Made by a program: the position numbers and the translations under genes. The notes beneath the pieces were generated by a model. The model searched no databases and had not been told where the DNA came from. It saw only the letters and a list, made by a program, of their open reading frames with translations. From Ceratorhiza oryzae-sativae (Eukaryota > Basidiomycota > Agaricomycetes > Cantharellales > Ceratobasidiaceae), in contig JARWMV010000039.1 of the NCBI GenBank assembly GCA_030998015.1, forward strand, positions 62,001 through 126,000: a DNA stretch of 64,000 nucleotides, in the 5' to 3' direction. Below are positions 1-64,000 of the stretch, one piece after another (position 1 is the stretch's first letter; each line of letters starts with the position of its first letter).

Positions 1-572
1 CTTGAAGGCATCCCAGAGGAACTCCCAGACTATGCAGACATATTTTCTGAGGACAAAGTGACAGAGTTACCTCCTCACTGTCCATATGACCTTGAGATAG
101 TCCTCAAGGATCAAAATGCACCAGTAAAAGGACCATTATACCCCCTTTGCCCTTTGGATGACAAGGAATTAAGGAGAATACTCAAAGAGCAGTTGGACAA
201 AGGGTTGATCAGACCCTCCAAATCACAATACAGCTCTCCAGTAATCTTTGTTCCTAAAAAGAATGGCAAAAGAAGGATGTGTGTTGATTATCGTTCACTT
301 AATTCCAACACAGTACAAAACATGTATCCCATACCTCTTATTTCCACCTTGGTAGAGAAATTGAGAGGAGCACATGTATTCACAACTCTGGACCTTAAAT
401 CTGGCTATAAACTGGTCAGAATTAAAGAAGGAGATGAATGGAAAACAGTGTTTAAAACAAAACACAGTCTATTCAAATACTTGGTCATGCTGTTTGGTCT
501 TTGTAACGCTCCAGCCACCTTCCAGAACATCATGAACAAAATCTTCAGGGATTTACTAGATGTGTCAGTTAT
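1..572 (+). pseudogene. Ty3/gypsy reverse transcriptase, N-terminal part (decayed)
   Basis: The reading frame is open from the window edge and matches Ty3/gypsy RT fingers and palm: an upstream linker (DYADIFSE), the PLYPLCPLDD region, IRPSKSQYSSP, a VDYRSLN box and the TTLDLKSGY box with the first catalytic Asp. Gag and protease must lie left of the window. The frame is interrupted at 572 by a reversed solo LTR; the RT continues in the same frame after it, at 1087. This is an old copy: it has in-frame stops further downstream and low CpG. It belongs to the element whose 3' LTR is at 4127-4643. I am confident about the family; the copy is non-functional. Confidence 0.9.
568..572. repeat. Target-site duplication GTTAT, left copy
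   Basis: GTTAT at 568-572 is repeated at 1082-1086 on the other side of the solo LTR. A perfect 5-bp duplication is what Ty3-type integrases leave. Confidence 0.9.
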
Positions 573-1081
573 TGTCAGAGCTACGACCTGAACAGTATTG
601 TCAAACACCTAAGTGGTGATGACAAGCCTATGGGCAGCGATGCCGGAGGCTTTACTGACAACGTCTAAGGTGGGACGTGCAGTGAAGGTGCGATAAGACG
701 CAAGGGAGTAGGGTAGTAGGTGCACTTGTCCTTAAGAGGACTGGGCAGGGACTATGGACTGGTAAGTCACACAGGTAGTAGAAGGGGTACGACAGGAGGT
801 CAAGTTCTGAGGCTTAAGGCTCTCAGACTCTCCCTTATATATTCATGGCCGAGGCAGTACAAATCAAATACCAGGACCAATAAGAAGCTAACAGTGCCAC
901 GTCACTACAGAACATTCCGGTAACACCAAACATTGAGTCAACAACAACAGGGTCATGTGACATGAAGGTAAATAAACCGCATATATCTGAATAAACGGGA
1001 CTTGTCCAAAGTATCGTAAAAGGAAGTTATAAAATATAGAAAATTCATAATAAAATTGTGCTCATGGTCTAGGCCATGACA
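573..1081 (-). mobile_element. Solo LTR inserted in the RT gene, reversed
   Basis: This 509-bp segment begins TGTCAGAGCT and ends GGCCATGACA. It is the reverse complement of the LTR at 4127-4643, with scattered differences. It has TG...CA ends and a perfect GTTAT duplication on both sides, and no internal domain, so it is a solo LTR left after LTR-LTR recombination of a full insertion. It separates the two halves of the RT gene. In its own orientation (minus) it holds a TATATAAGGGAGAG-type TATA region like its sister LTR. Confidence 0.9.
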
Positions 1082-1086
1082 GTTAT

Positions 1087-1904
1087 AGTATACCTTGACA
1101 ACATACTTATATTTTCTAAAAACCCTGAGGATCACATGAAGCACATTCAGGAGGTGTTATCCCGACTTAGGAAACACCAGCTATACTGCAACCTGGAAAA
1201 ATGTGTCTTCAATGCTTCTGAAGTGGAATACCTAGGTGTAATTGCCAACGGTGAAGGAGTCAAAACAGACCCTAAAAAGGTCACACAAGTGGTTAATTGG
1301 GAAACACCACGTACCATAAAGGAAGTGCAGGAAGCACTAGGGTTTTTCAACTACTATCGCTGCTTCATAGAGGACTTTGCAGGACAAGCTTGGCCTATGT
1401 ACCAGCTCTTGCATAAAGATGTCCCTTGGCGATGGGGTAAGAATGAGGAAGCATCTTTCCAAATTCTGAAAAAAGCACTAGTTGAATCTCCTGTCTTAAT
1501 CCAACCAGATGTCACAAAGGAATTTATACTGGAATGTGATGCATCCAACTTTGCCACTGGAGCTATTCTTAACCAGTATGGCAAAGATGGTAAATTACAT
1601 CCAGTAGCCTTCTATTCCAAAACTCTATCACCAGCTGAACAAAACTATGATATACATGATAAAGAATTACTGGCTATGATATGAGCATTCAAAGAATGGC
1701 ATCACTTGCTTGAAGGATCTGAAATCCCTGTCTTGGTACTCTCAGACCACAAAAATCTAGAGTTCTTCCAGACAAAAAGGGACTTAAACCAGAGACAAGC
1801 AAGGTGGATGGGCTTCCTGGCCAACTACAATTACAGAATCAAGTACAGAAAAGGGGCACAAAACGGAAAAGCTGATATACTATCTTGACAAGAATCACTT
1901 TGGA
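1087..1904 (+). pseudogene. Ty3/gypsy RT C-terminal part and RNase H (decayed)
   Basis: The frame continues the RT gene after the solo LTR. The catalytic box reads YLDN where active enzymes have YxDD, so the last Asp codon is AAC. RT thumb and connection follow (LGFFNYYRCFIEDF), then RNase H with the ECDAS, DIHDKELLA and SDHKNLEFF boxes. Two in-frame TGA codons, at 1682-1684 and 1886-1888, stand where relatives have arginine. Both, like the Asn codon, can be explained by loss of a CpG. The tail reads into the linker before integrase. It is an inactive fossil. Confidence 0.88.
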
Positions 1905-2758
1905 GAGAGGCAGCTAAAGAGGGGGGTGAAACCCCGCCGCTTATCAGCCCCAAGCTTTTCATTTCAGCAATTCTCACTGACCATTCCCTCAATGATCTAA
2001 TCAGGGATGTGTTACCAGATGATAAGACTGTATCAAAGATTCTAAAGTCCCTTGAGGATAACATTCTGGTTAAAGGCTGGTGTCTAGAAGATGACTTGTT
2101 GTACTACCACGACTGCATATATGTACCAAACAAGTCAGAAATCAGACAAGTAGTCATAGAAAGCCAGCATGACAATCCTGCAGCAGGGCATCCAGGGCAT
2201 TTCAGGACACTAGATCTCCTATCTCAAGATTACTATTGGTCCGGAATGAAAAAATCTGTTGTTAATTATATTCAGGCATGCGACTTGTGTATCTGGAACA
2301 AGCATTCAAATCAAGCCCCTCCTGGTCTCCTACAACCCATAGACTTACCAAATAAACCCTGGGAGGAAATCACCTACAACTTGATCACTGGATTACCAAT
2401 GTCAGAAGGATATGATGCAATACTCACAGTGGTGGACCAATTATCAAAAATGGTACACTTTATCCCCACACACTCAGGAGCCACTGCAGTAGACATTGCA
2501 AATCTATTTGTAAACTTTGTCTGGAAACTACACAGATTACCCCAAAAAACCATATCTGACCAAGGCCCTAACTTCAATGCCAAATTCCTCTGCCAACTGT
2601 ACAAATGCCTAAACATTGAACCACATTACTCTACAGCGTACAGACCACAGGTTGACAGGCAAAGCGAAAGACTTAACCAATTTGTCAAAATATATCTTTG
2701 CCACAACATAAATCATAGACAGACAGATTGGGTAGCAGCATTGCCTATGGCAGAATGT
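1905..2758 (+). pseudogene. Ty3/gypsy integrase (truncated)
   Basis: The integrase has the H2C2 zinc domain (AAGHPGHFRTLDLL, then CDLCIWNK) and the DDE core: TVVDQLSKMVHF with the first Asp, SDQGPNF with the second, and RQSERLNQ with the Glu. The family reading stops abruptly at about 2758, after ALPMAE, where an unrelated sequence begins. The C-terminal GPY/F module and any chromodomain are missing. About 1.3 kb later, at 4083-4126, the typical terminal His-Pro-Asn-Ala reading and purine tract reappear, so an insertion probably separates them. Confidence 0.85.
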
Positions 2759-3229
2759 TATGGATCACTAACATTTTCTATTATTTTAGTCTGCTCTGCC
2801 AACTTCAAGCAATGCCTCTGTAATTAAATTGTGAAATACTTGAATTTGTATGTGCTCTAAATTGTACTATCTTCCATTCCATTAAATAGTACAAATTTCC
2901 CGCTCTCCAACGCATATTTTATTAAGTTTTTACGATAAGATCTCGGAGAGATACAGAGGTTGCGATATTTCCTCTTATCAGGAGATATTGATTACAACAT
3001 CGCACCGCTCATATCTCGGCAACCGCTTACGCTATCAAAGCGATCTTGTGCTCTATCGATAGCTAATCTTTGGCGGTATCTGCTGCCCGAAGATCGTCGC
3101 GATCCACCGAATCCTCGCGCCGGAAAGGCCCGAAGATCATTAGAATCTTGCTGGACCATCAATCAAGATCTAATGACTCCAGTGAGCCAGGAGAGCTTCC
3201 CAAATTGATCCAGAAGCTTCTCTGACTCA
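2759..3229. other. Unassigned stretch with a CpG-rich patch
   Basis: There is no recognisable gene. From about 2935 to 3200 the sequence is rich in CpG (repeated TCG, GCG, CCGG), unlike the CpG-poor transposon sequence on both sides. It probably entered the site later than its surroundings. I could not identify its ends. Confidence 0.4.
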
Positions 3230-3700
3230 CCTTATGACTCACTGAGATGTAGCCTCCATTCATTAAATGTATATACTATGATAATATGATCTACAAGCCA
3301 ATAGCAGGTCTCAGATGCATCAATGCCTTTGATCCACACCCTGTCTTTACTCTTTTATCCTATACTGGGCTAGGGTGTACCCCAAGTATAGCAGTACCCT
3401 CTTTTGATGATCGCACTGGCATGCATGTATCTATTTGGCTCTGGAATGCCCTCCTCAGGGTATAAAAGGACCTCCTCTGAGGCCCTTCCAGACCACCTCC
3501 TTCCTACTCTACTCAACCCAGACTGGTTATTGGTTTCTTTTCTCTTTCTATTTTCTCTTGTCTGTGTGTGATTTCTTATATAACTAGTACTGAGGAATAA
3601 AGTACCATATTAGTTATATATTTTCTGATTTGTTGTATCTTATATACAGAGATATATAAGGATACAATATTGCCTGATTGAGCATGACATTAAGTACCAG
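3230..3700 (+). promoter_or_regulatory. LTR-like promoter segment (TATA and AATAAA)
   Basis: A TATA box, GGTATAAAAGGACC, lies near 3459-3472, and an AATAAA signal lies about 125 bp downstream, near 3595. Pyrimidine-rich sequence sits between them. This U3-R spacing is typical of an LTR, and the segment sits inside the broken gypsy element. No clear TG...CA ends or duplication were found, so it may be a fragment. Confidence 0.4.
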
Positions 3701-4109
3701 CTATTAGAGGAGATTTAAGCACCTGTAGCTGAGGAAGTACACACATTAGGCAGCCCACCATCTATCCTATAAGCTATTGCTTAAGTCTAGAATTAAGATT
3801 AGTATCAGTTAGTCCAAGTGACTAGGGCTGAACTACATTTAAGATATCTAAGGGAACCTGACCATAGTAGTCTTGCTCTTTATACCTATAAATTAGTCAG
3901 TTTACACTGTGAAAGATTAAGACTACCTTGAGTGTTACTTGATTGCATTGCAACTACTTTGAGCCTTCTTACTCTAGTCTAAGAAGTATTGAGTACAATT
4001 AGTGTATACTAACATATCTACATTTGCTTAAGCTCTAGATATTCAAGTGTACCCTGACCCATAACAACAAGTAAAAGAATTCCACCGACTCCATCCCAAT
4101 GCACTTGGA

Positions 4110-4126
4110 CCTTGATGGGGGGGAAG
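4110..4126 (+). other. Polypurine tract of the left gypsy element
   Basis: A purine run with seven consecutive G (GATGGGGGGGAAG) ends immediately before the LTR starting at 4127. It is the plus-strand primer site that marks this LTR as the 3' one of a plus-strand element. The 380 bp before it (3701-4082) show no gene. Confidence 0.7.
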
Positions 4127-4643
4127 TGTCATGGCCTAGACCATGATGCAGATTTTATTATGATTTTCCTATATTTTATACATCTCTCTTTCTCATATTT
4201 TTGGACAAGTCCTGTTTAATTGGATATATGCATAGAATTACTTACATGATCATGTGACCTTGTTGTTGTTTACATTCTGTTTGTACCTTCTGGAATATTC
4301 TGTTACATGGCACCATTCTTACATCTTATAATAGTTGTCTTGCACCATATGTGTATTTGATATAGCTCATTGTATGAATATATAAGGGAGAGTCTGAGAG
4401 CCTTAAGCCTCAGAACTCGACCTCCTGTCGTATCCCCTCTACTACCTGTGTGACTTACAGTCCACAGTCCCTGCCCAGTCTCTTAAGGACAAGCACACCT
4501 ACTTCTACCTCCTTGCATCTTATTGCACCCTCACTGCACATCCTACCTTAGATGTTGTCAGTACAGCCTCCAGCATCACTGCCCATAGGCTTGTCATTGC
4601 CACTTAGGTGTTTGACATTACTCTTCAGGTTGTAGCTCTGACA
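4127..4643 (+). mobile_element. 3' LTR of the left Ty3/gypsy element
   Basis: This 517-bp LTR starts TGTCATGGCC and ends GCTCTGACA. A purine tract lies directly upstream, and a TATA box (ATATATAAGGG) lies near 4377-4388. The solo LTR at 573-1081 is a reversed second copy. CpG is almost absent. The element's 5' LTR lies left of the window. Its insertion cut the TPR gene fragment that begins right after 4643. Confidence 0.85.
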
Positions 4644-5220
4644 ATGTCATTTGATTGATGGCAGATATTGGATTGCTTGATCAAGATGTTCAATACTTTT
4701 CAAGCACTTGAAAAAACACAGGTAGGCACTTCCAAGAGCACAAAGGTAACCCAGCATCCAAAAATTGTTGCTTGAACCCTTGTCCACAGCTTAATGGTGA
4801 TATTCAATCAACATTTTAATATCCACTTGAGTACCTCCCTGATCAAAGAGATCCTGATAAGCACCCCAAGGTCACTCAGTAAGCTTGACCTCCCTTGCAA
4901 ACCTTTTGGCCATAAAGCAAGGACATGCTCATAGTAAGAGACCAAAGTTGTGAGGTTTTTGGGGTTACCAAAAGATGTGAACAGGTCATTATATGAGCTT
5001 CCAAGCACACTCATCCATTCAGTTCTATCTGGGTTGCCTTCTTGAGTTAATGAAAGCACAAGCTTTTGTAGATCAATAGCCTTTTGAATAGATTATTTAC
5101 CCCCTAGACACTCAAAAAGGCTGAGGTATGCATTGCTCAAGTTTTGAAGTTGAGCCAGCTTGCTCGGGTTGCTTTCTACAGTTGAGGACACAGCAGATTC
5201 AAAGGAGCTTCTCTGTGAGC
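4644..5220 (-). pseudogene. TPR-array protein fragment (decayed)
   Basis: On the minus strand the sequence reads as repeated tetratricopeptide units. Examples are NPSKLAQLQNLSNAYLSLF, a stop, then SIQKAIDLQKLVLSL, NPDRTEWMSVLGSSYNDLF and NLTTLVSYYEHVLAL, followed after a frame change by HLDQAIQYLPSI. The pattern of a leucine- and asparagine-rich helix followed by NPDR and a helix with YEHAL is that of the long TPR arrays that precede CHAT domains in many Agaricomycetes. The fragment has an in-frame stop near 5092 and a frameshift, and it ends at the LTR. No CHAT domain is visible. Confidence 0.6.
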
Positions 5221-5602
5221 CCACTGTATGCAGAAATTTCCTATTTTGCTATGAAAAACTGTGTTTCCAACTATATACCTGGAATTTACACATCTAGGAG
5301 AATTTGAAGACAAGTTCCAATATGGCTGTATGAGCAGCAGGTACAATTTTATCTCTCACTAGGTCCAACCAAAATCAGAAAAATCCTGGTCATGTTAGCA
5401 TCCCCTTATCAGGATGTTTTAATCTGATATTCCTAATGAATTATATTGTATTTTGAAATGATGGCTGCAATTTGTGCACCTGGAATCTCCAGAACAAACG
5501 GGTTTCAAGTGCTTATCCTTGATGGGAATCTTGTGGTTCTTTGATTATTTCATCAATGATGGGATGAATTTTGTTCACCTGCCTGGCTATGGGGGTGATT
5601 AC
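5221..5602. other. No gene seen
   Basis: This AT-rich, CpG-poor sequence holds no supported coding region. The last part is the left flank of the large retrotransposon. It should be contiguous with 15792 onward if the insertion is removed. Confidence 0.5.
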
Positions 5603-5607
5603 CCCTG
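5603..5607. repeat. Target-site duplication CCCTG, left copy
   Basis: CCCTG stands directly before the LTR start at 5608 and again at 15787-15791, directly after the other LTR. This shows that 5608-15786 went in as one unit. Confidence 0.93.
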
Positions 5608-6186
5608 TGTCGTGACCCTCTGGAGGCTCCCTTGTGGAGCACTTAAGTAGTGGCTGCATTGACGGTTTGGTGCTATGCAGTATGTATTGAGCGTTCTAGT
5701 TACAGTGTTTTGCTATGGTCTATGGTGGTTGACAAGATAAAGCAAGCTGAGGCATCCAGTCTTGCTTTATCCTCCTTATATATACCTGTGGCTGTGGTGG
5801 CTGCGGACGTATTATCTAAGCACACTCCGCAGTAGGTGTAGGTTATGTACAGTACTATGGGTTAGGTAATTGTTTGTCTTAAATTTGTGCGGCTCCAAAT
5901 CTTATAGAGCCGCGCGAGGTCCGAGGGTCATGTGACCTTTTTGGACTTAAGCACCCGGCGCTTAATCGCTGAATAAGCGCCGAGATCACGTGACAACTCG
6001 CTCCTCGCTCCAGGTAACATGGGAGAGAAACGCTGGAGCGAGTTCAGGGTAACCACCGGCGCTTAATTGTTAGGTAAGCACCGAGATCACGTGATCCTGT
6101 TTATGGTTTGTTCCACTTCGGGAAAAATGCCATAAATCTGTACAATATTTGGTTGTTAGGTTATGTCTGCTAGGCGGGTCATAACA
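5608..6186 (-). repeat. 3' LTR of the Rep-carrying element
   Basis: On the plus strand it starts TGTCGTGACC and ends GGTCATAACA, so in element orientation it runs TGTTATGACC...GGTCACGACA. It contains a TATATATA promoter, a GATAAAGCAAG...CTTGCTTTATC hairpin just downstream of it, and CACGTG boxes. It has lost several CpGs that the other LTR keeps. Confidence 0.93.
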
Positions 6187-6203
6187 TTATCCCCCCCTTT
6201 GGA
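6187..6203 (-). other. Polypurine tract of the Rep-carrying element
   Basis: On the minus strand, CCAAAGGGGGGGATAA lies directly before the 3' LTR, as expected for the plus-strand DNA primer. Its position shows that the cargo genes lie upstream of it, inside the element. Confidence 0.75.
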
Positions 6204-6261
6204 CATGTCTTGGGGGATCTCGAGGCATGTTTCTTTTCTGGGTTCTAAAAGTTTCTAAAAG

Positions 6262-6389
6262 GTATCTCATATATCGAGGAGGTTAAGGGTGCTGGACTCA
6301 AACCAACGACCTTCCGTTCAATGTGTAATTGATTAGCTAGGAGATGATGAGTCAGGCTAGACCCCTTAACCTCTACGCTACATGAGATT
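6262..6389 (-). other. tRNA-like hairpin with Pol III box motifs
   Basis: On the minus strand this segment holds TAGCGTAGAGG, a fit to the A box, and 78 bases later GGTTTGAGTCC, a near fit to the B box. Flanking arms pair: GAGGTTAAGGG with CCCTTAACCTC, and TCTCAT with ATGAGA. A T-arm-like stem GTTGG/CCAGC is present. No complete cloverleaf with a sensible anticodon can be drawn, so it is either a degraded tRNA or SINE head, or a chance structure. It lies between the Rep stop codon and the purine tract. Confidence 0.35.
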
Positions 6390-6483
6390 ACTTTCTCCTT
6401 GCTTATTTCCTTGTTTAAGCTTACTTCTCGACACATGGTCTGTGAATAAAACAAGCTTATACAAAGATAATTTATTTTTATTT

Positions 6484-7770
6484 TTAAGGAAAAATAAAAA
6501 ATGGCTTCCCTCCTGAGTATACCCAGTCTACGTTCTTGGATACCCATAAGTCCCCTTCTTCCCCCTCTACATCCGTCCAACACTTCATTATGGCCGACCA
6601 GCTATTCCCCAGGATCACTGTCGGCCATACCTTCATTGACTTCACATGAGCATATCTGCCTGTGAAGTCTGCTTCATACTGGCTCAGGGCTTTGAGCGAG
6701 TACTTCCTGTTTGACTGGACCATGTCATCCAGGATCCAGATGTCGGCGTCCTCCGACAGATTCCCCACGTTCCAGACATTGCACATCCGGCTATGGGAGC
6801 CCTTGGATCGTGCATACGCCGTCTTCCCAGTTCCTGTTTCGCCTTCAATCACCAGGATGCGATGGCGCACGCCCCTCCCTCTCTTCTCAGCCTCTTCCGC
6901 AAACCATCGGTCCGCCCTGTCGATGTGCGCCCGGTCTTCTGGGACTTCCAACTCCACCGGGATTGCAGGCATGCATCCCCGGTCCTCCTTATACGTGTAC
7001 TCAGCATATGCTCGTACCGAGTTCCACGTCGTCACCATCTGGAGGGGGCGCAGGCGCTTGAATGCCTGGTAGTATTCTTTTTTTGTCGCTGAGGCAACAA
7101 TCTCCGCCCCGTCCTCCAGGTCCGCCTCCGCCCTTGACCTTTTCCTGCCCTTTCCCTTCACCAGGATTTCCTCTAACCTTTCCAAGGTCAGGTCCCCCGC
7201 CATCAGCTCCTCTACCTCCTCGCCGTTAGCTCCGACATCCTTCCAGAGGTAGTTGAAAGCCTCCCTTGCAGGGTTGCCTCCTGGTCCGTCCTTGAGGTCC
7301 TTCGGCAGGATGTTGGGGTGTTGCCCCTCGAAGTCCCAGAACCGGGTGTTCTGGGTGTTCCAGCCGCCCTTCCGCTCCTGACTGATGGAGAGGGCGTGGA
7401 CATGGAGGGGCCGGGCCGGGTCGTAGTTCGGTTCCTCGGGGTTGTGGCGTTCCACCACCACCAAAGTCGCCCAATGATTTGGCCGTTGGCGGCAGAACGC
7501 CTCGTATCGGGCGACGAGCCCACTTGAGGGCTGATCGCGTAGCTTCGACCAGGTCAGCAGCACCGCCCTGGTCTGGACGCGGAACCGAGGGGCCGGCGCG
7601 GTTTCGGTCAGCTCTTCGGACCCTCGATCCGTCGGCGTAGGCCGCATAGAAGCGGGTGAGGGGGCTCGGCTTGATACCGAGGGCACTGGCGATGGCGACG
7701 CCGACCTCCGCCCTTCGCTTGATCCGCTTGGCTGGGGTGTTGCCGCGTTCGATCCATTTCCGCTTAGCAT
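6484..7770 (-). CDS. rep: CRESS-DNA-type replication initiator (HUH endonuclease and SF3 helicase)
   Basis: The 428-aa protein has a Ser/Pro-rich head (about 1-60) and then an HUH endonuclease domain. Motif I is VLLTW (70-74), motif II is LHVHAL with His123 and His125, and motif III is YLWK with Tyr174 and Lys177, the expected nicking tyrosine. A basic linker (KGKGRKRSR) follows at about 205-213. The superfamily-3 helicase domain has Walker A GETGTGKT (310-317), Walker B WILDDM (345-350) and motif C VILGN (385-389). All catalytic residues expected for a Rep that nicks, joins and unwinds circular single-stranded DNA are present. It lies inside the retrotransposon in sense with pol, 298 bp from the 3' LTR. 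I chose the first ATG of the open frame; an overlapping frame starting at 7867 could supply another head through splicing. The family call is firm; activity is unknown. Confidence 0.9.
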   Translation of the reverse strand: MLSGNGSNAATPQPSGSSEGRRSASPSPVPSVSSRAPSPASMRPTPTDRGSEELTETAPAPRFRVQTRAVLLTWSKLRDQPSSGLVARYEAFCRQRPNHWATLVVVERHNPEEPNYDPARPLHVHALSISQERKGGWNTQNTRFWDFEGQHPNILPKDLKDGPGGNPAREAFNYLWKDVGANGEEVEELMAGDLTLERLEEILVKGKGRKRSRAEADLEDGAEIVASATKKEYYQAFKRLRPLQMVTTWNSVRAYAEYTYKEDRGCMPAIPVELEVPEDRAHIDRADRWFAEEAEKRGRGVRHRILVIEGETGTGKTAYARSKGSHSRMCNVWNVGNLSEDADIWILDDMVQSNRKYSLKALSQYEADFTGRYAHVKSMKVWPTVILGNSWSAIMKCWTDVEGEEGDLWVSKNVDWVYSGGKPFFIFP

Positions 7771-8310
7771 CGTTTACAGTTTTAGAGGTATTTGGGGACT
7801 GGGAAGAGAGCATGAGAGTGCGGGTTATCTCGGGCTTGTGCTTGTCTATATAAGCTGCAAGGTCCATTTTGATTGTCACATGACTCCGTCTTGCATTTGT
7901 TGTGATCACATGACCTTATTTTGGTGATGACGCATCTCCGAGGGGTGCCCTCCCATCCGTTCCTCTGCGTCAGCCTTGATCCTTGCTACGCTCAGGGCCT
8001 CCACTCCCCCACTTCAGTCGGTGCCCCCTCTCCGACCCCTCTGGTAGTTAGGGGATAGCGTATATTCACGTGACTAGGCTAGGTCATGTGATTCCTGTGC
8101 TTTGTTGTTTGTTTTCTGGCAGGTGGTCACGTGACTAGGCTAGGTCATGTGATTCCCGTGCTTTGTTGTTTGTTTTCTGGCAGATGGTCACATGTCTGTT
8201 GGTGTCACCTGACCAGACCTTGTTTTGATGTTTGTGCAAGTTATTTTGTTGCACCGTGATTTTTTAATGTTTGTGGTTTTGTTGTTTTCCTTCCTCATCC
8301 CATCTTTACT
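7771..8310. promoter_or_regulatory. Divergent intergenic region of the cargo
   Basis: The region lies between the Rep gene (leftward) and the spliced ORF (rightward). It carries several copies of CACGTG, CATGTG or CACATG boxes inside TCACGTGA-like palindromes (near 7876, 7905, 8067, 8087, 8129, 8149 and 8190), the same boxes that are frequent in the LTRs. A two-way promoter is likely. A CRESS-type origin would sit in this place in a virus genome, but I found no NANTATTAC-type nonanucleotide. Confidence 0.5.
8066..8187. repeat. Two 61-bp tandem repeats
   Basis: Two exact-length 61-bp units, 8066-8126 and 8127-8187, differ at two positions. A third start (TCACATG) follows at 8188 and then diverges. 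Each unit begins with the palindrome TCACGTGA and holds a second TCATGTGA. They lie in the region between the divergent cargo genes. Confidence 0.9.
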
Positions 8311-8845
8311 ATGCGTGTTATTTCCCTTAACTACAATCCCCTTGACTGCACCTGCTGGTCTCTCCCTGAGGGGGAGTACTGCGCCTACTGTGATGCCGTG
8401 TGCGACGCCTCCCTTGAAGACTTCTATCAAGGTGTTGGGGACTGGTTCTTCTGTGGGGTGCCAGGTATGTGTGTTTGTTCTTCATCGTTCTCACGTAGCT
8501 AACTTGTTCTGTAGAAGAGCGCATCCTCCTTGATGGTCGGGCCCATGAGGCCACCCTTGAGCGTGTCTGGGCGCTTCGTTGATCAGGACTGCCTTTGAGG
8601 AGCGGCCACCAGGCTGCCTTGCTGAGTTTTTTGAGGAGGGCTCGCCCCTTGTTTGATGAGGCCTCACCCTTTGCGGCTTCTGGTTCTGGATGTTTCCAGA
8701 ACTATATGGCCGATCTCCCAGGGGGGGAGGCCCCCTGGCTGTTGCCTGAGAACCGGGCCGGTGGTTCTGCGGCCCGTACTACTAGGAAGGATAAGAAGGC
8801 AAAAAAACCCTATACCCGGCCCCTCAAGGGCAAGAAAAAATAGAA
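8311..8845 (+). pseudogene. Spliced ORF with Cys-rich head and basic tail, one in-frame stop
   Basis: Exon 1 (8311-8464) encodes a cysteine-rich start (DCTCWSL, YCAYCDAVCD). A 50-bp intron (GTATGT, CTAAC branch, TGTAG) fits exactly. Exon 2 (8515-8845) continues in frame and ends with the lysine-rich tail KDKKAKKPYTRPLKGKKK. The joined frame of about 160 codons has one stop, TGA at 8580-8582, which could come from CGA. It runs opposite to the retrotransposon and back-to-back with Rep. I do not recognise the protein. A small basic protein next to Rep recalls viral coat or nuclear proteins, but nothing in the sequence proves that. The 79 bp to the next stop at 8925 are AT-rich and probably hold both 3' ends. 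Confidence 0.45.
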
Positions 8846-8924
8846 ACATTTTGAAATGTATTATTATATGATTATGAAAATTATTCTTAAGACATTCCAA
8901 AAAAACGTGTGATAGGCCCGATAA

Positions 8925-9782
8925 TCACAGGGGCTCCGGGGCCAGCAGGGGCACTTCCTCCAAGGCGCCCGCCAGCTCATCCTCCCATTTGGCCCAATCC
9001 GTTTGGACTCCCTCTTGGGCCGGGTCCGGGGTTGGTTCCTTTATCGTTACTCTCGGCTCCTCCTCCTTCACCACCAGGGACTCCAGGCTTGCCGTGAGGC
9101 TCGACATATCTGTGTCGTAACCGTGCAGGTTTGGGCGTACCTTCACCCAGTTACGGAAGTCGGCCAAGTTTGCTTCCTTCAACCTGATGGCAGTAAACAT
9201 TTCATCAGTGGTAGTGGCCTCAAGCAGTCCCACATACGGTGCCGCCGGTGCCAGCTTCCACTGCTCCAACAGTGCCTTTGCCTGGCGCTCCACCTCCCAG
9301 TCCCCTCTGTCTGCCATTTGGCCTGTGGCCCTCCTCTGTTGCCTTGCTGCCTTGGTCACCACGTCGACTGTGGGTCCCACAATATTGTCGACGACATACA
9401 TTGGTGTTCTTAACAAGGCGTTTCTCGTTGTTGGCTTCCAGCTTCCATGCCATGTCAGGACCCCTAACCTGGGATCCAGGTACTTGTCATCGTCAATCCA
9501 GTTCCTTTCATCCCTTAACTTCTTTGGGATGTACACTAGGTTAGCCCCTGGCAACAGTTGTTCGGCATACCTCTGGGCGTCTTCCACACTGGAGCAGTAC
9601 ATCCCTGGTTTAGGATGATTTTCCCTGCCAGGGTAGGGTGCTGGCCGCCTGGTGGTGGGTGGCTGCCGAAGTGGGGCCACCTGATTTTCGGCAAGTGGGG
9701 TGTAATGGTTGGGATGTGCAATTGGGTGAGTGACGAAAGGCATGTTTTGGGGTTTTTTTTTTGCAGGTGTGTTGTGGTGCAA
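8925..9782 (-). CDS. Unknown 285-aa protein of the retrotransposon cargo
   Basis: The frame is fully open and begins 53 bp after the pol stop, in sense with pol but in another frame. The head is rich in Pro, His and Lys. A middle part (about 60-210) holds SVEDAQRYAEQLLPG, IPKKLRDERNWID and LTWHGSWKPTTRNALLRTP. A long helical stretch with KAARQQRRATGQ and ERQAKALLEQWK follows, and then an acidic, Pro/Glu-rich tail. There is no signal peptide or membrane segment, and I recognise no domain. It could be a structural or nucleic-acid-binding partner of Rep, an env-position accessory protein, or a captured host gene. Its open frame beside a frameshifted pol argues that it is a real gene. Confidence 0.65.
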   Translation of the reverse strand: MHHNTPAKKKPQNMPFVTHPIAHPNHYTPLAENQVAPLRQPPTTRRPAPYPGRENHPKPGMYCSSVEDAQRYAEQLLPGANLVYIPKKLRDERNWIDDDKYLDPRLGVLTWHGSWKPTTRNALLRTPMYVVDNIVGPTVDVVTKAARQQRRATGQMADRGDWEVERQAKALLEQWKLAPAAPYVGLLEATTTDEMFTAIRLKEANLADFRNWVKVRPNLHGYDTDMSSLTASLESLVVKEEEPRVTIKEPTPDPAQEGVQTDWAKWEDELAGALEEVPLLAPEPL

Positions 9783-9835
9783 GAGAGGTAGTAGAGCGGG
9801 CTCTGGCTTTTCTTGGGTATCCTGGATGGCTCTTT

Positions 9836-10078
9836 TTAAAGCTTTCCAGATCCTCGTTTGGTTCTCTTTGGCCTGCCTTTCGAGTCACCTGAGTGCTGAC
9901 TTGTCTTGACTGGCATTGGTGCGTCTGGTAAGCGCCTTTGCAAGTCATTTAGAACCTCTTTCATGTCAGCAAACTTGCTGGCACGTTCCATTGTGTCTTC
10001 TATTGGGTCGTAGCCCTTCCATCTGATTTGGTAAAACAGCTTGCCATTCCGCCATTCATAATTTGCAATGTGGTCCAC
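9836..10078 (-). CDS. Pol C-terminus: chromodomain
   Basis: The sequence has the chromodomain core: VDHIANYEWRNGKLFYQIRW, then KGYDPIEDTME and LNDLQRRLPDAP. The aromatic cage positions (Tyr, Trp) are present. It is the extreme C-terminus of the pol polyprotein and defines the element as a chromovirus. Such domains steer integration towards marked histones. A frameshift separates it from the GPF module upstream. Confidence 0.88.
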   Translation of the reverse strand: MDHIANYEWRNGKLFYQIRWKGYDPIEDTMERASKFADMKEVLNDLQRRLPDAPMPVKTSQHSGDSKGRPKRTKRGSGKL

Positions 10079-10500
10079 CTTGTATTCCTCCTCTCCTTTT
10101 TCCGTTATGATTGGTGGTGGTTGGCCTGCCTTCTTCGGAAGTCTTTATCTTCTGTGAATGGCGAGAGGAGATTTACATGGAATACATTGTGTACACGTAT
10201 GTTTTAGGTAGGTCCAGGCGATATGCATGGGATGAGATCTTTTCTGTGATTTCAAAGGGCCCCCCTTTTCGGTTGTCCAGTTTCTTGGAGGGTCTCTTGG
10301 ACGAGAGGTTTGTTAGGAGCAGCCAAACCTTGTCTCCTACCTTGAATTCCCTCCCTTTCTTTTCCATTTGTTGGTGTAATTCCATTGAGGCTCTTGCCTC
10401 ATCCCATACCTTTTCCATTTGATTACGCATGTTGTCTGCAGCGGGTGCCTCAGATGGTTCTTCTCCCTCTCGGACAACCCATCTTGGGTTTTTTCCATAT
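10079..10500 (-). pseudogene. Pol integrase C-terminal GPF module
   Basis: The translation reads KGREFKVGDKVWLLL, then SSKRPSKKLDNRKGGPFEI and AYRLDLP, the standard C-terminal module of Ty3-type integrases, followed in another frame by HNVFHVNLLSPF. The frame changes at least twice between here and the chromodomain, so this part of pol is broken. Confidence 0.8.
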
Positions 10501-11541
10501 ACTGTTTCAAATGGGGTTTGTCCTGTTGTAGCATTTACGTGGTTGTTATGGCAGAATTCGGCAATGGGTAACCATTTTACCCAATCATCTTGTCTATAAT
10601 TGCAGAAGGTTCTTAAGAACCCTTCTACCCATTGATTTGTCCTTTCCGACAGACCATCTGTTTCTGGATGGAAAGCAGTGGAGAATCTGGGCTTTGTCCC
10701 AATTCCTTTGTATAGGGCTTTAGGAATTGGCTGTTAAAGGTTGGCCCTCGGTCTGAGACAGTGGTTTCTGGGGTCCCGTGATGTCTCCATACTTCCCTTA
10801 TGAATATTTCTGCCAGTTCTTCTGCATTGGTGCTCTCCAGACATGGTACAAAATGGGCCTGCCGGAGAAGCGATCTACAACTGTCAAATACTGTCGTACC
10901 CCTTTGAGACAGGTAATTTGACGATGAAATCATATGCGACATCTGCCCATGGTTTCCATGGGATTGGTAAGGACTTCAGGGGTGCCTTGTTTGTGTCCTT
11001 TGCTTCTTTGACACGTTTCACAAGATTCCACGTATCGGTTTACTTGGGCCTTCATTCCTGGCCAATAGTAATCCCTTGATAGTAATTCTAGTGTTCGGGC
11101 TTGTCCCTGATGACCTGCCACTGGGGCGTCATGGCACTCCTCAAGGAGACTCAACCTCAAGTCCTTGTCATCTGGGATGTAGAGCCTATCGTCATACCTT
11201 AATAGGCCCTCCTTCATTTCATACCGTCTAAATTCCTTCTGTACTGAGGGCGGTAGTTGTTCCTTATTTGCCACACTCAGCCTTAAGGATCTGATAGATT
11301 CGTCTTCTTCCTGAGCTTCTTTAAGCTCTTCCCAGAAATTCCCCTGTACTTCTGCCATGAAACCTATGAACCTTTCTTCTGGAATCATGATCTGTGGTTC
11401 CATAGGGGTATCCCCATGGTCGCTCCTTCTGGAAAGGGCATCTGGCTTCTGTGAGAGTTTCCCTGGTCTACACAATCTGAAAATTGAAGGGTGCCAGAGT
11501 GAGATACCATCTGGCATGCCTTCTATTCCACATCTGGGCAT
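10501..11541 (-). pseudogene. Pol integrase, zinc and catalytic domains (frameshifted)
   Basis: The zinc domain reads VAGHQGQARTLELL and CETCQRSKGHK. The DDE core follows after a one-base slip near 10990: SRYLTVVDS-like sequence is recognisable, then FIREVWRHHG and TVSDRGPTFNSQFL with the second Asp. Another change lies before NQWVEGFLR. Because the frame is lost several times, no full-length integrase can be made from this copy. Confidence 0.82.
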
Positions 11542-12112
11542 TTTGCCAGTACTGGAGGTTCCTATGGTCAGTGTATATCACAATAGGTTCCTCTGTCCCT
11601 TCTAAGTATAACCTCCAGTGCTCTAAGGACCTAACAATTGCAAGCAACTCCTTGTCGTAGGTGTCATAATTTTTCTCTGGTGGGGTGAAGCTCTTCGATA
11701 GGAAGGCAATTGGATGCAATCGGTTGTCATCACCCTTTTGGCTTAGTACCGCCCCCATGGCCACTCCTGAGGCGTCTGTTTCCAGTATGTATGGCCTGTT
11801 TGGGTTTGGGTGGATCAGGACCGGTTCTCTTGCTACTGCTTCTTTGATAGCTTCAAATGCTTCCTGTTGTTTTCTTTCCCACAGGAATTTGACATCTTTT
11901 TGGGTGAGATCTGTGAGGGGTTTGGCTAAGGTACTAAACTTCTCTATCCACCTTCTATAGAACCCCACGAAGCCTAGGAAGGCTTGGACTTCTTTTACTG
12001 TGTTAGGTTCTGGCCATTCTAGAACTGCCTTTACCTTTTCCTTTTCCATCGATATCCCTTCTGGGGATATGACAATTCCAATGAAGCTTACCTCCTTCAC
12101 AAGAACTGACAC
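11468..12112 (-). pseudogene. Pol RNase H and RT connection (frameshifted at both ends)
   Basis: The frame covers the RT thumb (VQAFLGFVGFYRRWIEKFS) and a complete RNase H with ETDASGVAMGAVLSQ, TYDKELLAIV and YTDHRNLQYW. One base is missing at its start, relative to RT, and the frame is lost again after FNFQIV, before the integrase linker (RPGKLSQKPDALSRR). Confidence 0.85.
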
Positions 12113-13255
12113 TTGTGTGGTTTGAGGAAGAGGTGGTTTTCCCTCATTCTTCTTAACACTTCCCTGACATGTTGTACGTGTTCTTCCCTGTTTCTGGAAA
12201 ACACTAGTACATCGTCCATGTAGATTACCACATAATCGTCTATTATATCACGGAACTTTTCCATCATGAACCTGGTAAAGGTTCTTGGTCCTTCTTTTAC
12301 TCCGAATGGCATGACCAAGCATTCAAACTGGCCTTCTCCTGTCCTGAAAGCTGTTTTCCATTCGTCTCCCTCTTTTACCCTGATGTTGTTGAACCCCCAT
12401 CGAACATCCATTTTTGAATAGATGGTTGCATCCTTCAGTCTCTCAATCAATTCTATTTGGATTGGAAGTGGAAACCTGTCTGGCTTGGTGATGTCATTCA
12501 TCTTACGGTAGTCGACTACCAACCTAAGCCCTCCATCTGCTTTGTTCACATAGAAACAGGGTGCAGCTACAACTGACTGGCTGGGCCTTATTTTCCCGTT
12601 TCTTAGTTCCTCCTCTAGGTACTCCCTGAGCGCCTTTGTTTCTGCTGGTGACATACTGTACCTCTTTGCAGGCTTTGGCAGCTCCGCTCCCTCGATCAGG
12701 TCCATTTTGAAGTCTAGGTTACCTCGGTGGGGTGGAAGTTCTCGGAAACCTTCTTCCCCAAATAGGTCTTCAAAATCCCTAAATTCTTCTGGGATTTGTA
12801 GGCTTTCACTTGCTGCCCTTGCCTTGATTTCGTCTGGGTATGAGATGGTAAGGTCTTTCCAATCTATGATAGGTTCTGCTTCTTCAAGCCATTCTTTCCC
12901 TAGGACTATGTCTGTGTCACCTAGGGTCATTACATAAAGGGAGCATTTTAGTGTCTTCCCTTCCACTTCGATGTTTAGTTCTGCCCTTTCTTCTATGGCA
13001 TCCTTGATTTCATTTCCATCAATGGCCACAATTGATTTCTTGTGTTTGAGGGGAGTGGTTGGAATCCCTTTTTCCCTTGAATAGGCCTTATCGATGAAGT
13101 TGGTTGAAGATCCTGAGTCAATCAGCGTTTAGCTGGTTCCATGATTCCCTCTACCGTAGTGTATATTATTGATTGATTACTAGACTTCTTGAGGTAACAT
13201 ACATCTGCGGTAGGGGTTATATTGGGGTCCTCCAACATGGAAGTGGTAGGACCAA
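12097..13255 (-). pseudogene. Pol protease and reverse transcriptase
   Basis: The protease reads LIDSGSSTNFID with the catalytic Asp-Ser-Gly, placed one frame away from the upstream part by one missing A near 13130. RT follows: an IRPSQSVVAAP box, VDYRKMND, SKMDVRWGFNNIRV and the active site VVIYMDDVLVFS, which is intact. The gag stop overlaps the start of the pol frame with a minus-one offset near 13258, so a programmed frameshift is possible there. Confidence 0.87.
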
Positions 13256-13725
13256 TTAGTTTTCCGACTCAGAGCTGCTTTCTTCCTCAACTTGTCTGCT
13301 GGCCTTCCCTTGTATCTTAGCTTTGTCGTAGGTCCACTGGCCTCGGCACTCCTTCAGGACATGCCCTGATTTACCGCATTTGATACAGAGTCCTTCTTTC
13401 CTTCGCCTGTCCTTTTCACTGTTTGGTATCCTTACCATGTTGTTGGTTTGGGTATTCCCCTGTTTGCCGCTGGTCCCTAAAGGCTTGTTTCCCCCTTGTT
13501 TGTATTTCGCTGGTGCCCAGGTTGAATTTGATGAGTTGCTGGTCCTTGTATTCATTTTCTGGTTTGCAAACTGCATGTCATCCATTTTGCAGGCAAAGTC
13601 AATTAATTGATCTAAGGTATATGATGGACCTTCAGCCTCATTTGCCAGTACTTCAATCCTTAAGATCTCTTGTCGTACTTCGGGTTTTAACCCTTCCCTG
13701 AATTGGTCCTTGAGGCTTCCTGGTT
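13256..13725 (-). pseudogene. Gag C-terminal part with CCHC zinc knuckle
   Basis: The frame reads GSLKDQFREGLKPEVRQEI, LIDFACKMDDMQF and later the zinc knuckle CIKCGKSGHVLKEC (C-x2-C-x4-H-x4-C) before an acidic serine-rich end. It is offset by one base from the main gag frame that ends at 13687, so gag is broken near 13725. Confidence 0.85.
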
Positions 13726-15090
13726 CCAGTCTACCTCTTGGATCAGGATCCGGAATTGGGTAGCATAATCCAATGCACTCTTGGTCTGTGTTAATTTCCT
13801 TAGTTTCCGGATGGTCTTTTCCTTTATGACTGGGTCATTAAAAGCATCCAGGAATCCCTTCCTGAAATCCTTCCAGGATGCAAGAATACCTGTGTGTTCG
13901 CCTGCTAGTAGTTTCCGGCGGTAAGGTTGTGCCCAGTTTGCTGCTTCCCCATCCTCCATGTTCATTAGCACAGCAGATATCTTTTTTCGGTCATCAAAGG
14001 CTGATTCGTCATAGTCAGCAAAGAAAAGTTCCATGCTGATTATGAAGTTCTCTGCTTCCTTCCCCTTTTTCCCATTAAATTTGCTGGGTCTCCCTAGTCT
14101 CGCCTCCTTAGGAGTGTGGTTTGCAGCAAGGGTAGGTTGGTTTGCTTGGGATGGAGGTTCTGTTCGGGGTCTTATTGTGGACTCAGCCTGGAAGGTTCTT
14201 CCCAGAAAAGGTGTTCGTACTGGGGAGGCTGAGGGGGATCGTGAGGGGCTTCCTATGACCACCCTAGTTCTTCCCCTGGTTTCTTCTGTCCTTTCCCTTG
14301 GCCTTCCTGCTTCAGTTGTTTTCCGGAGCTCATTTCCTAGATCGGTTACCCGTTGTTCTAGTGCGATTAGGATCTCCCCTGTGTTTTCGGTTTTCTTCTC
14401 TAAGCTTTCGAGCTTTCGCTCTTGCATTCCCAGTACCCGGTTTATTTCCATGGAGATGTCCTTTAATTCTTTTATCAGGTTCCCCATTTCTGCTTTTAGG
14501 TCGTCCTGGTTCTTTGCCACATAGAGGACATTTTTGTTGGATGTTTCCATAGACCTTACCATCCAGTCCACGTTTCCTTCTTGTCGGGTTAGTGATATTT
14601 GACACTGATTTATACCCGTGATTGCCTTTTCTAGTTCCCTATGATTATTGTCTCTAAGTTCCTTGAGCCCCGCCCTGATGGCTGTGGCAATGGTGTGAAT
14701 AGGGTTGGCAGTGGCTATGGTTCCGGGACCTGGCTGGGGTTGTGTCCTTGCCTCTTCCGCCAAGGCCGTGCCTTGTTCGTATATGGTTCGGGTCATATCT
14801 TCTACCTCATCCCTCTCTGGATTTGAGATATCTTCTGGGTCTGGATTTATCAGGTGAATTGGCGGTTGAGGGCTGCGGAGTGGTATTCCCCCTATTTCCC
14901 CTCCCAGGATGGGGGCCCGAGTGGGGTTGGGTTGAGCCACTGGTCGTGGGTTTTGTGGCAACCCCCCTGGCATTCCTTGGAGGGTCTCATCTGGGTTACC
15001 TTCAGCCTCTGGGGAAGCAATGGGTTTGGGTGATTGTGGCCTACTATTTGCCACTCTGCTTTGAGATCGAGTTTGTGGTCTCTGTGACAT
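13687..15090 (-). CDS. Gag, N-terminal and capsid part
   Basis: The 467-codon frame begins with a Pro-rich head. A long coiled coil follows at about 150-240 (MQERKLESLEKKTEN, LEQRVTDLGNELRK). The retrotransposon gag domain starts near 325 (RPSKFNGKKGKEAENFI, FADYDESAFDDRKKI, WKDFRKGFLDAF). It ends early by a frame slip after QEVDW, and the remainder is in the next frame. The start is the first ATG, 120 bp after the 5' LTR. Confidence 0.82.
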   Translation of the reverse strand: MSQRPQTRSQSRVANSRPQSPKPIASPEAEGNPDETLQGMPGGLPQNPRPVAQPNPTRAPILGGEIGGIPLRSPQPPIHLINPDPEDISNPERDEVEDMTRTIYEQGTALAEEARTQPQPGPGTIATANPIHTIATAIRAGLKELRDNNHRELEKAITGINQCQISLTRQEGNVDWMVRSMETSNKNVLYVAKNQDDLKAEMGNLIKELKDISMEINRVLGMQERKLESLEKKTENTGEILIALEQRVTDLGNELRKTTEAGRPRERTEETRGRTRVVIGSPSRSPSASPVRTPFLGRTFQAESTIRPRTEPPSQANQPTLAANHTPKEARLGRPSKFNGKKGKEAENFIISMELFFADYDESAFDDRKKISAVLMNMEDGEAANWAQPYRRKLLAGEHTGILASWKDFRKGFLDAFNDPVIKEKTIRKLRKLTQTKSALDYATQFRILIQEVDWNQEASRTNSGKG

Positions 15091-15194
15091 AGTTTCTTTG
15101 TTCTCTTATGTATCACAGGAGTTAGCTGGTTTTCTCGTGTACTCAGCCCTTAGTATCTGTGCAGTATACTTAGGTTCGCCACTAGTTAAGTTAA

Positions 15195-15209
15195 GAGCTT
15201 GCTTTATAA
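15195..15209 (-). promoter_or_regulatory. Self-complementary primer-binding site
   Basis: Directly after the 5' LTR, in element direction, stands ATAAAGCAAGCT. It is exactly complementary to AGCTTGCTTTAT, which lies about 39 bp downstream of the first T of the LTR's TATATATA box, where the RNA 5' end is expected. No tRNA-type TGG start stands at the LTR border. This fits self-priming as known for Tf1/sushi-type elements. Confidence 0.7.
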
Positions 15210-15786
15210 TGTCGTGACCCTCTGGAGGCTCCCTTGTGGAGCACTTAAGTAGTGGCTGAGTTGACGGTTTGGTGCTATGCTGTATGTATTGAGTGTTCTA
15301 GTTACAGTGTTTGCTATGGTCTATGGTGGTTGACGAGATAAAGCAAGCTGAGGCATCCAGTCTTGCTTTATCCTCCTTATATATACCTGTGGCTGCGGTG
15401 GCTGCGGACGTATTATCTAAGCACACTCCGCATTAGGTGTAGGTTATGTACAGTACTATGGGTTAGGTAATTGTTTGTCTTAAGTTTGTGCGGCTCCGAA
15501 TCTTATAGAGCCGCGCGAGGTCCGAGGGTCATGTGACCTTTTGGACTTAAGCACCCGGCGCTTAATCGCTGAATAAGCGCCGAGGTCACGTGACAACTCG
15601 CTCCTCGCTCCAGGTAACATGGGAGAGAAACGCTGGAGCGAGTTCAGGGTAACCACCGGCGCTTAATCGTTAGGTAAGCGCCGAGATCACGTGATCCTGT
15701 TTATGGTTTGTTCTGCTTCGGGAAAAATGCCATAAATCTGTACAATATTTGGTTGTTAGGTTATGTCTGCTAGGCGGGTCATAACA
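15210..15786 (-). repeat. 5' LTR of the Rep-carrying element
   Basis: This 577-bp LTR is nearly identical to 5608-6186. It holds the promoter (TATATATAAGG on the minus strand near 15375-15385), the hairpin with arms GATAAAGCAAG and CTTGCTTTATC, and several CACGTG boxes. Confidence 0.93.
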
Positions 15787-15791
15787 CCCTG
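15787..15791. repeat. Target-site duplication CCCTG, right copy
   Basis: It matches 5603-5607. Confidence 0.93.
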
Positions 15792-15977
15792 GTGTTTCTT
15801 CCTGTGGTTCAGTGGTTGGTGGTCTTGAGGGTTCTTGTGTAGGGGGGTGGTTTGTTCTGGGTGGTCCCTGGGTTGCACCAAGGGTGTCCCATGTGCCAAT
15901 ATACTCCTTGTTACCCTTCTTGGTATCCCTGACTCCTCTTCAGGTTGAGAGGTTGGTCTTGATGGTGGTTTGGACAT
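15792..15977 (-). pseudogene. Gag N-terminal fragment of an older related element
   Basis: On the minus strand a frame starts MSKPPSRPTSQPEEESG and runs through VTRSILAHGTPLVQP to HRKKHQG, where the large element is inserted. Its Ser/Pro/Gln-rich head resembles the gag head of the inserted element, and it sits 69 bp after a related 5' LTR (from 16046). The older element was the landing site of the younger one. Confidence 0.55.
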
Positions 15978-16031
15978 GTTAATGGATTGTTCCTTTGGTG
16001 AAAGGATTGTTATTGCCATGGACCAGTGGGA

Positions 16032-16045
16032 AGCTTGCTCTACAA
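16032..16045 (-). promoter_or_regulatory. Primer-binding site of the older element
   Basis: The minus strand reads TTGTAGAGCAAGCT next to the LTR. GTAGAGCAAGCT in it is complementary to AGCTTGCTCTAC in the same LTR's presumed RNA start. Compared with the young element, both sides changed together. Confidence 0.6.
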
Positions 16046-16982
16046 TGTCACAACCTCTCAAAGTGGCCATCTGACTTTGCTTTACAAGTGGCTAATGCCC
16101 ATAATGGGTCTGGACTATATCCTGACTACTACTGACACATGGCTTGTGTAAGCTTGATGCCTTGTGTGTGTCTACTGTTTTGTGGCTTGACACCATATGA
16201 ACATATGTGCTTGTGGCTGATGGACTCCTGTTGCTGAGTAAGCTGCTGTCCACAGCAGGTAAGTCAGGTGCTTAGTGCTGGGGCTTGCAACATGCCTTGA
16301 CTTGGGGCCCTTCTAGCTGTTACTTAAGTTAGAGATGTCACACAAGAATACCAGTGCATACCCACACTGAATTTGCTCAGCAAGTTCAAATCCATTGAGA
16401 AAACTGTATATATGTGCAGACACCTCTCAACAGCACAAACATGCGCATATATGCAGTTTTTTCAATGGATTCAAACTTGCCGAGCAAATCCAGTGTGGGT
16501 GTACACCAGTATTCTTGCATGACATCTCTAAATTAAGTTAATAACTCAGCTAGGGACTGATCTTCACACAGAGTGCTTTAGAGGGGAATTGACAAGGTAG
16601 AGCAAGCTGGGGTAGACTGCTTTTTATACTATTCTAACCAACATAGTGACTAAGCATACATGCAGGATGAGTAAGAAAGAATGGCAGTGATCAATCAGCC
16701 AGTTACTAATAATGGTATATCCATCATCAGCAAGACAGTAAGATGAGTAAGGGTGAATGGCAGTGATCAGTAGGCAAGTGACTAATAATGGAGTGTGGAT
16801 CAGTGAGCAAGTGGAGTGCTTACTTATGAGGGGAAAGTGGTCAAGCCACAAGAAAAAAGTTGCAAACAAACAAAAAAATGATGGTTAGCTGTGAGACCTT
16901 CAATTGTGGCTCATGACATGAGCATTACATTGAGTTACAAGGGGTTACAGAACCTGAGGAGTTATCTTGGTAAGAGATTAGA
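16046..16982 (-). mobile_element. 5' LTR of an older related element, with a foldback insert
   Basis: It starts TGTCACAACC on the plus strand. It is an inverted relative of 18229-19520: the two share the sequence around GTCAGGTGCTTAGTGCTGGGGC and the GGTAGAGCAAGCTGGGGTAGAC promoter hairpin with TATAAAAAG on the minus strand near 16620. CpG is nearly absent. The far end was not defined and may be cut by the next LTR at 16983. Confidence 0.6.
16332..16528. mobile_element. 197-bp foldback MITE, GAGATGTC family
   Basis: Both ends read GAGATGTCA in inverted orientation, flanked by TA on each side (16330-16331 and 16529-16530). The whole element folds on itself, with arms of about 85 bp around the loop near 16430. 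A same-length element lies at 21013-21209. Confidence 0.75.
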
Positions 16983-17550
16983 TGTTATGACCTGCACAGA
17001 CAGCCATAACATAACAAGAGAATTAGCCTATAATTTATAGCATTTTCTCCTAAGTCAAACAAGCTATAAACAAGGTCATATGACCTCAGTGCTTAGCCTG
17101 GTGCTTACAGTGGTTATCTAACTTGCTCCTGCAATTCTCTCCATTGTAACTTGGAGCAAGCAGCAAGTTATCATGTGACCTCAGTGCTTAAATCATGTGA
17201 CCCTTGGAGCTTGCATGGCTCTATAAGATTCAGAGCTGCAACAACACTAAGAACAACTTACGTAAGGGTTATAGACTATTGCATGAAGCATCAACACTGT
17301 TTATCCATGGTCAAGCCACTCACATGACCTGTAAACACTGTGGACTGTGGGGAGGTCTGACTCACACCTTGTGGAGTATATAAGAAACAGGAAGCAAGCT
17401 GGAGGACCTCAGCTTGCTTTATCTTGTCCACCACAGGGACCTCAACCATACACTGTAGAATAACACACACAGTAGATAGAAATAGACAACACAAACAACC
17501 TAGCCACTACTTAAGGAAGACCAATGGATAGTAAACAGGGGGTCTTGACA
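16983..17550 (+). mobile_element. LTR, related family, CpG-depleted
   Basis: It starts TGTTATGACC and ends GGTCTTGACA. It shares with 20126-20632 (inverted) the sequences ACTACTTAAGGA and GAGCAAG and the promoter hairpin (GGAAGCAAGC...GCTTGCTTTATC) downstream of TATATAAG near 17380. A decayed internal region follows. Confidence 0.65.
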
Positions 17551-18228
17551 AATTTCAAGGAACTCATCAAGCAGATTGACAAGTTGCACCAAGTCCACTT
17601 GCAGGATTACTTGATACTGAGCATGATGGTGCCACTGTGAGAGGCCCTGGGCCTATATGAAGACCCATCATACTACAAGGAAGAGGACAACAACCTCTAT
17701 GCCAATGTGCCAATGAGTCCATTGGCCCCTACCTTGTAGCTGGTGGAACTGGCTTCCCTGTCTAATGCACCAGTGACACTGGCCCCCACTATTGCACCCA
17801 CCACACCAGCCCAGCTGGTACCTCCTGTTGCAGGCCTGCCTCAGGGTCTGCATACATACTTGGGGGTACCCCAAGACCTCCATGCAAACCTGTGTGGGAG
17901 TGCCATGTATCATGGCTATACCTGATCTGAGGCTGCAGATAGGCCAGTACTGGAGGTTGTGCCAGTACCCTTGGGCCAACCAGGATCATTGGGTGAACCT
18001 GAGGCAGATCCCTTGGGCAGTCTGAAGTGGAGACTGGCTGACAAGTTGCACTCCAGTGACCAATATGCACCCTGGGGTGGTATGGGTTTGGCTTCAGCAG
18101 TGGGTGCAGTGGGCAGACACTGTTCTGTTCAAAGTCCAGCCAAAAGGCAGACATAGCAAGCCTTGAGGGAGGGTCCCTTGAACAAGGACCACAGCAGGTG
18201 GTCAATACCAATGACCCTGAAGGGGTGG
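17525..18228 (+). pseudogene. Decayed gag-like frame
   Basis: A frame starting MDSKQGVLTNFKELIKQID runs through QDYLILSMMVPL, a stop, EALGLYEDPSYYKEEDNN and a Pro/Ala/Leu-rich stretch, with further stops. The position after an LTR and the composition suggest a gag remnant of a retrotransposon. No zinc knuckle is visible. The stops could come from CpG loss. Confidence 0.4.
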
Positions 18229-19520
18229 TGTTATGGCATGTGTGCTATGCACAGGAAATACACACTGTTTTTAATGGTCCATCCATGACCCAGGTTGATG
18301 TGACCCTCTTTAGCCTCCAGCAAGGTCTCTTGCAGCAGGCATGTCTCATGCCCCATGAATATAGGTCCATGGCTGTCATGAGCCATGATCAACAGTCTTG
18401 TGGCTTGGCTACTCTCCTTTCATGAGTAAGCACCTCCACTTGCTTACTGAGCTACATCCTGTTTTTAGTCTCTTGCTTACTGATCACTAGCTTTCACCCT
18501 TACTCATCTTACTGCCTTGCTGACTGATGGACATACTATTATTAGTAACTGGCTGACTGATCACTACCATTCTTTCTTACTCATCCTGCATGTATGCTTA
18601 GTCACTCTCTTGGTAAGAATAGTATAAAAAGCAAGGAGAGCAAGCTGGGGTAGACTGGCTTGCTCTCCCTTGTCAATTTCCCTCTAAAGCATCCAGTGTG
18701 AAGATCAGTCCCTAGCTGAGTTATTAACTTACACTGGGTGACAAAAGTCTTGCAGCACTCGTGTTACGGCTCTGGGCAGTCAGGAGTGAAGGCAAAGCAC
18801 AACTTTTTGTATGGCATATTTAGGGTACTGTCTAATACATATATTGTAATACTTTGTGAGCATCTGGAGTGCATGCACGGTGCATGAGGGGAGATGTGGC
18901 ACAGGGGTGGTTTTTAAGGTCATTGTTCCAGGTGTCCCCGAGCTTAGCTGTAGTAGTAGGTATTATAGCGCTGAGCCTCGCGACTGCAACGGGCATCTGG
19001 GCTTTTGTGTGCCTGCCACCATTGCAGAGATATGGGCAACTGAAAGTACTGTTTTTGGGTGTTTTTGGCCAAAAAGCGCCAAAATTGCCGACTTCGGGCC
19101 ACCATTGCTCAATAACGGGGGCACGCACACAAAAGCTCAGATACTCATTGAAATCTCAAAGCTCAGTGCTATCATGCCTACTACTACAGCTAAGCTCGGG
19201 GATGCCTGGAACAATGACCTTAAAAACCACCCCTGTGCCACATCTCCCCTCATGCACCGTGCATGCACTCCAGATGCTCACAAAGTGTTGCAATATATGT
19301 ATTAGACAGTACCCTACATATGTCATACAAAAGGTTGTGCTTTGCCTTCGCTCCTGACTGCCCAGAGCCATAACACGAGTGCTGCAAGACTTTTGTCACC
19401 CAGTGTAAGTAATAGCTAGAAGGGCCTTGAGTCAAGGCCACATTGCAAGCCCCAGCACTAAGCACCTGACTTAGCCACTGTCCACAGTTGCTGAGTCAGC
19501 AACAGGTGTCCATCAGCCAC
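18229..19520 (+). mobile_element. LTR of the older family, split by a foldback element
   Basis: It starts TGTTATGGCA. It carries TATAAAAAGC at about 18624 and the hairpin GGAGAGCAAGC...GCTTGCTCTCC. It is the inverted counterpart of 16046-16982. A 674-bp TA-flanked element (18732-19405) is inserted. The end near 19520 is approximate, because a TGTCACAACC motif typical of another LTR start follows. Confidence 0.55.
18732..19405. mobile_element. 674-bp foldback element, CACTG ends, TA target
   Basis: Its ends are CACTGGGTGACAAAAGTCTT and the inverse, flanked by TA duplications at 18730-18731 and 19406-19407. Nearly the whole length is an inverted repeat with arms of about 320 bp. The termini and TA target are typical of Tc1/mariner- or pogo-type non-autonomous elements. 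No transposase is present. Confidence 0.8.
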
Positions 19521-20125
19521 TGTCACAACCTGACATGCATATATTTATCACATAATATTTTCTCAATTTATTACATTTTTAAGAACATTTTCAAAACACA
19601 CCTTCCTTTTATGTAGAGATGTCAGGCAAGAAATTTGCTGGTTACCTGCACCTGCAGCCAGTAACTGGCACCCTAAGACCCCTACCTGCACCTGCACCTG
19701 CAGCCAGTATCTGGCATTTTACCTGAATTCCTGCTGTTGCAGATATACCTGTAGTTAACTGTCACTGCAAGCTTACAACATATATACCATAAAATAGGAA
19801 AAATTCATAGATTTCTAATGATATATAACACATTCTGTACAAAATATTCTAGCACCTGTTGCAGTCCAAACAGTGTGGAGGTGAATCCATTAAAAGGGGG
19901 ACACTTTTGCAAAACTCATCACAACTGTTAGCTTATGTACTCATAAAATGCAAAAAAGTCACAGCTTTTCACCCATATACATATCACATGTGAGAAAAAT
20001 CTCAGTCATGAGATTGCAAGACTTTTGTCCTGGAAAATAATCTGCAAATCTGCACAGCCCTGATTTCAACATCAAGGAGGCATTTCCAAGCAAATATAAT
20101 GGTTCCAGTGGACTCAGAGCATTAG
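19521..20125. other. No gene; transposon debris
   Basis: This AT-rich sequence holds a short CCTGCACCTGCA repeat near 19650-19700 and a lone GAGATGTCAGGCAAGAA motif at about 19616, similar to one end of the GAGATGTC elements. No second end was found. Confidence 0.4.
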
Positions 20126-20632
20126 TGTTGAGACCCCTCCATCTCCTTGTCTCTGTTGATTCCTTAAGTAGTGCCTATGCTGTCAGTGGTAATTTGCAGT
20201 ATATATTGATAGTATCTAGGTAGTATGTATGGACAGCCCCTGTGGTTGACAAGATAAAGCAAGCTGGGGCCTACAGGCTTGCTTTCAATGAGTTATATAC
20301 CCTTCAAGGTATGAGTCAGACTGTGGAACAGTCTGCAGTAGGTTACAGGTCATGTGTGGTGTAAACAAGTATTAAGTAAGTTGCTCTTAGGGTTGTTGTG
20401 GCTCCAAATCTTATAGAGCTGCATGAGGTCCAAGGGTCATGTGATAACTTGCTCCTCACTCCAAGTTACAATGGAGAGAATTGCAGGAGCAAGTTAGATA
20501 ACCACTGTAAGTGCCAGGATAAGCACCAAGGTCATGTGACCTTGTTCATAGCTTGTTCAACTTAGGAGAAAATGCTATAAACTATAGGCTAATTCTCTTG
20601 TTTTGTTATGGCTGTCCATGCAGGTCATAACA
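20126..20632 (-). mobile_element. Solo LTR, old relative of the Rep element's LTR
   Basis: It starts TGTTGAGACC and ends GGTCATAACA on the plus strand. It aligns with 5608-6186 over the promoter hairpin (GATAAAGCAAGCTGGG...GGCTTGCTTT) and over the segment around CTTATAGAGC, with CpG sites turned to TpG or CpA. Flanks ATTAG and GTTAG may be a decayed target duplication. No primer site or internal region adjoins it. Confidence 0.7.
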
Positions 20633-20637
20633 GTTAG

Positions 20638-21010
20638 AAACCCCCTATATTGCATAGCATTGTGCTCATAACTATGTCCCATGTAGGTGAAGTCACTCCC
20701 TCTCCCATGATTTCCAGCTGATGCCCAGTTCCCCCAGGTCAGGTCAGGCAAACTCACCAAATGGACATGTAGATGAGTATTACAGGTCACTCTACTACAG
20801 TAATAAGGTGCTCTGAGTCCATCTGGATCATCAGAAAGCCTTCAAACTCCCTCAGACATGCTGGAGAGGGGATTTGGCTGTAATTTAAGTACTAAGGGGT
20901 ATGTTTCCCCTGTTTCACCCTCTAAATCTTGTCCAAATGAGCTGAAATTGTGTAGGTAGCATCTCTTATACCCATCACATCTATCTAGTACAAGGGAGCA
21001 GCATTTGCAC
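20638..21010. other. No gene seen
   Basis: CpG-poor repeat-like sequence without a supported frame. Confidence 0.4.
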
Positions 21011-21012
21011 TA

Positions 21013-21209
21013 GAGATGTTGTGCCGGAATTCCGGCGCGTTCCGTCTCCCCTGTAGCTCCGTCAGTTCTGCTCTGCTTGGGGCTCGCTGCGTATCGTTGG
21101 ATAGCCTTACGTCGCCGCTATCGATTGATCCGCAGTGGGTCCCAAACGGAGCAGAACTGACGGAGCTACAAGGGAGACGGAACGCGCCGGAATTCCGGCA
21201 CGACATCTC
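21013..21209. mobile_element. 197-bp foldback MITE, GAGATGTC family, CpG-rich copy
   Basis: The ends GAGATGT and ACATCTC are inverted and flanked by TA (21011-21012 and 21210-21211). Arms of about 75 bp (for example GTGCCGGAATTCCGGCGCG) pair almost perfectly. It has the same length as 16332-16528, and that copy looks like a CpG-decayed version of this one. It stands at the border of a broken gene copy. Confidence 0.8.
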
Positions 21210-21211
21210 TA

Positions 21212-21790
21212 GCGGCGGCGAATCGGCAGTGGATCGAAATTGAAGGTGTTGGGCATAATGTGCTTGAGCTCATCACGGATCTGACGGCCCAGCCGCAGCT
21301 GAGTCATAAAGCTGTGAATGAATTGATTGAATCTTTTCGATAGATGACATTGGTGCACCGACGCTAGGACTATGCCAGTCTCAGGAAAGCAATTATCAAA
21401 ATCGTGGTCGACGTGAGGACTCATGGTCAAGAGTCGAATTTCCAGCCTGGTCCTGCGATGGTTTTGGCAGCTGGGGCTGTGGTACTCTCTCTCCGGTGCC
21501 ATCTTCCACGCCATTCGACAGGTTGCCCACGAATTGATCCAGTAAGACACGACTCATCATTGCAGGGTCACGCCGGTATGTAGACCCGCTCTCCTATTAG
21601 CCGGTACACTCATGTGACTTTGATTAGCCTGAAGATGAGACGCCGACGAATGCATCCCGTGTAAAGATGTCCAACGCCAAGATCCAAGATGGGGTTCCTG
21701 ACCAAACTCGGGCGTTGAGCCGAACGACATTTCAGGGCACGGTGGGTATGGCCAAGGGAATCCAACGGGAGCGTCAGCAGGCAATGCCCG
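21212..21790 (+). pseudogene. Broken copy of the 3' end of the unknown gene at 27965-30176
   Basis: In shifting frames the translation reads DYASLRKAIIKIVVDVRT and WQLGLWYSLSGAIFHAIRQ, and after a spliced gap NASRVKMSNAKIQD and MPEIWEDQ. These match DYATLRKATIKLIADVRT, WELILWYSLSDGIIKSIRR, NSQIQD and MSEIWQDQ of the intact gene. The rest of the gene is missing to the left, where the MITE begins. It has frameshifts and stops and is not functional. Confidence 0.75.
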
Positions 21791-22559
21791 AGATATGGGA
21801 GGACCAATGATAGTAGCACAATATTGAGGTAAATTTTGCTCTTACTCTTGAAACGCACCAGGCTAAAATCAATGTGTTTGCCAAGTTTCATAATAGTTCG
21901 CAGTTAGATTCTCGTGGTTCTACGGCATATGCTTCCGTATATGCTATGCAATGGATGTGTTTAACAATGCAAGTTCTGAAGAGACTGTTTTTGAGGAGGA
22001 TAAAATGCGGCACTGAGCATACAAAAAAATGCTGAAAGTTAGCTACACGTGTGACTTGGCAGCCGGGGATGGTAAGGTAAAACACCACATGATGAAATAA
22101 CCTCCGGGATGCGTGCTTCACTCGTACAAAGTGCCAGCGAAGAGCTTCGCTCGTGTTTGCCCTGACTGAGTGAAACAGGTAATGCTAAATACCCTATTGG
22201 GGCGCTCGGTGTCGTACGATTTGGCTTCGACTGGCAGGTAGCAAGTTGAATAAACACGAGGAGAGGGATTTTTCGTTTTCATTTCGGGCCGGCGTTGGGG
22301 AAGCATAGGGGCATGTTTGTGCACCGGCCTGATGCGCCCTAGCCTCGACAGCGCCTGCGCCAACGTGTCCTCGAGGCTATTTTCTCACTGAAACAGAGGA
22401 GCACATGACCGAAATCCCCAACGAAAATGTCGAGACGGTCACATGGACCAATCGAGACAAAGCACGTGGGCCATCAAATCCAAATCGCGGCTCCACGACG
22501 TCATGTGACGTGCGACTATATCATCCCGCGCCAGCTGGTGTGTGCCTCCTTGTTGTGCG
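21791..22559. other. Intergenic; upstream region of the lipase gene
   Basis: No supported coding frame. A GTCATGTGAC box lies near 22502, about 60 bp before the lipase start. Confidence 0.5.
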
Positions 22560-24204
22560 ATGAGTAGCTCGACGTGCGCGCCCTCTCCAATCCTCTCCAT
22601 CTACCGACGCGTCATCTCTGTCGTCAGCGCCGGCGCTGCAGGCGGCCACGGGAGTGCGGGATTCGGCCAGCGGCGGCGGCTGCTGTGGCCGCGGTGGCGA
22701 TGGCAGGGCGTCGCGCAGCAGACGGTGCGGTGGCCGCGCTGGCTGTCGGTCGCGGCTCTCCGGACGTCGGACTCGAACGTTGCTCGCCCCAACGAACGTG
22801 TGCGCCCCAAAGCTAAACGACGGCCAGACCTCAATTCGACGATCTACAAACTCATGAACTGCCCGGTGCTCTTCGATCCTGTTCGAGCGCCGAGAAACAA
22901 GATTGTCCTTTGCCACGGTGAGTCGCGCGGTTACTCTGGTTGTGTTGGACACGGGCTGATCAGCGTTGGCAGGCTTGTACGGATTCGATGTCCGTGGGCC
23001 GAGCGCATTTCCTCGACTCCAGCTGCACTATTGGTCCAATGTGCTTGATGTCCTACGCGGAAAAGTCGGAGCAGACGTCGTCGTCACCGGTGTCCCAGGG
23101 TGTGTCTCCATCTCTCGCCCGTTCGTGTTCTGATTCGCTGACCCCACCTTTCCCCGCACCAGAACCGGCTCCATCCAAGAACGAGCGACGCTGATGCACA
23201 ATGCTCTTTCCGAACGCGTCCGAGGGCAACAGGTCAACTTTGTCGCCCACTCGATGGGTGGTTTGGACTGTCGTCACTTGATCTCGCGCATCCAGCCGAC
23301 AGAGTACACGCCTGTGTCCCTCACGACAGTGTCGACGCCGCACCGAGGGAGTAGCTTTATGGACTGGTGTGCTGCCAACATTGGAATTGGCGAGCTCGGT
23401 CAAGCAGTCGAGGAAGCTGCCAAATATGTCCCGCCGTACACGCTCAACGCCCCGCTCCTCTCCAAGTCGCGATCCAAGGACCGATCAGAGGCGGCCCAGT
23501 CTCTCGTTGCCCAACTCGCTACGCTCCCCCAGTCTCTCACGACCATGCTCCTCGCTCTCCTCGACTCCCCCGCCTATGCCAACCTCACGACCCACTTTTG
23601 CACGACATTCTTCAATCCCCAAACACCCAACATGCATGGTGTCAAATACTATTCCGTTGCTGCACGAGCCCCCGCCGACATGTCCATCTTCCATCCTCTC
23701 TGGCTTCCCAAGACCATCCTGGACGCGGCCGAAGCGAAACACGCCGGCCGAACGCCCGAGTGGGGGAGCGAAGAATCCCGAGACCGACCGAGGTGGTACG
23801 GCCACGACGGCCTAGTGAGCGTCGCCTCTGCCCGATGGGGCGAATTTCTCGGCGTGATCGAAGGTGTGGACCATTGGGAGCTACGAGGCGCCGGACCGGG
23901 GCGAGCCCAAGGCGGTGGATGGACAGAGTGGGCCAAGTCATTTGGGCTCTGGCGGGACGAGCGCGCGCGCGAGACGGTGGTTCAGTCGGCGGATTCGAAT
24001 CAACAGCGCGCGGCTGTGACGGCTGCGCTGGACTGGGTCGTCAATGCGGTGAGCTCGTCGCATGCGGCGAACCCCGGTGGGGACCAGGATCCCGCCGCGG
24101 CAGCCGAGAGTGCGAGCGCGCGCAAGGTTCGGGGTGAGCCGGTGTGGGACATGGAGCGGTTTTATGTGGCGCTTTGTCGTAAGCTTTATGATGACGGCCT
24201 GTGA
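22560..24204 (+). CDS. TGL2-like triacylglycerol lipase (alpha/beta hydrolase)
   Basis: There are three exons: 22560-22917, 22973-23099 and 23163-24204, with GTGAGT/GCAG and GTGTGT/CCAG introns in frame. Exon 1 ends at the first conserved box (NKIVLCHG), exon 2 carries LYGFDVRGPSAFPRLQLHYW and the end of VVVTGVPGTGSIQERA. Exon 3 carries the nucleophile elbow VAHSMGGLDCRHLIS and STPHRGSSFMDW. A late DHWEL may hold the catalytic His. This is the layout of TGL2, a mitochondrial lipase of yeast acting on short-chain tri- and diacylglycerols. The head is Arg-rich and could target mitochondria, but its exact start is uncertain because the first 80 residues are not conserved-looking. Confidence 0.85.
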
Positions 24205-25943
24205 TTTCGGGTTTCGGCTGGGGTGTATGATTATTCGGCGATGGTTGCATTTGGATGAGACTGTATGATAGCTATACTGGAATAATGTCTTTACTTTACG
24301 ATAATCTACGCATGTTTTACCAGATCGTTAGACTTGTATTTGGTCCCGCTGGGGTTTGATTTAGCGGATCAAGGCAATCTGTTATGAGGTGTGACGTCAG
24401 ACTGGCTTTGTGATGATCCAGCGAGCATAGGTGACTAATCTCTGGCCACCACAAGGCATCTTGCACTCACATACACAGCCTATTTTTGCCACTCTCGTGT
24501 CACCAGTTGACCAGGCTCCCCAGTCTCAACTCTCGGCGTCGACAACGAGTGCGCTGCGTAACATGTGATTCGTTCGCACGCTCAGTGCCACAATGACCAT
24601 GGCACTCTTGACAAGGACGTCAGGAAAAAAACCTGGGAGTAGACCAGCCCTAGTGATCCAAACCCGGTAGGTTACACGCTGTAACCGCCGGGGAGGAGGG
24701 GGGGTATAATAGATCCTAACGTACGTCGATTTACCTGGTTTGTCATGGGTAAACTGGTCAAATAACATAGTATTGTCCGGGGGAGGGGGAAAGGTAAACT
24801 GGGCAAACTGGCAAATTGCGAGTCATTTGCCGTGATCTGCTCCGAGGCCTTTTCCTCAGACCGATACGAAATCATGCGAATGAGATCAAGCGGCAGCAGA
24901 AAAAATAGCAACTCGCATTTATATGATCATCTTTAGGTATCGTAGCGACGAGGCGGGGATTTATGATAGACCTAATTCAATGAAAAAGGACCAGGCAGGC
25001 AGGGAGGGAACGATAGAAGGCAGAAACCACAGGCTGCAAGTCAAGAAACCGACAAGGGATACCGGTCTATTCAAGGTTACTCTGACTTAGCTATGGTATC
25101 ATGGAACGCAAGACGGTAATCTAGACTAGACAATGGAATTTGCCAAGAAACGAGAGCGCCGAACGCATGCTAGGAGCGCCGTTACCCCGACATTCTAGAA
25201 AAGAAACGAGGTTATATTGTTTTGCACTCAGGAACCTCAGCATATACCCATATTCCGAACATGAAGCCAACCATTCCAGGCTCGGCCGTGGGGCAAATTC
25301 GCGGTCAAAGCTTTAGAAACCAATTCCACCGCTCATCTCAATCATTAATAGCCAAATACACGGCTTTGCCTATTCGGGTAACCTTATCGCTTGGGGTTGG
25401 GGGGGGGGAGGTTCTTGGAGTCGCTTCATTCTCAATAATTGAATTAGCTCCAAGCTGTGATAGGCTTCCATGGAACTACCGCCTCCTAGCCGAGTCACAT
25501 AGTTTCGATCGTGTCCAAAATAGAAAACTACGGTAACTACGATCATTTCTTCACACCCTTCACACTGGGTCTACACGTTGCGTGCACATCACCTTCACGA
25601 GGATCATCACCGCCTCATGCCAGAATATGTTCGGCGATGAATCATGTGTGCGGCGTAGTTCATTTCATACACCAGTGGCGACACGTATCGGGGCAACCGC
25701 TCCTTTGTGGCCCCGCCCAGCGGGCGAATCCGGTTTTGTATCTGTATCTCGATTGGCATGAACCAGAATGTGCCTTTTGAACAGTACCCATATATCGGAT
25801 AGGCTCGCTGGCCAGCTAGTGGGCCTCATGACAATAAATATTCCCATGAGGGCCGGATGCCCCACGAAGCGGGATCCAAATCTGTTCGATGGGAGTTTAA
25901 GAATGAGCCCGCCGGGAGCTATGATGCACTGAAGAAGTGTATG
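24205..25943. other. Intergenic, no gene seen
   Basis: 1.7 kb without a supportable frame. It contains a run of nine G near 25400 and purine-rich stretches. Short open frames in several phases look random. Confidence 0.5.
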
Positions 25944-25945
25944 TA

Positions 25946-27374
25946 CACTGACTTACTAAACCCATGCAGCACGTGATGTGCTTTTTGCGAAATCATCGCT
26001 GGTCAGCGGTACGGTGGGTTTCAGCGTGCGGTGTGTTAAAAGATGTAGTATTTCATGTGGCTACCTTTTTGCGAAATTTGAGATAATTTGGATCAGAGGC
26101 CGACGAGTGAGAGACGAATTGGTCACCATCTGTGCTGCAAGACTTTTGGAAATTGAGAATGTTATGAAGTCAAGCCCCGGACAACACACGAATACCAGCA
26201 CGTACCTGGCCAATTTCGGTCAAACAAAGTGCGCATAAGTAAATAGTAGGATATTTAGCATACCATCGCGCCGTTTGGTAGCCGCTTTATAGGAAGATAT
26301 GCACGCATATAGGTGATTAGGAGATAGGTACATTTCCCCCTATTTCAGCTTTCCTACTCACAAAGGAGGTGGATACAGTGGTGATTTTGAGCTTATAGTA
26401 CTACTTAGGTATACTAGAGCCTATTAGAGTGTAAACACCGAAGTACTTCAAGTAGATATACACTAGATCCATATACCGCATAACACCCCCTGAGCTTGGA
26501 ACACTAAAGTCATCAGCCATACTGATTATAATTGGCTTAATGTGAGTGTTATGTATGCTCTGTATGTCTATAAAGACTATAGACCACGCCTGAGACCCCT
26601 GGTTTCCCAGAGTGTAAGTTATAGACTATGCTTTGGCTTTTTGGCACTTCCTGATACTCAAATCCTTGGTAAGGTGTATGCACAGTCTGTAACTTACACT
26701 CTGGGAAACCAGGGGTCTCAGGCGTGGTCTATTGTCTTTATAGACATACAGAGCATACATAACACTCACATCACATTAAGCCAATTATAATCAGTATGGC
26801 TGATGACTTTAGTGTTCCAAGCTCAGGGGGTGTTATGCAGTATATGGATCTAGTGTATATCTACTTGAAGTACTTCGGTGTTTACACTCTAATAGGCTCT
26901 AGTATACCTAAGTAGTACTATAAGCTCAAAATCACCACTGTATCCACCTCCTTTGTGAGTAGGAAAGCTGAAATAGGGGGAAATGTACCTATCTCCTAAT
27001 CACCTATATGCGTGCATATCTTCCTATAAAGCGGCTACCAAACGGCGCGATGGTATGCTAAATATCCTACTATTTACTTATGCGCACTTTGTTTGACCGA
27101 AATTGGCCAGGTACGTGCTGGTATTCGTGTGTTGTCCGGGGCTTGACTTCATAACATTCTCAATTTCCAAAAGTCTTGCAGCACAGATGGTGACCAATTC
27201 GTCTCTCACTCGTCGGCCTCTGATCCAAATTATCTCAAATTTCGTAAAAAGGTAGCCACATGTAAATAATACATCTTTTAATAATACACCGCACGCTGAA
27301 ACCCACCGTACCGCTGACCAGCGATGATTTCGCAAAAAGCACATCACGTGCTGCATGAGTTTAGTAAGCCAGTG
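25946..27374. mobile_element. 1.43-kb near-perfect palindrome, CACTG ends, TA target
   Basis: The sequence starts CACTGACTTACTAAACCCAT and ends with its inverse, flanked by TA at 25944-25945 and 27375-27376. The two arms of about 680 bp are almost identical, with a loop of about 50 bp near 26635-26685. The arms share GTGCTGCAAGACTTTTG with the ends of the element at 18732-19405. No transposase frame exists: the similar 86-aa frames in both arms simply mirror each other. It is a very large non-autonomous foldback element or an inverted duplication. Confidence 0.8.
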
Positions 27375-27376
27375 TA

Positions 27377-27964
27377 TGCGCCGTACAGATCGGTCGGGTG
27401 AACAACATGTGCGGGCTTGGAGTCGGACCCGAATATCTATGAAGTCTGTGACGACCACAGTATGTCCTATTTGAGCTGTGGCGAAAGCTAGTTGATAAAT
27501 CAAATAAGTCTTGGGGCCGGACTTTTATCTGAGGACACGTTTTTGGATGCGGCGATTGTGGTGGCATGGAATATTCCGAGGGACACACGTTTTGACATAA
27601 TTTGAATGCTGAGTATTCAAGACGAGCCTTCGAGTAGGACACACCGCATTAGCTAATCGCCCTTGAAATCTGTCATTCGGCTCCAAAGCTGTGAGCAACT
27701 CTTACTGTCCAACCAGCGATCAGATATGTGCGCAGGCTACACTTCCGTATGTTGCCATCCATATTTCACAGGCGATGTGGCAAAGCCGAGATGTCAACAC
27801 GTGGACTAAGGGCAGTGGTACAGGCTGTCTTGGAACGGGTAGATCAAGGTTTAGGGCAGGGGGTACCCAAGTACACAGGCCGGGCCCAAACCCGCTTGAA
27901 ACAAGTTTATAGAGTGCGACCTGTGAGTACCTAACGGCAGCTCGGCTTGGGCATCTCCTCCACC
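27377..27964. other. Intergenic; upstream region of the unknown gene
   Basis: No supported gene. It forms the promoter side of the gene starting at 27965. Confidence 0.5.
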
Positions 27965-30176
27965 ATGGCTAATCGACCTGTGGCCTATGGCATATCCTTC
28001 CCGGTCAACGGAATGATAGCTACCAGCCGGGGCGGTTCCACCAATAAAGATCTATACCGCATCGACTTTTCTGGAAAGGCTGACAACGGCAGATTCTTAA
28101 AGTGGTGCGAAGAATGGGGCGACGTCTACTCGTTCAAAGAAGTTGAATATCTTCAGAAGTCGAGCTGGCCGGCATATCACGAATTCATTCGGCTGTCATG
28201 TATCCGCAAGAAATCCGAACCAATTTCATGCTCCGATTCGGATAATCTCGTTTTATATCTAGAGCGTACAGCAGATCCAAAGCATGTAGGCAACGCTATT
28301 ACTGGAGCGGAGGCGGCTGACTGGCTCGTCGAATGCACCCAAGGATCGCCGACCGACACTGAACGCCTTCAGACAAGCTTTCGCCTCTTGAAGATTACCT
28401 TTTCAGACGAACGAACGCTTTCAGAGGTTCTTGATACATGCTATCGCATTGCTACTCATCGCAAGTCACGAGATTATATCTTGTTTCGATTCAACTGCTA
28501 CTTCTTCTGCTGGAACATTATCTTGGGACTCAGCCGTCCACTAGCACAATATGAATCAACCCTGTACAGGGAAAAGCAAGCAATCGTCGACCAGCTCACC
28601 GAACACCTCAAGTCTTTTGGCAGATGCTCTGACCAGCGTTTCAACCTGGCTTTAGTCCTATCTGGCCATTGGGCCTACACCGAACACGGAAGCGAAGTGG
28701 TGGACTCGCCCTTTATGAACATGTTATTAATGGGGCTTTCAAGCGAATCATTCCATACGGCCCTTCGTGAAAACTTTACGTCCACGCTTTGGAACCAGGA
28801 GCAAGAGACGGCAATCACTCGAGCGGTCAAGCAGCTTATTAAAAGCTTTGCCAGTTCATCCGTACCCTTGCTCCTCGCCGGCACCGGGAAATCGTTCAAC
28901 GCGTTGTTCTTTAGCGGTGAATATATCGACTTGAATATACCACCCACATGGACCCCGACAGTTGATCGGGAACGTGATGCACTGTTTAAGATATATTTGA
29001 ACGGCGCCATTTGGGATCTTTTTGGCAGGGCAATGGCACAAACGGACCGGACCCAGCGACAGAAAAACGAGTCGAATCAAGTCGGTCCGCGACTCACCCC
29101 TGCCAAGAGTGTGCAATATTCCCAGTCCGTTCTAATACAACGCCTTGCACCTCTTGGGCTGGCGACCTTATCGAAAAACGCAAGCGTGGCGTATTCTCTC
29201 GATAGGGTCCCGGAAGCTAGCCCAATAGCTCGTGCGGCAAGGAAAGCAACGAAGTATGCGGAACAGTACGACCTACTCACTCAGGTCGCTGGCCGTTTTG
29301 TCTCTCTAACAAGAGCCCAGTTGGAGAATAGAACTTCAGAGGATGGAGGGTTTGATATGGGGGGGTTGATTGGAATAAATGCTCGCAAGCTCATCGTTAA
29401 TCTGGTGCTTGATGCCGATCTCGAAACCCTCTCCCCTGTTGCAGAACCGTTGATCGAATCAGTCAAACGAATGGCTCGCAATCACGAGGACTGGGACTAT
29501 GCAACCCTTCGGAAAGCGACCATCAAACTCATTGCGGACGTTAGGACGCGAGGCTGCGAGTTGAGCTTCTACCCAGAGCCGATTATGGTCTGGGAGCTGA
29601 TACTATGGTATTCTCTCTCCGATGGAATAATCAAATCTATCCGGCGCGTCACCGAGAGATTGCGCAGCCAAGAGATAACACATAATTTCGAGTTGGCAAA
29701 GGTATGCAGTATTTGAATCAAAATATCCGTCGACTCTGTTTCTGATTTCATGCGTTGTTAAGTCTGTATCGCTCGTCGAAGGAGAATCCTCCCTCGATAA
29801 GACGATGCACAAGTGTGAGCGCGCAGAGGTAAGTCCCGAGCGATCGGCTGCAAATACACAGAAGATTCTAACGATATTTTCACTCAATTAGCCTGATGTT
29901 GTGAACCCGACTACCGCGTCCACGGAGAAATTGTCTAACAGCCAGATTCAGGATTGGATCCTTATCCGAGTTCGTACTTTGTGTCGAATGCTATACCGGG
30001 GCAAAGTTGGCCTCGGGGACCCCAGTCAGCTAGAAATCCAGGAAACGATGTCTGAAATATGGCAAGACCAAGGAACATGGTACAGTGCTCTGAAGCAGTT
30101 TCAACAGGCACGACGTGAGCAAAAGAGTCGGGAGCAAGAAAGCTTGAGCTCGGGCCTAGATTTAAGTCCGGATTGA
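27965..30176 (+). CDS. Unknown protein of about 700 aa, three exons
   Basis: The start is chosen at CACCATGG, a good fungal context. Exon 1 runs 27965-29701, exon 2 29763-29828 and exon 3 29892-30176. Both introns (GTATGC...TTAAG and GTAAGT...TTAG) keep the frame, and the same third-exon start is seen in the broken copy at 21212. The protein is soluble-looking and mainly helical, without signal peptide or membrane segment. Landmarks are FLKWCEEWGDVYSF (about 35-48), a central SHWAYTEHG-like part and a conserved C-terminal block DYATLRKATIKLIADVRT. It ends in a charged Gln/Glu/Arg-rich helix. I do not recognise a domain. The second copy shows that it is a duplicated family. Confidence 0.75.
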
Positions 30177-31620
30177 ATAATGTCGGGTTGTATGAGTTAT
30201 ATGTTGGCCATCTGAGAGCTTTTATACCAGCGAACCTACTCGAACATGAATGCGACGAGTTTTTATGACTTGAATTGATTGAAAATAGCAAAACGCACAT
30301 GTAAACAAAAATGTCATGGACGCAAATACGTGCGTGTTGAACAAGCAGACAGGGCATGCGCGCTCCTTCAACCTACCATATACTGTTTTTTCGGAACAGG
30401 TGAGTGGGTTCATCTCAGGGTTATCTGTGCACTTCTTCTCTGCCAAAACTTGGACAGATGGTGTGGAGCTCGCCGTGATCCGTTTTTCCCTGTGGAGCTT
30501 CAGTACTGATAACAATGTTTTGCGTCATGTTTAGGCGTATTTTTGTACAGCTGGCGCTTATTTTGCATCACTCCTGAAAAATAGGATACTTCTGTCGCGC
30601 GGAGATATATGTGGACCTGCCTGTCTCCTCCTCGCCCTCTATCTACTTATACTTATCTAAATCTTGCCCTGCTATTTTCCTTTCCTTCAAGCGGCTTGAA
30701 CTTGTGTTCATGTAGCTCGTTAAACATTTATTTTTTTGTCGCTGTTTCACAACAGGATGGTGCGGCGCTTACGTTTTGATCAAATGTATACCTAAGACTT
30801 TAAGCTCGCACCATCCGATGTTTTCATATTGAGGATACATGAAGGGCACCAAAATGCTCGCACAGGCCAGGCGAATCAATTAAAAGTGCCAAATTGAGCT
30901 TAAACAGACGCTTAAGATAGGGGTCTGCATCCCAAACTAGGAATTCCTGAAGATTCTCCTTGCTACCTGATTCTCCTTCCCAGTTCGATCATTTTTCGTA
31001 TTACTGAAGATCTGAGACTCAATTCCTGACCTAGGACGAGGCCAACGTCGTAGATATTGATCTGATCAACACGCAGGCGCCCCGCCATCTTATTGTGAAA
31101 CAGCAATAAATAAACAAAGATAGGGCACTTGAGCTCAAACCCCACAAAGTCATTTGACATGCAGCAAATTTCCCATTCATTGGAGGCCACTTTGTGAGTG
31201 TAGGAGCTAGTTACCGGTGGGGACTGGCATGACTCAGGTAGCAGACGCTGCCCACATCGGCTGACAGTATCCTTGCTCAGGACATCAGACACCCTCACGA
31301 AAGTGCCTACTCAACGCAAAAAGATCGCCAGTATTGATTCTGCAACGATGACCATAATTTGTGATAATATACGGGCGATTTACTGACTACTTTCATTCTT
31401 CGCGAAATCCATTTTGGTTCCGCCTCCATCTTGTGCCTCCAGCTACTCACCCGAGCTGTCATCGGCAATGTTGGTCATGACGTCAGACTCGGCGGATTAG
31501 GTGAGCCGAGATGACTGATCTGCAACGACCGCGACGGACCTATAAGCGCAAGCTATTTATACTACTCTTCTCTCACGAGTTTGCCAAGCTCCCTCGTCCC
31601 AATCCCCCTCGACTTTGATC
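30177..31620. other. Intergenic, no gene seen
   Basis: AT-rich sequence. Short open frames on both strands lack any family resemblance. Pyrimidine-rich promoter-like sequence precedes 31621. Confidence 0.5.
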
Positions 31621-33140
31621 ATGCCAAATAAAACGATGCGTGCGATTTTGGTCAAGAACAAGGGCGAGTCTGCGGATGATTTGTATATTGGCGAGCGGCC
31701 CACACCAAAGCCGGATCCGAAAGAGGTCTTGGTCAAGGCTAGTTGTTATCTGGCGGCGATGAGTAGCCTCGAACTGACAAGTTGGCGTGATCAGGTCATT
31801 GCCTTTGGGATTAATAGGATGGACATCATGTATGTGTGTTCATATCATGATCGACGTTATTGAAGACATGGCCTATGATATATAGGCAGAGAAAGGGAGG
31901 ATATCCGGTTCCTCCAGGTGCCAGCGATATACTGGGTGTTGAGTTTTCTGGGACGATCGAAGAAGTAGGAAGTGAGGTCCAAGGGTTGAGTGTAGGCGAG
32001 GAGGTTATTGGCTTAGCTTATGGCGTGAGTGTTTTTTTTCGGTAGTACGGCAGATTGATAACGTTTTGCTTGGGGCCAGGGAGCGTATGCAGGCACGTCT
32101 GTATTAATCCGAGAAAGAAGATTCACATTGATGTCGAGAACGAAACAGAATACGTCACGCTATCCGCGGGAAACATCATGCCCAAGCCAAAACACCTGAG
32201 CTGGATCGAAGCAGCCGCGATTCCTGAGAACTTCATCACTGGTTCGTTGCTCTCAACCGGCGAGCGGATCATATCTCTAAACTCATTCTCTCAACACCCT
32301 AAGCGTTCCAGGCGCTTATCCACATTTGCGAACTTCACAAGGGAGAGAATGCGCTGATTCATGCGGGCGCCAGTGGTGTGGGTGTGGCTGCGAACCAGTT
32401 GGCTGCGCTCTATGGAGCGTGAGTTTTTTCTGATCTCTGCCCCGTCGTTCTCTCATGCTGGTTTGACACGTAGTAAGCGGATTATAACTACCGCCAGCTC
32501 GAAAGAAAAACTCAACTTTTTGACCAATATGCCGAACGGAGCAACGCATGGTGTCAATTATCGGGAGCAAAATTTCGCTGATGAGGTTGCAAAAATTACT
32601 GGTCCGTACTGGTCATTTTATTAATGGAATTTGCTGATTTGAGATATAAAGATGGCCAAGGGGTCGACGTGATAGTGGATTTCATTGGACCCGATTATTG
32701 GGAAAAGAACATCGAGGCTATCGCCAAGGATGGTCGAATGGTACTGTTGGCTAGTATGAGCGGTACGCATATAATCTGCCCATTTAAACTCCTCCGCCAC
32801 CAACACTGGCTTTCGTTCGACAGGTCAAGTAGTAAATAACGTAAACCTCTTCAAGCTTTTGTACAAACGCATTCGGATCCAAGGATCGACGTTGCGCGCT
32901 CGGTCGCCCGAGTACCAAGCTGATTTGATAAGTCGGTTTTGGAAGGATGGGGAGGGCGCATTTGAAGATGGGCGTTTGAAGGTGTACATCCACAAGGTAT
33001 GGCGTTCGGTTCAGTCAAATATCCCCAACAGCTAAATGTGTTCCGACAAAAAGACCTACAAGTGGGGAGATATTGCCGAAGCGCACAAGGAGATGGAGGC
33101 GAATAAAACTATGGGAAAAATTGTTGTTGAAATTGATTGA
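31621..33140 (+). CDS. PIG3-type quinone oxidoreductase (zinc-independent MDR family)
   Basis: About ten small exons join into one MDR protein. Ends I could place are 31621-31737, 31795-31829, 31886-32024, 32080-32095, 32149-32241, 32304-32418, 32474-32601, 32652-32762, 32824-32996 and 33054-33140. Key parts are AFGINRMDIMQRKGGYPVP, LGVEFSGTIEEVG, the GEEVIGL loop, ALIHAGASGVGVAANQLA (NADPH-binding), VDVIVDFIGPDYW and a conserved end KTMGKIVVEID. No zinc ligands are seen, as expected for NADPH:quinone reductases of the TP53I3/PIG3 group. Two of the introns would use GC instead of GT at the donor. The gene appears intact. Confidence 0.87.
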
Positions 33141-35710
33141 GTGTATTCAGTTGAGCTAAATCCGGAAATATGCATATGCGCTATTTCAAAGGAATTCATA
33201 TCTCAGGTTTTCTATCAACTGCCGGATTGGAGGCCCCACTGACCCTAATTCCACGCGCGAGATCTCGACCCGTACCAGTTATGAAATGTGAGCTGCTAGC
33301 ATCTTGAATCCGATCAAGTGCTATATACACACCACGAGTACAGCGACAGGCTGTTCGAGGCTAGTGAGGGAATGCAATACAGCCGGTAGAGCTTAATCGC
33401 GAGTATTGAGAGAAGGAAACGCCGGTCACGTGGTCTTCCTTTTTGTTTTTGCATACATTTTTACAGACCTACACGAATACAACAGTCGAACCTGTCTGAC
33501 ACAATCAAGTGGTCTTGCACAACAACGAAATTCCTTGCGTCTGTCCACGACCATATCATGGCAGCTCCCGAGGTTACCCATCGTGTCTTATTCACCACAC
33601 CGCCCCTCTAAACCGCACCCGCTCTACGGAGCCACACAGCCAAATCCGCCTAATATCCAGAGCCGCCACGAGCCTCTGGGACAATCCATAAGATCAAAAT
33701 TAGTCTTGACGCATTTTTGATACTTCGGATTGCCGAATTTGCTCTTGAGCGCTTTAGAGCTCTGGTGGATTAGCCTGAGATACCGAGCCCAACCCCACCC
33801 GAACCAACCCTCAACACAATACCTTAAGAATCAACATGCACCTGGCTTTGGCAGACTCATAATATCTTAGAGCAGCCATGCATGGCGGTATTTGACATAC
33901 TTAGTACGGCTTGCGTACTTAATTCAACGTTCTACGATGTACTAGAGCGACTCTTAACATGCATGTGAGGAGCGCTTTCCGGCTCTGCAGGTAGAATCCC
34001 ATATACATTTAATATACTAGCTTTTACTCGCCCTATACGCACTGTACTACTCACATTTATAGCGTGATCTTTAGCTTCGGTTTCCACAGGTGCACTCTCG
34101 TGTGTCAGACACATTCACTGGCATTGCACGACCGCCCTTCGGTCGCCAGCCACCGCTGCAAGGGGCGCTCCAAGCCACTGCAGGTCCCCGAGGTGGTCGG
34201 ATATCCCTCCGGCGAGCACCCCTGCAAAATGGCTTTCCGTGGAACCCCGTCCCCGGAATGCCATTCCGCGTCTCTCTAAATCTGCTGGAGGCCGACGTCG
34301 TCCAATAGGTTGCACCCGGCGTAAGCGTGCCGCCTCGTGCTTTGTCCAGGGATTAACGGCTACTGGCGAAATTCGTTGGTGGTGGCCAGCGCTTGGCGTG
34401 GCCTTAACGCAAGGTGCGGCAATTGGTAATACATCAGCCCGATATCAAAAGCCTGCCACCAGCTTCATGATGGGCCGAGATGATTTGTTGAGGGCGTACG
34501 CGAGTTAGTGATTCGGCGATTTTATTTGTAGCTGGGTACAATGCAATCATCCGAGCCATGCGTTCAAGCTGCGAGAAGCTCCCTGAATGTCAGGCTGATG
34601 ATTAATGTCACTCCGTATTCACATCCGAATCTGAAGAATTAGATAATCATTAATGCCTCATCATGCGGAGCAACGGCTTCAAGGGTACCACTCTATAACC
34701 GCACTTCCGTCCACAAGTAGTCTCGCAGGATAATCGATTTGTCATCTTTTTCGATCTGGGCTAAAGCTTCAGGAGAACAGCCTTCTGTGTCACGAAGGCC
34801 TCCGCAGTAAGCACTCGCTACGGCACCCGATCACAGCGACCCTTGTCCTGACAATGTCGTGAACGCCACAGACTTCTTTATCACCTTGGAGCATCAAACC
34901 CTTCCCGCCATTCCTCCTAAATGTTTCTGGATGATCAGATCAGGCTTTCTCCAAGTTCATTGTTGCCATGTCCATAAACAGCATAACGTGCGTATATTAG
35001 CCGTTGGTGCAAGCCTTAGGCGAACTGTATTCGAGCCAATATATCAATGGAAAACCCACTAGCGTTTTTGGATAGTGTCGTCGGAATCAGCTCACATGTT
35101 TGAAAGCAAGTGACGTCATCAGTGGAGGTAGGTGTCCAACTTGGATACTAGCTATCCAGATGGACAGTCCGTGCAAATCCCAACTCCTCCGAAATCTCAT
35201 GTGCTAACTCGGCTGCTCGGAAGGAATTGCCCATTACGAATGTGCGAAGTCTCTAAATAACTGTAGTAGCGCCCAGTAACCGGGCCGGTCAACCGTATTC
35301 GGTGGAGCAAATATCGCGGAAACAAAGAGGGTAACAGGCGTTTGAATTGGGGGTGTGAAAAACCCCTGATGTCTCCAAACCTTGACGCCATATATCAAGC
35401 CGTCACTGATTTCATCTCTAATCTCAGACCTGCTCTTCAGCGTCTAATTCTTATCTGAATGACACACGGCCATCCTGACATCTTTCTTGATCTTTCATCC
35501 TGAAAAGGGGAAAAAATGCGCAAATATGTGAGTGAAATGAGTAGAGCGTGAGTCTTGGCTCTAGCGTGTGACATAGATCCTCTCGTTTTTGGTAAAGGTG
35601 CTCCGCGGGCTATGTCGTAAGTATGTTATTGGACAGAGGGATAAATGAGACTTCGTCTGGAGAAACACCCCTTCATTCCAGCATAACAACCCCTCAAGGC
35701 ACGCGCATAG
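33141..35710. other. Intergenic, no gene seen
   Basis: 2.6 kb. A more GC-rich patch at about 34090-34420 has short overlapping frames on both strands but no recognisable protein. The last 100 bp are the presumed promoter of the P450 gene. Confidence 0.5.
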
Positions 35711-37898
35711 ATGGAATATCTACAACTATGTTTTTCCAGTATTGTGCTTGGCGCACTCGCCATCCTCGTCTTTCAGAGGAGGGCAAAATATTCTCGACCT
35801 TTGCCTCCGTCTATTAAGGCTTATCCCTTTATCGGACATTTGTTTTCTCTCCCTTCTACAGAGGAACACGTTGCTTATAAGGAGATAAGCATGGAGCTAA
35901 AGAGTCCGTCCTCCCCAATGACAGCCATATACTGCTAAGCGTTTTGTAGGCGATATAATTTCATTCTCTGTTCTTGGCCAGGTGATTATTGTATTAAACT
36001 CGCTTGAATCCGCGAAGGATCTTCTCGTTAGGAGGTCAGCAATCTATTCAGACCGGGCTGAGTTTCCCATGCTCAACGACGATATGTGGTAAGTACGCAT
36101 ACATTCATCACTTCGACTCTTCAATAATACATTCACAAGCGTTGGTTGGGGAAAAGACACCGGATTTCTTCCATATGGGGAACGATGGAATCGACAACGG
36201 ACCATGACAAAAGACATATTGCACCCCAAAGCGTGCGAAGAGCTCTGGCCAAAAGTAACACGGCAGGTTAAGCTCTTTACTCAACGATTGTTGCATGATC
36301 CCGAAAGCTTTGCAAGCGAGCTACGATGGTAGGATGACACATTCACGTGCTAGATAGTTCATGGCTCATATGAAGTTCATGTTTAGGACCACCTCAGCCA
36401 CGATGCTGTCGATTGTTTATGGATACGAACCCTCTTACCCACACGACGAGCAAGTTCAACTGATCGAAGCGGCAAATAAGGAGATGTGCGAAGCTGCATT
36501 ACCTGCCAGTGAGTAAATACAACCTGTTTCTAAGAAAAAGTTTTTTCGATAATTTAACGTTAGATTTCTACGTAAACATCCTACCATGGTTTAAATATAT
36601 CCCTGGATGGTTCCCTGGTGCAGGGTGGAAGCGACTGGCGAACGAATGGCGAGAAAGGAAGGACAGGGTAATTCACGGGATATTTGAGTGGACAAAATCA
36701 CAGATGGTAGGATGAAGACTCGATTCATCCCGCGTAGATTGCACCCTCACATCATATCCACAAAAGGCGGCCCATATCGCCGGACCGTCAATTCTCAAAG
36801 CTCTTCTCACCAATATGGCCAATAGTGACGAACCAGAGCACGGTAACGACGAGGAAGAAGACAGTATTCGATGGGCCACTGGAACCTTGATCCCGGGTAC
36901 ATTCTTCCTCACATAGACTCTATGTGTAACGCACTCATAGTATTGGCATTGCTTTTGGCAGCTGGCTCCGATACGGTAATGCACAATTCTTGAAAGGGTA
37001 TAGTTAGGTGACAGACAATCCGGTTAGACCATATCAACCATGTCGAGCTTTGCTTTAGCGATGATTCTATACCCGGAAGTTCAGAGAAAGATACAGCGCG
37101 AACTTGATGAGGTGGTCGGTGAGCGATTGCCAGAGCTCAGTGACTGCGAAAGTTTGCCATACTTGAATGCCGTCCTAAAGGAGGTCTTGAGGTGGCGCCC
37201 TGTTGGACCTTCCGGTATGTTTATCGCGCCCAGTGATTTTTTTGGTATACCTACACCAATGCGGACCTGCCGTAGGTATACCACATGCCTGCTCCAGGGA
37301 TGACGAGTACAAGGGATTCGCGATTCCAAAAGGAGCTATCATGTGCGTCTCGTCTCGTCCCATCAACTACTGCACATTATTCACAGAACTCTGAACGAAA
37401 CAAAAAGCATCCCCAACATATGGTAAATAAACCTGTTTTGATAAAGAAAACCTTGTAGTCACGAATCAAAACTCAGGGCAATGAGCTTCGATAATAGCAT
37501 ATACCAGAACCCGCAAGACTTTGATCCAGACCGCTTTCTGGACTCTGAACTGCCCCTAGCTCCAACCTTTGGCTTTGGCAGGAGGTGCGCCGAAATATGC
37601 TTTCGGAGCCTGGTCTAAAACCTCAGACAGGGAATGCCCTGGGTCCCAGTTTGCCAATTCGAATTTATTCATATTGGCCAGTACTTTGCTCACCATATTC
37701 GATATAAATGCAACACAGGGAAAGCCGTTCCCTCAAGCAAAAACAAACACCAGTTCGCTCATTCTGTCAGTAGTTTTTACAAATTTCCGGAATTTGCTCA
37801 TTGAGGATGATAGCAGATACCCAGCCCCCTTCGACTCTACCGTAACTCCACGATCGGAAAGTCGCCGGCGCTTGATAGACGAATGGGTCGAGGTTTGA
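35711..37898 (+). CDS. Cytochrome P450 monooxygenase, copy 1
   Basis: Twelve or thirteen exons join into a full P450. The head is a membrane anchor (LCFSSIVLGALAILVF) followed by RPLPPS and PFIGHLFSLPS. Conserved parts follow in order: WGKDTGFLPYGERWNRQR (helix C), GYEPSYPHDE, a 14-bp exon 36962-36975 giving the I-helix AGSDT, EVLRWRP (ExxR), the PERF-like DPDRF, and the heme loop FGFGRRECPG with the cysteine ligand, split by an intron at 37585-37630. All invariant residues are present. The substrate is unknown; the family resembles basidiomycete P450s often named after O-methylsterigmatocystin oxidoreductase, which is only a similarity label. A paralogue lies at 46967-49172. Confidence 0.88.
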
Positions 37899-40876
37899 CA
37901 AAGCATGCAGAAGAGTTATCTTGAATTTGGCGGCGCATCGCGCGTGTTTAATGACGAGGCCAGAATGAATTGAATGCTGAAACTGCATTGATTGCCGCAA
38001 ATATGTTCTCTAAGACATGGTTCCTGAGACTCAGAGTAACAATCGGTTTTTGGTGGCGCTCTTCTTGGATATTTGTGTCACCTCAGTTTGCCTATACAAA
38101 TCCACTTCCAAGTCCGCTTTTTCTAAAGGCTCGCATTTTTAATCATTTACAACGTCACTCTTTCTAACCGTTTTACGGTCTCCGTGTTTCCAAAGAGCGG
38201 CCTTTTATCCCTTGCCCGATTGGATTCGCAAAGAATCTCACATATCAGCTGACCAATAATCTTGTTTCTAGTATTCCACGCTAGCTGTCAACAACGTGAT
38301 GTAGAAGTAAATATTACTTCTATATGGGCCATAGTTTCTTGGCGCGTGGAGCGGTTGCTGACGTTTGAGACTGTCTACGTGATGCGGATGAACTGGCTGA
38401 GTTGGCCTTGCACTATAGACGAATCAAGTCGTTTATATACATAGTTGACGCATGCACAAGTGGGAAATGTCGGAAACACGAATATATGCGGACTACATGC
38501 GCTAGAACAGTAGCGGCGCATGATCTCGTTCAACACATGGTATTCTGGGTGGCTCATATGCGATCACCTCAATAGGCAACCCAATCGTAATCGTTTTGAG
38601 AATTGTGCCAACCGTATAAACAAAAATTATCTCGACAATACAAAGGCCATTTGTGATGCCAAGGCTGTTGAATTGAAGAAGTTGGCATGATTTTCTCGGG
38701 CCACAGGCTGGAATGGAGAGCATACACGACGGGTAATTGTGGAATAATCGGCCGCTGAAAGGGACGAAAGACTGATGGACAATAGAAAGAATCGCTGCAT
38801 ATAGAGCAGAGGATACCCATGCCACTACCTAACCCTCCTATTGCTATCCTGGTGCTAAGTTATAAACAACCAACATGGGAGCATAAGAAGCACGTCATAT
38901 CAGAGATTCTGTGCCTCGTATCCGCCAGGTGACCCATGTTGAGCATGCTGGCAGTTCCCCAACGACACAGATTGGTTCAAGCAGCTAGTAAGCAGGAGGA
39001 TGCCAGTGCTTATAGTTTGTCCATAAATGCGTTGACACGGCTCTGCATCGCCGAGCTCGCTAAATGCGAACTCTCGATCAGAAATGGTTTACGAGAGTAT
39101 TGGATGCATTCCGGTAAGATATGAATCTAAGACTCAGCTATTCAACAGTGTTGACCGATTACAGAATGAAGAGTAACGAGTCATTAATAAATTATGACAT
39201 TATCCAGACTTTGGTGCCGATTAGCTTAGCTTGGCTTTAGCTCTTACGGGAAGACACCCATTCTTCTTAGCTTAGTAGCCTAGGTCACGCCAAAGCGTTT
39301 TCTGTGAGTTTTGCCTTTCCGTTGAAATACTGGGAAGCACACATCCAAATCCGCTCACAGCTGGGTAATCCATGGCGAGTGGATTCTCTGAAATTCATTC
39401 ATGGGCGAAACGATGATACAAGTACAAAGAACAAGATTGGCGCGTCCCGATGCATAATAATGTTCTTACGAGGAGGGACTTGCTCTTTTGGAGGTAACCA
39501 TAACCCCTTTGAGAGCCAGACTATGGCTTGTCAATCAGCTCTAGCCTCCAATTTTTCAAAACAACGTCAGGATTGTCGGGGATCAGCCCCGCCTACGCAT
39601 TCGCAGGAAAATTAGTGTCAACATCAGGTGCAGGATTTGAGGTAACCAACTTGTGGTGGGCCAAGTCCCTCTCTCGAAGGGTCGTACCATAGGTAGAGTT
39701 TGATATACGTGCTCTTGAAATAAAACCTTGAATCCAAGATTCATGAATATCACATATCTTGTGGAACGGCTTTATGGACTAACCGACGCTGATTCGACTT
39801 GGGGCCTGCCTCTACCTTGAACCGGCATGGTGAACGAGAAAGATATATGCCAGAGTACGCATCGGGAGCGGCGTCGCACGAGACGTAAAGCTTGCGTTTG
39901 ACGCTTTGGAGAGTGACGGTGTTGTCAGATTTGAAGAATTCGATACGGAACTTTTTATTTCGATTAGCGGATAGGAATCAAATAAGGACGTAGTGGACAG
40001 GACGCACGAGTTGATCATCTTTTGGGCTGGCGGGACTGATAGTCAGATTTTGGTTCTCTTTGTCAGACTTCATTGTAAGACATTCGTTGCCGGTCGCCAT
40101 CAGCCGATAGTTTCCCGGCTTGATTTGTAGCGACATGCTGGAAGACGTAGACCCAGGCGAGGGTGACTGTGATATGGGATGCTATGGGGATTCAAAGACT
40201 TTGCTTGAACCGCGGTTGGTCATATAGCAATGGCACCATACAGTCTCGGGGTTCCTTTTTGAAGTGGAGAGGGAACCTTCGCTCTTGGGGTTCTTTTTTT
40301 TCAAGTGGAGAGGGCGCAACGGCACACGGACACAGATACCCCAGCGCAAAGCATGAGCTCCTTTTGAGAACAGCTAGCTTGTACCCAGGTGAAGCCGTCT
40401 TCGCTCCATTCTACAATCCCGGGTGAAACTCAGGCTAATACGAGAACGAGTGGCAAAAAATGACATGAAGAAAGCGACTTTTGCTCATCCCTCCGGCCTT
40501 CGTGTCATAGCCAAGACGCCTAGTTGGGTGATGATGGCGACGACGTAGTTACAGAAAGGACAAGCATCATAACTCAATGGGTCCACATGATCATTCCGTC
40601 ACCGAAATGTCGCGAGATTCAACAGGATATCCCAAGTCCGAACCATTCACCGTCGAGCGCCGGTGGGGTCATAGCTATGATCGACGGCGCAAAGAGTCGC
40701 TGGAGCTAGCCAATGGCATCAAGAGATCACGGGCCATGAATGCAATATCCAGCGCGTGCCCAAAGGTCAAGCCCAGAAACAGCCGGAGATCAGGGCTGGC
40801 TGATCAGTGGCAGAAGCACGTGACTGGTCCCGGATTCGGAAGCAATCCAGACCTTGGATCCAAAACCCTGCCGCCA
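37899..40876. other. Intergenic, no gene seen
   Basis: About 3 kb. Frames such as those near 38936 and 39304 are short and unlike known families. An upstream in-frame extension of the next gene begins at 40577 but is Arg-rich and unlike relatives. Confidence 0.45.
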
Positions 40877-43306
<2,430 letters not shown>

Positions 43307-44059
43307 TGCTGTTGATTCATGTTGAATTGAATAGTGTAGATGAAATTATATGTTTGAATTTATGTTTTGAATGGATGAATAGTAGTGGTGTTATTGTTTT
43401 GTTATCACGCGAAACACGATTCAAAGGCTCACCAGCCCATTTTTTGTGACTATCCTTTAGAACCTAAAGAGATAACGCCTTCGCGCTTTTGGACTAGCTC
43501 GCTCGGCTCGGTTGCTCACATGCCGGGTGAGGCTGTAGGCTGTATTGATAAGATGTAGATACAGTATTTTATATACAAAGGTAGGGACAAATGTATGAGA
43601 AACGTCGGTGATGCAGATATATGCGCTGGAACATCTGGGGCGCGCGACCTCCTTCAACACTATCACTCAAACGAAGCTTGTAGAAAAGTCGGCCAGTACA
43701 GAATAAACGATGACTCAAGGCCGAAGCGCATAATCTATACGCACTAACATACATTTCATTCCCAATAGCAAACCACGCAGAATTCCCGCCGCCCACCGGT
43801 GTCAAATCCCAATTGGCTACAACTCGGATACTCCCTGGGGTGGCAGGAGCAGCGGATCGAGACCCCCACATCAGAACCAGGTCAAGCGTACCCCACACCA
43901 CGTTCCCTGACGGCCAAGCAGAGTGCTCGATCACAACCACGCTCCCTGAAGAACACGACATCCTGGGTTCAATGATGCAATTTATAGTAAGAACAATGGA
44001 TAAATACACTGTTTATTCTCATTTATCTAATGAACAATGATGTTTTTCACGTCCAGCTA
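43307..44059. other. Intergenic; uncertain minus-strand frame
   Basis: A minus-strand frame of 146 codons (43569-44009) contains TPGSIRVVANWDLTPVGGG but no recognisable domain. I would not call it a gene without further support. Confidence 0.35.
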
Positions 44060-44560
44060 TTATTCCACCGCTGATTCAATTGAACCTATCTTTGGTGCGT
44101 TCGCGAAGGCGGCTAAGATTTTGTTTGCAGCAGCTACATTCACCGCAAGCAGTGTGGAAGGATACAACCACTCGTTATCCTCGCTGGAGACCCCCTTCAC
44201 ATTTTGTCCGATTCGGTCCATGACTCCCATGAACATTGAGAGCCTGAAGAGAAACGCAACGGATCGTAGGATTGCATTCGCCTCGTGTCCGAGAATATCG
44301 CTTTTCCGCAACGCCATAATCTCCCCGTGGAGCAGATGTAAATCGGACCTACAGATAGTGGTTCCAGTTACTCTGACAACCACATCGTCCTTCCAGGCGC
44401 ATACAAATTTGAGATGCTTTTTATGAAGGTGAATACATACCGGCTCCACAATACCTGGCGCTGTATTTCTGTCATTCACAATTCTCCCGCAGCGAACCAT
44501 GCAAGGACCTTCATCTTGGAGCCATCTTTGTGATGTTTGTAACCCTTCTCGATAGGAACG
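44060..44560 (-). pseudogene. Fragment of a zinc-dependent alcohol/formaldehyde dehydrogenase
   Basis: The minus strand reads GYKHHKDGSKMKVLAW, then after a frame change DDVVVRVTGTTICRSDLHLL and HGEIMALRKSDILGHE. This is the N-terminal catalytic part of class-III-like zinc dehydrogenases, including the Cys that binds catalytic zinc and the GHE glutamate. After GHEANAIL the similarity stops; no Rossmann domain follows. A stop and frame changes make it a remnant. Confidence 0.55.
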
Positions 44561-46966
44561 TCGACGGGTCGCATATGCTATGTCATCTAGTTAGTAAAGT
44601 CAGTATATTAATCTATTTACCCTACGCCTGGAATAGCATTCGAGACAGTTTGCACGTTGGGGGCTAGGAAGTCAATTGAAGGCCTGAAAGAGTGATGGCA
44701 TTGAAACTGATGAATTGATACAACCCTGAGTCAATGAATTTCTTCTGAGACAACGTATGAATAGGTGACCTTAGTACCGTCATATTGTGGAGTTCTTCGC
44801 ATTCTCTTGGTTACGAAGCACCGCCGATCAGCGAGTTCAACATCATCCATAGCTCACATTAATGAATGTCTCATCATCAAGCGTCACTGAGCCTTCCTGA
44901 ACACTAGAGCAGTCTCGCGTCGGTATGTCGGTCTCAGAAGACCCATATAATCAATGTTTAAAGTCGGGTTGATTGATCGGGTCTCAGGAAAAGGGCAAAA
45001 TTGTAGCAGATCCTCCCATATAGTCGCTCGTAGTATCAAGAACTCTGAATGCCCTACATTCATGGTTGATTGGATCCCACCATGTGTGACAGAAATAAAA
45101 TAAAAAGATGGGGATCTATTTCCGGGTTGTGGGCGTGCGTGGTGCAGTTCACTCTCTCCAAAAAGGATCGGATCAAGAACGTTGAGCACCAGCAAGGTCT
45201 GTCTGTTTGCCTCTGCTTGGACCTGCATCACGTGACGTTTAGCCCCCTGCATTATGACGTGGCTCCATGCTCTGCTAGAGTTTTTTGTTACAAATCTTCA
45301 TGGGTAATTAGTCGGATCTTGGGAAACAACTCGAGCAACTATACCCTTTTACCACACTGGGACTACCTTCAGAGCTGGACATCAAAGCAAGATTGATCTT
45401 CCCCACCCAAAAAGAGTGGCCTTTCTTCGATTGCTCAAGATACGCAGCAACCACCGGACTGCGACTAGCTGCCAACCTCCATCCGGTTGTGTGCTTCTTG
45501 AGAATCTCGACAAATGGGAATTTCTATTCGTGGCACAATTTACGTCTTGTATCCGTAATTGGTTCAGGGCTTGACTCTATCCATCAAGGAGTGGGAGCTC
45601 CGCCTTCAAGTCGACCCTGTGAGATCATCGAATGCCGATCACGGTGATTAAGCGTTAGACGACTGTATCTCAGCAACTCTGTTCTAAGGCTTTGTTCTAA
45701 TTGGATTGACCCCGTTTTGAGCTCAAGGGTCGGTTGTCTGACGGTATAGATTCATCATGCTGTATGGCTTATTCAGTTGGGGGAACCTCTACGCCGTTAG
45801 CTTGACTTTTTTGCCCTGGCAACAAACAAGGAGCGTTGCCAGGAAGCTGCAAAACCTCGACCCCCCCCCCCACAACTCCGAGCAAGGGTCTCCCAACCCT
45901 TTGAGCAACGTAATAGGTGCTCGCGTCCGCTGTACGTCCCAGCCCGGTCCGCTAGCTGTGGCAAAGTTAGAATACCACGGTTATACTCAAGGGGCTCCAA
46001 GACGCCAACAATACATTTTCCTGGCTATCCGCTTAGAGGACTCGAATGATCGAAAGTGGATGTGGCAAGACGGCGCAGAGATTTGCCGGTGAATTGAACT
46101 AGCAATCGCGCTGGCTATCCCCTTTCTGAGCGTGCTTCCTGAGATGAAGCGTTGCGAGGACCCCCTGAGAATGAGTTGATGCTCCTTTTCCTCATCTACC
46201 CTCAACGTTGTGCTGTAACCCCATAACCGAACCCTTCTCGCGAGAAGGGTGCACGGCTTGACACTTTACTAATTTATCATGCCAAGGGGCAATCTTTCCC
46301 TCCAAGAGCTTTCGTCAAAGTTCTTCAAACAGCCGTTGGTTCTCCAAAGTTATAACCGGTTGAGCATGGTACCATGATTGATGAGGTATATCCGAGGCTA
46401 TTTGTTTGATGTTCTCTTGGTACGCCGCTGATGAAGGAATGCCACAATCATAAACCTTTTTGCTGGTTTAAAACCTGTTTTACTACACTGGTCTAGGCTA
46501 CCTTGATTCGGAACTGAAACCTAGTTTCCTGTAGCGAAGCGTTTGTCGATGCAAGGGTGAGATGGAATGCGAGTTCTAACCGAAAGTAGGATGAAGGGCA
46601 TGGGCCAAGCGACTCTTCCGTTCCTCTTGGTACCTCTTCACAATCCAGAATTTTATCGAACGGAATGATATGATGAGAAGGTCAGTTGAAACGTATAGTG
46701 ATTGATGCGGCGAACAGAATGTGCACTTCTTATGCTGGACAGGAGTATGAATGGATAGGTCATTCGGGATTAAATGGTGTCGACGTTTTTCGTTATTGCA
46801 GTTCTTGACCCTGCGCGACCCTTGCTTCTTCTCTCGCAAACATCGCAATTCATCTGTTGCATAAAACCACCTGAGTTCTTCTCCCTCTCCACATCGACAC
46901 CCACATTTACTCCTCCTTACTTTCTTATTCTCACATCCCCCACTTTATCTCCAGGAAAATTCTCAA
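44561..46966. other. Intergenic, no gene seen
   Basis: 2.4 kb without recognisable coding sequence. A run of eleven C lies near 45861. The last 150 bp are pyrimidine-rich and lead into the P450 start. Confidence 0.5.
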
Positions 46967-49172
46967 ATGCAGTCTGACCATGCGAAAGCCGTGTTGCTGG
47001 TGGCCCTAGGAGGCCTTGCAGGATACGCGATACTGTCGAAAAAATCTCGGCCTGAGTTGCCTCTGCCACCATCGCCAAAAAGTCATCCTCTCTTCGGCCA
47101 CTTGTTCTCTCTACCTTCATCTCAAGAGGAGGTGGGATACAGGGACATTGGCAAAGAGCTCAACAGTTCGTTTGTTCCTTCGAATTTTCTAATCGCCAGC
47201 AACTTATGGTTGGATAGGCGACATCATCTCCTTTACCGTATTTGGACAAACTATCATCGTGATGAATTCTATGCAAGTTGCAGTCGAATTACTCACAAAG
47301 CGGGGTATTATCTACTCAGACCGACCCGAGCTGCCAATGGTGAACGATGAGAGACTGTAAGCAAATGGCATTTTGCATTTAAACATGCCTTCAATTTCCA
47401 CCCTTCAGTGCCGGATGGGGTCGAAACACGGGGCTTCTTCCGTATGGGGATCGATGGAAGAGGCAACGTGCCCTGTCTCAAGAAGGTTTGAATCCCAACA
47501 CGGGGGAAGAGCTCTGGCCTAAGATGGTGAAGCAAGCTCGGAAGTCGGCGCAGCATCTTCTGAAGCGGCCTGAATTTGTTCTGGACGAGGTCCAATGGTA
47601 ACGTCCCGTTCACAACGTCGAATGGCATACCGGTGTCCTGACATACCGTAGGATGGCGTCTGCCATGCTTCTCTCAGCCATTTACGGATATGAACCATCT
47701 TATCCCTACGACGAACGGATTGAGATAGTCACGACTGCGTTCGACGGGATGTGCGAAGCCGCGATGCCAGCAAGTGAGTTGAGAACCTCTCGGTTGTGTC
47801 AAGCCTGCCTCATGCCATGCGTTCAGACTTCTACGTAAATACCGTGCCTTGGTTGGTTCATGTACCGGCTTGGGCTCCGGGTGCGGGTTGGAAGCGAAGG
47901 GCGAACGAGATTCGTGCCTGGAGGGACCGTGCGATCAACGAGCCATTCGAATGGACGAAATCCCAGATGGTAAGTCTGTGTCTTCTAGGGCCGACGTTCA
48001 TTGACCATTGATCTATCCACACCTCTGGGCCTTTGAATAGGCTGCAAATACAGCCTCCCCGTCGATGTTGAAGAACCTCCTGACAAACATGGCTACTAGC
48101 GAAGTTCCAAAACATGGCATCGAAGAGGAGGAGGATATGCTCAAATGGGTGACCGGCACACTGTATGCGAGTCAGTATGCTCTACTATTTTGTTGTGTGC
48201 ACCTTTGATCAAAATGAATATGACAGCTGCATCCGATACTGTAGGAAATACGAATCCTCACGGTCGGAGCGCCATATTGATCACCTCAAATTTCAGATTG
48301 TATCAACGATCAAAACGTTCATACTCGCTATGGTGCTCCACCCCGAAGTTCAAAAGAAGGCACAGGAAGAGATTGATAAAGTCCTACGTGGAAGGCTGCC
48401 TGAGCTTAGCGACCGCCCGATGTTGCCCTACCTGAATGCTGTGATGAGGGAGGTTTTCAGGTGGCGCACATCCGTGCCTATTAGTACGTCCCTGAGGTGG
48501 GAAATGTATCGATCACTGAATATCATGTCTTGAATTCTTAGGTGTCCCTAGGAGGACTCTTAAGGAAGATGTTTACAAGGGATACAGGATCCCCAAGGGC
48601 TCCATCGTGTAAGCTGCCCCTCGTTGACCCTTTATCGCAGTATCTGACCGGAACCGACGGATATTAGCATCATGAATACCTGGTAAACCCTCCTTCGGGC
48701 TCCGCTTATTTGTAATCATTAACCTGCTGTGTCCATTCAGGGCGGTCAATAATGATCCTGACGTATACCCAGAGCCAGAGAAGTTCAAACCTGAGAGGTT
48801 CTTAGATCCAACTTTGCCTAGGGCTCCCATCTTCGGTCTTGGTCGACGGTACGAGTTTTTTTCTTATTATTTATATTGCAGTCCCAAATGAATGGAAATT
48901 CCAGTGATTGTCCGGGGGCCAATTTTGCCGAGCATACCTTCTTCATTATGGCTAGCACTCTCCTGACCATCTACAATATGACTCCTACGCCGGGGAAGCC
49001 TTACCCCGAGGCGAAGGCGACTAACGGTGCTTTGGCCTCGTAAGTATCCAAAAAGGAATGAAATTCGATATCGCTCATCATTGCGTTTAGCCATCCATTG
49101 CCGTTCCACTCCACTATGACCCCAAGGTCTGAAAGCCGGAAACGCTTGATGGAGCAGTGGATCGATAACTAA
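46967..49172 (+). CDS. Cytochrome P450 monooxygenase, copy 2
   Basis: This is a full P450 with the same exon pattern as copy 1. A membrane anchor (KAVLLVALGGLAGYAIL) is followed by LPLPPSPKSHPLFGHLF. Conserved parts include WGRNTGLLPYGDRWKRQR, GYEPSYPYDER, a small exon giving the AASDT I-helix, EVFRWRT (ExxR), EPEKFKPERFLD and the heme loop FGLGRRDCPG split by an intron. The C-terminus reads MTPRSESRKRLMEQWIDN, close to TPRSESRRRLIDEWVEV of copy 1. The two copies are clearly recent paralogues, now 9 kb apart. Substrate unknown. Confidence 0.9.
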
Positions 49173-49724
49173 CTGAAGGAAAGTGTTATGTATAGCTATG
49201 CGATGTAATCTTGTCTCTGAGAAGTTGTAACATGGTACTTGTAATACTATCTATGTAGATCTGACAATGGCCTCATGGTTGGTTGGGAGGAAAATGGTGG
49301 CGGTTTGCCGACGCTTGAAAAAGGGTAACTATATGCTGGCGAACAACAGGGCACGAAAGATTTTCTAAATTGGTTCGAACTTTGAATTTGCTCAGATCAG
49401 TCACCTAGCAATCATTAAAGTAACGTGGGAATGAAATTTAGTCGGGCGATTCTAGAGTGCAGCAAGCGGTCACGTGGGTCGCAGCTCTTGGTGCTTGACC
49501 ATTTACGTCAATGGGGTTAAAGCCCGGCTACACACGTCAACCATCAGCGCTGTTATTCGTTTGGATCAGAGGCCATTTGATTGGAACCATCCCTCTGCTT
49601 GAAAGTATAAATTTCCAACATTCTTAACATCGAACCTCCGGGAAGCTTTTTTCCGGGCCGAGATCCAGCAGTTTTGTCAAGGTCAATTAGACTGTGAATC
49701 AGGGTGATTTTAGGACTTCTTTCT
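49173..49724. other. Intergenic, promoter side of the XLF-like gene
   Basis: No coding frame. GGTCACGTGGG stands near 49468. Confidence 0.5.
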
Positions 49725-51550
49725 ATGACAGAATTTACGCAGGTGCGATTTGACGCTCCGTGCCCTCCTCCCCCTCGTGTCCGACGTAATTGTATATTTC
49801 CCTAGAATTGTATTGATATTCAGACACACAGGCATACGCCAATACACTAGTTGGGGTACCTTGGTCAATCAAAACCGCGACTAGCCAGGAGCCGAGCGGC
49901 CGTGAGACATGTTATTTTTTTGTGAGCGTTGCCGCGCTCCCGAAATACTGGGAAACGACCTTGACCTTCGTTTTCGCCCACAGAAATTTATTTCGGATAC
50001 CGCAGAGAACAAATGCTGCTTCATGGTAACAGATACAATTAATGTATGGGCTGAAGGTGTGTGTTGGTTATTTGGTCTTTCAATATGTTGCGGTTTTTGA
50101 TTCCGGTCGGTCTAAAGTTCTTGATTCAAAACATACCTCTCACAGAGCTCGACATGCTCATTCCGCTCGAGGTTCTTCCAAACGGGGATTCGCCTTGCCG
50201 TACCATGACGTCGACGAAGAAGCTGATTGGAGACGCGGGGTTGTCAAGACTTTGGGCGATGTACACGAAAACGCGATGGAAGGAGGCGTGGAGTTCGAGG
50301 TCAAGAGCTCGGAGGTGGCGGTAAGTTCTGGTGATTTCGAGCCTGGTTCATACTGACGCAATAATAGGACCTGAGTGTGTATTTGTCGGACACGATGCGA
50401 GACTTTCACTGGCGCTGGGACGTGATGTCAGTTGGCCGATTGTCTGGTGAAATTCTGTCAAAGCAGCTGCTTATGCCGATCGTTACGCTGGCAACGGTCA
50501 TGTCCAACCTCAGTCAGTCCCTTGAGGATACACCCGAAGCTGCGTTGAAAACTGTCAGTTTTTCTCAAATTTCCCTAGTTTTATGAGCAAGCGTTAAACA
50601 TCTGGCCAGACGACAGAACGAAAAGCATCAACTGCAAAGGTCATGCCGGCTCACCACCTGCAAGGGTTTCTTTGTAGACCGGCTGTCCAAACGACTCTGA
50701 GGTTTATCGCTCAGGTGGATGGTGCGTCGAGTGTCTCGGGTGAGGGGTTAGCTCTCTGCTGAAGGAGCACGGTCTAAATGGACTGCCCAGGTTACGAAGT
50801 GCCGGCGCCCAAGCTTGTGTCTACTCCATCAATTGATATGGCGGGCCCTACTGATGAGCCGGTTCCGCGTGGGTTTGGATCCAATAGCCGAGCGCTAGCT
50901 AGTTCGTCGGGGGAATCTATCAATAAGGTGGGGCCCTATCGACCAGGCCGTTATGCTCAAACTAATTTTGGTAGTACGACGGCTTTGTATCTTCAAGGAG
51001 AGGCAAAGGCCGCGATGGTACGGATGAGGAGGATGAGGGATCGGCCCGGAAGATGCGTCGAGGGGACACGCCCCGTAGGTCCGATCACCTCAGGACAGGG
51101 TCACACGAGACACCGACCAACAGACGGGCCTCATTTCCCCGGTCACGGCTTGACCCAGACTCAACTGCGACCAAAGCCGAAAGTACACGGCGGACTTCCA
51201 CTCCCGGTGGAAACAATTCGTACAATCAAACCATGGACGAAGACGACGTTGGACCCCCGGCCGCGGCCTCTTCGCAGCCACCCCCGGCCCCATCTCCTGG
51301 GATTGTTAGCCCCAAGCCGTCTCGCCCTTCGCCACATGACAACATGGCTCGTGCAGCGTCATTTTCCCCGGTTGATAACTCGGATGTTTTCGGAGGGGAG
51401 GAGACCCAAACCCAGGCTAGCTCGGACGATTCGGACCGCGAGGCAGAGCTCGCACGGCGCGTCAGGGCAGCGGGTGCTATTGGTTCGGCCGCGGTGCGCA
51501 CGCCCGCTGGAGGAGGACTGGGTTCGCGGATGATTAGGAAGAAGTTTTGA
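49725..51550 (+). CDS. XLF/NHEJ1-like non-homologous end-joining factor
   Basis: Short exons join in frame: 49725-49742 (MTEFTQ), 49832-49921 (AYANTLVGVPWSIKTA...TCYFF), 49984 to about 50058 (KFISDTAENKCCFMVTDTI then NVWAE), 50146-50320, 50368-50553 and later ones. The head domain has the XLF pattern: a PW.IK strand, a tDtinvW.E strand, and DLSVYLSDTMRDFHWRW before SKQLLMPI, where the coiled-coil stalk begins. The long tail is Ser/Pro/Asp-rich and ends SRMIRKKF, which resembles the basic Ku-binding end of XLF proteins. XLF works in the nucleus with XRCC4, ligase IV and Ku. Exon borders between 50554 and 51052 are uncertain. The call rests on pattern recognition of a weakly conserved family. 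Confidence 0.68.
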
Positions 51551-51806
51551 ATTTGTTTGTTATCCAGCATGTTTATTCGCTTTATTGATCTACGGACATT
51601 TGGATACTGCGCTTATTTTCAGGGGTTGGCTTAAATGGTGGTGATCTCAGGTATGACAACATGGAAGCCGACCGAAATCCAGAACGCATGTGAAACCTCT
51701 CTTGCTGCGCCATGCACAAGATAAGAGGGTCGTGTGCAGAAAACCCTTGCGCCAGACACCAGCATATAACTACTGCCTCATTGATCTCTTCGCTGACAAC
51801 TATACC

Positions 51807-52340
51807 ATGTCCTCTACGCAGTCCCAGCAGCCAAGGTGAATATGAACTTGACAGTGCTGAAATTGTTGATAAATCCTCGTAGCAAAATCAATGGCCAGTA
51901 CCATTCCTTGAAGGGGACTATCGTCGAAGTGGTACGGTTGCCCTCAAGATCTGAATCGCTCATACTTCTATCCTCTGCAGATTGGCAACCTCTTTGGTTG
52001 GGCCTCTTGGACGCAATCCGGGAAGGAAGAACACGCTGCAGGTACGTCAACAATATTCTTCGTGAAGTGGAAAATTGTTTAGTTGTCTGGTTGCAGGGGA
52101 GGCTGAAATCACTGCTGCTCAAGCTGAGGCTTATGCCGAAGGTACCGTCGATCGTGTCGTAGGACGTAAGGATGCGGTCGTTGGTGCTATTGTGGGAGAT
52201 GAGGCACAGCAGATCGCTGGTTAGTATATAATTTAAACACTTGATTCGTCTCGCGACCGTTTTTAACCCTTCGTTACCCCGCAGGCAATGTCCAGCACGA
52301 CAAGGGAAAGGCTCAAGCCGAAGCCAACGCTCCAGCGTAG
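51807..52340 (+). CDS. CsbD-like small stress/cruciform-DNA-binding-type protein
   Basis: Five exons join in frame. The first, 51807-51835, codes for [10 protein letters not shown], and the later ones read [60 protein letters not shown] and [18 protein letters not shown]. The repeated KGKxxExxG-like helices rich in Ala, Gly and Lys are those of the CsbD family, whose fungal members are annotated as mismatched base pair and cruciform DNA recognition proteins (Hmp1). Every intron keeps phase. Stop at 52338-52340. Confidence 0.85.
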
Positions 52341-52569
52341 AAAGTATCTTTAAGAATTGAAGCCAATATGTTATATACCTTGCTCGTCTCAATTATGAAT
52401 GCACTATATCGTTTACATACCCCGTCCTTTGCTCCTGTGTGTTCCAAGTTCAGATTTCATTGTACAACGAATTCGGTTGAGGCATATGGCATAACAATAA
52501 AATTCTTTTGCAGAAATTAGCCTCACATATAACTCCCCTAGTCGTGAAACAAATTCTCAATGTGCTACG

Positions 52570-53378
52570 CTGTGTTGCTGCCCGGGCTTGGGACGTCGGT
52601 CGAGTAAATCCCAAGTCCCCGTGAGGCAATAAAGTACGAATCGAGCTGTATCGGGTCGAACAAGATCTGACGTAGTGGAACGACGAGGGGCGACGACCAT
52701 TGATCCAAATTGGAGAGACTCTTAACAAATCGGGGCTCGCTAATATCGTGCCGAACCCTTCCCACTCTTACGGTTACCGAATTGTGAATGATTCCAAGTT
52801 AGACCTATACCCCTACCTCTTCTACTTCGGCGCGAATATGTTGAATATCGGTGGGTGCATCTGCGCTTGATAAATGAGATCAAATTACTTGCATTCCCAA
52901 GAGACTTACTAACTTGGTCCTATCCCCGGCGCCAGTGAGATTGATACACCTCTGCCCTCAGAGGGAAGCTTGTCGATAGGGTACGGATCTGGTGGGGAGA
53001 TCCCACGCGCATAGTACCTTGCAGATAACGAAGACATGGATTTGGGCGTCATCAAGCTGTTTGTGGCAACACGCCCAATCAACTTTGGGCTCATTCAGCA
53101 GGCCTCTCCATTTGAGGACGGTGAGAGAAGCGAACGAAAAGCTGCTGCTAAATCCAGGCCAGTGAATGTCGAGTTATGGGACACTCAATCTGATTCTTGC
53201 TCAGTACCACAAACTCCAGGAATCGCTTGAGCATTCCGGCGAATATGAACCGCCAGAGGAACACGAGGCTATGGTCCTAGCGAATTCAGCGCAGATCAGT
53301 CTGGAGGTGCCAGGACCTCTCGTGCCATCTGATGCTTTTCAACTCCCGAGCATTTTTAAAGAAAATATGACATCCTGA
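52570..53378 (+). pseudogene. Broken paralogous tail of the caspase-domain protein
   Basis: The plus strand reads RIELYRVEQDL, a stop, then LNKSGLANIV, GYRIVNDSKLDLYPYLFYF and later SIGYGSGGEIP, with VIKLFVATRPINFGLIQQ and a C-terminal part to 53378. These match LEFRRVEPDM, LNKSGVVDIV, GIRLVNESPYDLFPYLFYF, TIGYGAGGVVP and MLKLYVTNLATEFSSIE of the gene on the opposite strand. Several stops occur, and the caspase part is missing. The two tails point at each other. Confidence 0.7.
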
Positions 53379-53489
53379 ACTTGTTATTGTTAATCGTCAT
53401 GTTTTCCGTAGGACATTCACACTCTCCACAGATATAGCTTCTAACGCGGCACCGGCTGCAGTCTGTCACATCTCTACACATTGGTCCAG

Positions 53490-55620
53490 TCATACTGTAG
53501 AATATTCATGTTTGCGTTGTACAAGCGCGACAGTAACTGTGTGCCAAACCCCCCTCATAGCTAGGCTCCGAGCTACTTCAGTCTGAGAAACGTTGTGTCT
53601 GTTTCCATCAGGCCCAAATGTGAAAGGAGACACATGCTCGATCGAGCTAAATTCTGTTGCGAGGTTGGTCACGTATAGCTTAAGCATGCCCAGCTCAAGT
53701 TCATTATCATCACCGACCGCAAAAGAGAAGGGAACTACCCCTCCTGCGCCATATCCAATTGTCAGGGAACCTCCTCGACGTAGGGGTGCAACAGCATGAT
53801 TCTTTCCAACAGTGGTATCGTTCCAAGGATCTAAATCGAAACTCCTTCAGAGCGTAAACCGAGAAATCACTCACTCCACTTACCGATTGACTGCTGGTTC
53901 ACATCAAAATAGAAGAGGTATGGAAACAAGTCGTAGGGTGATTCATTCACCAATCTAATTCCATACATTTCATCCGACTTTGCAACAATGTCGACAACCC
54001 CTGACTTGTTCAACTCTTGTCCGACTGGGCCAAGCCGTAGCATCATATCAGGCTCAACGCGTCTAAACTCGAGCTTGATCGAATCACCGAGTGAGCTTTC
54101 TGGATTATTGTCCAAATGCCACATCCACAATGCTGATGCCCGGAGAACGGTCATAATGTCGTCGACTGCTAGAGGCACTGTGTGGGGTAATTTGTTGACA
54201 CCATATCGATCGATCAGCGTATGCCGGATTTCAAATGACACACGGTCTGGCGTTCCTTGTGGTTTGAGGTCAACGATTACATTCGCTCTGCTTCTGCTGC
54301 ATGGCTGGATGACAACGTTTGTCTGGCTCGCGGTGAAAGCCCTGTGCCAGTTGTCGTCGACCGAGAGTTTCTCTAGCAATTCCCTCGTGAAATGAACTTT
54401 CAGATACTGGCTGGTGCCGCAGTGAGTCTGAAATCCATAGCAAATTTCGGGTAAAGTGAAACGTTGCAAGTCGTCATCCCAAGTCATTTCAGAGTGGGCT
54501 GGGCGAGATAACGTAACTCGCATAGAACCAAGAGGACGAGTGCTGGTTGGATTGGCTATATCTGTGTTGAAAATATTGAACTTGGCGCCTGGGGTGATGC
54601 CTTGAGCAGTTCCCGCGTTCAAAATGGATTTGTTGTCCTTTGTAGTGACCAAGATCAACTTGCGGTGCGCGCCGGGTACCCTCGCGTTGAAAATCACTCG
54701 ATCCTTGTGAAAGCCTTCGCATTGCGGGTGTTGGCTTACCAGAGTAATCGGATTAGTCATTTTCCCTGTAAGTTACTAATTGAGACGCACTTTTGAAGGG
54801 TAGGTAATCGCTGAATACATGCCCTGTAAGTAGTTCTATCCACTCCGCTCTCGATCAAGGTCGTTATCAACGCAGTCGTAAAATCACCAGCCTTATCCGT
54901 TTCATAGGCCAGCTCGTCTACTGCACATGCCGAGAGTAGCACATGCGACCGAAGTTCTTTATGTAGCGACCGCGCGTATTCACCTTCATGATGCGATACT
55001 TGGACTCGTCGATTATGTCCTCGTCGATATCATTCGGTATGGGCGCTAAACCGGTAGGAATGAAATAACGCCCCAGACGAGCTCGAGCAGCTGGTAGGCG
55101 CGTGCCGCTCGCCGAATAACAGCAATCGAGTATGACCGTCTGCATATTGATCAGTTTGCGGCTCAATTTACTATGAGAGGAGTAGCTTACAACATTGTTT
55201 CCTTTATCCCCCAATGTTATTCAATAGCTTTGCTATCGTCCTATCTGGAATTGCATGTATGGACCCGCCTATATCCTGCGGTACGAGTGCTTGTATATAG
55301 TCTTCGCTCGCTTCCCAGCCGTCTGGTTTGGGTAGCTTTGTGCCATGTCCAGCATAATATATAAGAATTGGGTCGCCTGGGTTAATTTTATCGTTTGCGC
55401 GAATTTTGCAAAGTTCGTCGATGATCCTCTGTCGAGTTGCCTCCCGATCGAGTAGGATTTGTATCTGTGACTTTGGAACATGGAGGTTTTGAGTCAGGTA
55501 TTCCTCAACCCGAAGAGCATCCCGAACTGCTCCATAGAGAGGTTGATCGGGATAGTCGTTGATTCCAATAATCAGCGCATGGAGGGGAGGAATTTCTGTC
55601 CTATCAGCGCCAACATCCAT
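53490..55620 (-). CDS. Caspase-like (peptidase C14) protein with a beta-rich tail, probably disrupted
   Basis: The head is a caspase p20 domain: HALIIGINDYPDQPLYGAV, a YYAGHG box with the catalytic His, and ILDCCYSASGTR with the catalytic Cys. LRSHVLLSACAVDELAYE follows. The tail (54760-53490) is a separate domain with LNKSGVVDIVAKSDE and YPFLF-like strands, joined by an intron at about 53826-53885. Such fusions of a caspase domain with an unknown tail are common in Agaricomycetes and are thought to act in cell-death or defence signalling. Two frame slips lie in the catalytic half: one in a run of five G at about 55211-55215, the other between 54985 and 55010. So this copy is either a pseudogene or carries sequence errors. 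Confidence 0.75.
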
Positions 55621-56282
55621 TCACAACCGAAAAAACAAAACACTACTGGGAGTTACGAGCTTACGTGTAAACATCCTTGGAAGTTGCTTCATGACTTGGG
55701 ACTCCTCTGCGATATGGGCGGTTTACCATCCATCGAGCGGTTACGAGGCTTTACGACTCACAATTTCTGAAAGATTTCCCTCGTCTCAGCATATTCCATC
55801 GTGAATGAGCGTCCAAGCAGAACAGAAGACCAACTGGATAAGGGGAGTGAATTGTTATCTGACGCCTAGCTCGGCTTGAGGTGCCTCCACTGGGCGTCTA
55901 TCGATGAGCGATGGAAGTAATAACTGTTTGGACTACACGCCCACAGCATCACATCTTGAGATGCTTTGCACAGAACAAAAATCCTGTGCAACCAACAACC
56001 AAACAGCGCTGGCTAACCCGATGAGCCAATGACACGACAAGAAAGACGCACTGGAAACATATCGCCGACTCGCATCGAACGTTCGAGACTTAAACTTGAG
56101 CCCGAAGATACTCTCCTACTTTGCAGGCTCCCGAAACTTTGGCAATACTAGTATATTAAATTCAGACAAAGACATGCAAAACGTAAGATTAAATCGATCA
56201 GACACAAGAGAATCCCAGCAACCGAATCAGTCATTCAAACAGTCCTGACAGAACCCGACAAACCCAAACCCGGCACCTCCAA
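55621..56282. other. Intergenic
   Basis: No gene seen between the caspase gene start and the stop of the membrane protein. Confidence 0.5.
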
Positions 56283-58053
56283 CTACTGCACCTCGGGATG
56301 ACCCTGGTACGTAGCACCTGTCCAAGCGCCTAGGAAAGATACGAAATAAGCACATCTCCGTTCAAACATACGAGCTCGGACTTACTTTGCGCGACCGAGC
56401 TTCGGTCACCCTGCATACGGGGAATCAGTTATCCAGACAGTAAACCTGGGCTCTTGTACACATACCACATGCGCATATGGACTTGGAGGCGGCTGGCCGT
56501 AAACAGGGCCATGTCCGAGATTGTTGGTAGTATACATTGGATCGGCCGGTTTCGTATGATAGGCGGCATCTCCTGCGTACGTCTCATGCTGGATGCCATC
56601 CTTTGGCTGACGCGACCGGCGCTTGAAGAACACAACGGCCAATATGATCAGTAGGACGACGAGGGCGACTCCACCGGCAGCACCGCCGGCGATAGCACCC
56701 ACGGGCGTGGACTTGGATGATGCCGGAAGTGGAGTAGGGGTGGATGAAGGAGGGGTGGATGAAGGAGTAGGGGTGTTCGGGGAAGCCGAGCTAGAATGCA
56801 AGACGATAGTCAGACCGCGAAGCTCCTCGAATCATAACGAGAGCGCACCTTGGTAAATACATGAGAAAGTCGACACAAGCATAGTCTCCATTCGAGCCTG
56901 CATGAGTGATCGTAAAGGTATGAACCTCGGGGGAGAGGTCAGAGACATGCCAAAACAGCTTTTGGCTTGTCTAGAACCGATATGGCATTAGTAATTCAAC
57001 CAACTCGATCAGAGCCAAAAACGGGACGCACCCATGCATGGCCGGTCGTGGCCGTATCGACAGTATCACCTGCACCTCCGTCGATGCTCAACTGGACCCG
57101 GGAGTCGGTGGAATAGTCTTCAGCGAAATACCACAGGGCAGTTCCGTTGAATCTGAACGTGGCAACGGCTCCGGGTGTTGTCGCGCAGTGCATCGTGCGA
57201 TTGAAATACATCGCTTGGATCGTGGAGTTGATCGAGGCAGTGGTATACTAGCCAGATTTGAGTGCGAGCCATACAATCGAGGCCAAAGCGAGAACATACC
57301 CATCTTTTCCAAGAGCCGCCGGAATAGCTCATTTGGTCGCTTTCATTGTCCACTAACATCGCTGCGGCTGGTACACTGGTGGCGCCACTACGAACCAATT
57401 CAGGACTAGGGGAGCGCTATATGGAACTGGCCCACTTACGGCCCAAAGTTCTGAGGCTTAATGTCATCGCCGTTCCATGCGGTTACTCTAGAGCAGTGAT
57501 GAGCCATCAAGCAGTGTGATTACACGAATAGCTTACGCAAAATAATCCAGGCCGATTGTATCGTTGTTAATATTCGTGTTACCAAGCACCACCGTATGAT
57601 CGCCTGTGGACAACCCCACGGCAGACCATATGTTCTGCTGGTACAAGGTGGTCGTGCCGGCGTTGGTCCAATTGACATTGACATTATTGGCCCCGTCGAG
57701 CGAGATCGCGACCGAGCCAAAACCTGGAGGTTGATCGGCGTAGTATGTGATCGAGCTGCCTGAAAAAAGAATCACTCTCAGCGATGTGCGACATGCGGCA
57801 AAAATACGCGCTCGCCCTGGAACGCAAACCATGCTTGGGAACCGTACGCTTGGCTTTGGGTATAGGTGCCCTGGTACCTCTGGGCAGCGCCACCGCTCGT
57901 GACGGTGCTCCACCCGGTTTGGCTGTACTGGATCCCAGTAGGGTTGGATGGACTATACACACTCGAATCATCGATGCGGACCAGGTTGCCCTGGCTGGCC
58001 ACATAGGAGCCGCAGGCCAGCAAGACGAGGGCAGTTCGCCGAGTCGTGCTCAT
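56283..58053 (-). CDS. Type I membrane protein with two extracellular beta-sandwich-like domains
   Basis: The start is set at the methionine before TRRTALVLLACGSYVASQG, a signal peptide. Two similar extracellular parts follow: one with GSQAWFAFQG, SITYYADQPPGFGSVAISLD and DHTVVLGN, the other with YFNRTMHC, ATFRFNGTALWYFAEDY and VQLSIDGGAG. A Ser/Thr/Pro-rich stalk precedes the membrane helix GGVALVVLLIILAVVFF and basic stop KRRSR. The cytosolic tail is Tyr/Pro-rich and, after two further introns, ends GHPEVQ. This architecture is common in Agaricomycetes; a sugar-binding surface role is possible but not shown. Confidence 0.75.
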
Positions 58054-59689
58054 GGGCGTCATCAGGGGGGCCGAGTTCAAACTGTGTCGGCCGCATTCTC
58101 CCCTTTTAACCGGTGAAGACAGGTATGGAGCCTGACGTGCCGGCGCTCGTCGAGGGGGGGATACGCCGAGGGAATGGCCGTTAGCAGCTAGGCCCCTACA
58201 TTTGCAGCCGAATCGGGCGACCGGGGCAGGAAATGGACTGATCTCCCACGCGTGCCAAGCCTCGTGCCTGGCTTAGGCCAGGTGACCGAACAGAGGCTTC
58301 GACAGCTGACGTGAAACGCAGCTCGTGAATGAACCTCGGCCACAAGCCCATAGCCGAGCCTGTATGCTCTCGACCGGAGAAACCTGGTGGCATTATCTCC
58401 AACGAAAAGGCTCGCGACTGATGATACGGTTTTCCAAGTGAAGTGGTGATGCCGTCGGCCGGCGAGGTCCGCGGGCGTACTAATTCCCTTTGCACAGCCC
58501 CCCCACAGGGATCAACATGCGGAGATCCCTGCGCTGTTTGGGCAACCTGCTCCCAGCCGGTTGGTCATGAACCGCGGATAAAGATAAAAATTCCAGCTGC
58601 ATTGAGGTTGATGCTCAGTAGTTTGGAATCAATCTAGGCAATATTCCGAACCAGCTGGAGTATAACCGAGCTATCATTCATTTCGAATCATAGCATCATG
58701 ATCTAATCGAAACTCTGGCCTTCTATTTCTATACGTTGGGTGGATGATTGGCCCGCTGCTCAGCGTGTTAATCCAAGTCAGATTGACCCTTGATTTCGCA
58801 GCAAGGCCGGCTCCCCAGTTCGTAGAGATCCTCGGCGCGGTACAACGTGGTGCTTTTCACTTTCCTCCCGAGAAATGTATGGGCTGCATAAATTCGACCA
58901 ACTGTTCGAGGACAATCGGCGTGGGAACTAGCGCGAATTCGGCATTAGACCTATCCCAATTCAGTCGCGTGATCCACTAGAGGACACTCTCGGTCAGCCC
59001 GCCCATGCCCAGTTTGGCAAAAAGCAATGATCGATGCTCGAGGAACCTCTTCTCTAATTCAAAATATCTACGTTGATATAAATATAGGAAAATCTACGGG
59101 GACAGTTCTTCTTGGCCTTTGTTGAACCACCCCCTTCATTCGTGTTCGCCCTTTTGCACGGGAACGGGATCAAATCGGATGCCCTTGAGACTGAAACAAA
59201 CCAGCGTGTATTCGGATGTGCTTACGCACCACACAAAACGTGAATACATTCGACGTGTCAACAAGCACAAAGTTCGTGCGGGCCGGTTCATCAGATTGAT
59301 GGGGTTATCATTCCAAACTAGCCTGTCATACGTGTACCTACGGAGTAATTACATGTATTGATCGGTCGGGTCACCGAGGAGACATTCATGCCACCAATCA
59401 ATACATCTCTGGGTGGCCTCTGTACGGCGCACCGCCTAGATTGGCTAATTTGGTAGATGATTAATAAATTCCACCCCAAGGAAACGTCAACTTACCTGGT
59501 GCAATTGTGGTTGGGTCGCTCTGGCTATTCAATTAGCGTTGGGCCGATGTTCAGTCAACTATTTTTAGATGCCGAGTAAGCATACGGCTTAAAAGGCGTC
59601 TGCGCAGGACTAAGATTGTTGACAGCGTATGCGGGGTCAAACTGCTTGGTCTGATAGGCAAGCTCTCTTGTGTGTCTCGTGACCAAGTC
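58054..59689. other. Intergenic, no gene seen
   Basis: 1.6 kb without a supported frame. Confidence 0.5.
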
Positions 59690-59835
59690 TATACCTCAAC
59701 CGACATCACGAGAACATCAGATATAACACTAGTAACATGATCAACAGGACTGTCAAGACCACTTCTCCCACCGTTCCACCAGCTATCGCTTCTACTGTAA
59801 TGTCAACCACAAATTGACTTTTCTCTCCCTGGATG
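59690..59835 (-). pseudogene. Membrane-helix remnant of a protein like that at 56283-58053
   Basis: On the minus strand a frame reads EAIAGGTVGEVVLTVLLIML, then LVLYLMFS and a stop. It resembles GAIAGGAAGGVALVVLLIIL of the neighbouring membrane protein. Nothing else of the gene was found around it. Confidence 0.35.
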
Positions 59836-60558
59836 GTGCTCGGAACAGATTTTAGAGACCGAGCCAAGAGATATTTTCCCTACCCTAGCTTTAATCTGTG
59901 GATGTCTGTGTGGCCTGAGTCCAGTAGAGCAGGCACAGAGTTAATAAGATCTTCAGGTAGAGACCTAGTCATGATAAAATCAGGAGTGAGATGGTTTGAG
60001 CTACGTCACAGAGTACTGCAAGATGTTACATTCAATGAATATCATGATACATGTAGCATATAAACGCATATAGTGCACGTATTGATACAGGGGAATAAGT
60101 CTGCAGGATCTGACACAGGGGTCAAAACCTTTCACGTGATCGCCATGCACTGTTTCACATCCAACTCCGCTATTTGTTGAACAAACAGGCCGCATATATA
60201 TTAGTTTAGTAGCCACGATAATCTGCTATTGATAGATAGTAATTACATTATGAGGCATGCACTCGATCAAAAGTTATAGCTGTCTCTTAAGCACTATGCG
60301 AGTCATGCGATTGCTGCTTCATCCTAGTGCATTCAACATTACATACTTGGATTCTACATTTTACTCGGCGCTCAGAAAATATTTTGGCAAACCGCTATAA
60401 TCTTTTCCTGCATTTTGATATTTCAACCCATGCGAGTTGGGGACACAGAGAATTCATCAGTAATCGAGAGACTTTATAATACACGAGTATGTGTTAGACT
60501 TCAATTTATCGAGGCCGGCAATAGCTCACCGTTATATCTCGTGGTCATGAGAACGCCC
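59836..60558. other. Intergenic, no gene seen
   Basis: AT-rich sequence downstream of the DUF6535 gene on the minus strand; no supported frame. Confidence 0.45.
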
Positions 60559-63500
60559 CTACTCCAAGTGCGGCTTATCAGTTCTGTGGTTGGTGAATTG
60601 CAGAATGAACAGTTGCTCACCGTCCAAATTGCGGGTGAGACAATTCATGACTCTAAGTATCCGCCTTGCTTTCATCCAACGCTCTTGAGCGCGCCTTCGT
60701 ACTTTATACATATCATCCATCTTCTTCCATTTTTGCAGGATTTCCGTGTCACCGTGAGTGGACAGGTCACCCTTCTCCAACTCATCCACATTTGATTCCT
60801 TCCGTTCCTGATGCGTCACCGCTAGTTCGATTACACGACCAATGGCCCTGGGAGTGGGTCCTGATGCTACCATCCGTTCAATTTCGTTATACCAGTAACA
60901 CTCGAGTAAAATATCTGTGATATCATTCGGGAGGCCGTAGTCACCGGAAGACTCCGATTCCTTTTTGTACTCGGCACATTTCAGCAAAGGATTTATGGCC
61001 ATAAGCCGAGTGTTAGGCGTCTCGCCTTTGGAGGACAGGATAAGTTGTGTGATCTGCCACAGTCGGCACATCGCAAGGGGTGACGTGAAAGGGTCCCCGG
61101 ATATTGAGCTCTTGAATAAATGCGCAGTAAGCTCGTGTTCGGCGAGAAGGCCCAAGGTTTTACTATCGAGAGTCGATTGATCTTCAATGTGGATACCGAG
61201 ATGGACGAGTCCGCTCTCCCATAGTTTATCTGTTTCGCACCGACACATCCACGAGACAAGTTGACCTGATTCGAAATTGGGTAACTGGTCCAAGCGTTTC
61301 GTGATCCCCGGGATTTCCTGTAAACACCAGCTGACGACATATTCGAGCGAGGGATAACTGCCCACGTCGGGCACCTTTTGTAGGCAATCATACACGGCGT
61401 ACGCTGCGTGTTCGTCCCAATCCAATTTAGATGAAAGTTTGAGCTTGATTTTGCAGGTCGACTTGATGCTATCAGAGTTCATTGGAACGGCACGCTTAAT
61501 GATAGCGCAGGCTTGGTCATAGGTGAGCGACTCAAACGGAAGCAGATGGATGATTCCCAAAACCCCGAATGTCTGCAGCTGCTCTGTATCTGATTGGAGT
61601 CGGCTACCTTGATGAATATAGCGTTGGAGAAGCTTCACTGCTGGAATGAGGTAGCCTTCTTCTTCTGTATCGTCGTCTGTGGTGAAATAAAGCGGATGAC
61701 CCTTCTTGGCGGCGAGAGCACACGAAGCCAAGGTGACTGCGAGTGTATAACGGAGAGTACTTGAAGACCGATCGGATGCAATGTCGATAGTAAGAAGGGT
61801 AAGCACGAGCTGCGAGGTCACGACCTCTTGTTCCGTTTCCCAGATCCGGGGGATGAGATAATGTGCACAACCCCTTGAGAATTCCGACAGCACGGAATCG
61901 CCAAGCTTGAATTTCTTGTTTTTTTGGCTTATGAGTAATGATAAAAGTTGTGCTGCCACATCGTCTACTAGCGTTTGAAACGTGTGCTCGGCGTACTCAA
62001 AAACCCAGTGCGTGGCAGGCATCAATGCTGATGTGCATCGCACAAACTCTTCTGGTCCTTTTGTCGCATCCAGATGCTTCTTCGAGAGCCTGGGGTTATG
62101 TATATGATTCATGATCGATGCTTTGGATGGAGTTCATGCTTACAGACGGTACACAGCTACCAGGTCGTTGGAATACATCCCAGCACCGAATGTACCCGCG
62201 TTTTTGCCATGCCTATTCCATTTATCCCATTTATACCCCCAATCGCGGTCAGACTCCAGTAGATGGGATAGCGCTTGAAACCCTGTCGACGCCAGTGCGA
62301 GGTCGGTCGCCTCTTTGAGACTAATTTCTCCGCTTCGGTCCCAGCAACTGTGGAAGCAATCCTTTAGACGAGCAAAAACCGTAAGTTCCATATCAGATCT
62401 GATAAGCAGACGCGTCGGTAGCTCAATACTAGCGCCCGACAGGGCTCTAAGAGCAGCGTCTACATTTTCTGAATGCTCAGAGTTTGAAGCCAGCCAGGAT
62501 ACGACACCAGAGGTAGAGTGGTCCGCTGGAACACGTGTATTCTTCGCAGGCCGAGCGCGGCGATTTCGGTAACGGATGAGGGAATGTTGGGGGATTAGCA
62601 AGTTGGTAACGGGATCAAGTCGATCGAAATCGCCGAGTTGATCCGCCCATTTGTCAAGTCCGCAGATCGTCAAGATGATAACTGGTATCATAGCGACGAA
62701 GACGTATATGAATACGAAAATGGCTAACATGATAAGCAGGAAGAATCTAATGCCCGGGATGATTTGGGCGTCGAGTATGTCCGATAGGATAGTTCCATAT
62801 GGGCAGGATTGTGAGATGAAGGGTAGGATGGTACAGACAGCGTAGAGACCAAGGAAGATGGCGGTGATGATAAGAACGGGTTTGGCAACTTGTCGGTTAA
62901 TATCCCAGAGATACACCACGAGCCCCACTGCGAATAGGGCTGAAATGTACGTCGTGTATCAATGTGCAGCACATCCAACGCGAACCACGACTTACCGAGG
63001 GCTATATGCATAAGAAGAGGAAGTGCGTTCATGATGGCTTCCATTCTCCATTTCACAATGCCATCCCATCGGTCCTGCCTACGCCTTGCTTGTTCGCAGT
63101 ATGGCCCAGAGCGACCAGATAAAAATCTTAGGCACCATTTTTTCGCGAGCATGGCCATGAGGGAGACCCCCAAACTGAGTCCGAGCGAGCTGAGCCAGAG
63201 GCTATTGACAACGATTGCCAAATGAGATGGGGGTGCTGTTGGTGGCTGGGAGCCAACCAACGCATCCATGGAGACAGGTTGGTTGTTGGAGATTGCGACC
63301 AAGATGCGGGAGATCTCGGCTAGGCCAGAAACGGTGAGCTGAGCGGGATCTGGCTGTAGGTTCTTCATGCTCTCGATGATGAAGCTGGCAAGTGAAATCG
63401 AGTTGATGGTTAAAAAACTGTAGACTAAAGGCGATGGCCCACTCACGCCGTTGCAATCGCAGAAAACAATGCAGCCTTTAACAAGATTAGCACGAGATAT

Positions 63501-63920
63501 TCAGGGATCATGGTGAGCTTACAAAGACTAGATAAAGAGTTGACGCCACGTTAAAGTCAGTGGGGCTACGAAGAGACCTAATACCCACTGAGCATAACAT
63601 CCAGCGTTCTAGGCAGGCGTATTAGCGAGTATGTAAGCAATATTTAATTCCACTTGCTTGTCCCAGTCTTCGCCCATCTCCTTGTCGACTTGATCGGCCT
63701 CCAAAACATAAGCCTTCCAAAACGGGGCGTCGTTGTTCAGCGAGCCAGAGTCATAGATTGGCTCCGGCTGGCCAATGAGCATGTGAACGCGCTGGACATA
63801 AAATGCTCAATCTGAACTTACTATCTCTTTACCAGTGATCGGAACATCTGTTTCGGCTGGGACATCGGTTCCGGTGTATCGGTATCTGTATCCTCGCCGA
63901 GGGAGGAGGGTTGTCGACAT
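60559..63920 (-). CDS. DUF6535-type multi-pass membrane protein
   Basis: The start is the methionine of MSTTLLPRRGYRYRYTGTD at 63920. Exon 2 has PIYDSGSLNNDAPFWKAYV and EMGEDWDKQVE, the signature opening of DUF6535 proteins. Four or more membrane helices follow, among them HLAIVVNSLWLSSLGLSLGV, LFAVGLVVYLWDI, VLIITAIFLGLYAVCTIL and FFLLIMLAIFVFIYVFV, with ALVGSQPP and RWKMEAIM-like loops between. The remaining 700 or so residues are cytosolic, helical and Cys/Leu-rich (62112-60559). The last intron, about 62082-62140 in this orientation, keeps phase. The family is expanded in Agaricomycetes and has no known role. The gene looks intact. Confidence 0.8.
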
Positions 63921-64000
63921 TGGCCTTGAACCAGGTGGTTGACAATGAGACGAGTGGGGGAGCAGGGTGAATGGGGGAGGGGGTTGAGGTTAAGCACACA

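Follow-up and report, generated by a model that had tools for sequence, protein, structure and literature searches.

Can a replication initiator of the CRESS-DNA-virus type be a lasting resident of an LTR retrotransposon and, if so, what would it do there? The question is raised by a locus in a 64,000-nt window, the whole stretch of DNA analyzed here, from Ceratorhiza oryzae-sativae (contig JARWMV010000039.1 of GCA_030998015.1, positions 62,001–126,000). A sequence-only reading of the window had assigned the full HUH and SF3 motif sets to a 428-aa open reading frame, and had placed this frame behind the chromodomain end of pol and ahead of the 3' LTR in a complete Ty3/gypsy element bounded by one CCCTG duplication; the frame and all of its motifs are located as described, and the LTR pair, its ends and the duplication are confirmed below. 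The same reading knew of no earlier account of a Rep resident in a Ty3/gypsy element, and in the open-access literature that we searched (titles and the starts of abstracts, with subscription journals mostly outside) no description of a Rep gene in an LTR retrotransposon was found.

Structure of the host element

The host element is a structurally complete Ty3/gypsy LTR retrotransposon on the minus strand, with an LTR pair, a target-site duplication and gag followed by reverse transcriptase (RT), RNase H and integrase (INT) in that order (Table 1). The two LTRs are 97.6% identical (14 differences in 577 aligned positions), both have TG..CA ends, and CCCTG stands directly outside each. In the window copy pol is broken into several frames, and the protease match (RVP_2, 14.1 bits) falls below the Pfam cut-off of 20.3. 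Traits that may be Tf1/sushi-like are the SH3_Tf2-1 domain (53.3 bits against a cut-off of 30), the chromodomain-like end of pol, which at 24.4 bits stays below its cut-off of 25.1, and the 12-nt self-complement next to the 5' LTR; a primer complementary to the element's own LTR is a feature of self-priming elements of the Tf1 type. The element has in common with Ty3/gypsy chromoviruses of the Tf1/sushi group the LTRs, gag, RT, RNase H, INT, SH3_Tf2-1, a chromodomain-like end and a self-priming-like site; in contrast to them, it adds a 3.6-kb module with Rep, ORF2 and an antisense, spliced ORF3.

Table 1 Features of the element and its module (positions in the window)
Feature	Position	Strand	Remarks
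5' LTR	15210..15786	-	577 bp; direct-repeat pair with 3' LTR
Primer site, self-priming-like	15196..15207	-	12 nt, after 5' LTR; complementary to LTR position 438
gag	13256..15090	-	Ty3-type capsid above Pfam cut-off; CCHC knuckle below cut-off
pol	10173..13029	-	RT, RNase H, integrase H2C2 and SH3_Tf2-1, all above Pfam cut-offs
Chromodomain-like end of pol	9836..10078	-	Below Pfam cut-off
ORF2	8925..9743	-	272 aa from MPFVTHP; listed ORF extends to 9782 from TTG
ORF3	8311..8843	+	Predicted spliced gene (sequence-based model), antisense to element; exon 2 broken in window copy
ORF3 exon 1	8311..8464	+	
ORF3 intron	8465..8514	+	GT..AG, 50 nt
ORF3 exon 2	8515..8843	+	
Intergenic region	7771..8310	.	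0.54 kb between diverging Rep and ORF3
Rep	6484..7770	-	428 aa; HUH motifs I-III, GRS-like motif, SF3 A/B/C; between pol and 3' LTR
Conserved long hairpin	6263..6388	-	Between Rep and polypurine tract; T-arm/B-box-like stretch
Polypurine tract AAAGGGGGGGATAA	6187..6200	-	Adjoins 3' LTR; identical in 21/21 sequences (window and 20 fetched copies)
3' LTR	5608..6186	-	579 bp; TGTTATG...CACGACA; three TCAYRTGA sites

Two observations concern the LTRs more widely. About 1.4–1.7 kb beyond the 5' LTR, stretches within 17193–17434 are 76–79% complementary to parts of the LTR of the element, and on this sequence likeness a related LTR in opposite orientation probably lies there. Many copies, e.g., L025, L026 and L027, have a tandemly repeated stretch of roughly 100 bp (lying within LTR positions 93–232) that is single in the window LTRs.

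Rep carries the motif set of gemini-type initiators

The motifs of Rep follow the canonical order I, II, GRS-like, III, SF3 A, B and C, i.e., VLLTW at residue 70, HVH at 123, FWDFEGQHPNI (GRS-like) at 144, YLWK, with its single tyrosine, at 174, GETGTGKT at 310, WILDDM at 345 and VILGN at 385. Written out for comparison, the window set VLLTW, LHVHA, RFWDFEGQHPNI, YLWK, GETGTGKTAYARSKG, WILDDM and VILGN can be placed beside that of a published mastrevirus-like Rep, for which PMC11053556 gives FLTYPQ, THLHC, the GRS RQFDIHDYHPNIQAARS, RIYQYITK, GATRTGKTSWAR, VIDDI and ILCN; the likeness of the GRS-like motif to this published GRS was judged by eye. Motifs I, II, GRS-like, III, B and C are kept, with variants allowed, in all 20 Rep copies compared, and Walker A in 19 of them. 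The pattern WD..G.HPN[IV] of the GRS-like motif recurs in 20/20 copies and in 43/58 homologues, fragments included. A search of 5.8 billion proteins, which catches only relatives sharing short words, returned 50 relatives with a single sequence as query and 57 with a profile, and all the named ones belong to Ceratobasidium strains.

The only known Rep family to surface in profile scans is Gemini_AL1_M, which matches six of ten Rep homologues over a stretch ending at Walker A, all below threshold (E 0.001–0.19; the best, in one homologue, reaches 19.5 bits at E 0.001 against a cut-off of 24). The window Rep has no match to this family and none above cut-off to any Pfam or NCBIfam profile, and PHROGs returned nothing of note for it. 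In a six-frame search of the complete genome (E <= 10) Gemini_AL1_M gave three weak matches (E 0.5–5.9), none of them at a Rep place, and Gemini_AL1 gave none in the same genome; both were also silent in control genomes. The best NCBIfam match, to an ORC1-type model in the homologue P0010 (E 0.0066, 15.2 of 311 bits), was judged to reflect the P-loop and set aside. A PDB sequence search with Rep was empty, and one with the Rep profile gave a single chance-level match.

Structure prediction with AlphaFold2 gave poor models, with a mean pLDDT of 33.6 for full-length Rep and of 50.5 for residues 60–190, the latter with a weak β-α-β-β...α order. In structure searches Foldseek found nothing at E <= 0.001 in the PDB or the viral fold library, and no Rep among the top 50 PDB entries; a mastrevirus Rep stands at rank 4 in the viral library (E 0.076). 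No convincing relatives were found with two short peptide patterns in each of viral_contigs and genome_contigs, nor of one Rep homologue in plasmid and phage collections, and a degenerate Walker A pattern found nothing in viral_contigs.

By its motif set, then, and not by a passed profile test, Rep is to be classed as CRESS/gemini-type; the assignment rests on motifs, since no profile exceeds its cut-off, the fold models are poor, and the canonical nonanucleotide is absent from the element (see below). Reps of geminiviruses and genomoviruses have HUH motifs I-III, a GRS-like motif and SF3 A, B and C in the same order, but, unlike these, the window Rep scores below every profile cut-off and lies inside an LTR element. 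The family call of the sequence-only reading is upheld as far as the motif set goes; the lack of an HUH or SF3 profile match, which that reading itself had named as a refutation of the call, is formally the outcome for the window protein.

A three-gene module around a conserved intergenic region

Rep is one gene of a module of three, together with ORF2 and the antisense ORF3, arranged around a conserved intergenic region; over 3.6 kb the order is ORF2, ORF3, intergenic region, Rep and hairpin, with the LTR following. ORF2 has a pooled pN/pS of 0.30 (19 copies), and its relatives, eight matches, are all from Ceratobasidium sp. AG-Ba. Neither ORF2 nor ORF3 contains a domain above cut-off in Pfam or NCBIfam. 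Among the 20 sequences scored, 15 keep the predicted ORF3 frame open for 150 codons or more, two have it shifted and three, the window among them, have it broken; a 21st sequence (L040), which has no junction, was left out of this scoring. As ORF3 is antisense to the element, its intron would survive the RNA stage, which would fit a gene read from the opposite strand.

The intergenic region contains two 61-bp repeats (8066–8187) and, some 80 bp ahead of the start codon of Rep, the TATA-like sequence TATATA. Its folding is unremarkable (z −1.9 to −1.5) and unconvincing as an origin hairpin. No NANTATTAC-type nonanucleotide occurs anywhere in the element, and the relaxed form TATTATTAT occurs once, in the gap between ORF2 and ORF3; an origin, if there is one, would thus not be of known form.

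Downstream of Rep, the stretch 6255–6400 folds with an MFE of −51.1 kcal/mol (z −4.97; none of 200 shuffles as good). The T-arm/B-box-like sequence GGTTCGAGTCC of the hairpin is found in 12 of 21 sequences, and the others depart from it by one or two changes. At least 40 copies of the hairpin are present in the genome, and 30 of the 40 listed have a listed Rep 28–93 bp upstream. Rfam gave no family above gathering score for 6150–6550 and ARAGORN no tRNA in the window, so that 'tRNA-like' denotes a resemblance only.

Rep occupies a fixed slot in a high-copy family

With the window Rep as query, Rep was found at no fewer than 98 places in the genome, with 77–100% amino-acid identity; two homologue queries add 19, which gives 117 listed places and, with a copy on contig 235, at least 118. 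Upstream of the 117 listed places and on the same strand, both ORF2 and RT are listed at 70, ORF2 only at 20, RT only at 10 and neither at 17 (limits of 6 kb for ORF2 and 12 kb for RT), i.e., the family's ORF2 and/or RT accompany 100/117, the same slot as in the window. At three listed Rep places ORF2 is nearby only in another arrangement. Uniform placement would lead one to expect ORF2 within 3 kb upstream of Rep in 0.49 cases. Viewed from the other genes, a listed Rep follows within 6 kb at 91 of 136 listed ORF2 places, and of 129 listed RT places 100 are followed by Rep at up to 9 kb or by ORF2 at up to 6 kb. The genome listings miss broken frames, and these counts are lower bounds.

Full copies free of the cargo, together with a separate target duplication around it, had been named in the sequence-only reading as a sign of a single later insertion. 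Twenty-nine of the 129 listed RT places have no listed module gene downstream, and cargo-free copies may exist. The complete element on contig 235, taken as a test copy since no Rep was listed in it, does hold Rep, 98% identical over 1000 bp and with a broken frame. One-off capture is excluded by the at least 118 Rep places, with family genes upstream at 100 of the 117 listed, and a single later insertion of Rep is strongly disfavoured. The idea of a cargo gene thus stands as regards residence in the 'env position' of a gypsy element, but Rep is not a lone recent capture; it belongs to a module that is family-wide.

Twenty 10-kb loci were fetched, corresponding to ranks 2–21 among the at least 98 Rep matches and hence biased to close copies. 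Downstream of Rep the tail and LTR are present in 20/20, and upstream ORF2 is present in 19/20 and pol in 18/20. The exceptions are L035, where Rep is preceded by no more than a portion of ORF3, and L033, whose first element is cut off in ORF2 by another element.

An internally deleted derivative, in which the start of gag is joined to the end of pol, has no RT and keeps ORF2, ORF3 and Rep where it was read (L023 and L033). Its junction is found at four places (contigs 3, 143, 164 and 186) with 100% identity over 131 nt. L023, the only complete copy that was read, is not flanked by a matching target duplication, and for this reason we make no claim for the mobility of the derivative.

Rep is under purifying selection

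The selection sample comprised the window copy and 19 others (ranks 2–20). Rep is under purifying selection: against the window copy dN/dS is 0.08 for L018 (dS 0.38) and 0.07 for L020 (dS 0.45), the two most diverged of the 19, and the values for all 190 pairs span 0.07–0.65 with a median of 0.25. Interior stops are absent from 11 of the 20 copies and present in nine, including L020. Compared with a more distant copy on contig 12, dN is 0.18 and dS is saturated; the ratio of observed to expected CpG is 0.03 in the contig-12 Rep and 0.84 in the window Rep, and as this depletion inflates the dS of the contig-12 copy, the case for selection rests on the L018 and L020 figures. CpG/TpG/CpA sites account for 587 of the 781 transitions that separate the window copy from the 19 others; such CpG-to-TpG decay is described for Rhizoctonia solani AG8 (PMC4014442).

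A second gypsy family and the age of the module

The module is also found with a divergent RT. On contigs 12 and 20, RT places with 65% and 63% amino-acid identity to the window RT have Rep 4.49–4.51 kb downstream, compared with 4.33 kb in the window; at the other six of the eight divergent RT places neither Rep nor ORF2 is listed downstream. In the contig-12 module, of which one copy was read, the gene order and strands are as in the window, and identity to the window is 72% for Rep, 50% for ORF2, 61% for ORF3 exon 1 and 42% for a later ORF3 stretch. The intergenic core (7921–8110) is 76% identical over 191 bp, compared with 72% for the Rep coding DNA, and no other long stretch of DNA is as well conserved between the two copies. 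A tree of 18 Reps groups the six sequences of window type in a single clade (100/100); the Rep of contig 12 lies outside this clade and shares an unresolved fork with Reps of other Ceratobasidium strains.

An apparent GT..AG intron follows motif I in the contig-12 Rep (L044, sense strand, about 2260–2315) and seemingly also in some relatives, P0020 among them; window-type copies are without it. The comparison suggests that the window-type Rep may have lost this intron through an RNA stage.

Either the module was present before the two gypsy families separated, or it has passed from one to the other. At synonymous sites the divergence from the window is 0.086 (pS) for Rep and 0.091 for ORF2, and 0.012–0.016 for gag, RT, RNase H and INT, which makes the module genes 5–7 times more diverged in this respect than gag-pol (11–20 copies per gene); this several-fold excess favours exchange, or a history that is partly the module's own. 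Rep is family-wide and old, and is not a recent capture.

The pairs L018/L037 and L020/L039 have a gag-pol about 99% identical to that of the window, yet a Rep of 90–91% and a tail of 76% identity, and an LTR that is also much diverged. They are probable recombinants with another subfamily.

Possible roles of Rep

The reading that we prefer, with about even confidence, is that a gemini-type Rep is a long-term selected resident of a Tf1/sushi-like Ty3/gypsy lineage in Ceratobasidium-like fungi, and that it drives rolling-circle copying. Of the mechanisms that we can infer, the copying of element DNA by rolling circle seems the likeliest, and for an enzyme with HUH and SF3 motifs kept beside a conserved ambisense intergenic region, the initiation of DNA copying on nuclear circles is the role that needs the fewest assumptions. 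Rep would be expressed from its own promoter and then enter the nucleus, and linear cDNA of the element, closed to one- or two-LTR circles, would be its extrachromosomal substrate; Tyr174 would nick element DNA within either the intergenic region or the 3' hairpin, the SF3 helicase would drive rolling-circle copying, and one reverse-transcription event could thereby provide several DNA templates for integration or transcription. The full form of this proposal, in which the LTR retrotransposon is also a rolling-circle replicon whose own Rep amplifies nuclear circles from an origin in the ambisense intergenic region, is more tentative and, as it stands, somewhat unlikely.

The main rival, which we consider unlikely, is that Rep is a resident and selected regulator or anti-silencing factor and not a replicase, one that binds repeated sites in the intergenic region and the LTRs, or prevents CpG hypermutation and the methylation of DNA by the host. 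The sequence TCAYRTGA is enriched in these places, with six occurrences in the intergenic region and three per LTR, where 0.03–0.04 are expected in each (0/300 shuffles); it is also found once in Rep, and not at all in the remaining internal parts of roughly 7.2 kb (gag, pol, ORF2, ORF3 and the tail). However, the 53.8 kb of the window that lie outside the element hold another 15 occurrences (a count without shuffle control), and the sequence is a form of the E-box bound by host bHLH factors, so the sites need not be those of Rep. A role against silencing would suit the CpG depletion of the old contig-12 copy, and geminivirus Rep is stated in PMC6338049 to downregulate MET1/CMT3; on the other side, Rep has no LxCxE motif, and its nuclease and helicase motifs are all kept, which regulation alone would not need.

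That the Rep module acts instead on competitors, i.e., CRESS-type mycoviruses, plasmids or rival elements, is improbable. An antiviral function has been proposed for accessory domains of retrotransposons (PMC6338049), and the module is kept in the deletion derivative that has no RT (L023, with the junction at four places), but the conserved intergenic region and the fixed slot beside the replication signals of the element suggest a role in cis. It is very improbable that the protein is no Rep at all but another P-loop protein whose N-terminal motifs arose by chance: the lack of a significant profile or fold match would agree with this, whereas six motifs and the GRS-like one stand in canonical order and are kept in copies and homologues, and the weak strand and helix order of the poor model and the sub-threshold Gemini_AL1_M matches in 6/10 homologues point the same way as the motifs. 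Least probable of all is a separate transposon, inserted once into a gypsy element and hitch-hiking there, since, for all that a geminivirus-like Rep sits in a TIR transposon of Tuber (PMC3198968), that the module alleles are more diverged than gag-pol and that 17/117 listed Rep places are without listed neighbours, inverted repeats of at least 25 bp are absent from around the module (within 4000–18000), Rep is under selection, the slot is the same in two gypsy families, and the contig 235 test copy, with its unlisted Rep, holds the gene as well.

Relation to known systems and significance

Unlike CRESS replicons, the element has no nonanucleotide origin and no recognised capsid gene. Helitrons likewise combine an HUH protein and a helicase in a eukaryotic mobile element, namely a two-tyrosine Rep and a Pif1-type helicase; these traits are absent here, where no Pif1-type Pfam match was found and Rep has the single-tyrosine motif YLWK together with SF3 motifs. 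A high-copy fungal mobile element with a gemini-like Rep is known from Tuber melanosporum, and according to PMC3198968 it is a DNA transposon with 37-bp TIRs, transposase ORFs and an interrupted Rep, in contrast to the present LTR retrotransposon with open Rep copies under selection and no flanking TIRs of at least 25 bp. Gypsy elements with a captured cytosine methyltransferase (PMC6338049) likewise carry an enzyme as an accessory gene, but the enzyme differs, being here an initiator of replication of virus type.

The open and decayed copies constitute a basidiomycete record of gemini-type Reps, and the intergenic region is a concrete candidate for an origin region. A single selected, high-copy element combines the hallmarks of two replication systems, one based on reverse transcription and the other on rolling-circle initiation of the HUH/SF3 type. 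Should Rep act on the DNA of the element, the rule that LTR elements multiply only via RNA would be broken; if it does not, a virus-type replication protein would have been newly recruited for regulation or defence.
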